A DNA stretch of 64,000 nt from Pseudovirgaria hyperparasitica (taxonomy: Eukaryota > Ascomycota > Dothideomycetes > Acrospermales > Acrospermaceae): NCBI RefSeq assembly GCF_010093815.1, contig NW_022985556.1, forward strand, positions 223,339 to 287,338. Direction: 5' to 3'. This document shows positions 1 through 64,000 of this stretch, in pieces. The notes under the pieces were generated by a model, which had not been told where the DNA came from, ran no database searches, and saw only the letters and a program-made list of their open reading frames with translations. How positions within the stretch are numbered: the stretch's first letter is position 1; every line of letters begins with the position of its first letter. Made by a program: the position numbers and the translations under genes.

Positions 1-396
1 CGTCATCTTTTGCCGTAATGTGTCTTTCATCATGATGTGACCATGTGTGTGGTATTGCAACTAGATGCTGTTGTATTTGTGTTGCATCGCGAGTTGGAAC
101 TGAATTGCAATTGAGTATGTGGGCAATTTCCGATTGGTTGCTATACGACCGTGTCTATGCTACGCCGTGGATGCAGAATTATGACAACAATTAACCCTCT
201 AAGTATGATATGATGACATTCCCAATAAATCACGACGACGGTGCAGCGTCCTTGATATGCGTTGGTTGCGACGCGGCCTGCTCGCCTGCAACGCCACAGA
301 TTACTCATTCTCGTCATACCGAAACATCGGAAGATATCGCCATACAGTATAGCATATATTGCAGATAGGGACTTGGGCGGACCGTCTTCGCAGTGC
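1..396. other. intergenic, downstream of pff1
   Basis: This is the 3' flank of the minus-strand Pff1 gene and the left edge of the window. Short open frames overlap here but none has a recognisable domain or a credible start context. I see no repeat or RNA gene. Confidence 0.6.
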
Positions 397-3300
397 TCAA
401 ATCTCAAATTTCTTCCATCCCTCCACGAGCCCATCACCGGCTTTTGTCACAATCGCCCAGTTCGGTAGGAAGCGCCATATTTCCTCCAGTGCGGGGATTG
501 CGCCTTGGGCGTTTGCATCGGCGTATAGACAGACAACGTGGCCTGAAAGTCCAGTGTTTTTGGACTGCGACGATTGTTTTACCAGGCCGTCATACGTCAT
601 TACTGCATGCTCGCCATTACCTGTCATGTCTGTCGTGCTGGACACAGTATCCCATGCCACGCTCACGTTCCACTGAGCGTGGAAAGTTCGACTCCACAAT
701 CTGACTTCGCGTGCGCCATTCTCGCCCACGGGAGAAAAGCGCGAGTCAGATGCTGCGTTGGCGATATGCAGTGATTTGACGGGCGTGTCGAAGTAAATGC
801 GGCAGTTCTTCGTGTCAAGAGCTGAGATGTAAAAGGTAGCAGTATTCTTGCCGCCTGTGGTTTCGATGTCGAAGTTGAACCATTTGGACTCATAGCTCCG
901 GCGACTGTGGATGGCTGAGATATTGGATGGGAGTGTGACCGGGTGTGCAGGTAGACCGGGCCAAATACAACTCGTCAGACCGTTGCGCGAGCTGGTGTAT
1001 GCATCAGACGATGTGCAGTTTATGTCATGTCCGCTCGCACTGGGGAGGTTAGAGATTGCTGCTTCGACGAAGGGTTGTGCGCCGGTCAGTGAAACTGATG
1101 TAGCGCCGGTGTCGCAGTCAACGCGCTGGAGGAAGAAAAGTTTGAGGCGATTGTTTGGCGAGAACGGAAACGCAACGAGATTATATGCTAACGTGCCAAT
1201 CAGGATCAACAGGAGGAATGTAGGGAAGTGGTAATGGAAGCGGTGTAGGAAGGGTGTGATTGGGATCAGTAGGAGGACGGTGAGGATGGCAATGAAGAGG
1301 TAGACGGCTAGAATGGAGCTGCCGTCTGCTCCAGTCTGGTGCAGACCCGCGGTGATGGTCAAGGCTATCTGTCCAATAAGGACGATATTTATAGGCCCGA
1401 GGAGGAGAAATTGAAGGAGCCAGACAGAGCTTGGGAGTTTGCAGCTCCAAGGCTGCTCTTCACCATAGGCTCCACGCATTTCAGCGGGCGGTCGATCGTC
1501 ACTTGTGGTCTCTGAAACGTCCTGAGAAGCACGGCGAGAGCCATAACGTGCAAAGGATTGACGATCATTTTGTAGCAATGATGTCGTCTCAGTAGCGTCG
1601 TCGTCATGTTCTGTGGACCCATGATTGGATCTATGGTTGGTACCTGAGGTCGGAGGTCGACTATCCGGGCCATTACCATCCATTAGTGCTACGTAGTCTG
1701 CCTTCTTTGGCAGAGCAAACATCTCGAGGAAGGACAGTAGCAGCGCGATAGAGACGCTTGCAAAGTATATGACGAGGAAGTAACCTCCTGCAAGATGGAA
1801 ATTGTTCTCGCTGATAGTGGCAAGGACTAACAGCGCAAAGGATGCAATGTAGATCCATAGCAATGCGTATATGCGCTGCAATGCCGTGGGCCGCATCTCA
1901 TCAGAGGCTCGAAGACCCATCCATGCGACGAAGAACCAGGCCGCAATCATGGAGGCCCATACTGAGTACTCGCTGCTGTATGCGATCAGTGGGTTTACCT
2001 TGGCATATAGGTATGCAAGGGCTATGGTAGCTGCGGTAGCTATAGCAATCGTCATCGGATATCGGAAAAAACCTCGAATTCCATTGAAAGAGATGAAGTG
2101 ATCATCGTTCGAGGAGTGTACCCATCCGCGGCGAGCCCACAGATACATTTTGTCAGCCCGTGACAAGAAGATTGTGAGAACGATGAACATGATCGGTGTA
2201 ACCACAAGAAGCGTGACAGACCAAGCAAAGAGGGTATGCAATTCAAAGACTGCAAGTACTTGAGTGAAGAGATCGAAGTAGACAACCCTGCTTCCGTCGC
2301 CTGCTTTGACTTTTCCATCTTCTGGCTGCCCGCTAAAATGGTCGCTGGTATCTGAGACCATTGCTTTCACAGTGCCGAGTGAGGCCGAAAGCATGTTCCA
2401 GACTGACTGCTTGGACGTCTCAATCGTTGAGTCCTGCATCGTATGATACTTTGCTCTTGGCTCGAAGAAGGCAACATCAAGGCCTCTGAGGCCGAGATCG
2501 CCATTGAACACGACATAATCAGTCTGACTGCGGATAGCGCCTTGTTCAAAACCGTCTGCCGTGACGACGGTACCAAAAGGGTTCTTGGCTTTCTTGTAGA
2601 ATCTCGCAACTTCAGTATCTGTAGCACGGAACAGGATAGCCTTACCTCCCGCTCCGGCTCCTTCGAGGTTCAAAAATGTATGCGGCGTTTGCGAAACAGG
2701 ATGCCGCATGAAAGCCCGTGCTCCATTGAGGTAGTCTTCCTCCCCGTTGTTTAGTAAGAGAACTAGGCATCTGGTTGGCTCGTTGCCTGGTGTAGTGAAA
2801 TAAGAGAGTAGCTGGAGAATGGTGACAATCCCGACACCATCATCAGTGGCTCCAAATCCGGTTGAGACAGAGTCAAAATGAGCGTTCACGAGGACGCCTC
2901 CTTTAACTTTCTTAGCATCGCTTGAGGCATTGTCCTGATAACAGTGGCCTTCATCATCAGTGCCCTTGATCGACACTATGATGTTACTTCCTTCAAAGTA
3001 AACGCTCAAGCTATCTCTCGAAGAGGTAACGTTCGATCCAAGATCGTCAATCACTATGACAGAGCTCAAATCGGTTCTCTTCGTAGAAGTGACACCATCG
3101 ATCCTGTCTCTCTCGACAGCGAAGCTTGCCTTGTTGGTCGTGAGAATCTCAGAGATCCGATCCAGGAGGAAAGTTCTTGCATCGTCGTTCGCTTTGCTGT
3201 TATATGGGTGATAGTATGAAGTCAAGTTTTGAAGGTCATTCCAGGCTGCTGTGAGATCGACTCCTTCCGGGTACTTGGATGGAGTCGAAGGCAGTATATA

Positions 3301-3402
3301 GTGATTCACAATGAGGACAGCGAACAATCCAATGTATATGATCGAAGTGAAAAAGGTCACCGGGACAGGCGTAAAAGAAAAGGGATTCCCAAAGCGAGCC
3401 AT
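397..3402 (-). CDS. PFF1: Pff1-type vacuolar membrane protease (M28)
   Basis: A single-exon gene of 1001 residues, the usual length for fungal Pff1. The protein has an N-terminal membrane segment (about residues 15-37), a luminal zinc peptidase domain (about 60-370) and a multi-spanning C-terminal half interrupted by a Ser/Thr/Asp-rich cytosolic loop (about 590-670). M28 metal ligands and catalytic residues are visible: H175 in HFDS, D187 in GATDDG, the Glu pair 221-222 in NNGEED, E247 in NLEGAG and H320 in KYHTMQD. Known family: vacuolar membrane peptidases of yeast and filamentous fungi whose substrates are poorly defined. All catalytic residues are intact, so it is probably active. It faces the methyltransferase-like gene across a 508-base divergent promoter. 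The start is the first Met and directly precedes the membrane segment. Confidence 0.95.
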   Translation of the reverse strand: MARFGNPFSFTPVPVTFFTSIIYIGLFAVLIVNHYILPSTPSKYPEGVDLTAAWNDLQNLTSYYHPYNSKANDDARTFLLDRISEILTTNKASFAVERDRIDGVTSTKRTDLSSVIVIDDLGSNVTSSRDSLSVYFEGSNIIVSIKGTDDEGHCYQDNASSDAKKVKGGVLVNAHFDSVSTGFGATDDGVGIVTILQLLSYFTTPGNEPTRCLVLLLNNGEEDYLNGARAFMRHPVSQTPHTFLNLEGAGAGGKAILFRATDTEVARFYKKAKNPFGTVVTADGFEQGAIRSQTDYVVFNGDLGLRGLDVAFFEPRAKYHTMQDSTIETSKQSVWNMLSASLGTVKAMVSDTSDHFSGQPEDGKVKAGDGSRVVYFDLFTQVLAVFELHTLFAWSVTLLVVTPIMFIVLTIFLSRADKMYLWARRGWVHSSNDDHFISFNGIRGFFRYPMTIAIATAATIALAYLYAKVNPLIAYSSEYSVWASMIAAWFFVAWMGLRASDEMRPTALQRIYALLWIYIASFALLVLATISENNFHLAGGYFLVIYFASVSIALLLSFLEMFALPKKADYVALMDGNGPDSRPPTSGTNHRSNHGSTEHDDDATETTSLLQNDRQSFARYGSRRASQDVSETTSDDRPPAEMRGAYGEEQPWSCKLPSSVWLLQFLLLGPINIVLIGQIALTITAGLHQTGADGSSILAVYLFIAILTVLLLIPITPFLHRFHYHFPTFLLLILIGTLAYNLVAFPFSPNNRLKLFFLQRVDCDTGATSVSLTGAQPFVEAAISNLPSASGHDINCTSSDAYTSSRNGLTSCIWPGLPAHPVTLPSNISAIHSRRSYESKWFNFDIETTGGKNTATFYISALDTKNCRIYFDTPVKSLHIANAASDSRFSPVGENGAREVRLWSRTFHAQWNVSVAWDTVSSTTDMTGNGEHAVMTYDGLVKQSSQSKNTGLSGHVVCLYADANAQGAIPALEEIWRFLPNWAIVTKAGDGLVEGWKKFEI

Positions 3403-3910
3403 TGGAGAGAGAGTCGATTGGTGCTTGGCAGGCCAATGACGCGACGCGTAGCGAAGTAAGTGTGAGGTCGTGATCGTGACGACTACTGTTGTGGTCGAGA
3501 TGTCCTCATCACGCAGCCAAATCTCGGGTTTCTACGAGTACAGCTGGACGTCGAATTGCCGTCACCACGTTTTGAAGCCTGAATGGAGGAGAAAGAAGAG
3601 TTGAGCGAGAGGAAAGCAGGGAAGTTGCAACAGATCCGGAGAAGATCCCATGACGACCTGCCTGCCGCCCCGCTTTGGGAATAGCGCGAAAATTGATCCG
3701 GCCCCACTGTGTCTTGGCGATGAAACAATTATAGTGACGACGACAACACTTTCAATCATACACTTCTGCTTTGTTCTATCGTCTCACACACACACCAAGC
3801 TTTGATTATGGCTGACTAATTGACTGCCGATGTTGTTACCAATAGCGACTACGTCTATCCACGGGAGGAGGCTTAGCCTGTCACATTTGATAGAAACACT
3901 AAACACTCTA
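3403..3910. promoter_or_regulatory. divergent promoter region between pff1 and the methyltransferase-like gene
   Basis: 508 bases between two divergent start codons. A CA-rich stretch (about 3785-3798) and short pyrimidine tracts lie on the right side. No specific factor site is claimed. If the right-hand gene starts at 3830 instead of 3911, the region shortens to 427 bases. Confidence 0.5.
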
Positions 3911-4459
3911 ATGGCGCCCAAGCTCCCCGACATTTCTGATGTACCTCAGAAATATTCAGATTGCTGCCTGAGTATTTCGCAGATCCTCCTTGATCAAGTC
4001 TATTCGCTCGTATTACTTCCGACCACCCTTCTGTCGATTGGCTCCGGCACAGGACTGCTCGAAGCTCTTCTGCAGAAACACCATCCGGAACTGAACGTCG
4101 AAGGCGTAGAAGTGCGTTCGGCGTCAAACCTGGTACAGTACCTTTTCACAGATGCTTTAAACACTGTCTCTGGGACATGGGACTTGTCGAATAGGGCGCT
4201 CGAAGCCGGAGCTTGGATGTTCGTGTACCCGAGAGAACCAAAACTCATCCAGCAATATCTCGAGCATCGCAGCAACGGCATCGTGAAGCTGGTCATGTGG
4301 CTAGGTCCAGTCGTGGACTGGAAAGACTACGAAGCCATCTTTTCTCAGGCTCAGCAAGAGCAGCGATGGTCGAGAGTCAATGTCCGCAATGGCGCAGATG
4401 CTGGTTTGGTAGCGTATGAGATGATGGCTTGGATGACGAGGAACGATTCTATCTCATAG
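3911..4459 (+). CDS. small methyltransferase-like protein
   Basis: 182 residues from the ATG at 3911; an in-frame ATG at 3830 would add 27 poorly conserved-looking residues. I prefer 3911 because the sequence becomes family-like there (PKLPDI onwards). A class I SAM-methyltransferase motif I is visible as LSIGSGTGLLEALL (about residues 43-56), followed by an acidic strand end, VEGVEV, that could bind the SAM ribose. A later WLGP(x)VDWxDYE segment resembles fungal proteins I know only as hypothetical. It is shorter than a full methyltransferase and no substrate-binding region is evident, so activity is uncertain. Its stop lies only 12 bases from the stop of the convergent TPR gene, so the transcripts must overlap. 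Confidence 0.65.
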   Translation: MAPKLPDISDVPQKYSDCCLSISQILLDQVYSLVLLPTTLLSIGSGTGLLEALLQKHHPELNVEGVEVRSASNLVQYLFTDALNTVSGTWDLSNRALEAGAWMFVYPREPKLIQQYLEHRSNGIVKLVMWLGPVVDWKDYEAIFSQAQQEQRWSRVNVRNGADAGLVAYEMMAWMTRNDSIS

Positions 4460-4471
4460 TGAAATGTTCGC

Positions 4472-6496
4472 TCAAGATCCACCTAAGTCACCACTTGCTG
4501 CATCCTTGATAGTTTTGTAGGTGAAAAAAGTCGGAAGTTTGGATGGAGCATGCCGAAGAGAGCTCTTTTCAGGCTGAGAACGCGCCGAGTTGCAACGTTC
4601 GACCTTCTTCAGCTTACTCCGAGATCGCATCGGAAAAGTCATGATCGAGCTCCCATCTGGCTTTGTTGGTGACTGTGCTAGGACCCTGCGAAAGAAGGGC
4701 ATCTTGATCGTCCGATTTATTGGGGTGTCCGAGCTCTCTGGAACTGGCAATGGAGTTTCCATCCATTCGTATCGATGGCCGACTACTGCAGGCAATGGGG
4801 GTGGTATTGATGCCGCGGGTTGCTCTCCACTCTGCGCACCTGATGGGAAAATTGTGATTGTTGAGGTGTTCGAGAACTTTCGTGCAAGCGTGCTGGGGTC
4901 GAAGAACATTTCCGATGGAACAACGCTCTTTGTCGTTGTCCTGTTCGACAAATAGGATTCTGCATGCACCAGAACAGGACGCATCTTGGGACCAGGATTT
5001 AACTTTAATGTAGCCTGATCTCTTATTTCCTCTTCGATCAGCTTCAAAATGTCCCACGTGGGAGATTCTTCTTCGTCTTCTTCTTCTTCTTCATCTTCTT
5101 CGCCAACTTCCGCATCCCCGTCTGCTGCTGGCTTCAACATTTCATGTCCTTGTTTCTCTGCTAGTGTGGTGGTACCATCGTACACCATCGGCTGGAGGTA
5201 AACCAGAGGTGAATCTGGCCGTTCTGGGGGTGACCTAGATGGCATCGGAGGCACTGGTGGTGGTGTTGATGACATTGGAGGCCGCATCATGTTTGGCCAG
5301 TTCATTTCCCCATATGTCGTAGGTCTAGAATAAATACTTGATGCGCGGAACGCCTTCTCAGTCCAAACACGACACAATTCTTCCTCTTCGGGCTCATTAA
5401 TCTTCTCAGGTCTCACCGTCTCAACGCTGCGGCAGTCAGCGCTACTATCATCTTCAACCTCGTCTTCAAGATGCTCATTTTCCCCAATACTCTTTACCTC
5501 GTCTTCAAGATGCTCATTTTTCTCCATACTCTTCACGTCGTCTTCAAGATGCTCATTCTCCCCCATACTCTTAGTCTCGTCTTCGTCGCCACCAAAATCC
5601 GGCACCCCAAACAACCTCCCCTCAGGTACACCCCTGATCCTCACCTCCCCAAGTTCCATTCCCTTCTCCATCCCACTCCACGCATCCTCACACCGTGCCG
5701 CATTCCACCGTACATCCACCTCCCTAAGCACAAAATCGAACCTCTCCCCCCAATAATCCCACTCCACACACTCGTTCCCTCTTCTAGGCCCCCACTCCCT
5801 CTGCATTCTCCTCATCCAAGCCCCACACTCCACAAAACTCTGCCTCGCAGCCCCATACTCTCCAAGCGCATACTCCACCGTCCCCAACAAGAATTGACAC
5901 AGTGGATCCGCCCGATTGAGCAGCCATCCGCGCGCAAACGCTGTGCGCGCGCTGCCGTGCTCTCCTGTCCGCATGTACAGAAGCCCGATGTTGGCCCAGA
6001 GCTGCGCCCGCATCATGTAGTGGTCGCTGCCGTGGGCGCGTGTGAGTAGGGATAGGAAGGCTTGTCGCGCGCTTGGGATGGCTCCGTTGCGTGCGCGTGT
6101 GAGGGCGGAGGCCCAGCGTTGGGTGATTTCAGTACGGGTTAGTGGGGGGAGGGGGGTTGCTGGAAGGGGTTTGTCGTGTAGGTGTGTCACTGGAATGGGA
6201 GGGCAGAGATGGGGTGGTGGGCGTGGTGGACGAGGAGGTGGGATTGTTGAGCGCGGCGGGTGAGCATCTGCTTGTCGTGATAGGGGGGGTGGAGGAGGCG
6301 GTCTCCACGATAAGACAGGAAACGGTGTCTCCGTCGAAAGCTGTTTGAATGCGTCAAGCCGTCTCTGTTGGGTACTTAGTTGAGGAACGAGGGCTTCAGG
6401 CTCGATTCCAAACCCAAGGGACGAATTTATAAGAACAGGGTATGATATGACTGAGAGCTTCTCATCTTTGGGCTTTGACGAGCTGAAGAGGCCCAT
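4472..6496 (-). CDS. TPR protein, NoxR/p67phox-like N-terminal half
   Basis: 674 residues, single exon. A proline-rich stretch (about 65-120) is followed by a helical TPR-like block (about 120-270): LWANIGLLYMRTGEH, then a segment with FLLGTVEYALGEYGAA, then WDYWGERFDF and VRWNAARCE. These match in order and spacing the p67phox/NoxR pattern (FNIGV..GEHEKA, FQxGVSxFxxGxFxxA, DYxxLGLxFKL, EVLFNRGLC). That family activates fungal NADPH oxidases. The rest is acidic and low complexity, with a 13-residue tandem repeat (about 307-345), an Asp/Glu run (about 465-480) and no visible PB1 domain. I infer a divergent NoxR relative or a TPR paralogue with another role. A 629-base promoter lies upstream. 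Confidence 0.75.
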   Translation of the reverse strand: MGLFSSSKPKDEKLSVISYPVLINSSLGFGIEPEALVPQLSTQQRRLDAFKQLSTETPFPVLSWRPPPPPPLSRQADAHPPRSTIPPPRPPRPPPHLCPPIPVTHLHDKPLPATPLPPLTRTEITQRWASALTRARNGAIPSARQAFLSLLTRAHGSDHYMMRAQLWANIGLLYMRTGEHGSARTAFARGWLLNRADPLCQFLLGTVEYALGEYGAARQSFVECGAWMRRMQREWGPRRGNECVEWDYWGERFDFVLREVDVRWNAARCEDAWSGMEKGMELGEVRIRGVPEGRLFGVPDFGGDEDETKSMGENEHLEDDVKSMEKNEHLEDEVKSIGENEHLEDEVEDDSSADCRSVETVRPEKINEPEEEELCRVWTEKAFRASSIYSRPTTYGEMNWPNMMRPPMSSTPPPVPPMPSRSPPERPDSPLVYLQPMVYDGTTTLAEKQGHEMLKPAADGDAEVGEEDEEEEEDEEESPTWDILKLIEEEIRDQATLKLNPGPKMRPVLVHAESYLSNRTTTKSVVPSEMFFDPSTLARKFSNTSTITIFPSGAQSGEQPAASIPPPLPAVVGHRYEWMETPLPVPESSDTPINRTIKMPFFRRVLAQSPTKPDGSSIMTFPMRSRSKLKKVERCNSARSQPEKSSLRHAPSKLPTFFTYKTIKDAASGDLGGS
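5461..5577 (-). repeat. three tandem 39-bp coding repeats
   Basis: Three near-identical 39-bp units start at 5461, 5500 and 5539, with a partial fourth from 5578. They encode a 13-residue acidic unit of the form KSMGENEHLEDDV inside the TPR protein. Units differ by a few substitutions, so the array is not brand new, and the length keeps the frame. Confidence 0.9.
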
Positions 6497-7125
6497 GTTG
6501 GCAACTTTCTTCCGCAGTTTGTGTGATGATGGAGGTGGTTAGGTATGTCATAGTGCCTAGACCTGGAGATATGATATGGCCTAGATGCGTTGTCATTGAA
6601 AGTGGCTGTGTGGAAGCCGTGGAATGGTGACTGCTTTCGTGAAGGATAGAATAGGTCACGACGTGATATCACGACGTTTAAGTGCTGTTCGCAAATCATA
6701 GAAAGAATAGTCTGCTGCTCAGTGAGCTGTATGAAGCCGCATCAAGAAGACTTAAGGAGTCTTGTCTGCTGCTCAGCATGCGATGTGAAGCAACATCTTA
6801 GGGGCCTTGTACATTCTGATATGCGCGTGCTTGTCAGCTGCTCGACTTGATGACAGTGGGATGACAGAATGGCATGATTGGCGGTGAATGATATCGAATA
6901 TGAAATGGCAAGCGTTCGTGTGAAAAGACTGAAGTAACCGAGATTTAAGCCTTTCACGAATGAGTTCATGCTGATTTAGCGGTCAGACGTCTGTAGGTGT
7001 CGATGTAAGACGTAAATAAATTTTTGTTCTCTTCGGAGCGGCGACGTAGCGTGAGCGGTTCATCCGTTAGACTCTACACCATCGAATTTTTCTCGTCTCT
7101 GTTACTGGAATGCTTAAGTACAGTG
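6497..7125. other. intergenic between TPR gene start and kri1 stop
   Basis: 629 bases holding the promoter of the minus-strand TPR gene and the 3' end of kri1. A short direct repeat is visible: tctgctgctcag occurs at about 6711 and again near 6766. No supported coding sequence. Confidence 0.5.
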
Positions 7126-9058
7126 TCATGCTTCAGTCTCAGCGGTAGCGGTTTTCGACTTCCTCGATCGCTTCTTTTTCTTCTTCCCATCTACTCCAGC
7201 CGTATCTTCCCCGTCAAGCTTCTTCACTTTAGTCTTCTCAGGCACACTATTGCTTGAGCCTGAATTTTTGTTAAATAGCTGCTCAAAACCACCAGATGGC
7301 TCGTCCTCAGTGCCAAATGTGTCTTTGCGCCACTGCCGCAGACGCGCCTTTTTGCTGAGATACTTCTTGTCTTTTTGTTTCTTTTCCGTGTCGCGAAAAG
7401 CGTGTAGTTTTTTCAGTCCGGCAAATTGATTAAGGTCGGCGTCGGACGCAAGGAGGATATCGCGGGCAGTGAGTCCGAAATTTTTTGGTGAAGTCTCCCG
7501 GTAGCGGAACGAGGTTGGCTTATTGGTTTTGCTAGAAGTTGCTCTTGCATCGAAATTTTGCTCCACCAAATTCTCAATAATACGACGATCGCGGCGTGCA
7601 CTTCTTTTGGCCTCTTCCTTCTCCTTCATCCGCTCCTTCTTTGAGTGCTTCTTTTTGGAGGTAGCGGCCTTGCCTGCTTCTTCATCCAGTTCCTCTGCTA
7701 CATCAACCGGTTCATCATCTGTAAAGTCTGGCACAATATCCTTAATATCGATATCGTCGTCCCACGTCGGCTTCTTTGCCTTCTTTTTCTTCTTACTGCT
7801 CGTTTCCTGCTCATTGGCTGATCCGTCGAGATCGTCCGCTTCGTAGTACTCATCGCCGAACCTTCGTTGCATTTCTTCCTCCCATTGCTTATCATCGAAG
7901 TCGGCATCCAGCACGTCGGCCCATTGCTCTATTTCGAAGGCTTTCCCATGCGCACCAGCAGACTGCCGGATCTGTCTTACTTTGCGTTCCATTTCATCTG
8001 CCTTCAGTTTCTTCAATCGAGACTTCTCCTCGTCTCTTTCGAGCTTCTCCGCATCTTTCCTCGCACGCTCAGCCTGCCTCGCTTTTTGTCTACCAGAGAG
8101 ATCTTCGCGCCGCACGGAATATTTGGCTATAATATCACGAGAGTGAGACTGTAGGGTGACGTTGGATTTTTTGGGATCCTCGAATCGGCGGTTGTAAGCC
8201 TCTTCGAACTTGTCCGCACGCTCTAGCTCTTCGTCGTCATCAGAATCGAAAGGCTGAAAACGGGAAGGCGAAGTCGTCCTCCAAGCGTTCGAAGCAAGGA
8301 AATTGGAAAGAAAGGTTTCAGGGTCTTTGTCAGCCTCCTTGACGTCAAGTTTTGTATCTATCCTCTTCGGGGCCGACATCGTAGGTTCGGGCTTGGACTT
8401 TCGCACGAGGAAGCCCTCGTCGCCTTCTGATTCCTCGTTGCCCTCCTCTCCAGCAGCATGCATTTGCTTGACGATGTCGTCCTTCAACTGTTGTTGTTCT
8501 TGGGCGTACGTTTTTGGCGTATCTTCTTCCTCGGGGTCTTGGTCGAACTTGCCCTCGAGCAGGTTTTTACGATGGTAGTCTTGGAGGTGCATGGGTTTCT
8601 CTTTTTTGCCTCCGTTGGGCTGCTTCGGGACGACGATCTCTTCTGAAAAGAAGTGCGCGTTCGTGTCGTAAATCTTGGGATCTTTTGCCTTTATAGCTTG
8701 AATAGTTGCGAGAATATCATTGTCAACGTTTTCATTGATCAGTTCTCCCTCATCGTCGTCTTCTGAACTCGATTCATCGTCAGAGTCAGCTTCCACAGGG
8801 CCGTATTTTTCTTCCACTGTCCCGGATCAGTCTTGCGCGCACAAATACGCAAATGTTCTAGGTCCGCTTACATCGCTGCTTCTCCTCGCGCTTTTTGTTG
8901 TGTTCAAATCTAGCGGCATACTCCTTGTTAATGCTGAATCCATTGCTGGGATTTTGGTCTTCGTCGCCGCTCTCCGCAGAAGAATCATCGTCAAGAATCC
9001 TAGCGCGTTTCGCTGTACGGTCTTCCGCAACGAATTCTGTGTGATCTCGTTTACCCAT
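7126..9058 (-). CDS. KRI1: Kri1, 90S/60S ribosome biogenesis factor
   Basis: Two exons, 9058-8872 and 8816-7126, joined across a 55-nt intron (donor GTAAGC, acceptor CAG, phase 1), giving 625 residues. The join produces EEKQRLEEKYG, which fits Kri1 and supports the intron. The N-terminus begins MGKRDHTEF and is followed by acidic Ser/Asp clusters. A KRI1 core lies around residues 340-420, and the conserved C-terminal block contains LTARDILLASDADLNQF, KKLHAFRD and KKARLRQWRKDTFG. The tail is Lys-rich. Known role: nucleolar partner of Krr1 needed for 40S rRNA processing. The gene is divergently paired with the Sip3-like gene over 350 bases. Confidence 0.95.
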
Positions 9059-9408
9059 GGTGGCCAGATTCCAGATATAGCCGCCTGTATGCCTTGCTTC
9101 GTGTGGTTCAAGACTTTTTCTTGAGAGAGCGAGCAGAGAGGATGCTAAGATTTTCGATGAAATGTGCAGCCAAATTTTTGGCGGGTCTGTGCGCACGGGC
9201 CACTATTGTGTAGGTACCACTGGCACCAGGTACGTCGTTGGCTTACTGTATTGGGGTGCCGTTGTGAACGAAGGTTTAGGGAATATTGTCTTTGATCGGA
9301 CAACAACAAAGCACTCGCCTAATATCTCTCGATACCACTTGTTTGCGCCTCCTCTAGCTCTCATATACTAACCCAATGATTACCTCGTATATTCCGCGAT
9401 AATTCTAA
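9059..9408. promoter_or_regulatory. bidirectional promoter between kri1 and the Sip3-like gene
   Basis: 350 bases separate the two divergent start codons, so both promoters must share this space. Open frames inside are short and lack domains. No particular binding site is claimed. Confidence 0.6.
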
Positions 9409-12400
9409 ATGGCTGAAGAGCAGCCACTCGTACCAGCTATAGCACCCGTGGAGCAACCGTTGAACCTCATGTAACATTCTCCTATGAACCATGCGTATGA
9501 GCAGTCCACTGACAAAATTATCGTAAACAGTCCCGTAGTTCTCAAGGAAGCAGCTCTTGACAGCCCAACATTCCGCGCTACCGCCGTCCATTTTGGAGAA
9601 CAAGTTGAGATCATTGAGAAATGGCTGGATAGCTATGTGAAGTCAGCCAGCAGACTCTCGTCAGAAGCATCTTCCCTTGAGAATCTTGTCAACACCTTCC
9701 TGTCAAACGCAACACCACCACAGCAAGTGTCCGAAGCTGTCCTCGATCATGACTACACCGTTCTCGCTCTCAAGCGATATGGCGAGGGAGCAAGAGAGTT
9801 TTGGTCGTACACGCTCCGGGGCATGAAACGGATTGAGACTGCTGTGGTAGAACCGATACGCGCATTTCTGTCGAGCGAGATCAAGGGACTCAAGGAATGT
9901 CGAAAGACGTTGGACGCTGCCCAGAAGAATTTCGACTTGGTGATTGCGAGGTATGCCAGCCAAGCTAAGACAAAGGAGCCATCTTCGTTAAGAGAAGATG
10001 CGTTCCAGCTTCATGAAGCTCGAAAAGCGTATTTGAAAGCGTCAATGGACTTCTGTGTAGTCGCCCCGCAAGTACGTGGTAATCTCGACAAGCTCTTAGT
10101 AAGGCTATTTTCAGATCAGTGGCGCGAGATGAAATCTTCGAGAGATTCAACAGTTGGTGCTTTCTCGAAGTGGACGAGCGATATGGAAAGGGTCCGTGGA
10201 TGGAGCCGTGAGATGGAGAATGGCGAGCGATTATTCAAGAGAGAGCTATTTCTAGCTCGGAGACAAATCGAAAGTAGCGCGGAGGGTGCTGTCAAACCAT
10301 CTCGAGAGCTTGATGACTATGCCATATCGACCGTTCCGTATCTCGGCTCCCAGGCCGCGTCGACCGCAAATCTTCAGACCCCCGGCGGGCCCCCGAAAGC
10401 TACAAATGATTCCGGTGAAAAACAAAGCTGGCTCTTTCAACGAACAACCACTGGTAAGCCGGCAAGAACCATGTGGGTCAGAAGGTGGTATTTCGTAAAA
10501 AACGGCATCTTTGGATGGTTGTCACAAGGTGGCAAGTCGGGTGCTGTCGAAGAGTCAGAAAAGATCGGTGTTCTATTATGCAGTATTCGTCCCGCCGTCC
10601 AGGAAGAACGTCGTTTCTGCTTCGAGGTGAAAACGAAGGATACGTCGATACTACTCCAAGCCGAAACGCAGATTGAACTCATGGAGTGGATTAATGCTTT
10701 CGATGTCGCCAAGAGGAAGGCCCTAGAGGACCCTGCAAGCACTGACAATATATCATCGCACAATGTTGATGCCGCATTTGCCATAAGTCCTCCGGTTGCC
10801 CCAGAATTTGCAGCTAAGGTCACAGAGGGTCATGCCTCTTCGCTCAGTGATGACATCCAGGGGTTGGATCGAAGTGGCACTCTGACCGTCGATAGCGGCA
10901 ATCCCCTAGTGAATCATGCTGCCAGCTTCGACATCTCTCGCCGGTTGACTGAGCGTGATGGCGAAAGCAGCAGTCGAGACCATGCAACGAGGATCATCCA
11001 AAGACTAGATTTGCATCGACGAACCACAGCCTCACCACAACTCTCCAGTACACCTACAGCGCCGGCAGGGGGTATTGCAAGTCTGATATCCGCAAGTCAT
11101 AATATTCTACCTGTAGGTCCTGCAACGCCTCAGGTCCCCGCTACTCCAGACACTCGTATCAACATGGGTAGTGAAATTTCTATAAGTACTCTCGCGCCTT
11201 CAACACTGGCTAATCCTCCGGCTCCAACCAATCTGAGCAAGACGGCTGTGATTGTTAGTGGGGAAAGGGGTGTAGGGCTTGGTAAGTCTGAAGGTGGTAT
11301 GCCTAGTGGAATAATGGCCAATCTTTGGGGTTCCACAAACTGGGGCTATGTGAACAGACTCGAACGAGGCGAGCTCAAAGCACAACATAGTCCATCAGCC
11401 TCGACTAAGCCATCTCCTATGACAGTGGCAGCAGAGGACAACTCTCTACCCGAAATACCTGCAGCTGCTTTGGTTCCTGGAATCACACCAGACACGCAAT
11501 CTGGTCCAGCCCACCGTAAAGCTGCTAGCGTTGGCGACAGCGTTGGAAGAGTGCCTCCTCCAGCATTAGTCTCGAATGATGACTTCCCGAACTACTATCC
11601 TCTGCCACTCAAGGCACAAGATGCCCAATTCCGAATTCTGTTCCCTAACACTCCCAAAGATGAAAGAGTCGTACTTGTGTTCCGAGCTGTGTGGAATCCC
11701 ACTGACCAACAAGAATTTCCCGGTCGAGTCTACGTAACAACAAAGGAGATATATTTCTACAGCAATCACCTTGGGCTTATTCTCATCACCGGCGTCAACC
11801 TCACAACGATCGACGAGGTGACAGGAGCACCAGGGAAAGACTGCGATTTTCTCTATCTTCATTTCAAGGATGCGGCTCGGCAGAATGGTGCTGTTCGCTT
11901 GACCATAAAGACTTTCCTGGAGCCCCTGAGACTCCTACAGAAGCGGTTGGATTTCTTAGTACAAAATGCCAATTCAGTGCAGCCCGAGTCAATTGAAGAC
12001 GTTCTCAGGAAATTGATCAGGTTTGAGATGCACGACTCCAATGGCGATGAGCCAGACCATGACAGCTGGGAAGATGTGTCGATCAACACTCCTGTTGATG
12101 GACCTACGAATCGGCGTCTTCAGGATCTGAAAACGAGACTTAGAATTGATGGCAATTTGTTCGAGAACGGCCAAGGTTCTGGTGTTGGCCGAAGCGCGTC
12201 AAAATTCAAATTGCCCTCACAGCCCGTGATATACACGCCGATAGGAATGACTGAGCAGGCGGTGGAGAAGGTGTACGATATCAGTGCAAAGTCACTGTTT
12301 CATGTATTGTTCGGTGACAAGAGTGCAGTCTTTCAGATGGTTTACAAGGACAGATTCGCAAAAACGGTTGTCCAAGGCCCGTGGGTACAGACAGAGCAAC

Positions 12401-13682
12401 AGCCTCAACGTCGAGATTTCGCATATGACGTCGAAGACACGAATCCTCCGACGCATATAACGGACTGTCAAGTCATCGAAGTCTTCAATGATCATCTATG
12501 CTACGTGGTTGTGGACAAGAAATCTCCCTGGTATCTGCCTCTGTCAGGTAGATTCACGATGGTTAGCAAGATTGTGTTGACGCACGTGGCCAAGTCTCAA
12601 TGTAAACTGGCAATCTTCATCAAGACAGAGTGGAACCCCAAAGGTTCCATCTTCAGACGTAAGTCAAACACCGGTCTTCCTAGACGTTCGCTAATGTCTA
12701 TACAGCACTCATCGATCGCCAAGCTTTGAAAGACATGGAGCTCTCCGCTTTGGATCTCATCGATGTCATCACTGATCAAGTCAACAAGCTAGGAAGCACT
12801 GCAAGAACCCGAAAAGCCATTCAGATATTTGGCAGCATCGGCCAGCAAAACACCGCCACTCAGTTCGTACCCTCTGAGATTCCGTCTGCCATCAAGGACC
12901 GCAAATTTGTCCTCAAAGTCCGCACTCTACCCGGCATGACCATTAGTTGTGCTCGCCACTACTTCATAGCAGGCATTCTTGTCGTCGCCAACGGTCTCAT
13001 GTCCGTAGCATCCTCCATTCTCGAAGCCTGCACAGCGCATTCCATGCTCACAGGCCTGCTCCTGCTCAGCATCGCTTTCAACATGTTCTTCACACAACGC
13101 GACACCTTCACATGGTGGCGGGAGCGCGCCGCAGGCAAATTCATGGCCCGCATTGGCGTCGGCCCAAACATGTACATGTCACGCGCAGTATACATGCACG
13201 ACCTCAACAAATTCACAAACATCACAGCATTCCAAGAAGCAGACGGGCACAACAGCTCAAGTAAATGCCGCACCGCATTCCATGACCTCCTCGTCGATCC
13301 CGAGCCCTCTTCGCTCTCGCCCTTTGACGCAAGCTCCACCCAGTCCATCACCAAGCACCGGCTGCAGCGCTCACGTCTGCGCCTCGGCACATATCGCCAT
13401 GACCTCCTCGTTGCGCTCCGTCTCGTCAACCGCGTCGAGTCGGAGGTTTTGCAGGCGGAATATGAGGACTGGCTTGTTGATGAGACGGGCCGCTGTCAGC
13501 GCGTGGGAGGTATGCTTGCCTCTGTGCTTAACGGCACGGACGGGGATGGCGGCGACGGCAGCAGCAGCAGCAGCGAAGCCGATGCGATCCAACCATGGTA
13601 CGAAGAGTATTGCGGGAGCTGTAATAGGGAGATGGAAAGGATCGGCTTGAGTGTGCATGGTGGTGTGGTGTCGTACGTGTGA
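9409..13682 (+). CDS. SIP3: Sip3/Lam-family BAR-PH-GRAM-VASt sterol-transfer protein
   Basis: Three exons, 9409-9470, 9531-12658 and 12706-13682, give 1388 residues. Intron 1 (60 nt, phase 2) restores an N-terminus running MAEEQP to LNLIPVVLKEAALDS; starting at 9484 instead would place intron sequence in the protein. Intron 2 (47 nt, GTAAGT donor) joins FR to PLIDRQAL. Domains in order: BAR-type helical domain (about 27-255), PH (about 320-418), GRAM (about 717-801, with VYVTTKEIYFYS), VASt (about 925-1057) and a hydrophobic membrane region (about 1145-1190). Known role: ER-anchored lipid-transfer-at-contact-site proteins moving sterol at ER-plasma membrane contacts; yeast Sip3 was named as a Snf1 interactor. 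All expected domains are present. Confidence 0.93.
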
Positions 13683-14796
13683 ATGTCCTTGCGCGAGTGT
13701 GCACTCCTCGAGGGTCTGTGTAGGAAAAACAACTACACACTAGATCTTGATATCCATATCCCGTCTGGACCTCCCACATGTATACTACTCATAGGATCGT
13801 CAGAAAGAAAAATAAATAAACATATCTCCAAACAGAGAACAGAAACCTCGATTTTGACTTGACGCCCAGGAACCGTGAACCGCACCGCTGCACACATCCC
13901 GCAACTGAGCTCGAATTATCCACGCATCCTTCGCGAGACCTGCAACTCAACCTGCCACATCTCCAATCCATCTTAATCTTTCATTCCAATACAGTCAAGT
14001 CCAACTACCGCCTCGGGTGTCGGACACTGACGAATATACCCTAATCTGGATTGAAATGCGCATTTGAGCGGCGATTCGTGTTTGTTAGAGTATGAAGTGT
14101 CCCTTCCCTGTCTTGTCTTGGAAGGGGGATCTATGACAACTGTGATATCGAAACAGTCTGCATATGTCCACAGGTTTTACTTACTAGGTCATTTCATCAT
14201 CAGTCATCATCATGCACAACAGTTATAACGGCTACGTGACAGCACATATATATATCAACAAGCGCAGTCATGTCATAATGGCACTCACTCATGGGAGTTA
14301 GTGCATTGGTAGCATGATAACATGCAGACACTCAAAGTTGTCAAGATATGGTATTTTGACATTTGTTTCGCGAAGAAACCAACTCCAAGGACATGCTTAT
14401 GCCTATCCAAGAGTAAACCATGCCATGCCATGCCGTGCATACATACATACATTATCATGTAAAACAGTCGTGAGAATAACGGTGCGAAGCTCCAGGACAA
14501 TCCGATGAACTAGGGTATCACGCCCCTGTGAGTAATAAAAAGCCAGCGTATTGCACCCAGTCCTAGTAACGCCGCAGAAACCCATTGAAGGTCCTTGTTA
14601 GGTTTTTTTTTCCCTCTATACCAAACGCCCGATCTGAAACGCCGGTATATGTCAAAAACGAATACTGAGATGACTCGTATTGCATGCTGCTGTCCTGCCA
14701 GAGGTACAACGTCTACAGTACCAGACTGCACGTAAATATATATTGCCAAATCCTTCGACTATCTCTCATGTGCCTCCCGTCATCGTCTCGTTAGTT
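13683..14796. other. convergent intergenic region with small tandem repeats
   Basis: 1.1 kb between the stops of the Sip3-like gene and the Zn2Cys6 regulator. It holds both 3' UTRs. Small repeats are visible: a TA run near 14248, and CATGC-type pentamers followed by ATAC tetramers around 14415-14452. No gene is supported. Confidence 0.6.
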
Positions 14797-17700
14797 TCAC
14801 AATCCAGTGTTCGAGCTGTCCGTATTGCCATACTGGTATCCGCCCTGGTGCATGTATGGCATCGACCATTCATCACCAATGAAGTCAGGACCGTCCATGG
14901 CTAAATTGACGCTCATTGGGCTGGATTGTGTCCCTATCACAGGGAACTGGTGAGGATTCGGATTTTGCGTGAACGACTGGGCATGTGTGGCGGAGTTCTG
15001 AAGCATGTACATTGGCACTGTGCCGAAGAGTTGTACATCATCTTGTATACCGGTACTCTCGTAAACCATTTGGCCCTGATTTCCGTTCATCAGAGAGTCG
15101 TTCAGAGACTGTCCAGACGTATCCATGAAAGTTATATTTTTCAAATCCTGTTCAGACTGGTTTCCGAATGGTTGACTGTTATTCTCGAACGTTGTCATTG
15201 GTTGGTTGGGGTACGCGAATGGATCAGCGGACGGAAACATCATGGCGCTCATGTCTGTGACGGGTGGTCCGAATTCCGAGGTGGTGGCAAAACCATTAAT
15301 GACAGGCGTTCCAGGAAATTGCTCAGATAGAGGTCGATTGAAACTTGCTGATGATGCCGATGAGGGGGTCATACCAGGTGTTGGCTCAAAGCTGGAACGT
15401 TGTGGCGAAATTTGGTATTCCATACCAAGAGGTATCTGCTGTTGTACCAGATGCGAATTGTAAGGATTTGTAGTCTTGAATGGATTAGAAATGTTATCAG
15501 GACATGTAGAAGCGCGACGAGGCTTGAAAACAGAGCTCTTAGTGCTTACACTCAAGTCTGGCTGAGAAGAAGTAAGGGGATTAGGCCGAGGCTGATGAGG
15601 TCTTTTCTTGTGAGTCAGGGGTGGTATACGGGCCTTACGAAGGTGCTCCGGGACTTGCTCGAAAACGGTCTAATTACCATTAGCTCGATGGATCAACATA
15701 GTCTCTTACGTTTGGCTTACCGCTAAAGTGACTGAGCATCGATCTGCAGCTAGACTTCTCTTCGCCAATTGCGAAAGCGTATCCTTCCCGGCCTGCGCGT
15801 CTCGCAGTACTTGGCGACTCGTGGGATCATCAGGGTTTTGGAGAACGAAAAACATCAACGACATGATCGAGAAGTATGTCGTATACATTGTAGACCAGTA
15901 GGCGCCAGCCAACAGATGCCGAGCCTTCATCTCTACAGCGATGTGGACAGCGTTTCGCGCAACGCTGACACAGGCAACAGCGCATGCGTAAGCTCGTGGG
16001 TCAATATCTTTGGACCGGTATTGATCGCATACGTAGTGAAGGAATGGTCGGTACAGCATCATCTGCGCATGCGCATAAACTAGTCGTAACATATGCTGAC
16101 ATCTGTTCACGTTTAGCCCTCAAGATGATCTGACGTGTGCAGAAACCATACCGAAAAATGATACGATTATCATCGCCGCCAGGACGAAGACCCGACGGAA
16201 GGGAGCTCCTCCATTGCTCTAGCTGTTGCTCAATGTCGCGGATAGTCGTTAAGCTCACAGTATAATTTTGGCCAGTAAGACCTGTTTCTGCTGAGGTGGT
16301 GCCCTTGATAGGATATATTGCACGGACCACGCGACCTATGATGATCATCAATTTAGCATGATGATTGAAGGCAGTCATCACGGAGGTTTTCCCGGCTGGA
16401 AACGGTCGGATCTCTTCCTTTGTGATGTATTCGTCATCGACCTCTGAAGGAAAGTCCTGGTCTATATCCTCGTCATTGAGGGTATAAGGTAGACCTATAA
16501 GTGCACCAACGTAGAGATCGATTTTTCGAATAACCCAGAAGATTCGTTTGCGCAGCTCCTGTTCGATACAATTGAACTTTGCGTTGAATGAACGATGCAG
16601 ACCTAGACGAAGAGCAGATCGTATCGCAACACCTATATAAGAGTAGCATGTCGATAGCTTCGCAGAGCTTTGCAGAAATAGGATCATAAAGATGACGGCC
16701 TGAATGGACGGGATATCCCTGCATTCAGCAATATCTAATAATTTTCGTGAGGCCTGGAAGTACTTAAAGCTGCATATTGACGTCAGCCGCCTCCCTAGGT
16801 CAGACCCGCAGATACTCACCCTTTGTCAATCGCACTCTCATATCCCAACTTGTCCAGTTCACCATCATCCTTACTGAACAGCGTGCCAACGGCAAGAGCT
16901 GCGTACAGTAGAGGTAAGAAAGTGTGATCGTCGTGGCTATAGTTGTCGTGGGTATTGTCGTATATTCTGTCAAAGGACTGTTTAAATGATGGCATGTGGA
17001 CGAAGCGAATGATGGCAGTAGCGTCGATGATAGCGAGCTGGCAAAGCTTCCACGCTTCCTCCCGAGGGGGAAGGTCTACGACATCGAGTCCGTGGTGAGG
17101 CGCATTGGAGTCAAGCGGCGATTCGGACGACTTGGGAGAATCGAAGACGGTTGATAATGGTCGTGATTTTACGAATGGTGTACCCTGTCCCTCTGGACCT
17201 ATAATGTCCCCTAGTTGCTCGCGCATCCGTCGTATGAAGGTGAGACCTGAAGATCCACCGTGGTAATCCCAGTAACCTTGCTCGTCCAAGTCAAGGTTGC
17301 CGGTAGCTTTGACCATAGATTCAAGGCGACCTGAGTCTACTCCTTCTTCCGTGTCAGCTCGAAACCCGTTTCCTTGTCCAATCACGGTATTGCTATGTGC
17401 GCCTGCTTGACTCATGTGAGACAGCATGCCGGCCTGAAGCTTCTGTTCAAGATTCGGATCTTTGAGGTCGATGGGTAGATTGGGTAGAAGAGCACCAATT
17501 ACAGCCTTTGCACGCTTCAATTCGTTTTCGAGAGCTTCAATATATTGGGGTTGAGCATTGCGACGCCGGTTCGAGGGTTGATCATATGTACATTCTGATT
17601 TGTGTGAGCACCTTTGCAAGCGAAGTCGTTCTGTGGGAGATTTGCGAACCATAGCTATAGACTGTACAATGCGTACACGGCTGCTTGCCGTCACATTTAA

Positions 17701-17917
17701 TCTTCTTCCTGCGACATTCGTCACAGGCTCTTGTCACACGTCTTCTCTTCTGCATCGGCACTTTTGGAGCAGTCTGGTCGCCATTATCAGCCAGTGGGGA
17801 GCTGTGATCGTCGGAGTCGCTGTCGTGATCATTCGTCGCGGATGTGTTCCATGCAGCGCCTGAGTGAGAGGCGCTGGTGGTGGTCTGGTCGAAAGGTTCA
17901 GCGGACGATGCTTCCAT
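14797..17917 (-). CDS. Zn2Cys6 fungal_trans regulator, Asg1-like
   Basis: Five exons: 17917-17650, 17594-16820, 16769-16152, 16102-15721 and 15669-14797, with introns of 49-55 nt, giving 971 residues. The zinc cluster is C65, C68, C75, C81, C84 and C91 (CX2CX6CX5CX2CX6C), followed by a basic linker and a short coiled region ([13 protein letters not shown]). Intron 1 splits the cluster just before the last Cys and uses a weak donor (GTTCGC), but only this splice restores SYECTYD. A fungal_trans domain spans about 260-560, with [26 protein letters not shown]. The tail is rich in Asn, Gln, Ser and Met, probably an activation region. The [13 protein letters not shown] and CTVYSY motifs recall yeast Asg1, a stress-gene activator. 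Orthology is inferred from memory of the motif. Confidence 0.9.
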
Positions 17918-20123
17918 GACAGAGCTGAGAGCGAGGGGGAAGGTGGGGAAGACAGGGAAGTGGATAGAGCACGGAGATATGAATAGGTGGAATTGTCGTC
18001 TGGTTGAGTCAGCAGAAGGGACACCGTCCGCCCGTGAACAGCCAAGGAGGGTGTGGAGAGGAAATCCCAGTAGTAAAAGGCTTGGGTGGAGCGGGATGTG
18101 TCAGGGAGCTCTCCAGTGGAGAGGAGAGGAATGAAGCCTCGCTCCTAGCTGTGAACTAAATGGTTGAGATAGAAGTCGGGGGTGGAGATAGTGAAGACTA
18201 TCTCCGAGTGCAATTCCCGGGCATCTTGTGTAGTCACATAATATATATAGAGCGAGAGAGACGCGCAAAGCCACATGGTCCAGATCTACGTATGGAAAAA
18301 AGGTATCTTGCGGTGTTGCGCGCGACCATGATCACCAAAGTACGTACGTAGTGAGTATGACACGGCAAAACACACATTGGGATGGGAATTGGGATAGGGT
18401 GGTCCGAGCGTTGGAAGTTGGAAGTGATGATGATGATGACAACTGCGCAAATCCTCTGGGCTCCTCTCGGCGTCTGCACAGACCCTTCTCACCACAGCTT
18501 CGGGACCAGATCTATATTCCGTGAGGGATTGGGGTGCGACTGTCAACAAATCAACAAATGGTGATACACAATGCCCCTTTCATTGGACACCGCTGCCGAT
18601 CGTCATTGTCGCCCCGGCATTTCGCTTACATGCACTGCACTCTGCACTCTGCACTCTGCACGTTAACACGATAAAGCCCAGCTTGACCCTGGCTTCGCAC
18701 TGCACGGCCGTATTTTTCAAGAACTTATAATGTGCAACTAATCATTCTCTTCTTCAGATTGGACGAGTCGAGGCCAAGACTATTCGCCGCCGGCCTGTAG
18801 ATCCAACAAGCGTATTCTCCAAGTTTGGCTCCAGCATTTGATATGATATTCTAGTGAACCTAGTCGACCGCAAAACACTCCAAGGACCTTGCCTGGCTCC
18901 GCCGAGTCACATCACCATACCTCAGGAAAGAGTATGATCAAAATGTCCGCATACGCGGTCTCTGGCTGATGACAAAGCTCGTGTTAGACGCCTGCAGATC
19001 ACTGAACTGTTCCAGCTGGTCTAGATGCAGGTCCTCTTCCGTTTAGCAGCTCTATCAAATGCTTACGCATTAAATGCCTCTCATCTTCACCAGCGCTGAC
19101 ACGGTAACAGCCTTTATCAACGACCTTTGACGCTGGAAGAGGTCCCAGGGGCGACAGACCTGCACACTGCTCTTTGTCACAATCCCAGCAGACGCTTGCC
19201 GCTTCTTAGGCGCCGTCTGCAAGCCGCAACTTGTGGAATTGTTCTTGGGAGACTTGGCTGTTGGGGTTCGTTCAAGCTTTTCACTCTTCCAAGCCTTGTG
19301 GGCCGACCACTACGAGAGAGCACTACGCCACCTGTCGCGAAACTCGAGCATGTTCCCACTAATTAAGACCTCTTGTAGGCCGCGTCATCTTTAAGACTAT
19401 TGAAGAAGTACCTTATTCAGGTATAACTCTCTCAGCCCGCTTAGTCATAGGCCAGGATTTCGACTAGGGCATTACGTGCTGTTCCCTCCCACTGTCTGCA
19501 CAAATTTATCACCAGACCAGCTGATTCCAAACAAAGTCCAGCGTTCAAGGTTATAGGTTTAGGCTAACGTTGGGCAGGCTAGTACTGTGCAAAAGCGATT
19601 CTTTGTGACTCGAATTTCGATCTTCCAATCTAATCAGCCCGATGCCATTCAGGTAGGTATTGATACTCCCCTGAAAGTATCTCTATAATGATCGATCTCC
19701 TTGACTGTATAACTGTGGCAGGCCCAATATCTGCACGTCCCCTCGCTTCCAATAAGCCTCGGCCTCGGTATACCTTAATCGACAACGCTACCCCGCTTTA
19801 GGCCTAATAGGTGAAGTCGCTTACTGTTGGGAATGCGGACCTGGCTCCACTTGCAAACTTTTTGCAGGAAACGATGTCCTTGACAGCCATGCGACATTGC
19901 AACATGCGCCAAATGTGCACCCTGCAATGCGACCATACAGCCTACCAATTGTGTAGGTCTTCTTGGGTAATCTTGTCACCGTATACTATAGATGTCATTG
20001 GACGATTACCTCGTGCCATCCTTCTATACAAAGTTTGTAAAAAGTAACGAACAATCCATCATTATCCTCTCTACGTATCCGTTACAAGAGGTACTATAGA
20101 TACGAGCGGATACGATCACATAT

Positions 20124-20526
20124 GTATAACTTTGTAACACGCCCGTCGACCGTGGAACCAGGTGGTGTGGCGTGACGCCAAAGGCCAGTCTGTACAAACT
20201 CTATTTACATTCACCGAGCATATCGCCTCGAACCCTGCCACGGCTGTCATCAAGACCAAGGAGCTTTATGTGTGCCTCCGGAGAAGCCTCAATCGAGAGT
20301 GGATATCAATCCCGCTGCCGAGCCGCTTGGACCCAAGACAGCGGATTGCCTGCGAGGCGCGAGTGGAGTCTCGGCGTCGGGTCGGGAGTTCTCCAGCAGA
20401 ACGTCTCTCGGATCGGCCTTCTCTAAACCCGAAGCGGGCGGAGAACGAAGAAGGGCGACTGCGTTTACTCTGGCGAACGCATTCGGAGAAGCTTGTCTAG
20501 AGCGGAACGATTTTATTGACGTTTGA
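20124..20526 (+). pseudogene. GC-rich coding-like fragment with frameshift
   Basis: A patch of clearly higher GC in AT-rich surroundings. From about 20128 to 20270 one frame reads like real protein (WNQVVWRDAKGQS, NPATAVIKTKELYV). From 20272 a second frame continues with VPPEKPQSRVDINP and ends naturally at FIDV plus stop at 20526. The switch falls at a GTGT dinucleotide, where a two-base slip would join the frames. There is no start codon or upstream exon. I do not recognise the family; it may be the last exon of a lost gene. Confidence 0.35.
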
Positions 20527-21390
20527 ATATGGACAGGGACAACTATGATAATTTAGGCTCTTAAGGATCTACAAAACCACTAGTTTCATACGACACTGGT
20601 GGGTATGTGGAGGGATGTATACGTAGATGGTGTAGATTGACTTGGAGATTTCAAATGTATAAAGCGTGTTCGAAAGTAATACGTACGATCTACATCGAAA
20701 AGCTAATAGCTGTACTTAATTTGCTTAGTATGTCACGTCGAGTACGAGGTCTGTTACGATTATATGTCCGTCCTTTGCTACGGGTTAGCATTATAGGATC
20801 AAGTTGTATAGAACTAGGGATAACACCTTCCTTCGATAAGATCATCTTCCACATTCCGCAAACAGACGAAACCACTACTGAAACGATTCCAACTATAATT
20901 CCATGCCACCACATCAATAATAAGATATTTTAAACAGACAGAATTCTAGATATGTAGCACTTCTACTGGTCTTGAAGTTATTAGATATCGCTGCTATCGT
21001 TGCTACCCTGTAGTCGCTTATGTTCGCGGAATAAATGTGTCCAAGAGGCTGTTACTACTTTAACCTCAATTGCATATACATTAAAAGCTCCAAAGTTAAG
21101 ATAAGCCAAGCAACTTACCATCGCCTATGAAGCGGAGCATCAGTCCTTTCATCCATGATAAGTATCATCACCACACTACTATATACGATTCCTATCTTGT
21201 TGCTTAGCATTTGACATACCACTCTATTATAACTACGTAAGCCATGAAGACGACATGTTCTCTTCGTAATAAATCAAGTTCATAGTAATACGTCATTTTC
21301 CTAGAACATAAGTCGCTTATCATTTTTCAGTTCCACGCATGTGTTTATATACACCCATTAAATAGTTATTCTACCTCTCTACCTCTATAT

Positions 21391-21459
21391 ATAAGTCTAT
21401 ATAATAGAATATCTATATAGACTTATAGAGTAGAATAAGATAATTAATTCTACTCTATA
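21391..21459. repeat. two adjacent 13-bp perfect inverted repeats
   Basis: Arms at 21391-21403 and 21414-21426 are exact reverse complements around a 10-base loop. A second pair, 21424-21436 and 21447-21459, shares bases with the first right arm and is also perfect. Both are A+T-rich and would form stable cruciforms or hairpins. They sit in a stretch (21360-21780) of repetitive TA-rich words. Confidence 0.85.
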
Positions 21460-22722
21460 TACCTTCTAAGCTCTATACCCTCTACTATACTCTATAGTAA
21501 GAGAGCTTATTTTCTTAGAGAAGAAAAAGAAGATAGACTTTCTAGAACCTAACATGTTCTTCGAATAGCTCTCTTCTAAGAGCTTTTAAGAATTTATTAA
21601 GCCTCTTCCCTATCTCTCGAGAGAAACTTTATAAGAATAAAATAAATCTATAGAAGAATTATATATCTAATTACTTAGTTTATTTACTTTTGAAGTTCTT
21701 ATATACTTAGACTAGATATAAGAGTAGTAAAGGCTCTAGATAGAAAGATAGGGTAGAGAACGCGTTTTTATAAGTGCTTAATAACCTAGGTACTAGAAAA
21801 ACGATGGATGTGTTAAAGGCTAAGCTCTATTTAAAATAAGTTAATGTTCGTTTAGAAGGAAGTAAGAATATAGTGGTACTTCTGTCTCAACGGACTAATA
21901 ACACGACTGTTGAATACTTCGCCTTCTGTAAAATTCGCTCTCTCTCTCTCTTAACTCTTGAAACTTCAATCAATCAATTAATAAATCAATAAATGCTCTT
22001 ATAACCTCAAGTTTGTTAGTTTAATAGTCTGGACTCCGCGGCTACGATCGATACAGTGATACAGTCGTCTCGACTAGTATAATTCAGGTCACGGAGCTCG
22101 GAGTTTACGAATGACGGCCGGATGTTACTACGTCGACTGTCTGTTAGTGGTTGACGTGGACTTGACACTGTGCATATGAGTGTAAGGTGGCGGGCTCCAC
22201 GCACCAACGATCTACACCAAAAGGACCAAATCTTGAAGCTACTGCTTCAAGGGTAGAGCACACTGCTTATATACGACTGCTACACACATGTAGAATCAAC
22301 TGGCAGGCCACGTGCCTGACAATGAGTGCAAAACATTTCAGGCTTTTTTTACAACTACGCCGGAGTACACTAGTCTATAACCAGTTAGAGCATCCGAAGA
22401 CTACTAACATAAGCTATACATTCCTTACCTAGTACGCCGACTCTAAAAATAAGTATGTCTGCCTTTACTAATTACTACTACTCCTCCTATAGAAGACCTC
22501 TCGGACGGCATTGTCCATGACCTTTGTAAGCACGCCCCAAAATCTACTTACTATCGATTTCTAGCCTGGCCCACCAATAATCGAAAAGGTATTTAAAGTA
22601 TATAGTACTTTTCTAATGGGTATTTTGTATATTTTTCTAGCTAAGTCATGCTATTCGCGTTGCTAATTACCCTCCATGTTACTTATGGTCACAGAAAAAT
22701 GCCGCTCAGCATGGATTGATAG

Positions 22723-22936
22723 CTTGGCAGACTCCACCTTAGCGTTCGCTTCTTCGGCCGCTCTATGCGCTCATTCTCTGCTGACTCGAAATCCCCGCAG
22801 GAGCACGTACTACAACTGACGGACTTCTACGGTCTTGTTAGTCGACATTGCTGGGACTATACAGCTGCCATAGCTCGTAACCAAGTCAACGCCAAGACCT
22901 GGAGTGCATCCTCTTTCCTTAGCTACGTATATGGAT
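22723..22936 (+). pseudogene. isolated exon-like fragment ending in a perfect splice donor
   Basis: An open frame of 71 codons with protein-like composition (SVRFFGRSMRSFS, LTDFYGLVSRHCWDY, NAKTWSASSFLSYVYG) ends exactly at a strong donor, GTGAGTAAG, at 22937. A stop at 22720 precedes it in frame. No acceptable downstream exon on the same strand was found, so I read it as a surviving exon of a decayed gene. The family is not recognised. Confidence 0.3.
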
Positions 22937-22954
22937 GTGAGTAAGAGGCATCAA

Positions 22955-23145
22955 CGTTGTTTGGTCTCTTCCGAGAATCACGCCATTCGTTGCCGCACCC
23001 TGAAGAGCCTCTAGAACTTCCGTTATACCACGTGTTGCATGTAGCACGCTCACGGCCTGCTCTATCCATCCATCGCGTGTCGTCTTCTGCGAACTCGAGC
23101 GCGCCGCGGTATTTTATCAGGTCGGCCCAGAATACCGGTATCTAA
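22955..23145 (-). pseudogene. decayed coding-like fragment
   Basis: On the minus strand one frame stays open over about 60 codons and reads IKYRGALEFAEDDTRWMDR and then RATCNTWYNGSS. The composition is protein-like, unlike the surroundings. The CNTWY element faintly recalls the C-terminal end of Baeyer-Villiger-type flavoproteins, but this is too weak to name a function. There is no start, and stops flank it. Confidence 0.25.
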
Positions 23146-24158
23146 GAAGCCATTTACCACGAATGTTGCGTCTTGGTAAAAACAGATCAGACCCCCTCAC
23201 CTAACGATCCTAAAAGTGATGTCTTTCATTCTTGTGAGCACTCCCAAGGTACTCCATTGTATGCACTTTCGACATCGAACCCAACCAGTGACAAATTTTC
23301 TCTCACACTACGTTTCTTTCATCTTCACTATTGATAGTTGGAGAGCTTCTTTCCTTTCTTGTACCACTGATTTAGGTGCGGAGAAGCCGATTCCTTGTTT
23401 CCGCTCAGTAGAATGCTCTGCTACATTAACTCGTCTTGAGGTCTTCGTTTGCATGCTAGATCGATATGTGTCCAGTACCCTGTTGTCGGGCCGTCCAGGA
23501 TTCCTTAGAGGCAGTCTGATCAATGAAGGTCGATGGCAATTGCCCCAATTTGATCAATGCATTAGAGGGCGTGGACGAGTTTCTGAGTCGTGAGCCAGAC
23601 TTATTTAAAGTTACACTCGCTATACAATTCATTCCCGGTGCTTTATTTTAATTTTCGCCACGCGGCCGTGCGTCATGCAGCCGTGCATGTTTTATATCTT
23701 TACATAATTAAAATTAGAATCCTTTAAAAGAAATACCTTCAAGTTCGCTAAGCTAATTACTAGAACAATTCACATAGAATCCCGTATATAATGGAAGTCC
23801 GGAGTATCGAGCACGTGCACCAAGGAAAACGTATTCTCCGTGTATATTATAGGTTATAAATGTTGGGTATAGTGCAACAGGATATAAGACTAGAGTCGAG
23901 ATAGCTACGCTCGTGCATACGTGCCAGGATTCTAGATGTTTGATAGATATACATGTATATGGAAGTAGGCGAATCCTATGCGAAGGAGATCTGTAGAAGG
24001 TCCCAGTTGCCTAAACAGGACTAGTGATTAATGACATACTATTGCGTTCTTAATAAATATCCTTTGATTTCTTCTTTCCATTCATGACTATTATCTATGT
24101 ACCCTCGCTCTATGTTCGTCTAAAGCTGGTACCTCTACTTTAATCATTTTTTGTTATA

Positions 24159-25124
24159 ATGCTCTCTCTTCCACTCTCTCTGACGCTCTTTGGGGGATTA
24201 CTTTCTCTAGCTCTGGCTGATATAACGTATGGCTTTTATCCAGAATGTATGAACTATCCAGTCCGCCCTATCTTCGAGGAAGCTCTACATATGACTAGGC
24301 TGGCTAGAGAGGGCATTTCCTTATGGAACATTCCAGATCATCTAAAGGCTTCTTTCACAGTCATCTTCTATGGATATGACTCGGAAGCTCGGAACAAGGC
24401 ATCTGAAGTATTAGGATTGGTAGGCGATTTGACAGAGGCCTCCTGGACAACTGCAGACATTCGAATTTTCTGTGACGACAACCACTGGGAAATGTTACCA
24501 GATGATCAGCTCACCCCGGATCAAGTTCCTGAAGACCACTCTCCGGGCGAACCAGTCGCGTTCGATCCCATCAACGATGTATATCTGAATGAGAAACCTT
24601 GCGCCGAATCGAATATTGTTTATCGGATCTCACGGAGGCCCCAAAGATCCCCTGAGCTCCCAATGCAGCTCACCATCACATGGTGCGGGGAATTCTGGCC
24701 TACGAGTCGTTTTTTTACACTCAAAGATCCGCCTCAAGATGTGACCTTCAGGCATACACAAATGGACGCAATTCGGTACGCCTGTTTAACTCCTCTATTC
24801 GTGGCCATACTACTAGATGCTGTATATCCCGACGGTAAGTCACACCCCCCGTGCATTCGTTCATCTGTCTTCACAGATACTAAAAGAGTATTATAGCTTT
24901 GGAGATAGCCACAGCATGGCGTGATGCTTTAGCGTTATCTAGGGCTGAAGCACTTAGTAATATAGATAGTTACGGTAGGTTGAATTATTATTAAACCTGT
25001 AGGCGACCACTAATACTATATAGTGTTTTATTGTATTTTGGCACTCTTAGAAAAGACGGGTTATAAGCTGATACAAGAGCCACAGTTTATCGGAGCCGGA
25101 TGGGTCCTGAGAGCCGATGAATAA
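24159..25124 (+). CDS. secreted metalloprotease-like protein lacking HExxH
   Basis: Three exons, 24159-24834, 24897-24974 and 25024-25124, with introns of 62 and 49 nt (GTAAGT and GTAGGT donors; a TACTAA-like branch in the first), give 284 residues. A classical signal peptide (LSLPLSLTLFGGLLSLALA) starts the protein. It matches the HExxH-containing gene at 26810-27955: IRIFCDD against LPIYCND, DAIR against DDIR, and SNIDSYVFYC against RNADSLALFA. Where the active gene has LLHELTH, this one has AILLDAV, so both His ligands and the catalytic Glu are missing. It is likely a secreted pseudoprotease or effector-like protein. The reading frame is intact despite the AT-rich surroundings, which argues for recent function. 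Confidence 0.7.
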
Positions 25125-26809
25125 CGATCATATATATATTTTACAATTACCTATGTTTCTATAACGGCGCCATCTAGAACTCCTCGGGTTTTCTTAGTCT
25201 TAACTGAGATTCCTCGGTATTAGGTTTGGGGTTAGTCATCTTACTTGGTCTCTGACTCAACTCATCTTTACTGTATTACATAACCTCTCCTTTGACCTTG
25301 TCAAGACCCCTCCCATCTCAAGCCGTCAACAGTAAATTCCCTAGGCCTCGACCTCAGTCACACCCAACTTCAAACACGAGCCGCACAAGATATCGTAATG
25401 CCCAAGCACCCTTTTAAACCCGTGGTAGCAATCACACGATATACCATCCTCCTCCCCCTCAGCGGCCGCTGCCCCATCAATCATAGAATTCGTCGCAAGC
25501 GAAGTTTCCCAAAGCCAAGACTCTGACGGGCGTCTCTTCGCGTCTTCCTATATATTAAATAGCCATTTCCGTTCCTGTCATGAGATGGGTACCCGTACAG
25601 ACCGACCACGGGCATACGAAGTCAATGGCTCGGCATAGTCTACGTCCAGCACTACCCGGATGAACTAGGCGACACACCATCTACCAGCGCTACGGGAGAG
25701 TGTCGACTCGCTAATAGTACTGATACAGCGCGAGGTCCCTAAGGTCCGCTCTCAGGATCACATTTCACTCGACAGCATCAGCCAAAGCGATACGACCGCG
25801 CACACAGTGTTGTCGTACAACGATCTGTTCAAAGCCCCGATTGTCGGGCTTTACAAATAGCTATCCTGCCGACCAACAGTCTCGGACATCGCGAATTGCT
25901 TCTAGAGCGAAAGTACGTACCGCGTATCGGTCGTAGATACAGATTAATTCAGTTGATTCTGGCACTGACACTCATCAGACAGGCCGGCCAGTCAGGCTTA
26001 CCGCTAAGATTGCCCATGGTATAAAGGTACTGCCCGGACTTGCGTTGCTCAGCTTGCGGTCGCGCATGTGGGTGCGGTTGTGGTGGGAATCTGGGGCGAT
26101 GAAACAACTCTGGGCTGCAATCTTGCTTTTTGTGCGGTGCTGGAGGCATTATTGATTTCCCTGCTCGTGTTTCAAATCCACAGATTCTACAGAGGAGGCC
26201 AATCGAGAGATTGACAGTGACCTTGACAACTTTATCGAGTCTTCTTAGGAGATTAAGGAGGCAGTTGCGAAGGCTAAAATCACAGTGAAATTTCACAAGG
26301 GCAAATTAATAAGTATAAATAGCAGTACTATAGATAAATCTCTATTTTCTATTCTAGATAGATATATTATTATATGTAGATCTGCTGTTGGCCCTACTAA
26401 AGTCAATAAAGTTATAAAAGTATAGAACCTACCCATATTATATCGTCGTCTACTTCGTTAGCGAAACCAGAAAATATTACTCTAAAAGTAACTATTGCAT
26501 AGATCTTGTTTTGACGACAATCGTATCTAATCGTTGCAGCTATATAATTATTTAGTGATATTTATAGAATAATTCTCTAGGAGGCCTGGAACCCCTGGAT
26601 TTCCATTTATAGCTCTAGTACGAGAATAAGAATGGTCCTTTGACTGACGCCATATACGACATAACAAGTATCACGAATCGTAGAAAGCACGAAACAGTCT
26701 CTATACAGCTATTACAGAAACACCCAAGCTATATTCTCTGATCTCACACAATTCCCACCCACCCCCTATCCCCCCCTCCCCTCAAGACCCCCACTCATTC
26801 CCTATCCCC
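25125..26809. other. gene-poor stretch with decayed fragments
   Basis: 1.7 kb without an intact gene. 25560-26300 contains broken coding-like text on the plus strand; 26290-26700 is AT-rich. A C-rich run (about 26755-26815) abuts the stop of the next minus-strand gene. No repeat boundaries were identified. Confidence 0.5.
25580..26330 (+). pseudogene. degraded coding-like sequence on plus strand
   Basis: Pieces of protein-like text appear in changing frames: QWLGIVYVQHYPDELGD near 25630-25680, then HISLDSISQSD and HTVLSYNDLFKAPIVGLYK near 25755-25860, then, after possible intron sequence, EEANREIDSDLDNFIESS, a stop, and EIKEAVAKAKITVKFHKG near 26190-26300. Stops and frame changes break the reading. 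I cannot assign a family. It is most simply an old pseudogene. Confidence 0.3.
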
Positions 26810-27955
26810 TCACTCAACCTCCCACTCCGCCGGCACCTCCGCCGGCCTCGCCCTCCCCATCGACCAATCATTCCCCCTTAACGCCACAGAAACCGCAAAC
26901 AACGCCAACGAATCCGCATTCCGCAGCGCGCTCTCCGGCCGCCGCGACCCCAGCATCATCGCCTTATCCCAGCCATACGCTAGCCCACCGTCCTCGCCTC
27001 GCTCGTCGGTAGCAGCATTGTGGGGGCCCATGACGGCGCGGGTATGCGTGAGCTCGTGCAGGAGGGCGAAGGCGGGGAGGATGGTGCGGATGTCGTCGAG
27101 GTGGCGGATTAGAGGCGGGTTTGTGGGTGGGGGGTGGGCGTCGAGGGTGGTGTGGGGGACCGGGAAGGTGGTTGTGAGGATGGTGGGGAGGGATGTGTTG
27201 CTGACGGTTGTGAACCAGGATGGGCCTTTTGGGGGTGGGTTAGTGGGTTTGTGTTTTGGGAGGAGAGGGAGGATAGATTAGGGAAGAGGGGCAGGGGGGG
27301 GAGGGGACGTACATATAACTATGATTTCGTCTTTGAATATGCGGAGGACGTCGAGGTCGATGTGGCGTTGCTGGATGTATGCGGCAACGTAGCGGCCTGC
27401 GCCGTCGTGTGCTTGTTGGCAGCCATAGTGTGGTGCGGCGAGCAGCGGGTCGTCGTTACAGTAGATTGGGAGGTCGAGATTGCGGATGTTGCTAAAGGTG
27501 CTGTATACGTGGCGGATCTGTGGTGAGAGATGAATGTCAGTCAAACACACTCCTGAAGTTTGTGCTAGGGCAGTGACCTTATCAAAGCGAGCCTTGAGGA
27601 CAGACCGGGAAGTTCTGCCATCTATAATTCCGAAGAGCATTTCATAGGTGTATATAAGGCGGCGGTAGTTCTCCCCCTGAGGACCCTTCTCGCGCATTCG
27701 CGCGTCCAGGCGATTTGTGTCGCCGAGAAATGGCTCGATAAGATCGAGATCTTTCAGGGCTTGGCGGGTGATTGCTTGGACGTCGTGGATGGCGTGGTCG
27801 ACTTTGATAGTCTGTGCTGTGGTGCATGTGTCGCTGTCGAAATGCATGGTGATGTAGCTGGCGCTTCGGAATGCGGGCATGTAGGGACGTACGAAGGGGG
27901 CGAGTAATGGGATGAGTATACCGGTGACAATCAGGGAGAAGAGGAGGTGAGGCAT
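26810..27955 (-). CDS. secreted HExxH metalloprotease-like protein
   Basis: Two exons, 27955-27313 and 27225-26810, joined across an 87-nt intron (GTACGT donor, CTAAC branch, phase 1), give 352 residues. An N-terminal hydrophobic segment (residues 1-24) looks like a signal peptide. The second exon holds the zinc site LLHELTHTRAVMGP, followed by EDGGLAYGW, which resembles the Asp-containing part of aspzincins (deuterolysin or peptidyl-Lys endopeptidase type), then RNADSLALFA. Cysteines in CTTAQ, CLTD, YCND and YGCQQ may form disulfides. Known relatives are secreted fungal peptidases, often uncharacterised. I infer a functional protease with unknown substrate. A paralogue without the zinc site lies 1.7 kb away on the other strand. 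Confidence 0.75.
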
Positions 27956-28615
27956 GTTTGCATACTTGATTAGATTTGAAAAACGCGTTGAAGTGAGAGA
28001 GTCAGTAGGAGCTATTTTTTCACGTAGTCGAATGAAAATTCATTTGGAGAGTAGAAGAGTAGATCGTAGAGAATGCGTAAAGCTATATGTAGCTGAGACG
28101 GAAAGGCATGGTCACTACAAATATTCTCTTGAGTTCTCTTGTTTGCAATAGGGATTTTCGACAGGGGTATGGTCGGTGAAATTCGCGTGTCAACATGGCA
28201 CTCAAACAATGCCTATTGTCACCCTGCCTAGCGCGCAAGCGGGTCTCTACATTGCATACGCAGCTTTTTCAGTGTTGTCGCCTAGCCGACGACGTGATCT
28301 CACTGTCATTCCGCTCTAACAATTGCAAGTCAGTGCCTTTAAATGGACTACCACTCTCCTTGCAAGACCACTGGACTATGGGCAAGGCGCATCGTGCAAA
28401 GACCTGCCAGTATAATGCCAATAATCAAAAGCTTATCACGTTAACAACTCCCCAGCTCACCGTCATCTCACAATGCCCACGAGCACAACACATATTACGC
28501 ACACACACATTCCACGGATCACAGCACACAACCATACTCTGACTCAGACATTATCACATTACTATTCAAGTCCATCTCCATACCAATCCTCATAAACCCT
28601 CCCCTGAAAATCATC
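27956..28615. other. intergenic: promoter of the metalloprotease-like gene and 3' side of the MFS gene
   Basis: 660 bases between two minus-strand genes. It carries the promoter of the 26810-27955 gene on its left and the 3' region of the MFS gene on its right. A plus-strand open frame at 28195 lacks any domain and is not supported. Confidence 0.5.
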
Positions 28616-30630
28616 TCAATGAATATCAACAGCCACGCGATTCGTCATAAACCTCTTGATATTCGGCAAGAAGCAACTCGCAACAATGCTCACCGCTCCA
28701 AACGCAATACTCGCATACCACACCCCTTTCAAGCTCTCCGTAAATGCCCAACGCGCCTGCAGCCCGCCAACCTGCAGAATCTCCATCGTAACTCCGGGGA
28801 TTGTGAGCGCGGATGTTGGATCGGTGAAGAGGGCACCGATGAAGGCCTCGACAGAGTCGACTGGCAACCCTGCTGCGACGACGGCCGGGGCGATGAGTTT
28901 GGGTACGTTGGTCATGAAAGAGGTGTTGAAGATGTTGTAGTAGATGGTCGTGCCGACGGAGCCACCGAGGAAGCGCACGGCGAGGGATAGTGCGGCCGTG
29001 GTGCCGATATATGCGTCAGGGCCTGGAATGATGTGTGAGCTAAATAGGAGGGTACTGGGCGCTACAAGAGACTTACAGCAATAGAGGGCGACGGTCAGGC
29101 AAGGCACAATCACACCTCCAATACCGAGCGAGCCAAGGGTGGCGAATGCTACGGACCGCGGCATGTTGAAGGGCGTGGCCGAAGCAAGCGAGCCGCAGAA
29201 GGCAGTCATAAGTACGGAGCAGGTTACGAACATCCAGGCGACGCGGCCGCGGCTGTATGTGATGCCGGCACTGACTAGACAGGCCCCGATCAAGATAGCA
29301 AGAGGATACCAGAAGCCGCGGAGGCCAGTCTGCAATGAGTCAGTACATACAATGGTGAATATGAAAAAGTAGTGATGTACCTGTTCAGGGCTTGCTGGCC
29401 AGACGTTCTGCAGCATCAGAGGGAAAAAGCCAAGAATTGAGTAGAATTCCATACCTATTTACAAGATTAGTTGATGAGCTTGTTGGTGAATGCTTCAGAG
29501 AAGAGTGCATGGTTCATACCCGCAATGAAGACTATGATGTACGACATCAGCACAACGCGCTGGCCTTTGAAAATTGCCGCAGGCACCATCGGGAATTTTG
29601 GGATGAACGCCTCGTACACGCAGAATGCGACGATGAGGAGAATGCCAATGATCAGTGGTGCAAGAGTAGTAGCGCTCGTCCAGGGCGCCTGGTAGCCGCC
29701 ATACTGAAGACCTACGAGAAACAGCGTGACTCCGCTGATGCTCAAGAAAGCACCGCCCCAGTCAATGCGCTTCAAGATGTCCATTCTCGATAGATCATCG
29801 ACCATATGACGTGGCGGTGGATGGTAGCAGAGGATGATACCGATCGTGCCGATACCGTTCCAGATGGCAGCAATGCCGAGTGCCCAGCGCCAGGTGGAGT
29901 GTGCGTGGAGCTCTTCAATGTAGAGGATGTATGGGATGAATGGTAGAATGCTGAATGTGACGACCGAGAGCGTCACTCCGCGATACCGAACGGGCTGGAC
30001 GCCTGGTCAGCATAAATGTTGATGAAGAATATGAGAAGCCGCTTACAGTGATCTCGGCAACACCAGCCAAAGCCGTCAGTTCGCATATGCCGGCGCCAAT
30101 ACCACCCAGAGCTTGTGCAGTGACAGAGGAGCCCAGTGATTTGGAAGTTGCTTGCACAACACTGGCGACAATCAGTAGCAGAGAGCCGAAGATGGTCACG
30201 TATCGCCTCCCTAGAAGATCACTGATATACCCTACAAAGGGGCATATAGCACTACCACATTGTTAACGAGTGAAAGTCGTCCATGCAGGAGGGAAACATA
30301 CGTAACAGCAAGAGTATTTGCAGTCAGCAGCCAATTAGGATACTTGGTACCGATGCTCGCTCCGATGTAGTTGAGTGTGCCGCCTGTCATGTAAAGAATC
30401 GACTGAGCACCTGCAAAGCCAAGTCAGCAGCTGAATTGTAGATGACCAAGCCAAGTCTACTCACCAACATAGACCAGACAAAGTGACACGACAGCCACAA
30501 CCCTCGTCAACGTCCATGGTACTTGTGAAGCAGACTTCGCCTCTGTGAGAGGTGCCCCAGTTGCATTGTGCTTGCCCTTTTCGTCTCCACTACTCTCAAC
30601 GTCGGGGTCTCTGTTGTAGTTGCTCTCCAT
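28616..30630 (-). CDS. TRI12-like MFS efflux pump
   Basis: Seven exons: 30630-30465, 30410-30302, 30251-30047, 29994-29520, 29454-29381, 29329-29077 and 29022-28616; introns are 50-65 nt and the product is 562 residues. The start is MESNYNRDPD; an upstream in-frame codon would only add 5' UTR. About 14 hydrophobic segments can be read. Family signs include LYMTGGTLNYIGASIGTKYPNWL, the loop GYISDLLGRRY typical of MFS motif A, ALGGIGAGICEL, PVRYRG and VRFLGGSVGTTIYYNIF. The closest recognised class is the fungal trichothecene efflux pump / siderophore transporter type (TRI12, DHA family). The substrate is unknown and no biosynthetic core enzyme is next to it. It borders the gene-poor island. 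Confidence 0.9.
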
Positions 30631-31733
30631 CGCTTGAGCCTCCACTTCGCGTGGTCCGTCTATATTCTGTTGAAATGAAGCTTTGGCACGGCAAGGAAAG
30701 TTCGACGCGACTCTAAATACCAACACATTCTCGTCATCGTGGGATGTAGCCTTTTATGTACCTTTGTCCACAAAGACTATTCCCGCATGGTCAACATTAG
30801 ACCCGATCCTTCATACAAGATCATCATCAGTTGGAACGCGAGACAAGTGTGAGGCACGGCTCATCTTGTCCAATAAACACCATCAATACGTTTGCTTGTC
30901 GGGGCCTACATAGGTCTCGAACCTAAACCCGCACGGAACGCATCGAGAAGCGTGCAGATGTGGAGATAGTCTGCGATGAAAACCTGGGGAATATCATGCG
31001 GGGGGACGCCTCAAATAACACCAGTGATGGGAATAACTAGCGCTGGGGGCTATTCCCATAGACGCTAAGCCTTTCTGGGAGTACTTAGCCTGCAAAGTGT
31101 GCGCTAGTGCCGAATGATTACCTGTAAGAGCTTAGCGTGTTGATGGGTGGACAGCCGTTCTTGGGACGCCCATTACGCCTTATGCTTCTCTTTGAACGCG
31201 GTAGTCACGCGCTCCTCGTTTACTGTTGCTTTATCAAGTCATGAAAACGTCCAGATTGTCGTGTCAGTATTTCCGACATCATGGTCGGCCGAAGCCACGG
31301 CGAGGAGGCATGAGATGTGGCTTATTCCCTCCAAACGGATGGACGAGACGTTTGTACCTGAAGATTGGAGACATTCATGGTTAGTCGACGTTGTCAACTA
31401 GGTGCTAGAACAACAAAGCCAAGACTCGTGGTCGGTTTTACTATGATGGATCGTCAGGCCTGACGGCTGCAGAGACCAGCGTCATTCTAGTGGGATGCAC
31501 GGCGGAGCAAATCGGAGGATGACAACATGATGATCAATGAAGTTTAGCCCTATATAGCAAAGAGCTATTATCACAATATGACTCTCCAAACCTCTGTCCA
31601 AAGATCCACATGATAGTCTATATGTGCCTCACGGAGAACAAGATCTTTTCTCTCGATAATTGCAAAATACTACTCAGAATGTCAGTTGATCGGCCTTCCA
31701 GAGGCTCAAGTCCTTCATCTCGTGTGCTGAGCA
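30631..31733. other. intergenic, promoter of the MFS gene
   Basis: 1.1 kb upstream of the MFS pump and downstream of the DUF3638 gene. Plus-strand open frames at 30683 and 31147 show no recognisable domain. No repeat is evident. Confidence 0.5.
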
Positions 31734-34700
31734 TCACATCTCCTCTTTCACTGCAACATCTGGCTCCGCAGCCTCGAAATCGCCTTGTTCCAGGATCGTT
31801 CCTGTGCAAATCTTTCCTATATGTGTGCGATCAATCGTCACACAGTTTCTACGAATGTTCGCCATGAGAACCTTGATGAAGGGCACTGGACTGCGTTGGA
31901 AGCCTTCAGAGCCTGGTTGCTGGACAACATATCCATCAGGTTCGATGATCATACCTTGTTCCGCCGGGTAGTAAGCCAAACAGAGGTATCGACATAACTC
32001 AGTATACTCTTTGTAGGAGCCGAGGTATAATTGGCCAGCGAACAGGTTCAATTGGACAACTAACTTGCGTGGCAGATATTTTGGATCGAAGTCCGCCCCT
32101 AAGGTGAACAGATCCAGCTTATCGAGCGGGCGGTACTGAAGATTAGGTCGTGGTGCGTACACATGAAGCGTGACTTTCTTATACTTCTTAACGATCTCAA
32201 TCAGGTGTTGAGCCTCGAAAGGACTAATGATGATAACGAACTTGACGGTACCTCGATGCACTTTGGTCAGTATCCACTGCACCGGGCGATAATACGAGTC
32301 ACTGATAGCGTCCTTTGGCAACTCCTTGATCGTAGTGGCAAAGTCAACGGTCACAAGTAAGTCCTCAGTAAATTGAGCGACGTCAAAATCAGATGCGCTA
32401 CAATCCCTGAGGCTGTCGTATGCTGGAATAAAGGCATCCGACCTCAGGTCTAGCTTTCCAGTTCTCGCCAAGACTTCTACTGCTCTGTGCAGTACATGGT
32501 CAGCTGGATCTACTGGCGCAGGATGCTCGACGTTCTGTTCTTCTTCTGCCTCGGGGTTAAGTTCCCTCTCTTGCTCCTCAGCCAGAGATGTAGCGTTGAA
32601 TTTCACGCATGCGAACTTGCGGCAGCGGTCAACGATACTCTGGATGCTAGGCTTCGCGACGTCAAATATTGTCTCAATGTTCTGTTTGGATTCAGGCTTA
32701 GGTCTGAAGCGATACTCGAGTGTCTTAGCCTCTGGCTCGAGGAACCGCTCTGCTTCGTTCTTTGACATTGAATAATAGCCTTGTTCGTGAGAACCTCGTT
32801 CAGCTTTCTGCCATATAGGCACCTGATCTTCGAAGCGTTTCCCCTGAGCGGCCCACAGAGGCATACTGTGCTGTAAGTCGAGGCACGACTCCCCAACTGC
32901 CCAAGACAAAACGTCCTTGACCTCAATGATAGGTTCCGTTGGTGGTTTCGTGTCCGCGATAGCTTCAATACGACTTTTGCGTTCCAAGATTTTTGATTGT
33001 ATTTCGGTTGGAACACAGAACACTACCGACTGCGACTTACCCAACCTCCGCATGCGCATACAGGCTTGGCACAATCGGTCCTTGGTGAGTCGAGCTCCCA
33101 GGGTGACGGCTGCGCGGTATGTTGCGGGAAGAGAGATGTCTATACCTCTCGCGTGTTGTTCTGAGAGAAAGACAAGACACAGATGGGTCTGCTTACTAAA
33201 TGGAGAGGACTGCAACGCTTCAACATGACCGGTTCGATCGAGCACAGTAATCACATCGTTGTCGTCAACGAATATGACTGCTTTGGTATCCTCTTGGTGT
33301 ACTATTTTCTCCAGCCATTGCGCTGCGACTTGGCGACTGCTGAGCTCTAGAATAAATGCCCCTACGTCGATGATCACGCGAGGCAGCGGATCCAGTTTGA
33401 GGACCAGATCGAGAAGTATATCTGCATCCGAAGCTAAGCTTGAAGAGGCTCTTGGGGGTATAAGCTCCACAGAAGTTTCACTCTGCAGTAGATAGCTAAG
33501 CACCAGCGCATTTGTGTGACGCTGTGCAGCCAAGTCCAAATGCGTGACTGAGAGCGGGAGAAGATGGTGAGCATCGTTGGTACCACTGAAACCAGTGGTC
33601 GGATGTACTTTTTCTCGTCCGATGTCCCACCCGCTAGAGGACAGCTTCTGGGGAAACTCGCGTATTTCCGCGCAGAACACCATGTTCGAGAGATACCAGT
33701 CTACAACAACTTTGGAAAATCGGAGATGAGGAAATATTTGATCGGTGCAGATCACTCTGTCCTTCATGTTGATTCCTGCCAGTTGATGAAAATCCTGTGG
33801 GAGCTCTGGTGACGAACGTACCCACTCTCCAAACTCACCATCAGCTTGGTCACTACGAAGAAGCTTTCCAAAAGTGAGAAACATTTCTTCGTCACTGAGA
33901 CCTCCATAGTAATAACTCAGAGAACTGAGGATAATGGTAACGTCTGGGTGCGAGAATTCTGATCGTTGGGACGGTGTATCCTTCGCGCGGTAAGGCACAG
34001 CCAGTCGACTTCTGGGTATTCGTGCTGGGTCGAGGCCGTAATTGACCTTCCAACGTTTTGCAAGCAGCGCGAATGATACGATGCCACCAGCGATGAGGCC
34101 TCGTAAAAGCAGAAGGTAATTCTTCGTTGATGGCGCGAAAAAAGCATGAATTTGGTCGGTCTCCACATGCGAGATCTCTTCTGATGTCAGATCAGGCTTC
34201 GAAATATATATCAAGACCGCCTGCCGGACATGTTCTGGCTGTCTTGAAATCGGGAACCCGGGTAGTCCAATAGAACAGATATGCTCCGTAATCAAGTTCA
34301 GTAGAAGTTCGGCTGCATCGGACCGAAGTATTCTTACCCGTGGAAAGCGCCCTGTGCGTCGTTCGTCTATCTCGATCGATTTTGGCAGGCTCTTCTGGAC
34401 TTTAGGAGCAAAGCGCGGAATGAGTTCCAACAGCGACTGTATGACGTTCCATCTCTGCGGCGAGAACTCCACAGGACGTTGTAGGCCCATGGTGTATATC
34501 ATCTCGAAACGGACCGAGAAATTCTCGTCGCTCTCATCTACGATATCTCTGGAATTTGAATTCAGGAAACGCTGTATATTTAGTAGAATTTGCCCAACCT
34601 GATCCTGCCCAGAGATTGTACAGTCCAGTCCCATCAATTGAAAGGACAATATATGTTCAGGTTGGACTAAAAGCACACCGCCGTTTTTGAGACAGTTCTT

Positions 34701-37700
34701 CATCTGCCTTTCGACAGCTTTAGCCTGGTCTAGATTCAGGGTCAAGGAGCGTGAAAACGGCATGTGGTGAATCTGTCGATCGAGCAACCCGCCTAACTTT
34801 GAAACCAGCATGGAAAAGGCTTGTTTTGATTGAGGCTTCGATACGATTACGCGCGTTAGGGTCTCTCCCGTAGAGGAAGCAGCAGCAACAAGGGGCACGA
34901 TGACTGAGCTTTTGCCTAACCCCATCATCAGTTGCGAAATCGAGTTCTTGTTGTCTGGTGGGCTTTGCATGTGCTGTGCAGTTTCCATTTGAACTGCCCG
35001 GATAGCAATGGCACTTTCAATTTCGAGAAGTAAAGCTTCAGGGTATTCTGATGCTTTCCAGTTGGAGTGTCCTTGGTTTGACAGCTCATTCGAAAGTGCA
35101 GTCATGTTCGATGACAAAGAAAGAAGCCTTTCAGCTCTCTGCACTTGTGTCAGTGCCAGACCATATTTTATGATACAGTCCTTCCAGGCTTGCGGCAACA
35201 AGACCCAGCGTTTGTGCTGCAATTGTTGTACAAAGAGTTTAGGGCATATTCGCGGGAAGGCTCCAGTTCGGATTGCCAACTTTCGAGCCCAAGAATGGTC
35301 ATCGGTGATAGCCTGCTTAATTGCATCAAACAAAACTTGCAGATACTGGTTACTGCTTGCGAGGAATGCGGTCAACTCTTCCTGGACATTTTGGCAGTCA
35401 GGGTGGATCCGCTGCCTATCTTGATGGACACCTGATTCTTGAAGTGAAGCAGCACTTACCCTTAGAGTTTTTACGTACTCTATTTCGTGTGCTGCAACGG
35501 CCTGGAGCTCAAGAATAGACAGTAAGTCCGATAAAGTAGGGTTTGCCAAATGCTCCTGTACTATATATCTGAAAACAGTCGGAGAGGAAGGATCTGTCGG
35601 CGGCTGCGTCGGTATCTCAGGAGCCATAGGTTTGAACACATCCTGCTCGCTAAAGTGGTGCTCCCTGAGCGGTGCATCAGTTGCATCGATATCATCATCG
35701 TAGCAGTAAGGGGAAATAGCAACAGGCTCGATCGCCAAAGTCCTGACGGTCTTTTCAATCTTGACTAGATACTCAGCAAATTGGTAATTGTCGTACCGAA
35801 GCTTGAAATATTCTTTCACGCTCGCAATGGCTTTTTTAACGTCAATGTAGATGTCGAACTGACCTATTGGAAGGTGCGGTTCTCTGCATGGCCACTGGTC
35901 ACACAAAGCTGTAATGAAATCTGCCAAGCATTTGGTCTGCAAACGTTGATAAGCGCGATGACGTCGTAGGACAAGTGCTTCATCATCCTCTTTCTTTTTT
36001 GGTATTGTCTTCGGCAGCTTTGACTCCGGACACTGATCTACAGGTACCAAAGCCGGCTCGAGAAGGTCTTCCAATTCGTGCACAACCAACGCCTTGCCCA
36101 GACCAAAGTTACACAATGGCACATCTGGTGGGCGTATTTGTGCTAGAGCCGGAGCAGAGTAGAATGATGACATCGTTTGGACAATATCCATACTCCCATC
36201 TTCTGTGAATGCGATGGTTGACAGCCAGATCATGACTTGGAATATACTGTACAACTCCGATGAGCGTGCTAATGACTCCTGTATCCGACACCAGGATTCA
36301 GATAAAGTTTGTTTCGGCTTGACTAGCCATAGGCTATCAAAAGCCAAGTAGGATACATCAATAGCAGGAAGAGGGTTCTGTAGCCTTGTGGTCTGCACAA
36401 TAGACTCCCATATGTCGTTATGATAGTCGGGACTCAGCACTGTGTGCACAACTTCACGCCTTCGGAAGATTAGAGAAGCTGCTACGAAGCATGATTGTGC
36501 CCTGTTGCTATTGAGACCGCAATCTCTTGATATATATCTGACATCGTTGGCAGTGTCGAAATCTTCAGCCCCGAATCCATGGATGTGGAATGCTGCACAC
36601 CGAATGTTGTCACGCTCCACTAAATGTTGGCTCGTCATTGTCAGGGTAGGAGGTTCGATGTAATTTTCAGACTTAAGATAAAAGAGACTTTGTTCTCTTG
36701 CCTGGTCATACAAGGACTCAACTGTAGTACGGAAAGAGTTATGTTGTGCCAAAGAATTGAGGTTCTTGTCCCATACAACGTGATGCGAAATGAATGTTCC
36801 ATTGAAAGGAAGAATTCTGGCAGGGCTGAGTTCGCTAATGCACTTCAGCAGATCCAGAGTATCGGACGAAAGGTAGTCGAACGAACGAACAGACGCAGAT
36901 CTGAGTATCGTAAGTGCTTCCTCAGTTCCAGTCTTATGTGTGAGCGGGTCTGGTAGGCATCCAGATGTGACTGCATGTAGGTAGCTCAGCAAAAGTCTAC
37001 TGTGTAGGGTACCATCGTCATTCAGTCGTCCTAGAAGTTTGTCGATCGAAAATCGATGTATTCGGCTGACTGCGTTTGTGCTGCTAGCACTGATGGTCAC
37101 GAGAACGTGGTGCCCAGCTTTAACGTATTGGATTGCGTTCTCGGGCACCAACAATATTCTATCGTTCCTGTCGTTGCTATCTTTCAGGACCAGCTTATTC
37201 TTCAGGCCGATTAGAGAGCCAATATCTTGAGAGCTGTCCACAACGAAGTCCTGGAATTGATCAGACTGTATGAACGCGGTTCCCTTTTTCAACCGGAAGC
37301 TGAGTTGAAGTCGGGTCAGATCAATTTTCAGACAGTCATCAGCGTTATCATGTGTCACTATAGCATGATCAGGTTCCTCAATCACCGAGAATATACGAGT
37401 AAGGGTCTGGGCTGAAAGGCGAGTCTTGTTGATGAGCTTTAGTGATCCTTTGGACAGCACCCATGAGGTGCGAGTTCTCATCTTTGTCAGTGTCCAATTT
37501 AAAGGTGACGAATCCCACGGTCTTGAAGACGGACGGAACTCTATCCGTTCTTCAGATCTTTCCAGCCAATGGCAAAAACCATCAATAAAACAGTCCGGGA
37601 AATCCGCTTTGAACAGCCGGGGAGGCAAGAGCTCAAAGAGTGCACCACTTGTTGAGGTTGCTTTGATTAGGAGATCATCCTCCAAAGGGTCATCCTTTCT

Positions 37701-40700
37701 TCTATCGAAAGACGTGAGACTAAAGTCTAAATTGCATCCAGCCCATGGCTGTTTTGTCGCGAATTCCATGCCTGGAGATTGGGATGGGCAAACTTCTAGA
37801 GCGGTGCGCCCGAGCAAAAGTCTATAAGTCGGATGCATTTCGTACTTTCCTGGTAGGCGTGCCAGAGGTACCCCGTTTACAAGTAATTCTGCAGTTACGA
37901 GGTTGAAATGGACTGTGTTCTTGACGCCGTGGGGCGGATCACTCTCGAGCCAATGTTCACAAGGATCTGCAAGAGCATGCCACGATCCTGCCTGATAGCT
38001 GGTCCATGAGTGGCTTATGGCTTCATCCAGAGAGCCGTTTTCCTGCTCCGTTATATGTTCAGCCAGTCTTGATCGACATTGATACATCAATTTTCGCCAG
38101 CGATGGATGCATGCCAGGAGTAAATGGTCTCCTGTATCTCTATTGCTGTCTGTCCATTCCCGACAGACTATCGCAGACTGTAAAAGCATTGCCGCTTCTT
38201 GAGTCGACGAGAGAAGGACGTCAAGATGCCGCTGTTCAACTTCAAAGGTCATTACAACCGCCGTTGCGATCTCGACGGCTCGATCCGTTTGCTCGCCACG
38301 TGCGGTCTCCTCTGTGAACATATTTGCGTTATTCCGTAGACCGATCAGCCAGGTGAATGCTATAGCACGAGCGGCGGACAGAAATTCCAGACACTCCGCT
38401 TCTACAGTTACCGATGCGGTCAAAGATAGAATACGTGACGCCAAGGAAATGAAAATTTTGACGGCATGAGAGGACTCCACATTCTGCTTCACTCTTGCGA
38501 GCGCTTCTCCAAGTTTGGTCATGAACTTCAGTCCGAATGATTCATCAAGAACAGGCTCATGACTTGAACGAGTAATTTCATTCTGCGTATTAGGCCCTGC
38601 TTGATTAATAAGCTGAAGAATGAGAGCAGATGTCTCCTTTTTGGAGAAATCTAACGTAGGTACGGAGATCTGAACAAGAATATTCAACCACTGAAGGCGA
38701 TGACCAAGTGGAAGTGCTGCATATGTTCGATATTCATCAAGGGAAAGTGTTTCTGGGCATGACCATTGAGATGAGATAACCTCGTTAGGAGGTGGACCGT
38801 CCGGTTGTGTAAATGGACGATGTAGAAACTTCTGTAGCGTAATCGAGCTTGCGGGAAGTTGGTAAGTACAAAAGGCATGGAATTCTTTCGTAGGGCGGGG
38901 GGCAGAAGTAAATGAGGTCGCTCTGTGATCATAGTACTCCCAGTGGAGAGGACTGGCCAGGCATACGTCATTCTCCTTCAACTCTGTGATGTGCTTGAAA
39001 CTGCGCTTCAAGACGGAACCCAGTTGAGACCTTGCTGTAGTAGCTACATCAATATGCCGTGACTTCCAAGCGTCAGAGTCTCGGAAGTTCTTAAGACCAC
39101 TGTAGGTGTTGGCCAACAGCTTTGGCCTCGATTGGCCCGGACACACATAATCACACTTGAGTGTGGCCATAAGAATGAAATGAAGCCCATCTCTCCAGGC
39201 TTGGAATGAACGTGGAACTCTGAGCTCAAAAACGAGAGCTTTCAGTTCGTTTTCGTCACTGGGGAGTGGCCATTCGTACAGCTTGATTCGTATCTGGTCA
39301 GCCTTCTTAGAGAGCTGGCATCTTTTGCACTTTGGACTGTGTGTTTTCTCTATGGTGCCTCTGTACTTGTTCACAGTCGCCTCGATCATATCGCAGTGAC
39401 CCTCACGATGTTGTCTCATGAGGCATTCGTGCTCTGCTACCTTTGCACTAAGCTCCTGGCATTTCTCGTCTCGGTCAATCAAGGCTTGTGCCTCAATCTC
39501 CTGGCGCAGACTTTTGTGGATGCCAGATGAGTCAAAAAAGCGAACAGCAAAGGATGCTGCATGGCCAAAGTTATGAAACATGGAAACGGGTAAGCTGAGA
39601 TCAGCTTTCGACTTTCGTTGCTTCAGGTAGTTCTCCAGCTTATGTAATCTCTCCATTTCCCGCCTTCGCGGGAGGATCAAGGATTGTAGAAGCTCAACAG
39701 GTATGTCAGGGTCATACTCACGAAGCAAAGTAAACATCGAGCATGCTGAGAGATCCATGGCGACCCATAGCTCGAAGAGAGTGATTACCATCATCGAACA
39801 CGTCTCAGGATTCTGTTCATAGTGTGGTGCAGCCGCAGCGTGATAGGCTTCTATCAGATCCTGAATCAGTGTGCACGAAGTCTTCTCGAACAAATTAGAA
39901 TTAATCCAAGCTTCAAGATGTGTTTCGACCCATAACTCCGTGGCTAGTAGTTCGAGGGCAAGCTTTTCCTCGTCATCATCAGAGAAAACAATATCGGGGA
40001 AATCTTCGTCGTCGAAAGTGGGAAGCGTGTCTTTGGGCTCGTACTTTACCATTTTCTGGCGCTTGGCTTTTTTGCCCGTCGACGTAATGAATTTATCAAG
40101 TTTTGGAAGACGGTGATACGCGTCCTCTGCAGGCTGGAGGGACGAAAGACCTTCTAAGCGCAAATCATTCTTTGTTGAGTCCGTGACAACATTCCATCTA
40201 GTCTCAAGGAGAGCACGAGCAGCGACTATAGCTTCTTCAATATTATGTTGCCAAGGGCTGACGATGTCGCCAAGTTTAGTCACCCGACGACTAATCTTTG
40301 CAACCATGCACGAAAGAACATCAGAGGGTAATCCAATCTTCGTCGCGAGGCGGAGAATTTGGGACAAGGCTAAAGTCATGAAAAGCTTGTACAGTCCGTG
40401 CGGCTCAGTCGTACTAGAGCGTAGTCGGGCTTGAAGCATTACTCGCATCAATAGCCATATCGGAGTTCGTCTCCAGGGTCGATGGCTCTCGGGGCCGACC
40501 ACATCATCTCGGGTATTTTTGATGATACGAGAGGTGTTGTGAGGGCTCCCACAAGCTCTGATATAAGACATCAAAAGCTCCGTTACCAGTGACGGGTCTG
40601 GACTTTCGCGATCAAGCACATTTTTCGCATCGATCCTGTCCTGTTGATCCTCTGCGTCGATACAGCTGAGGAAACTCAGCTTTCTGACTGTAGACACGAG

Positions 40701-41263
40701 AGTCGATTGGAACCCGTCGGCGCGAAAGACTGTGAGTGGAACTGCAAAACTCGATGATGGAAAGGTACGCTGCAGTCGACCTTTTGCTTTGATACAAGCG
40801 GAGTTATCTGGCGACAGCTCGAAACAATCAAAAACTACATTTTCGCCAGCGTTTGAGATGATAAGTGCAGCATTGTGTGGTCGGATCAATAGCGGAATCG
40901 TGCCACCTGGTAGCTTTAGTAAATGATTACTTGCGTATTGTAGCAGGTCTCACCTCTGGGATGCAATTTTTGCAGCATTGTAGTCAGAGTTTCAGCATCA
41001 ATCGCGCCTTGCTTGTCCATACATGCCTTCATGTTCTTGAACATTGATTGAGCCGAATCGATTGGACTAAGTTGACTGGGATTTGCCGAATCGGAGGCTT
41101 CTTCAAGCGCGCTCTGCATAAGCCCGAGTAATTCACGATCATATTGCACATTGTGGTCGTCTTTCGACGGTAGCCGTTTGGGAAGGTAACAATGGTTGAC
41201 AAAATAGTTCACCGCTTGAGCGGTGGGCTCATCGCTGACAGACGAGGTATCTGAATCGCTCAT
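31734..41263 (-). CDS. giant DUF3638/DUF3645 protein (putative ubiquitin hydrolase)
   Basis: Two exons, 41263-40954 and 40906-31734, joined across a 47-nt intron (GTGAGA donor, CTAAAG-like branch, phase 1), give 3160 residues. The splice joins LHPRG to GTIPLLIRPHNA. The family is recognised from its length and conserved segments. Around residue 2100 lies QLMMGLGKSSVIVPLV, a Walker A-like GxGKS, followed by RVIVSKPQSKQAF and VLLVQPEHILSFQLMGLD, which look like helicase-fold motifs; later come VDWYLSN and FLSEQHARGIDI. Databases carry such proteins as ubiquitinyl hydrolase 1, but the biochemistry is poorly established. A Cys/His cluster CKRCQL lies near residue 530. It shares a 799-base divergent region with the acyltransferase. 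Confidence 0.9.
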
Positions 41264-42062
41264 TATGGAACACTAGAAGCGATACGAAGGTCTAAGCGGA
41301 AGAGATGATACTGGATCTGTAAAGCTTTGGAGGCCTGTGAAGTCGAAGGAGGTAGGTGTAGAGGTAGAGAGTTGAGAGGTGAGGGAGACGAAGCGTAAGT
41401 TGGACGAGTTTGAGAGAAGTGATCAGAATGTGAGGTGAATTCATAATGGCTGCTGGATAGTACTGTACTCGACCATAGTGAGTAATTAAGTGAATAAGGC
41501 GCTGAGATCACTTCATGAAGCCTCAACAGTTGGCGGCGAAGAGGAGACAGAGCCTCGACAACACCAGGCATCTCATTGAGAGCCATTGGAACTGGAATCG
41601 TTTAGCTGATGGTACTAGACACACAGTGTGAGAGGTTCGCGATGCTGGATGAGCTTAGAAGTGTGAAAGACGCGATGTAGAAGCAGCCCTCATCTAATAA
41701 TTAATTATGGGTAGGTACGAATAGAGGTTGGAGGGCTATGATCTAACCGTATCAGGCTAGCGTGATTCTAGCTAGTCGCTCTAGCAGTGATATCATCCTG
41801 AACCATATTAATGATCAATATTCAACCTCCGATCGACCGCAGTAGGGGTCGTTTTCTCATAGATCCTACAGTATGGCTACAACTTATTATAAAGAAGCCT
41901 GGCCATCAATAGGCAAACATCGTTCGTTGAGCGTTTGACCAATCCTACGTCACTTATCCATGCCACATATGATATATATCGTTAGGAGACGACATAGTCT
42001 GCTGTCTTGACAAGTAGCCAAGCATACGTCTGCCCCTTCAGAACATACCGCACCATCACAGG
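41264..42062. promoter_or_regulatory. divergent promoter between DUF3638 gene and acyltransferase, with an overlapping upstream ORF
   Basis: 799 bases between divergent starts. On the minus strand a 107-codon open frame (41586-41263) ends with TAATG, so its stop overlaps the start codon of the DUF3638 gene. A TATA-like word lies near 41969-41977 on the acyltransferase side. The upstream frame could be a translated leader or chance. Confidence 0.5.
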
Positions 42063-43832
42063 ATGTCCTCTAGGAAAGCACCGGTCATGGTAGAGATACA
42101 TGCCATCTCGAGCATTTACTCGCCCGCCCATGACGCAACAAGACAAGATCCTATTCGCAAACGTCTCTCGATCATTGATTCCAGCTGTGCAAACTTCACA
42201 CCGACCGGGGCGCTATGGTATCTTGAGCGCTCGGCTGATGAATCTACGTTTGCCATTGACGCTCTTCGAGAAAGCTTGAAGGCAACCTTGCAAGGCTATC
42301 TGCAATTCACAGGACGATTGCGTATGGTGCATCAGGACGATGAAGAATCACATGCAAACGGAACGGCGTTTTACAATCGTCTTGAAGTGTGGTATGGCGA
42401 TGCAAATGCTCCAGGGGTCACTTTTGTAGCTGCGTGTTCAACGGCGAAGCTTGATGACTTTGTCCCCACGGCACAGGAGCAGGCGCAGAGGAGAGTTTGG
42501 AAAGCGACAGATATACCGCGGGAAGATGTGCGTATCCATTACTAGGGATCTAGCAATGAGAGATCTAGCAATGCGAGATCTAGCAATGGGACAGCGATTC
42601 TAACGAGTGTTCAGGTCTTCCTCTCAAACCCTCTGGCAAACGGCATGACAGCTCCGACCTACGACGACAGCAACAACATATCCGACCCCGTGATGGTAGT
42701 GCAAGTCACCTCGCTCTGCGATGGAGTCGTCATCGGCGTCAAGATATCTCACCCCCTCGCAGATGCGCATACCCTTGCTCTCTTCGTCCGCGATTGGTCT
42801 TCAACACATGCGGCAATGCACAACGGCCTGTCTCCAGCTCCACCGACCGCAATCTTTGAGCCACAACTCATAGATGACGCGGCGACGAAGGCATTACACG
42901 GCTCCTCGAAAGAGGAAATCCTCTCCAAAGCTCTTAGTGCTCCAATGCAGCGCTTCGACTGGTGGGACTGTGCACACGCCCCGTTTCGTTCTGTGGCCAT
43001 GCAACCTCCCGAGATCCTGAGGGACAAACCCGCCGCCAAAACACCTATTCGCAAGCCTGATAGAACAGCATGGCACGAATGGAACCGCGATGCACCAGTC
43101 GAACACGTCGTCTTGCACTTCAGCGCCGCAGAAATCTCATCTCTGCGTGAGCACGTCGCGCTGCACACAGATACCAACAACACCCTCCAGCCAAGCACTC
43201 ACGACATACTCCTGGCACATATCTGGTCTGCCATCACACGAGCCAGGGGCTTCACAACTCACTCTGACGACGACGACGACGACGACGACGGCAACGTCCA
43301 CGCAGCCCTCAGCTTCTCCCTCCGCACACGCCTCTCCCCACCGCTCCCCTCTCACACCACCGGCTCCCCAATCGCAAACATCACATTCACCCTCCCCGCA
43401 CACACCGTCGCATCACCAACCTCCCTCGCCCACACCGCATCCACAATCCGCACCACTCTACACACCCTCACCCCCTCACTCCTCGCAGCACACATCTACA
43501 GCCTCACGCAAGAAACCACCCCACAGCGCATCTGGCAGCTCTTCCTCGGCCGCAGACACGTAATCATCACGAGCTGGGCGCGCACTGGGTGTTACGACGT
43601 CGATTTCGGCACGGGCAAGACACCACGCTATGTTCATCCCATGATGCCGGCTGTGGACGGGTGCGTACAAGTCATGGAAGCTGCAGCACGAAAGGAGGAA
43701 GCGGAGCATGATGATGATGATGATGATGGAAAATGGTTTGCAAGGGGCGTGAATGTGAATGTATTTCTCACCGCAGACGCGATGGAGATGCTGTTGCGCG
43801 AGTACGTAGAAGTATCCCGCCTGCACAGCTAG
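42063..43832 (+). CDS. BAHD-like HXXXD acyltransferase
   Basis: Two exons, 42063-42527 and 42615-43832, joined across an 87-nt intron (GTGCGT donor, CTAAC branch, phase 0), give 560 residues. The splice creates IPREDVFLSNPLANGM. The catalytic motif is HPLAD (H201 to D205) and the structural C-terminal motif is DFGTGK near residue 485, a variant of DFGWG. Together they place it in the BAHD / trichothecene 3-O-acetyltransferase-like superfamily, whose members transfer acyl groups from CoA to alcohols or amines. Two Asp runs (8 and 6 residues) sit in probable loops and arise from GAC and GAT repeats. There are no membrane segments, so it is likely cytosolic. The substrate is unknown and no secondary-metabolite core gene adjoins it. 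Confidence 0.88.
42547..42588 (+). repeat. three 15-bp tandem repeats inside an intron
   Basis: The word gatctagcaatg recurs at 42547, 42562 and 42577 with a period of 15 bases. All copies lie in the acyltransferase intron and enlarge it from the usual 50 to 87 nt. Confidence 0.9.
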
Positions 43833-43867
43833 GCAGACAAATCAGATCCAACGCCCGTACACCGTTC

Positions 43868-43896
43868 CAAAAAAAAAAGGTTGAAAAAAAAAAAAA
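43868..43896 (+). repeat. two poly(A) runs downstream of the acyltransferase stop
   Basis: Two runs of about 10 and 13 A lie 36-64 bases after the stop, separated by ggttg. They sit in the 285-base gap between two convergent genes and may serve 3' end formation of either. Confidence 0.6.
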
Positions 43897-44117
43897 GGTC
43901 CCAAGAGAAATGCATAACCCAAACTCCCTCTCCAGCCGCGACTGCAAATAAATCCCCCATCTCTAGCAGCGCGATCCCTTCCGAAATGTGCCAACCCTTC
44001 TCTTGATATCTCCGCTTCCCGTCTCTCCGCTCTCCGCTCTCCGCAGCTCATACTATACCTTTCCACCCCTGCCCACGACGCCCGACGAGCCTCATTCTCA
44101 CACTCGCCACCGCTCTC

Positions 44118-47100
44118 CTAACCCTTCCTACGAACCCCCGACGACGCAGTACCGGGCTGAGGCCTGGTACTACGAGTATTTGGCTTCTTACGCGCAGGCG
44201 CAGGGGGTGAGGAAGGCGGAAGGGGAGACGGCGACGAGGTAGTGACCGTTTCTGGCGGTGGAGGACTTGTATTCGACGGTGGCGCCGCGGCTGGGGGTGG
44301 TGCAGTCGGTGCTGCTGGCGGTGCTGGCGGTGCGGTCGGTGCGGTCGGTGCGGGCGGTGCGGTCGGTGGTGGTGGTGGTGGTGGTGGTGGTGGTGGTGCG
44401 TCCTCGTCCGACTCCTCCTCCTCCTCGTCGTCGCTAAACATCCCCACGAGACGCTCCATCTCTTCAATCTCGTTGAGACTTGGAATCTCATCCTCCGGGA
44501 CCCGGGTCGCGATGTCGTACAGGTATAGGCGCGCCGGGTCCGGCTCGTGGTGGGTGTCTGCGGCGGTGGTGATGCGGGCGGTCTTCTTGCCTTTGGAGGA
44601 GGCGCCGCCGGTGGTGGTGATGGTGTCGGTGGGGGAGGGGGGAGAGGTGGAGGAGGAGGAGGAGGCGTCGGCGTCGACGTCGACATCTGAGATGCGACGC
44701 TTCTTGGCTTGGGTGGTGGTGGTGGTGGGTGCGGAGGGGGAGATCTTGTCGGTGGGCGTGGGGTCTGAGGCAGGCGTGTCTGCCGGAGTGCTTGTCTGGC
44801 AGGGTTCTGCCGATGGAGTGATGGTGTTGTTGTTGCCGCTGGTGCTGCCAGCTTGACCCATCACTTCTTCCGGAGCAGACACGTTGCCACCCTCACCACC
44901 CGTCTGCGAGCTCGTCCTCTGCTCGACCCCCTGAGTCCGCGGTCCGCGCCACGCGGCCGACTCCATGAACAACTCCCATCCGCGCTCCTCCTCGCGGTCC
45001 CGTGGGGTGTCGTCCGTCGTTGCCCAGTTGTACCTGTCGGCAAAGTCCACCGCCTCGTCCTCGTCTTCGTCGCTAGAGTCACCACCAAAGGGTGACTCGG
45101 GGGTCATGTAGGAAGGGGGGTCAGGGCCGATGCCCTGCCATTGCTCGTATGAGAGCGTCGGTGTGCGGAGCGAGGCTTGTGCGGAGGCGGCCGCTGCAGG
45201 GCTGCTGCGTGCGACCGGGGCGAATCTCTGCTGCTGCGCTCGGGCGGGAGTGGTGTTGAATGTGTGCCCTGGGTATGGCACGTTTCCAGCGCTGGGAGCT
45301 GGGCTGGCTGGTCCTTGGTCTTGCACTCGTGCGGCTGCACGAGTGGGGAAATAGTCGCTGGCCCGAAAGACGATGGTGGACGTGCTCGCGGGGGCATCGA
45401 TGTCCATGTTGTCGGTCTCGTCTGGGCGAATGATTCCGTGACGGATGCTCAGTTGACGACCAAGCCAGTCCATGTACTCCAGGCTGTACGGGTTTGATGG
45501 TGGCCCGCTACCACTGCTCGCGTTGCGAGTCTCTTCCACTTCCACCTCCATCTCAACTTCCTCCTCTACTTCCGGTTCCAACTCCATGGCAGTACCTTCT
45601 GGCCCCACGAGCGCGCTGTGCTCTTCGGTGGAAACTTGTTCCGGAGCGCGCTGTCCTCGTGCGAAGAACCTACCATGGGACAGCAAGGGGGTGCTGTTGT
45701 ATGTAAAGATGGGTTGACGCTGCTGCGCCGGTGGCTGAACCGCCCCGTCTTCATCATCCATCGGGGTATCTACGACCTCATGGCCGCTAGGAACCTGATG
45801 GCGGTCCGTGATTGGAAATGAATCCTCATCTCCATCGACCATCGACGAATCGACGACGGTCTCCAGATCAGAGAGAATCGATCCACTGCCTTCAGCCTTG
45901 GGAAAACCAGGCTCTCCAGCAGCAGACTCAACCACCTCCGCACGATCAGGCAGCGAGAGACCCGCCGTCTCAACGGCAAGCGGATCCTCCTCGCTGGCAC
46001 GAGCTTCCTCTTCCGACGCCGCTTGGGCAACCACAATCTCTTCGAGCCTCTCTGGGGGTGAGAATTGTGGCTCCACCGAGCCGACGACGAGTCCCCCCTC
46101 TTCGCTTGGTTGGAAGTAGTACGACTCCTCCTGGCCGCCTTCCACATACTCCGGGTCCACCGCCCGCCGCCAAAACATCTCCTCTTCCTCCTCCTCCTTC
46201 TGCTCCTTCGTCATTGTGCCAGACTCCACAACGTCCAGCGGCACTTCCCCGTCATGCTCCTCCTGGGTAGGAAGAACCTCCAAGAGCTCGATGAGCTCGA
46301 GGGGGACGGTCTCATCCGAGACCGGCAGGTCCTCCACACTTCCATTAGCCTTTGGGAAACCAGGCTCGATAGAAGCAGGCGAAGTCTGCTCTTCCTCCCG
46401 TGCCTCCGAGGTCGTCTCTGTACCTTGTGCCTGAGCACGCGGCACGACGCCAAGGGGCGATGATGTGACAATAGGGTTGCTAGCCCCATTGCCAGGGCGT
46501 TCATCTTGGTGAACCGACGCGGGCTTAGCAGGGGCAGGCGAATCAGATTCACCGCCGTCTACCTTGGTCGGACCGGCGCCGGTCACAGGGGGAGAGTCGT
46601 GAGGTGTAGCACCGCTCTGGTCGGGAGCAGTAGGTGTGATGGCAGACCGGATCACCGTCCGTCTGCGCCAGTTGCTAGAGCGAGCGATGCTCTCTCCACG
46701 GCGTTCCAGGTGGCGAGCCAGGATGACGTCCGAAGACGGCTTGAAGGGCTCCTTGTCGCTTTCTGCTCCGTTGGGCAGGACTTCAATCGCAGTCCTCTCC
46801 GGAATCCCTTCGCGTGTTGCCTCCTCGATAGCCTCATGCGCTGGACCGCAGTGAGGAATCGAGGGGGCAGTCGGTCGCTGGACGTGATGGCTGTCCGGAG
46901 CAAAGCGGAACGGTGCACCATCACGGCCCAGTGGGACACGCGAGCTTGGAGGAGGGATTGAGGGAGGATATGCGGCTGTGGTGGTCGCCTGCTTGATCGC
47001 AAACTCGATGTCGATGGGTTCTGGTTGAGGTAAGGGCGGCGGGAGCTTTCTGGTGCAACAACACCTGCTGTACAGTGCCGCCGACAAGAGCACAAGACCA

Positions 47101-47549
47101 GCGACGACGAGGAAGAACCGAATGTGTGCTGTCCAGCAGCTACAATCGTCCACCAGAGCATCGCCGCTGGGTGTCTTTACATCGACGGGCTGCGGCAAGT
47201 GAGTTGACCATCCGATGTGCTCGAGGCACTGCTCCAAGGTGGCGTTGACGCGACTTAGACACCCGATGACGAAACTTTCGCGTGACATTGCAGCAATGGG
47301 AGTACCCGGTGCTGGCGTTGGAGGTCCCAGCGTCCCAGGCGGACTTGGTAGCTGTTGTGGACGAGTGAGAGTGTGAGCGATCTGTTTGACGAGAGCAAAT
47401 AGCTCCGGTCGAAGCCATGGTATGTTCTGATCAATTGTGCTGAAGATGGAGAGACTGAGTCCCACGAGTAGGACGAGAAGAGGTAGCATCCTGAATGACT
47501 TTGAGGTGACAGGTTCTGAAAAGAACAGATGAACGAATTTGAGGTGCAC
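44118..47549 (-). CDS. acidic, proline-rich membrane protein of unknown function
   Basis: 1143 residues, single exon; an internal Met at 47489 gives a cleaner signal anchor (MLPLLVLLVGLSLSIF) and may be the real start. After about 100 residues with Asn-glycosylation potential (NATLEQC) and cysteines comes a second membrane segment, RFFLVVAGLVLLSAALY (about 144-160), then CCC, a possible palmitoylation site. The remaining 950 residues are disordered, rich in Glu, Pro, Ser and Thr, with several similar GFPKA.G and PSGHEV-like phrases, and end in a Pro/Ala/Thr tract, a long Pro run and a basic tail. I do not recognise it. Topology suggests a short extracellular or luminal head and a long cytosolic tail. 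It could be a fast-evolving wall sensor or scaffold, but that is a guess. Confidence 0.7.
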   Translation of the reverse strand: MHLKFVHLFFSEPVTSKSFRMLPLLVLLVGLSLSIFSTIDQNIPWLRPELFALVKQIAHTLTRPQQLPSPPGTLGPPTPAPGTPIAAMSRESFVIGCLSRVNATLEQCLEHIGWSTHLPQPVDVKTPSGDALVDDCSCWTAHIRFFLVVAGLVLLSAALYSRCCCTRKLPPPLPQPEPIDIEFAIKQATTTAAYPPSIPPPSSRVPLGRDGAPFRFAPDSHHVQRPTAPSIPHCGPAHEAIEEATREGIPERTAIEVLPNGAESDKEPFKPSSDVILARHLERRGESIARSSNWRRRTVIRSAITPTAPDQSGATPHDSPPVTGAGPTKVDGGESDSPAPAKPASVHQDERPGNGASNPIVTSSPLGVVPRAQAQGTETTSEAREEEQTSPASIEPGFPKANGSVEDLPVSDETVPLELIELLEVLPTQEEHDGEVPLDVVESGTMTKEQKEEEEEEMFWRRAVDPEYVEGGQEESYYFQPSEEGGLVVGSVEPQFSPPERLEEIVVAQAASEEEARASEEDPLAVETAGLSLPDRAEVVESAAGEPGFPKAEGSGSILSDLETVVDSSMVDGDEDSFPITDRHQVPSGHEVVDTPMDDEDGAVQPPAQQRQPIFTYNSTPLLSHGRFFARGQRAPEQVSTEEHSALVGPEGTAMELEPEVEEEVEMEVEVEETRNASSGSGPPSNPYSLEYMDWLGRQLSIRHGIIRPDETDNMDIDAPASTSTIVFRASDYFPTRAAARVQDQGPASPAPSAGNVPYPGHTFNTTPARAQQQRFAPVARSSPAAAASAQASLRTPTLSYEQWQGIGPDPPSYMTPESPFGGDSSDEDEDEAVDFADRYNWATTDDTPRDREEERGWELFMESAAWRGPRTQGVEQRTSSQTGGEGGNVSAPEEVMGQAGSTSGNNNTITPSAEPCQTSTPADTPASDPTPTDKISPSAPTTTTTQAKKRRISDVDVDADASSSSSTSPPSPTDTITTTGGASSKGKKTARITTAADTHHEPDPARLYLYDIATRVPEDEIPSLNEIEEMERLVGMFSDDEEEEESDEDAPPPPPPPPPPPTAPPAPTAPTAPPAPPAAPTAPPPAAAPPSNTSPPPPETVTTSSPSPLPPSSPPAPARKKPNTRSTRPQPGTASSGVRRKG
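44282..44400 (-). repeat. GGT/GCGGTC microsatellite encoding a Pro-rich tract
   Basis: On the plus strand a run of GGT triplets (about 44368-44397) follows GGTGCGGTC-type repeats (44320-44367). Read on the minus strand it encodes the Pro run and a Pro-Ala-Thr stretch of the membrane protein. The opposite strand gives a Gly/Val-rich open frame that is only a shadow. Confidence 0.85.
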
Positions 47550-48189
47550 GTCTCTGAGGGAAACGATCCCGAGATGGTTGTCTTATAGACAAACGTTTCT
47601 TCTTCATGAAAGCAAGAGATGAGAATAGAGAGGCAAAGTCAAGTAAAGTGTGGTAAGTTGTACGTTGTGAGACGTGTGAGACAATGATGTTGCTGGCAGG
47701 AAAAGGAAGTTCGAGAGAGAAGAGCAGAGAAAGAGAGCTATAAATAAGAAATTCGACAAGCGAGAAAGTGTGCCGGGTGACCTATTGAGAAGCGAGCGGT
47801 GACGACGTCACAGGGCCTGCTATTGTTCACCGTTGGTGAATGGACGGTGATGACGGCATCGCGAAGGGGTAAACAAACAAGGACACGCGTTGTTCACTTC
47901 GATTCACTTCTTGGCCAAACAATGTCAAATCAGAACCTTTGCCGAATTGCCGCCGAGATGGAATGTCTACTCTGTCCAACGAGCACAGACATGTCTCCAG
48001 GCTTCCAGTCTGCAATGATAGCTTTTATTCCGCAATACTTTGGGTCCCGCAAGCATATTTTTCTCGAAGTGGTGAACATGAATATCCTCGTCATTCATTC
48101 CTACGTAATTCATGTCCGTCGGATTAGGTGACTATTAATTGTGTTCTCCAAGCATCACGGAACAGCAAATTCCTGTGGATAGCAGTGCA
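47550..48189. other. promoter region of the membrane protein gene
   Basis: 640 bases between two minus-strand genes. Purine-rich GAGA stretches occur at 47600-47760, which is upstream of the membrane protein start. No coding feature is supported. Confidence 0.5.
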
Positions 48190-51132
48190 CTACCTGCCCC
48201 TTTTCCCAGCCAGAGGGTCCGATTCACCTTTGACATCGACCTTCAATTTCTTCCGGCAATCCTCACAGTACCACTTCTGTCGTCTTCCGGGCATATTCGT
48301 TTGGGTGAATCCCACACACTCGAAGTGAAACCATTGCTTCTCGCACTATGATAATTATTAGCAGGACCTAGGCAGATTGTGGATGGTTATTGAAACGATA
48401 CATACACTTTCCTCGTTAGAGCAAGCTATCATCTGCCCGTGCGAGACATCGTTACAGAGACAGTACCGTTCTTCGTTGTCATCAATGTCGTCCTCGGCGG
48501 CGCCTTCTTCGCTCTTGCGGCGTGCGTGCCCTTTTCCTTTTTTGCGCGGCGCGATAGTCGTCATACCCTTGCCGTTCTCATCTATGGCAACCGGTCCAGG
48601 AGCACGCCTGCGACGAGTGCGCACAGGTGCGGTGTTGATGGCGATGGCAGCCTCGTGAGCTGTCGGGAGGCTGACATTGCTTGCTCGACGAAGGTTGTGA
48701 CCTTTACTGGCTTCCTGTTTGACCTGGGGTTCTACGCTAGCCGCTTTGGCAGCTGCACCGCTACGAGACGAAGGCCGGGTTGACATCCTATATTGCGTTT
48801 GAGGAGGTACCGCTGCTGCCTCTGGAGTTGCAACTTGATCTTTGGGGGCAACAGACACACGACGGGAGCATGGCGCAGCCAGTTGCGGTTCCGTAGATGC
48901 GGCTCTCTCCTTGGCTGTAACAGAGGACCTGCGGGAGCGTGATACAACGGTAGTGGTTGAAGTCGTGGGGTTAACAGGTTCCACAGGGCGAGTAATGGGG
49001 ACCAGGCTTTCCGATGCGGTTGCTGGCACAGCAGTCTCAACATTAGTAGTATCAACGGTGCCTACAGGCTCAACCGGCGCAGTCGGTGGCGACACGGGCG
49101 TCTGCATATGCTCATTCGGTGAAGGTAGTGGAGGAGTGAGTTTCTGGGGGCTGAGTGCTGGGACAGGAGTAGAAGGGCCGGCTGGAGCAAGGGGGACCAT
49201 TGTTGCTACTGCGCTTCTCGCAGAGGTCGGAAGAGGAATTGGTGAAGCGGATGCCTGGGAAGCTGACGCTGGTAAGGGAACTGGCGTTTCTTGAGATCTA
49301 GCCGGCTGTGGCAGAATAAGCTTCAGTTTCTTGGCGTTGTTCTCAGCAACAACTGTAGAGTCTTGAGAAGCGCCGTCAGGGGTTTCTCCAGCGTCCTTAC
49401 TATGTTCCGGGGATGCCTCCCGTTTCCTCTTCTTTACAGTCTTTGGAGTCTTACCTACGTCCTTTCTGGTGCTATTAGGAGCTGCAATTGGGGTTGCAGG
49501 ACCGAAAAGATCCTTCATCGTATTTCCAATATTAGTGATCAGAGTGTTTGCTCCCTCCAGCCCACCCGCTCTCCTGATAAGAGGAAGTTGCTCCCTGGGA
49601 GCTTCTTTCTTGCGCTTTTGTGTCGGTTTGACGGCTTTTCGAGTCGTATCATTTCCCTCGGTGGTCTTCGAATTGGGTGTACCAGAAGGGGTTATCGGAG
49701 GTGGTGTCATGGGTAGAGCAGCGCTTTCATTAAGAGCCGACACGTATCCGGCCATCAAGGCAGCATGTGCAGGGGCAGTTGTAGCGGAAGCCAAACCACT
49801 TGCACCGTCGGGGGTATCTATAGTAATTTCCATGGGTACTGGCGCGTCAGCAAGGACTGGTTCAGGTTGGGCATCCGCATCATCTTGAATAATGGGTGGG
49901 GACAGAATGTCTGCTGCGATAGGTAAAGTAGGCGTCGGCTCTGCTTCCGCGGCGATAGGTACAGCTGGTGGTGATGGTGGAGGTAGAGGCTGGGGCTGGG
50001 GCTGGGGCTGGGACTGGGACTGGGACTGCGACTGCGACTGCGACTGCGACTGCGACTGCGACTGCGACTGCGACTGCGACTGCGACTGCGACTGCGACTG
50101 CGACTGCGACTGGGACTGGGATTGGGGCTGGGGCTGAGGATCATTGTCATCGTCAATGAAGGGTGTTCCAGTTTCTTGCGCCTCACGTCTAGCTTTTTCC
50201 ATGGCAGCCAAACCACGGCCACGGGTATATAGCTCCCGCTCAACCATAGTCGCACTAGGTGTCCACACGGCATTTTTCTTCATCTGCTTGCGAAGCCTGG
50301 CCATCTCGTACTCTGTCAATCTCATCCAGGGCGCATGTCGGCTGCCGGGGAGTGCATCTGGCGGAGGAGGAGTGAGTCGAGCAAGGGCATTACTAGTCGA
50401 AATGCCTGCCACTCTACTATGGACTTCTGTGCCCATGCCTGGAGTCCTGATACGAGGCACTTTTGGTATCTTGATCTTCTGTGACTTGGGGACGGCCGGG
50501 CTTCCCATATCGGAGTTCGAGCTGTATCCTCCAAAGGTCTCTCCGGCGGCTATGGAGCCACCCGGGATAGTAAGGCGCCGATGTGTCCCAGCACGATGCT
50601 TGGGCCGAGTATCTCCATCTCTTTCGTCATCCGAATGTAGTGTCGGTCGTGGTATACGCTCCGTCTCAGGACGTCTTGTGCGTGCCACTGGTGGCGATAC
50701 AGGAACAGGCGTAGGATCGCGCGACGGAGGCTTAGGTAGGGCTTCGAGCTTCTTCCTGATGGTGGTAATGCGATGGGCATGGCGTTCAGTGACATTAAAG
50801 ATCCGGTTTGCTTCAGCAGCAGACGCCTCTCTGCAGATCAGCGCACTGTCTAGAGCTTCAGAGATGTCCCTCCTCAGCTTCACAGGATCTGCGCGCTGAT
50901 CGACAGGAAGATCTGGTTGTCTTTGCCATTCAGATGTAAGCCTGTGAATTTCGCTGGTTCGCTTGCGGTAGGTCTCGTCGAGCTGTGCGATGAGGGTCAG
51001 AGAGCGTCGGAGGTCAGCAGGAAAGTATTCGGTGTAATCGGAGAAGTCAGACACAGTGGCTTGGTGGTCGGGATGTGTAGTCTCTTGGTGAGCTATGCTG
51101 GGGAAATGGTCGATGACATCGACGTCCGACAT
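48190..51132 (-). CDS. ING-family PHD-finger chromatin protein
   Basis: Two exons, 51132-48406 and 48345-48190, joined across a 60-nt intron (GTATGT donor, GCTAATA branch, phase 0), give 960 residues. The intron splits the PHD finger, and splicing completes the C4HC3 set: YCLC, MIAC, ESC, WFH, FEC, WYC and EDC (about 890-945). The N-terminal helical ING region is visible as DYTEYFPADLRRSLTLI and LDETYRKR. ING PHD fingers bind H3K4me3 and sit in HAT or HDAC complexes (Yng2/NuA4, Pho23/Rpd3L); the N-terminus looks more like the Pho23 type. The middle is disordered and holds a Ser-Gln repeat (about 330-385). An upstream in-frame Met at 51282 would add 50 Arg/His-rich residues. A further stretch of 20 sense codons follows the TAG stop. 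Confidence 0.88.
49988..50142 (-). repeat. hexanucleotide repeat encoding a (Ser-Gln)n tract
   Basis: A CTGCGA hexamer repeats without change from about 50026 to 50111 and is flanked by degenerate CTGGGA and CTGGGG units. On the minus strand it encodes alternating Gln and Ser flanked by Pro-Gln units within the ING protein. Purity of the core suggests recent expansion. Confidence 0.92.
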
Positions 51133-51579
51133 ATTCGCATAGTTCACGTAGGTGAGGCGCGTCGTGAGGATGCCGGTCGCGGGGTGCCTACGACTGCGAT
51201 GGCGATGCCTGCTCCAGTAGTGATCTGGCAGAAGTCTTTTCAGCAGAGAAGAAGACCTCGAGGGTGCATACGAAGGGCGCACGTGTTGTGGTGAATTGAC
51301 GATGCTGCGACGCCGTTGCAGGCACGACTTGGAGTCTTGAGGTTTCGCGTCTTGACGCCTGAGGCTCTACATCTTGGGGCCTGAGGAGCTACATATTCAG
51401 GCCTAAGGCATTCATGCATATCGCCATGAACTTACGCTAGCACAACTCAAGCTAGCGCGAACCGAGTAAATCCAAAGGTACCGAGTATTTCTGGTAAGTC
51501 TTCCCGAATGACATGAAAAATTATCTTCATTCCAACAATTCTTACGCCCACGCTGCCTCATCTGCTCAGACTCTTCACC
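51133..51579. promoter_or_regulatory. divergent promoter between ING and bZIP genes
   Basis: 447 bases between the two divergent starts. A degenerate direct repeat is visible at 51325-51410, where phrases like ttgaggtttcgcgtcttgac and cctgaggctctacatc recur as variants. If the ING protein starts at 51282 the shared region is 297 bases. Confidence 0.5.
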
Positions 51580-52266
51580 ATGACCAAAGCGAAATCTGGA
51601 GAAGCACGATCACCAGCCAAAGAACAGCTACGAAATCGTGAATCCCAGCGTCAGTCACGAGAGCGCCGCAAGGAATATGTCCTGGACCTCGAGCGGCGAC
51701 TCCGGGACTACGAGCGAGCAGGCAGCCAAGCATCGTCTGCCATGCAGGAAGCTGCTCGGCAAGTCGTGCAGGAGAATCATGGCTTGAGAGCTTTGTTGTA
51801 TCATCTGGGCCATAATGATGCCTATATCAATGAGTTTTTGAGGTTCAATCACGCCAGGCTGAATGGCGCTACCACGGAGTCGTACAGCCAGCTCAGCCAG
51901 CGTAAGATGGTATCGGAAACGTTGGCTGCGATGCCGAGTACGCCGATCGATGCCAGAGCACCCTTTTCTGCTCAGATAAAGCAGCCACTGAACAATGCAG
52001 GTGCAATCACTCCGAAGCAGCACCGAGTGCCGGTTCAAGAAGCAGAAGCCGTGCGTGGAGCCGTCCAGATAGACACAGGCACGGGTGTCCATGCTGATGC
52101 ATCAAAGGATACTATGGACTGCGAGGAAGCTGCTCGGCTCATTGCATCATTCCGAGGCCACCACTCGACCGATCAGATATGGCCGGAGCTCGGATGTAGC
52201 TCAGCCAAGCGGTGCGCAGTCAAGAACAGCATCATCATGAGCCTAGCAGACGGCGAGGGATCTTGA
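51580..52266 (+). CDS. bZIP transcription factor
   Basis: 228 residues, single exon. The basic region is at residues 18-33 (RNRESQRQSRERRKEYV), matching the fungal NxxxQRxxRxR type, with the leucine-zipper part following to about residue 75 (LDLERRLRDYE, then ENHGLRALL). A second short conserved block near the C-terminus, CEEAARLIASFRG and WPELGC, is typical of a fungal bZIP group often found near metabolic genes. The internal part is disordered. Target genes are unknown. It is divergently transcribed from the ING gene. Confidence 0.88.
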   Translation: MTKAKSGEARSPAKEQLRNRESQRQSRERRKEYVLDLERRLRDYERAGSQASSAMQEAARQVVQENHGLRALLYHLGHNDAYINEFLRFNHARLNGATTESYSQLSQRKMVSETLAAMPSTPIDARAPFSAQIKQPLNNAGAITPKQHRVPVQEAEAVRGAVQIDTGTGVHADASKDTMDCEEAARLIASFRGHHSTDQIWPELGCSSAKRCAVKNSIIMSLADGEGS

Positions 52267-53510
52267 GCACATCATGTTACTGAGTCCTGGACCGATCGAC
52301 TTTCTGGCGTTATTACACGACCACTGCTCAGAGTGCAGAAACAGCACAACGGAGTCGATCCAGAGCAACATACCACTGACACAAAGTATGCTGTCGACTT
52401 CCCGCCACCTACAGTACAAAACGGCCACCAGCATCTCGTATACGCAATCAACGCTCCCGTCCAGCAGCCTCTACACATTCAACGTCGATGTAAATGCTTA
52501 CGATGGATCATCCTCCAAAGTATAGCTCGAACCCTTAACTCCTGCGTCAGTCAGTCTAGCTGAGCATCACAAAAGAGTTCGTCTGGAACACAAGCAGCCC
52601 AGCGACCAGGGCAGTTACGCAAGATATACCAGCGTCTGATACTGTGCGCTGCATATAGCCAGAAGCAAGTAGCACTATGGCAAGAAATAGTTGGATCGGC
52701 CACTTGGGGCGGAGCTGGTGTCGCGAAGACTATAAATATGTGACGGCTGAGGCTGTGAACGATACTACATACTACGCAACACCAGTACTCGATATACCTG
52801 GGGTCCGGCCGTGGCGCAGTGCTTAGATGGCGCTCAGGACAATGCTTGTAGTGCTTAGTGCTTGGCGCTTACGGCCTAGCCACATCCGGTATAGCGCGAG
52901 AAGAAAACATCAGCTTATGCATATTATTGCGATTGTTATTCTTATTCTTATTATCATCTGCAGCATGCATGGCACTATCCATGGATTTCTTTATTTATCA
53001 TTCGCTACGATGGGTCCTGCGTCGGTACAGTCAGAGCGGGACTGACACTTGAGATTGGGTATCGATGTTTGACGCGCGCGCTCCTGGCTAGAACTACTTG
53101 GACCGACCAATCGACGACCCAACTTCCGACCTCTACCTACAACTCACTTGATAACTTTCTGCAACTACTACTGCATGCATTACGCCGCTCACCCAGAATC
53201 TATCCATCATGGATGTCACCAAACTTGGCGGCACAGTCACGCCTGTAATTACTCACTCACTCACTCTCGCCGCTTCCATCACACCCTCCTCACGCCCTCG
53301 ACAGGCCTTCCTTGTCCTGTCAGACGCCATCATGGCTCGTGTTTGTTTCACTCGCCAGGCAATCTCGTCTCCACCTGGCGCCTCCATAGTACATAATCAG
53401 AACGACCTCCTCCTTCAACCATTCGCCTGCTCTCCATTTGCCCGTCCCTTATCTCACTCGACCTTACCTGCTGCGCGCTCGAGGCGTCGGCTGTGCCATT
53501 CACTCCCAGA
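52267..53510. other. 1.2-kb intergenic region
   Basis: Lies between the bZIP stop and the start of the glycosyltransferase and includes the promoter of the latter. Several short plus-strand open frames exist but none has a domain or good codon pattern. A TTATT/TTCTTATT-type run occurs near 52922-52957. I see no RNA gene that folds convincingly. Confidence 0.5.
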
Positions 53511-54739
53511 ATGGGCGCTCTAGACGTCGCCTCAAAAACCTACCTTCACCCTCGTTATCAACGACTGTTCTTTGGCTCGCTCCTGGTCTTACTGTCGATA
53601 TCTTCTCTCTTTTACCTCAACCGCTCCAGGATTTCGCAGTCCGTTAGCAATGCGTGAGTGCTCTTGCTTCAATCCTCGCAAGTCCTACCCTGACTCTTCG
53701 CAGCGTGCACAAATCCAAGGTATCCTACGTGCTACCAGACGCCATCCCACTCAAACCCTCCTTGAGAGACATCATACAGGCCCTTTACGCTCCGACTCTA
53801 CAGCCAATCACCGCTCCCACCTTCACTGACCCCGTCGACGGCGAGGTATTCCATATTCCGCAACACCCAATCTGGACAAAATCTCTCGGCAAGCGGCTAT
53901 GCCTCGTCGACATCGATAACCGGCCCTTTGATGGCGAGAATGAGCTTATGGGGAAAGTACCTACGCCATTCGACTGGACAACTTTCTCCAACACACCCTC
54001 TGGAATGCTTGGCCACTACTTCTACGCCATGATCCATGGCTACGACTACAAATTCATTCGCACTACCGACTACCCCGACCGCGCTCCCTACTGGACCAAA
54101 ATTCCCGCCCTCGCCGACCATCTGCACGACTACGACTTTGTCGTCTCCATAGACGCCGATGCCCAGATCCGCTTCCCCCAGCTCCCTTTCGAGTGGCTCC
54201 TCAACCGATGGAACGTGACCAAAGAGACCTCCATGACCATGGCTCTCGACCCCGATGATCCACCAAACCACGACGTTCACGGTCGCCTACACGACAACGC
54301 CGGCTTCATCGTCGCTCAGAACCTCCCGCGCACTCACGACCTCCTCAAGACCTGGGCCGCGTGCCCCGACGAGCCCTCTCCCGAATTCGAGAACTGTGCT
54401 CGTTGGAAACATCCCTGGCCCGCTGAGCAGGCCGCTTTTGCAGAATACATTCGCACCATATACAACGAACCAAACGATCTGAATGAGATACCGTGCGACG
54501 AAGCGAATGGCACGCCTGACTTCACTCCCAACGGCGAGTTTCAGCATGGCTGCAAGGGGAAGTTTGTGCGCCATCACACCCTGAGCAAGGATGCTATCAA
54601 AGAAACCATCCAAAATGGCCATATGGGCGTTATCATGGGGAGAATGCACCAAGACTTCAACGAGCACAAGGAGACGAACACCTATATGAGGAAGACGAAC
54701 AATCTGACCAGGACGGACAGCGGTGATGTCATTGACTAG
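53511..54739 (+). CDS. Golgi-type glycosyltransferase, GT34-like
   Basis: Two exons, 53511-53653 and 53704-54739, joined across a 50-nt intron (GTGAGT donor, CTGAC branch, phase 2), give 392 residues. The restored N-terminus MGALDVASKTY carries a single signal anchor (LFFGSLLVLLSISSLFYL, about 22-39), so it is a type II membrane protein. The catalytic region has NTPSGMLGHYFYAMIHGYDYKF, then YWTKIPAL, then VSIDADAQI near residue 195, which provides the DxD metal site, and later a DNAGFIVAQN and HPWPAEQAAF pattern. This order matches the GMA12/MNN10 (GT34) fold, whose members add galactose or mannose to glycans. The acceptor is unknown. Exact subfamily is uncertain. Confidence 0.82.
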
Positions 54740-55284
54740 GCGCATCCGTGCACTCGGCCTATTATGTCTTGCACGCCTTAAAAGTCCTTTGCTTTGCCTC
54801 CGCCCCCGGGATTCCCCGTTCGGGCTCGGAGCTCTCGGCTGAAAATTAACGCTCGAGGGAACAAAGACGCTGGAAGCCGGCTTTTCAACAATGTACACAT
54901 AACATACTCTTTGACTGTCTTGGCTTACATTTACTCTTGGATCCCTGTCCCGTTTATAAGTACGCTTCATTGTTAGCATGGAGATGCGGTCTCGCTTCTG
55001 TACATTCATATCGCTTTAGATACCCCCGTTGGATATATAGACTGTATACATTACTCTTCCATCACGTGTCTTGCTCTCCGGTAGTTACTCGTGTGCAATG
55101 TACTCTAGAATATTCAAAAATAATCCATATGCTTTTACATTGTGTCGTAGTAGCGTAGCTGAAGTAGAGACGAGATGTACTTATATGAACAGATAGGAAC
55201 CAGGAAGCTTAGATGGGTGAATGTAGACAGAATGCAAAAGTCATGACTAGATCCTGTTTCGAGTCAGTACGTGTCGTCTTAATG
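54740..55284. other. convergent intergenic region
   Basis: 545 bases between the stops of the glycosyltransferase and the DUF7587-type gene. It holds the 3' UTRs only, as far as I can see. Confidence 0.6.
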
Positions 55285-56423
55285 TCAATAGGTCCATATA
55301 ACATACGCTAGATTCCCGAGCGCGTTAAGAATATCACCTCCATCCACAATGTGATTCACGATTACATGCTTCAAGTTTTCGAACTCCTCCAGCTCCGGCT
55401 GACGTTCCGCAACAATCGTGATCTCACGCTCATTCCAAGCTTCGACCTGTGCTACTGATAGAAATCGTCAGCTCGAGACATTACCTACCCTCCCTGCTTC
55501 CCTGGACCACACTTACAAGTGAATTGCTTCCCAAAACAACTCAGGATCGCGGAATCGTCGCGGGCTCGGGGCTTCAAAGCCAGAAACATAATCGCCACAG
55601 GAAGAGCCCAGACCCCTCCAAAGCACTTTTTCGCAATCTTGATCAGACGGCTGGGCACTAGGCGATCAGTCTGCTCCGGACCGTCGCTATCCTCAAAAAA
55701 CTCTCTACGCAGCGCAAGAACCCGATTTGCCCATGACGACCAGGTCGATTTGTCTCCCAGTTGAGGATACACCTTGAACAGTCCATACTGCACCATGCTC
55801 CCGAAATCCGTAACCGCACACCGGCCCGCCACATCCATCCTCCCCTGCGAAATGTACTCGCCGAAATAAAACAATTTGTTCAGAGCCTTTTTCTTCGTCC
55901 GAAGTCCCCAGAGTCCCTCTAGCTCCACCCTGCGCTCCTCCGATACCCTGTCATCCGCCTCGAACGCAGCCAGCAGATCCAGATCCTTGATGAACTGCCG
56001 CGGCTCAAATGCTGCAGTGTCAATAACCATGAGGTTCACCTCCGACAAATCAACCTTCTCCTTGGAGGCCTTGTAGAAGCCGTACTGCAGCGCGAAAAGC
56101 AGCGAGCTCGTCCAACTGACCAAACTGCATGTGTGTTCGTGGCCCCGTCTCCATCTTAGATGACGTTCAACCATGAAGGCGGCGGCACTGGGGTCAGTAG
56201 CGAAGACGTCTCGTGGTTGTCGGGTGGTCTTGTATTTGTGCATGCAGTGCGGGAGGATCTCGGTTGCGCTCGTGCTGCCGGCGGATGCGGGCGAGAAGAC
56301 GCGGAAGAGGTATTGTGGGAGACGGCTCGTTGGGAAGTCGGCCATGCTGGACCTTTGGGAGGGGGTGGGTGAGAAGAGTAAGGCGGGTGGGACGACTGCG
56401 GTGGGGGACTGGATGTCTGACAT
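55285..56423 (-). CDS. DUF7587-type fungal protein
   Basis: Two exons, 56423-55517 and 55454-55285, joined across a 62-nt intron (GTAAGT donor, CTGAC branch, phase 1), give 358 residues. The opening conserved phrase LPQYLFRVFSPASAG (about residues 35-49), followed by HLRWRRGHEHTCSLVSWTSSLLFALQYGF, matches a fungal-specific domain known to me as DUF7587. The spliced C-terminus, KQFTLAQVEAWNEREITIVAERQ, fits the ending I expect in this family and supports the intron. The function is unknown. A segment GVWALPVAIMFLALK is hydrophobic but probably part of the fold. Confidence 0.75.
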
Positions 56424-58414
56424 TTTGTTGTGCTTGTGGGAGGTTCGTTAGTGGGAGGGAAGGAAGAGCAGCGCTTGGGAGGAGTGAGTGAGTGAGTGAG
56501 TGAGTGAGTGAGGGAGGGATGGATGGAGGGATGGGTTGATGTCATGCTGTGCTTTTACACATTCGCAGTCGAGGACGAGGAGTAGGAGTAGGAGTAGTAG
56601 AACTTACATGCAAACACCCTACAAAAACCCTCGTAAACACAAACAAGTCCAAGACACCGGTATTCTCAAAACAAAGCAAACCGGGTCAAAGAAGCAGCAT
56701 TTTATACATTATACCCTGCTGCCTCCCCTCTACCCCAGGCACAGCCTTGTGTGCGCCTCCTGCACACAGATCACCTTGACCGGTTCCGAAGCGACGAGGG
56801 TGTCAAGCATCCCCGCACAAGGCAGACATGCAGGTATTTAACAGAGCCAATGGAGGATGAATACGTTTTCGTTCGCCTTGTTTTAGGGGTTTTCTGGTCT
56901 TGTGGGTTGTTTGTGAGTCATAGGGGTCTTTGATTGCTGTTGGTGTGCTTGCGTGTGGTATGTGGATGGGTGTGCTATACTGCTAGCCATCGATGTGTGA
57001 GGTGGTTTGGCTGGCGTGTTTGGTTGAGATTGGGTTTACGCGTCGTTTTGTTTGGGACAGTTGTGTTCAACATGTAGTATTTCGGACTGAATGTTGGTAG
57101 AGATTCTGCGAGGAGTTTCGATCCTATGCTGGATTTGATTCTCACTAGTCGATGACACGCTGTATGATTCCATGATGTATTCAAGACACTATATTCCATG
57201 TATCATACATAGAAGCTCGTTTTAGCACTACCAATTCCTTCTGAGTAGTCCCCTCGAGAAAGAGAGCATATTCGATCAAGTGGTTTCTGTAACATCTACA
57301 TGTTCGAACCCGATATTATACTTAACCTCCTGCCGCTTGTTTGACTGAGCATCATATAAGAAGTCAGAGTCTCAAATACCTGAGGCAGGAATTGATGATA
57401 CAAACCCAGACCTGCGTACGATACCACACCTTAAATCAACCCAAAGTAACCCGACCGAACCCCTATTCCACTCCTACAGCCATCAAGGAGGATTGCAGAA
57501 TATTATCAGCAACACAACCTCCCTTCTACGCATCTTACCTAGCTGCTTCACGCCGTTTATTATCTCCATCACCAGTCCTGCCCTTAATGAACCATGCCAC
57601 GCCTGTGCATCGCTCGTTTCTCTCGCATACCTCTGTTATGGCTTTTACACGTTTGTGATCCGTCCTGGAAATGCAGATTATGGTTTTCTGAGGGGTTGAG
57701 ATGTGTGCTAGGTAAGTAGGGAGTGTCAGGGGAGACCTCGGGCTGTCTGTCTATTTAAGCAGTGTAGGTGCGAGGAGGTGATTTGTTGCTGTTTGGATAA
57801 GCTCGTATTCAGATGTATATGCGGCATTAGTGAGCGCATCATATCTGAACTTCACGGGAGAGTGTGAATGATTAAGTGAAGAGTAGGATGGTATCTTTGA
57901 GATGATTTGGGAGAAGTATTGTGATTGTTGTAGACTCTGGTATAAAATGGGATAGAACATTGTCATGGAGAAGAAAAAGAGTAGGGGAGGGGGGTGAAAA
58001 GGCCGGTTGCTCAAAGCCGTTGTATATAACACCGAGAGATGTTTCTATCGATGAATACTAGCCCGGAGGCTGGTAAGCTAGTGCACAGCTGAACACTTGT
58101 AGTTTTCGAACCTCACATCCGCGCCGATGTGAACCTTGGGCTTGACAAGTGGAGAGAATGGACCATAAGTAATGATGTAGGTGGCAGATGGCAGGTGGCA
58201 GATGGAGAAAGTGAACTGAGGGAAAGAGTGGAATTTTTCTGGTTAATGGAGATCTAACCTGTCTCCGCGACGCATGCCATACCAAAGCATGAATACCTAT
58301 CCTAATGGTTACCATGTATGTTTATGTCGGCCGTTTCAGATTCTGTCCTTTCTCAATCATATTCAGGAGTGATACGCGTATTACCCCTTGATCGGCAGCC
58401 ACACATGATGGGTC
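56424..58414. other. 2-kb intergenic region with a GTGA microsatellite
   Basis: Includes the promoter of the DUF7587-type gene on its left and the 3' side of the BTB gene on its right. A GTGA tetramer repeat lies just upstream of the former (about 56483-56512). Plus-strand frames at 56536 and 57341 and minus-strand frames at 56975, 57751 and 58058 show no domain, and I do not support them. Confidence 0.5.
56483..56512. repeat. GTGA tetranucleotide microsatellite
   Basis: About seven uninterrupted GTGA units, followed by GGGA and GGAT variants to 56535. It lies 60-90 bases upstream of the start of the DUF7587-type gene, so length changes could affect its 5' leader. Confidence 0.9.
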
Positions 58415-59246
58415 TCATGTAGGCGCAGAGCCATCCTCAGTTTGGTGAGCACCAAACGTGCTTTCTGCAGAGAATTTTTTGAGTTTCTCAAGACGCTTTG
58501 ACGGCTGCTCATGACCCTTGGTGGAATTTGCGTCCGGATGGGTCATCAAAAGCTCTCGGGACAGCTCTGGAAGGTGTTCCAAGAGCATCGAGAAGCGGTC
58601 GTAGTGACGAAGCTTGCTCAGTTGTGTCGCCGCACGATGTAAGATATGCTTGCGCAAATTGTCTTCACTGACTGCCGATCGTTCTGGCAAATCATGAAAA
58701 ACCATCTCCAGCAAGGCGCACAATGTGTGATCCGCTAGCGTCACACTGGAGAATCCGTAGGCAAACTTGGCGTATGCAGCCCTCTGAAACTCGCTAGCTT
58801 GGAGATAGTCACCCAAAGCATACAATTTAACCAGTGTCACATACACGGTTTCATGAAGGACAGCATCGTTAAAGAGCCAGCCGTCACGGTAGAGGTATTC
58901 GACGTAGAAGCCGAAAAGATAAGGGTCTAAGCTTTCGAGTCGGATTTCTGCTTCTGCAGCTTCTTGCATGGGAACTCGAAGAGCGTGTCTTACGTATTCC
59001 GAGTCGGCTTCAGCTAAAGCCACATGGATGAGGTACGCAATACGATTGTCTGCTGGGCCAACCACAAACTTTACAATCGGAGATGACAGACACCTAGCAA
59101 GGCGTCAGCCGTTACATTTCAGACAGGTGCGGAACATACTCTGAGAACTTGAGTTTCGTTGTTTTCTCTGACCTGCTGAGAAGCCAAGATCGGACTGCAT
59201 TCGCATCACTGTCGGCGACGACCAGCTTCGGCTTCAATAACGACAT
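58415..59246 (-). CDS. BTB/POZ-like domain protein
   Basis: Two exons, 59246-59140 and 59093-58415, joined across a 46-nt intron (GTATGT donor, CTGAC branch, phase 2), give 261 residues. The splice joins LKFSE to CLSSPIVKFVVGPADNR, which is the expected BTB beginning. The domain continues with YLIHVALAEADSEYVRHAL and then FGFYVEYLYRDGW and LYALGDYLQASEFQ, the usual BTB helix pattern. The C-terminus (about 220-261) is Lys-rich and disordered. BTB proteins of this short fungal type are thought to dimerise or act as Cul3 adaptors, but no partner domain is present here. The role is unknown. Confidence 0.82.
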
Positions 59247-59656
59247 CGCAACGGTAGGGTGTGTATTTGAAGAATATTTAGAGTGAAGATGGTGCGTTTG
59301 TGTGTGGTACCTCATGCCGACGAATTTGAACGTAAGTTGGGGTAATGCTCACGTACCTATGACCGTTTGTACGACCTTTTGTACGACCTTTTGTACAGAG
59401 CCAAGACTAAGTGATTTCGGACCAGTCATTCTCTTAGACCAATTGTTATTTTCGACTAATGTACCCCTGAACACATGTCTCACGATGTGAATTCGGTAGA
59501 ACACTGAAGTCATTCACATTCACGACTCGCGGCATAACATTAGCACATGTACACCGACTACAGTCGACAAAGGGAACTGATTGATCGCTTATATACACAA
59601 TCTATCGTACCATCCTAGTCCCCTTCTTCACATGATCCAGCAACACAGTGTTACAT
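59247..59656. other. intergenic, promoter of BTB gene and 3' side of atp8
   Basis: 410 bases between two minus-strand genes. A short exact repeat cgaccttttgta occurs twice near 59371-59395. No coding feature is seen. Confidence 0.55.
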
Positions 59657-60078
59657 TTATAGCTTGCTGATGAACATGCGGGCGGCCATGAGGCGGACCT
59701 TCTGGGGAAGGAGGTACTTGGAGAAAACGTAGATCAGGGTCGGGAGCAGGATCCAGGCAAACGTGACCTCGTTGACGAAGAAAAAGGGGATGAGCTGGGG
59801 CATAGCAGACTGGAGAGCGACCTGCGAAGTATCATTAACATCGGTTCTCCCTTCCCGCTTGACATGCGAAGCTCCAAGCTTACCATCTTGCCTGCCTTCT
59901 TCTCCTCGGGCAAAGCGACACGGGTGATCTTTGCGGGCGCATTCTTGGTAGGTTGGGAGACGCGAGTTTGAGTGCTGAAAGATGCGATGGCGGCAGGACG
60001 GACGATGGCCGACTGTTGAATGACCGGCTGGCGTGGGAGCGCCCGGGCGAGAGGACGGAGGAATCGAGAGGCAGACAT
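59657..60078 (-). CDS. ATP8: nuclear-encoded ATP synthase subunit 8 (Atp8) with presequence
   Basis: Two exons, 60078-59884 and 59821-59657, joined across a 62-nt phase-0 intron (GTAAGC donor, CAG acceptor), give 119 residues. Exon 1 encodes a 65-residue leader rich in Arg, Ala and Ser with almost no acidic residues before position 58 (MSASRFLRPLARALP, then SFSTQTR), a typical matrix presequence. Exon 2 encodes six linker residues and then a 48-residue protein starting MPQLIPFFF and ending MFISKL, the hallmark start and end of mitochondrially encoded fungal Atp8, which is also 48 residues long in yeast. Atp8 is a membrane stator subunit of F1Fo ATP synthase. Trp uses TGG and codons are GC-rich, so this is a working nuclear gene and not a mitochondrial fragment. 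Confidence 0.9.
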
Positions 60079-60589
60079 TGTCGGCACTGCGCGAACGGGT
60101 TAGAGACGTCAATTGAGGAATCACTCTTCCGAGGATCACCAGGGGAGGTCGTACCGAGCTGACGAGAGACTGCAGAAGATGGATTGAGATGAGTGGAGTG
60201 TTTTGTTCGAGCTTCGGTGAAGTGCTAAGGGTTGACGACAAGTTCGATGTGCCAAGACGTTATCTGGTCACGTGAACTTGACTACGCTTCTGGCATTTTA
60301 TGCCTTGCTGCCTTACGCATCGGGCCATCAACACTTGCACCTCGTGCATTACGCACGATCACCCTCCTCACTCTACATCGCATTGTGGATTTCGTGGCAA
60401 GCTCGTGCTCAGGGTCAGGTATTGCTGCAGCCTTTCCCGCGCTTCAACATGCGATAGCGCAGTGCAGTGTTCCAGCAAAGGCAGCAAAGGCTCGCGCGTA
60501 TATTGCCGGGATTCAGGGAGCCACTATAAAACTCTCCTGGCAGCATCGTTATTCTTGTAGACGCAGCTCAGAACATCAACTTACCCACT
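60079..60589. promoter_or_regulatory. divergent promoter between atp8 and the F-box gene
   Basis: 511 bases between divergent starts. A tctcctggcagc stretch and a TATAAA-like word (60523-60529) lie about 65 bases before the F-box start. Nothing else is supported. Confidence 0.5.
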
Positions 60590-62518
60590 ATGGGCTACTG
60601 GGAAGTCAAATGTCGATTCTGTGGCGTAGGCTTCAACATTGGTCGCTCGAGACGTCCCACTGAGCCTCGCTACAAAGGGTGGCTCAACACTGCTGATATG
60701 ATTGGCGTGCCACAAGGTATTCGCAAAAATTGCGTCAAGGGTAAATGTTGGGTGATCATTCGCAGGGAGGGCCCGTGTCTTCCAGATAATGTCCAATTGA
60801 AGGATATGATATCGACTCAAGACATCGACGACAATGACGATCCAGCAGACAGCGATTACATGCTGGACCAAGACGACCAGGAAGATGAGTACGAAGAGCT
60901 TGAGTTCATTTCCGATGACGAGATGATCAGCGATGGCGAATATGGTGATGCTGAAGAGTCCGAAGAGATTATGGGGGACGGCGTCAAGACAGACGCAGAT
61001 CGCAGGGAATCGCAAAACACAAATGGAATACCTCATCAACCGAAGAGTATCAACGACAATGTCCCGCATTCTCCAAGCAATCACAGCACCCAAGCGTGGA
61101 CTTTCGGATGGTGCCGAAGCACCCCAAAGTTTCAGGTAATGATAGATCAGACCATCGATGACCGCAAGACCTGGCTCCCTGCACAAAAATTCTACAAAGC
61201 CAAAACGCCTTTGTACTACGATCGTATGCACGAAATCGAGCACACGACTGAAAGTGCAGACTGCTCGACTGTGACCGCATATAACGGCAATCTCATCGAG
61301 TTCGAAGAAATGAGGGACTGCAATGTCTTTCAAGGAATGGTCCGCCGACAACCCAATTGGGCCCCGGAATCCGATGATATCGACTACGAAAGCGCGAGCC
61401 GATATGTATTCACAGGACTGTGTGGTCACATGTCGTCAACGGATTTGCGATTCTTCCCGCACCTGCGCCCTATACGCTACGGACAAGATAGTGTCTTCTG
61501 CAACGAGTATGTCTGGGATCCGAACGACAATTATGCCATGCCGTTCCATCCTTGGTGCTTTGATATATACGCTAGGCTGTCTCGTCGGTGTAATGGCGTT
61601 GTCGACGTCAACGGCCTGATGGACTGGCATTATTTCGTTGACGGCCCCAGGTATGGGGAACCAACGTACCGTGCAGACGGAAATGTAGACGAAGACGATC
61701 GTCCCTACTCCTGGGGTCATCACGAACATGTGAGAGGGTGTGGGAGCGATTTTTGGCTCCATCCGAAAGGGACAGAGTACCTTGCAGCGAATCCTTTGTT
61801 TGTCCCAAAGTTGCCAGCTCTGCTACAGATGGCCACTGAAACGAAGCCTGACTTTGATCCTAGAGGAAGCCCATTCGCCGAGTCTAAGGATGATGGACTA
61901 CAGACCGATGACTTCTCACGACTCCCGTGGGAGTTGAAGATGGAGATTCTCTCGCATCTCTCGTCGAAGAACATTGCGAACTTGCGCCTAGCCAGCCGCA
62001 CCTTCAGACACTTACCCAACACGCTATGGAAACATCTTCTGATGAAAGAGATGCCATGGCTATGGGAAGTATGGTGTGACGACGAGCCCTATTTCTGGGC
62101 CGCAGTAGCGTTCGGTAACATCGCACAATCCTACATCGACAACGAGCGCGACCTGGCTAGATACGATGAACAGTCTGCCGAAATAGATCGCATTAATCGT
62201 ATAATTGAAGAAGCATACGTTCGCGAAAACCCAGCGTTTGTCGGACGGTGGAAAAAAGCAAGCGCAGAAGCTCTAGGTGAGCGACCGGTTCTGTCACAGG
62301 ACTGGCGATCCAAGGCCAGTCCTGTCTCTGGTAAGTTGCCGTCCAGCAAGACGAACTGGTATTCGCTCTACACACTCATCACGCGACATTGGAAAGATTT
62401 GAAGGGTTTGAGGAACAGAGCGCGAATATGGACTGATATTGAACGAATGATGGGTATGATCGCAGAATCAAGAGAGCGCGGTCTCATTTCGCCGCTTGGA
62501 GGAGACCCGACGTTTTGA
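60590..62518 (+). CDS. F-box protein with acidic N-terminal region
   Basis: 642 residues, single exon. The N-terminus has a small Cys pair (CRFCGVGF, about residues 8-15) and WLNTADMIGVP, common to a fungal F-box-like group. A strongly acidic stretch follows (about 70-125). The F-box is at about 443-490: LPWELKMEILSHLSSKNIANLRLASRTFRHLP, followed by LWKHLLMKEMPWLWEVW. The middle part has conserved Trp, Cys and His residues (HPWCFDIY, CGSDFWLHP) and may form the substrate-recognition fold. Known role of the family: SCF ubiquitin ligase substrate receptors binding Skp1. The substrate is unknown. It is divergent from atp8. Confidence 0.88.
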   Translation: MGYWEVKCRFCGVGFNIGRSRRPTEPRYKGWLNTADMIGVPQGIRKNCVKGKCWVIIRREGPCLPDNVQLKDMISTQDIDDNDDPADSDYMLDQDDQEDEYEELEFISDDEMISDGEYGDAEESEEIMGDGVKTDADRRESQNTNGIPHQPKSINDNVPHSPSNHSTQAWTFGWCRSTPKFQVMIDQTIDDRKTWLPAQKFYKAKTPLYYDRMHEIEHTTESADCSTVTAYNGNLIEFEEMRDCNVFQGMVRRQPNWAPESDDIDYESASRYVFTGLCGHMSSTDLRFFPHLRPIRYGQDSVFCNEYVWDPNDNYAMPFHPWCFDIYARLSRRCNGVVDVNGLMDWHYFVDGPRYGEPTYRADGNVDEDDRPYSWGHHEHVRGCGSDFWLHPKGTEYLAANPLFVPKLPALLQMATETKPDFDPRGSPFAESKDDGLQTDDFSRLPWELKMEILSHLSSKNIANLRLASRTFRHLPNTLWKHLLMKEMPWLWEVWCDDEPYFWAAVAFGNIAQSYIDNERDLARYDEQSAEIDRINRIIEEAYVRENPAFVGRWKKASAEALGERPVLSQDWRSKASPVSGKLPSSKTNWYSLYTLITRHWKDLKGLRNRARIWTDIERMMGMIAESRERGLISPLGGDPTF

Positions 62519-63157
62519 TCAATCACTTGGTTTGCATTGCATACAGGTCTGATAGACTTACCGTATGGCCATACGTTCAAACGGTCATCTTGCTCTCTCC
62601 GTCGACCAATCGATTCTGTGCCTCGAGTGTCTTGCTGAACCAAATGTGAAAACTACTTCTACTCCCACTTTCACCGTTTGAATCAAGTCTAAAGTGTCCG
62701 TAACAAGATGCTAAACGACAAACAAACAATCATGCCACCAAAGACGACAAGTACTACTACCAACAGTCGTAGATTATATATTTGAGAAGCATCATCTCTA
62801 CTCACTCCCAATGACCCCACTTCCAATACACATTCACAGGCTGTCAAGCTCAGACGAGACTTGGCTCTCCAATGGGATCACGAGATACCGCGTACTCTGC
62901 CTCTCATCACAATCAGACATCTCAGGACTTCTTCCACACAAAACACAAAACACATGCCACGGCTCATTCCATTTCCATCTATGCCCTAGAAGCAAAACAC
63001 CAATCTACACCTACAAAACACCAGCCATACAACACCAAACAATCCAAAACACCAGCCCAACAAGCAACCCCCTGGTATCACGCTCCAATCCCAAAAAAAA
63101 CCCAAATTACACCATACCCCCAGAAAGTCAACAAACGCCAGAGCAAAAGGATCCTGA
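62519..63157. other. convergent intergenic region
   Basis: 639 bases between the F-box stop and the stop of the right-edge gene. A plus-strand open frame at 62811 runs antisense into the neighbour and is rich in Thr, Pro and Ser without a domain. Not supported as a gene. Confidence 0.5.
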
Positions 63158-64000
63158 TCAAAAACTAAGCTCATCCCCACTCATCTCATCGTCAAGCATC
63201 ATGCGCGTCTGCACAGCACCCCGTGCCGCCGACAATCTACGAATAGCACGATGAGCGCGCTCCTTTGAGCGAGAATCAGGTCTGGTGGTATCTGCGCGGG
63301 TCTTATGCGAGTATGTCGCGCGTAGCGAGCGGGATGGTATGACTGGCATTATGAGCTCGTCTTCTTCGCTGGCACTCTCATTCAGGATGTCGTTTGTGTG
63401 GTAGGTCGACTTTGATGCAGATTTGCGATTATCTTGGCGGACAGAAGTGTAGCTGGTTTGGCTCTTGAGACCCCGAGTTGGTCGTCGGCAGGATCGGCGT
63501 GAAGAAGTTGTGCTGGTAGAGGAGAAGGAGGTGTCAAGATCGATCATGTCACTCACGCGCTTTGAGCGACGAACGGGAGCCTTGTAGATTCTTAGATCGT
63601 CATCGGTTTGTATATCGTCCTGCTCCACGGCTTCTTCTTCGTTATCGTCAGAATTGTCGGAACAAGATGTTTCCAGCGATGTCCTCCGGCGTTTGGCTCT
63701 TTGATCGCGCATAACTTGCGCAAAGCTTCGCTTCTTGGTGTTGCGTGGCTGCTGATGCCTTGTTTGCTGAGAGTCGTCCTCTGAGACCGACGTTACGGAC
63801 TCGTCTGACTCGTCATCTGAATCGATCGATGATGTCCCACTCGACGTGGGAGATTCTGCCAATGAGATCTTCCGGGCAAGAGAAGGGCGTTTCCGCGGGA
63901 GCGTCGGCTGTGGTGCTAAAATTGGACGAGTGTAAATAACGACTTGTGGCGACATATAGTGCCTAGATGGAGAGACAGCTTCCAGTCTGCACTCGTACAC
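63158..64000 (-). CDS. partial acidic, Ser-rich nuclear-type protein (C-terminal part)
   Basis: The frame is open to the right edge, so the N-terminus is outside the window; 280 residues are visible. The protein is rich in Ser, Arg, Asp and Glu, with basic clusters that look like nuclear localisation signals (NTKKRSF, QRAKRRRTS, KERAHRAIRRL) between acidic runs (DSDDESDESV, DNEEEAVEQDD). No folded domain is visible. It could be a chromatin or cell-cycle protein, but I do not recognise it. The end, MLDDEMSGDELSF, is a natural C-terminus. Confidence 0.65.
   Translation of the reverse strand: MYECRLEAVSPSRHYMSPQVVIYTRPILAPQPTLPRKRPSLARKISLAESPTSSGTSSIDSDDESDESVTSVSEDDSQQTRHQQPRNTKKRSFAQVMRDQRAKRRRTSLETSCSDNSDDNEEEAVEQDDIQTDDDLRIYKAPVRRSKRVSDMIDLDTSFSSTSTTSSRRSCRRPTRGLKSQTSYTSVRQDNRKSASKSTYHTNDILNESASEEDELIMPVIPSRSLRATYSHKTRADTTRPDSRSKERAHRAIRRLSAARGAVQTRMMLDDEMSGDELSF

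Follow-up and report, generated by a model that had tools for sequence, protein, structure and literature searches.

In most fungi atp8, the gene of ATP synthase subunit 8, is mitochondrial. Its relocation to the nucleus is already known in kind: a 2017 paper (PMC5626475) placed both atp8 and atp9 of Stemphylium in the nucleus, with targeting predicted by TargetP, and the nuclear Atp8 of Stemphylium lycopersici (TW65_04673) has an N-terminal extension and a mitochondrial TargetP prediction, with mitochondrial atp8 absent. It shares the nuclear location and the N-terminal extension with the gene described here. The passages of PMC5626475 on Stemphylium describe neither the intron site, nor the origin of the presequence, nor nuclear copies in other species; the study suggests that the loss took place after Dothideomycetidae and Pleosporomycetidae had parted. 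Both atp8 and atp9 were also reported in 2025 to have moved to the nucleus in Shiraia-like fungi (PMC11881002), nuclear atp9 is described in powdery mildew in a paper that cites earlier allotopic atp8 work (PMC8260586), and a 2024 paper counts atp8 among the genes rarely moved to the nucleus, with fewer than 6 transfers (PMC10809612). The first-pass annotation of the present locus mentioned Pleosporales mitochondrial genomes reported without atp8 and atp9; this was right, as passages of four papers state (PMC5626475, PMC4366305, PMC6221350, PMC11167856), and PMC6221350, which finds the two genes absent in Pleosporales, finds them present in two Capnodiales.

The locus lies in Pseudovirgaria hyperparasitica (Acrospermales, Dothideomycetes, by NCBI taxonomy), in a stretch of 64,000 nucleotides that we call the window; S. 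lycopersici belongs to Pleosporales and not to Acrospermales, and the two genes were compared by description only. The gene is on the minus strand. Exon 1 (59884..60078, 195 nt) contains the start ATG and a 65-residue basic presequence/linker, MSASRFLRPLARA...KKAGKM; a predicted spliceosomal intron of 62 nt follows in phase 0 (59822..59883, GTAAGC...CAG); exon 2 (59657..59821, 165 nt) contains the junction codons VALQSA, a 48-codon Atp8 running from MPQL to FISKL, and a TAA stop. The spliced product has 119 residues (65 codons and 54 codons plus stop), with the exons joined six residues upstream of the old Atp8 start Met. On re-reading the sequence we saw the gene as it had first been annotated, in coordinates, strand, exon sizes, 62-nt phase-0 intron, basic exon 1, MPQL...FISKL domain and the join six residues before the old Met. 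Among 24 frame-keeping GT..AG choices of 40-120 nt listed for the locus, 59883-59822 was taken as the intron because this join yields both the junction found in relatives and P0001 (hypothetical protein EJ05DRAFT_500426, a deposited prediction from the same species), to which the spliced protein is 100% identical. Just upstream of the ATG there are signals of a possible 5'UTR intron (60087..60154, minus strand, 68 nt, GTACGA...CTAAC...GCAG; consensus signals only). The divergent neighbour is an ORF for a 642-residue F-box protein at 60590-62518 of the window, plus strand.

By sequence comparison, the identity of the product as Atp8 is far beyond chance. Residues 72-119 cover the whole of the PF05933 profile (Fungal ATP synthase protein 8), positions 1-48 of 48 (E = 5.9e-19); the whole protein scores 68.4 bits with this family, a full-length match above the curated cut-off of 26.1; and yeast Atp8 (PDB 6b2z) is matched over 48/48 residues (E = 1.3e-11). 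A nuclear Atp8 with a presequence exon, as proposed at first pass, is borne out by the 1.66 Mb contig on which the gene lies (C8; 1,656,338 bases), by the GT-AG intron, by GC3 of 0.84 in exon 2 and by the spelling of its single Trp as TGG. The case for a working gene is drawn from sequence, and so far a decayed or silent NUMT preceded by a chance reading frame might be thought of; however, the frame is intact, codon use is nuclear, the intron is canonical, the family match is full-length and, as described below, the presequence is conserved in many species, so that we give next to no credence to such a NUMT and consider atp8 here to be a real, intact and probably working nuclear gene.

Across the 35 Mb assembly PF05933 matched this gene only, although E values as high as 10 were admitted. 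Profiles of COX1, ATP6 and cytochrome b had no match in the assembly (8, 9 and 9 of 14 control genomes, respectively, were positive), and for this reason the mitochondrial genome is probably absent from it. Profile PF00895 (ATP-synt_8) matched neither this genome nor any of the 14 controls; that search thus carries no weight.

Basic, acid-free, amphipathic N-termini are typical of TOM/TIM23 presequences. Exon 1 codes for 12 K/R and 2 D/E, and its first 50 residues include 8 basic and 0 acidic ones; the first 30 residues are free of acid in 38/38 of the models examined out of the 47 full ones. The best 11-residue hydrophobic moment in exon 1, 0.957, was that of SRFLRPLARAL, a value reached by 0.8% of shuffles (p = 0.008). 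Composition, this moment and the homology described below are consistent with a mitochondrial targeting peptide. The 25 residues directly upstream of the old Met have a net charge of +3 in P. hyperparasitica (0 to +4 in the 38 models); unless removed, a charge of +3 would be awkward for export across the inner membrane.

Of 62 candidate proteins, 57 matched the whole atp8 query at E <= 0.001. Named sources include Ascochyta, Curvularia, Plenodomus and Delitschia (Pleosporales); Lepidopterella (Mytilinidiales); Venturia, Verruconis and Tothia (Venturiales); Rhizodiscina (Aulographales); Phyllosticta and Aplosporella (Botryosphaeriales); and Coniosporium (incertae sedis). Patellaria (Patellariales) gave a partial sequence. 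In an alignment of 30 hand-picked full models, P0001 included, the presequence residues M1, R5, R8 and R12 never vary (30/30) and P9 is present in at least 90%; the central part of exon 1 differs from order to order in both length and sequence. Exon 1 of P. hyperparasitica scored 29.9 bits with a profile of 13 Pleosporales-group presequences (with Lepidopterella and Zopfia), 19.0 bits with a profile of 3 Venturiales presequences and 22.7 bits with a profile of 2 Botryosphaeriales presequences. Any of these three scores was reached by 0/2000 composition-preserving shuffles of exon 1, which lose general presequence habits, and the sole real presequence used as a control, that of the organism's own nuclear atp9, scored -2.1, -0.1 and -0.6, respectively. 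Since the profile scores exceed all shuffles and the atp9 control stays near zero or below, the presequence is, on this comparison, homologous to those of Pleosporales, Venturiales and Botryosphaeriales, beyond compositional likeness. The first-pass annotation referred to Pleosporales; the species itself is a member of Acrospermales.

Intron sites of relatives were deduced from protein models that read through the intron, or start inside it, and not from genomic DNA. Seven full-length models (P0002, P0003, P0007, P0008, P0009, P0042 and P0049) were picked for extra residues at the junction; these residues begin with V in 7/7, as a phase-0 GT donor would give, and end with Q in 7/7, as CAG gives, with only the V being a test, as the Q end partly guided the picking. 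By eye, the presequences of the seven are of Pleosporales type (five), Venturiales type (P0042) and Coniosporium type (P0049); only P0007 has a species name, and the latter two calls are made from the look of the presequence. Outside the full set, 47 models among the matches listed have a nuclear-type junction, and 38 of them are long enough to show residue -7, the position that usually closes exon 1: 31, including P0042, have Q there, the residue expected from a CAG acceptor, six have M and one has K. The six M models show the ending that is usual for exon 1, and P0051, the K model, is likewise spliced, one residue shorter. In the 47 full models residue -7 is most often M (34), then Q (7) and L (3), with single cases of S, E and I; the Q of P0040 (Phyllosticta) may belong to exon 1 or to the intron. 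We infer the same intron site in the Pleosporales-, Venturiales- and Coniosporium-type models and do not extend it to Botryosphaeriales. One chimeric ancestor is supported by this result, because the join deduced for the relatives is the join in P. hyperparasitica.

The first-pass annotation had proposed alignment with mitochondrial Atp8s and a phylogenetic placement of the nuclear copy. Both were carried out, with the result that nuclear-type Atp8s group together and that the relocation seems to predate this species by far. The tree (FastTree, unrooted) was built for 141 distinct 48-residue sequences, with yeast and seven DNA loci included; it rests on 48 sites and on a partial sample (120 of 1471 matches in one search). 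Among the matches listed, one clade contained 71/71 nuclear-type and 0/48 mitochondrial-type sequences; nuclear type was assigned by residues upstream of MPQL and mitochondrial type by a C-terminal motif, hence motif and grouping are not independent. Nested clades holding all 71 (again among the matches listed) have 92 leaves with support 0.88, 88 leaves with 0.82 and 86 leaves with 0.73. The 92-leaf clade includes 21 unclassified sequences, the long-branch P0078-P0081 among them, which may be mitochondrial; the 88-leaf clade is free of those four. One group of nuclear-type Atp8s (P0054, P0055, P0056, P0071, P0092, P0109 and kin) ends in FTSKL or similar and has a join of Q followed by six residues; the taxon of this group could show whether the relocation predates Dothideomycetes.

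The homologous presequence and the common clade, together with a junction read from protein models, point to the same chimeric origin as that of Pleosporales nuclear atp8. One could propose instead that the various orders acquired nuclear atp8 by several independent transfers, with a separate presequence each time: the variable middle of exon 1 would agree with this, a 48-residue tree has little power, and the intron site was deduced for some orders only. Such transfers are nevertheless very improbable given that exon 1 is homologous to presequences of three order groups beyond shuffles, that four presequence residues are invariant in all 30 aligned models, that the same junction is deduced for several groups and that all nuclear-type sequences, among the matches listed, share a clade. 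A single old relocation is favoured because the presequence is homologous across orders and the deduced intron site is the same; one relocation older than Pleosporales would best explain the shared presequence and junction. The sequences suggest one ancient relocation of atp8, in a common ancestor of a large part of Dothideomycetes, and we hold it very likely that the P. hyperparasitica locus is a working nuclear ATP synthase subunit 8 gene derived from one relocation in an ancestor of several Dothideomycetes groups.

Gain of the targeting signal by exon capture had also been proposed at first pass, and here the donor exon was not found in the genome: a protein search for a second copy of the presequence and a DNA search that included the 5' flank both returned only atp8 itself. 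Exon capture is a possible source of the presequence exon and intron; after so long, the donor may be beyond recognition. The same genome contains a nuclear atp9 (locus L004, about 1501-1686, minus strand, contig C1), which, like atp8, encodes an Fo subunit with a presequence apparently interrupted by an intron. The two presequences, however, are not detectably related, and atp9 was not supported as the donor (when the two were compared directly, the best local alignment had E = 0.068, and the three profile scores given above lie below zero).

Mitochondrially encoded fungal Atp8 (PF05933; yeast 6b2z) is like the nuclear one in its 48 residues, MPQL start, FISKL-type end and one membrane helix; it differs in having no presequence, in seldom having Pro21 and in being more hydrophobic on average. 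Pro21 is present in 37/37 distinct full nuclear sequences and, among the matches listed, in 38/41 distinct exon-2-type sequences (three are without it) and 1/40 distinct mitochondrial-type sequences; it occurs in 0/7 of the AT-rich loci described below and not in yeast. P0072, P0073 and P0074 are nuclear-type sequences without Pro21; the tree places them inside the nuclear group, and they may have lost the residue secondarily. Glu12 is found in 37/37 nuclear sequences, yet also in 15/40 mitochondrial-type sequences (among the matches listed) and 4/7 AT-rich loci. Mean Kyte-Doolittle hydropathy of residues 13-32 is 1.66 for full nuclear and 2.16 for mitochondrial-type sequences (among the matches listed), with 1.63 in P. 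hyperparasitica and 2.07 in yeast; the ranges overlap, as the mitochondrial locus L013 has 1.62. On the Wimley-White octanol scale P. hyperparasitica has -11.9, the mitochondrial-type mean is -11.3 and the nuclear mean -9.3 (among the matches listed); the reduced hydrophobicity of the P. hyperparasitica helix itself is thus a matter of the Kyte-Doolittle scale only, its octanol value being near the mitochondrial-type mean. Rank tests on the helix classes overstate the evidence, because with one likely relocation the sequences are not independent trials. The initial remark that the helix holds a Glu and a Pro where the yeast protein is more hydrophobic therefore held for the Pro, a mark of nuclear copies, and for mean Kyte-Doolittle hydropathy, and failed for the Glu, which is common in mitochondrial-type sequences.

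Viral and prokaryote collections, searched for DNA of relatives, yielded only mitochondrial-type atp8 loci, which were kept as controls: seven AT-rich loci, L012-L018, with GC of 0.25-0.33. The downstream ORF is ATP6 by profile in six of the seven (L013-L018). Loci L014-L017 (about 3001-3144) and L018 (2720-2863) carry fungal mitochondrial-type atp8 with downstream ATP6 in assemblies filed as bacterial (Fictibacillus barbaricus, Streptomyces albospinus, Tolypothrix and two MAGs), a probable contamination of these assemblies. Loci L012 and L013 are IMG/VR viral contigs with mitochondrial-type fungal atp8 (L013 also with ATP6), probably mitochondrial DNA filed as viral.

In the passages of PMC4366305 atp8 and atp9 occur together only in M. 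graminicola, and atp9 occurs in N. parvum (Neofusicoccum); in PMC8451660 the gene list of Macrophomina (Botryosphaeriales) has atp6 and atp9 and not atp8, and a figure legend nonetheless names atp8 in a 15-gene tree set. As far as these passages go, the two papers fit a nuclear atp8 in Botryosphaeriales. The timing suggested in PMC5626475 fits most orders with nuclear atp8; Botryosphaeriales, Acrospermales and Coniosporium extend it.

In P. hyperparasitica itself, the mitochondrion might still make Atp8, with the nuclear gene being a second, redundant or stage-specific copy. PMC7999263, which reports atp8 in the Pseudocercospora mitogenome, used the annotated mitogenome of P. hyperparasitica as an outgroup, and the three outgroups that it names as missing atp8 and atp9 do not include this species; because of that omission a mitochondrial atp8 may exist there, although the passages do not state that atp8 is present in P. 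hyperparasitica either. PMC7225605, which re-annotated 20 mitogenomes with MITOS, reports nine of them to lack atp8, and the table includes ten Pleosporales, Venturia and two Botryosphaeria; that count leaves at least four of 13 non-Capnodiales Dothideomycetes with an annotated mitochondrial atp8, or else is in error. It is lower than the number of losses predicted from a single relocation, and, as tabulated, we cannot reconcile it with loss in all of them. On the other hand, Pleosporales described as having no mitochondrial atp8 (PMC5626475, PMC6221350, PMC11167856) have nuclear copies homologous to this one, and the nuclear copy of P. hyperparasitica is intact and keeps the Atp8 columns that are invariant in 30 aligned models. 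A dual-copy state is in our view unlikely, but clearly less so than independent transfers.

Returning to the single relocation, we see its course as follows. In an ancestor common to Acrospermales, Pleosporales, Mytilinidiales, Venturiales, Aulographales, Botryosphaeriales and Coniosporium, atp8 would have moved from the mitochondrion to the nucleus and acquired an upstream exon that encodes a targeting peptide for the N-terminus and is joined across a phase-0 intron lying six codons ahead of the old start. The mRNA would be spliced and then translated in the cytosol; the amphipathic, Arg-rich SRFLRPLARAL would direct the precursor through TOM/TIM23 into the matrix, where the presequence would be cleaved. 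The N-terminus of yeast Atp8 is in the intermembrane space, as is that of mitochondrially made Atp8. Because of this orientation a matrix-targeted precursor would have to be re-inserted: the single helix, with its N-terminus to the intermembrane space, would probably follow a conservative Oxa1-like route, and Atp8 would then join Fo beside Atp6. Lower hydrophobicity of the helix and a fixed Pro21 would help the precursor to reach the matrix completely instead of being arrested in the inner membrane. That a single relocation, predating the split of Acrospermales, Venturiales, Botryosphaeriales and Pleosporales, froze the two-exon chimera, with the mid-helix Pro fixed early in the nuclear lineage, seems to us somewhat more probable than the contrary.

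No description of the shared presequence, junction or proline was found in the open-access literature, as far as its passages go (subscription journals were mostly outside the scope). What is new and worth keeping is that the distribution is wider, that the two-exon chimera is shared and that the proline is specific to nuclear copies. A single old relocation would put the loss of mitochondrial atp8 before the origin of Pleosporales, and a 2024 speculation that places it within Pleosporales would be too recent; the losses of atp8 and atp9 would be separate events, as the Macrophomina gene list has atp9 and not atp8. An early Pro would be a natural counterpart of the cuts in hydrophobicity that some laboratory relocations needed. 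A single ancient relocation that was widely inherited, whose presequence can be traced and whose helix changed in one lineage, would amount to a natural experiment on a membrane subunit made in the cytosol, a question also met in allotopic-expression work.
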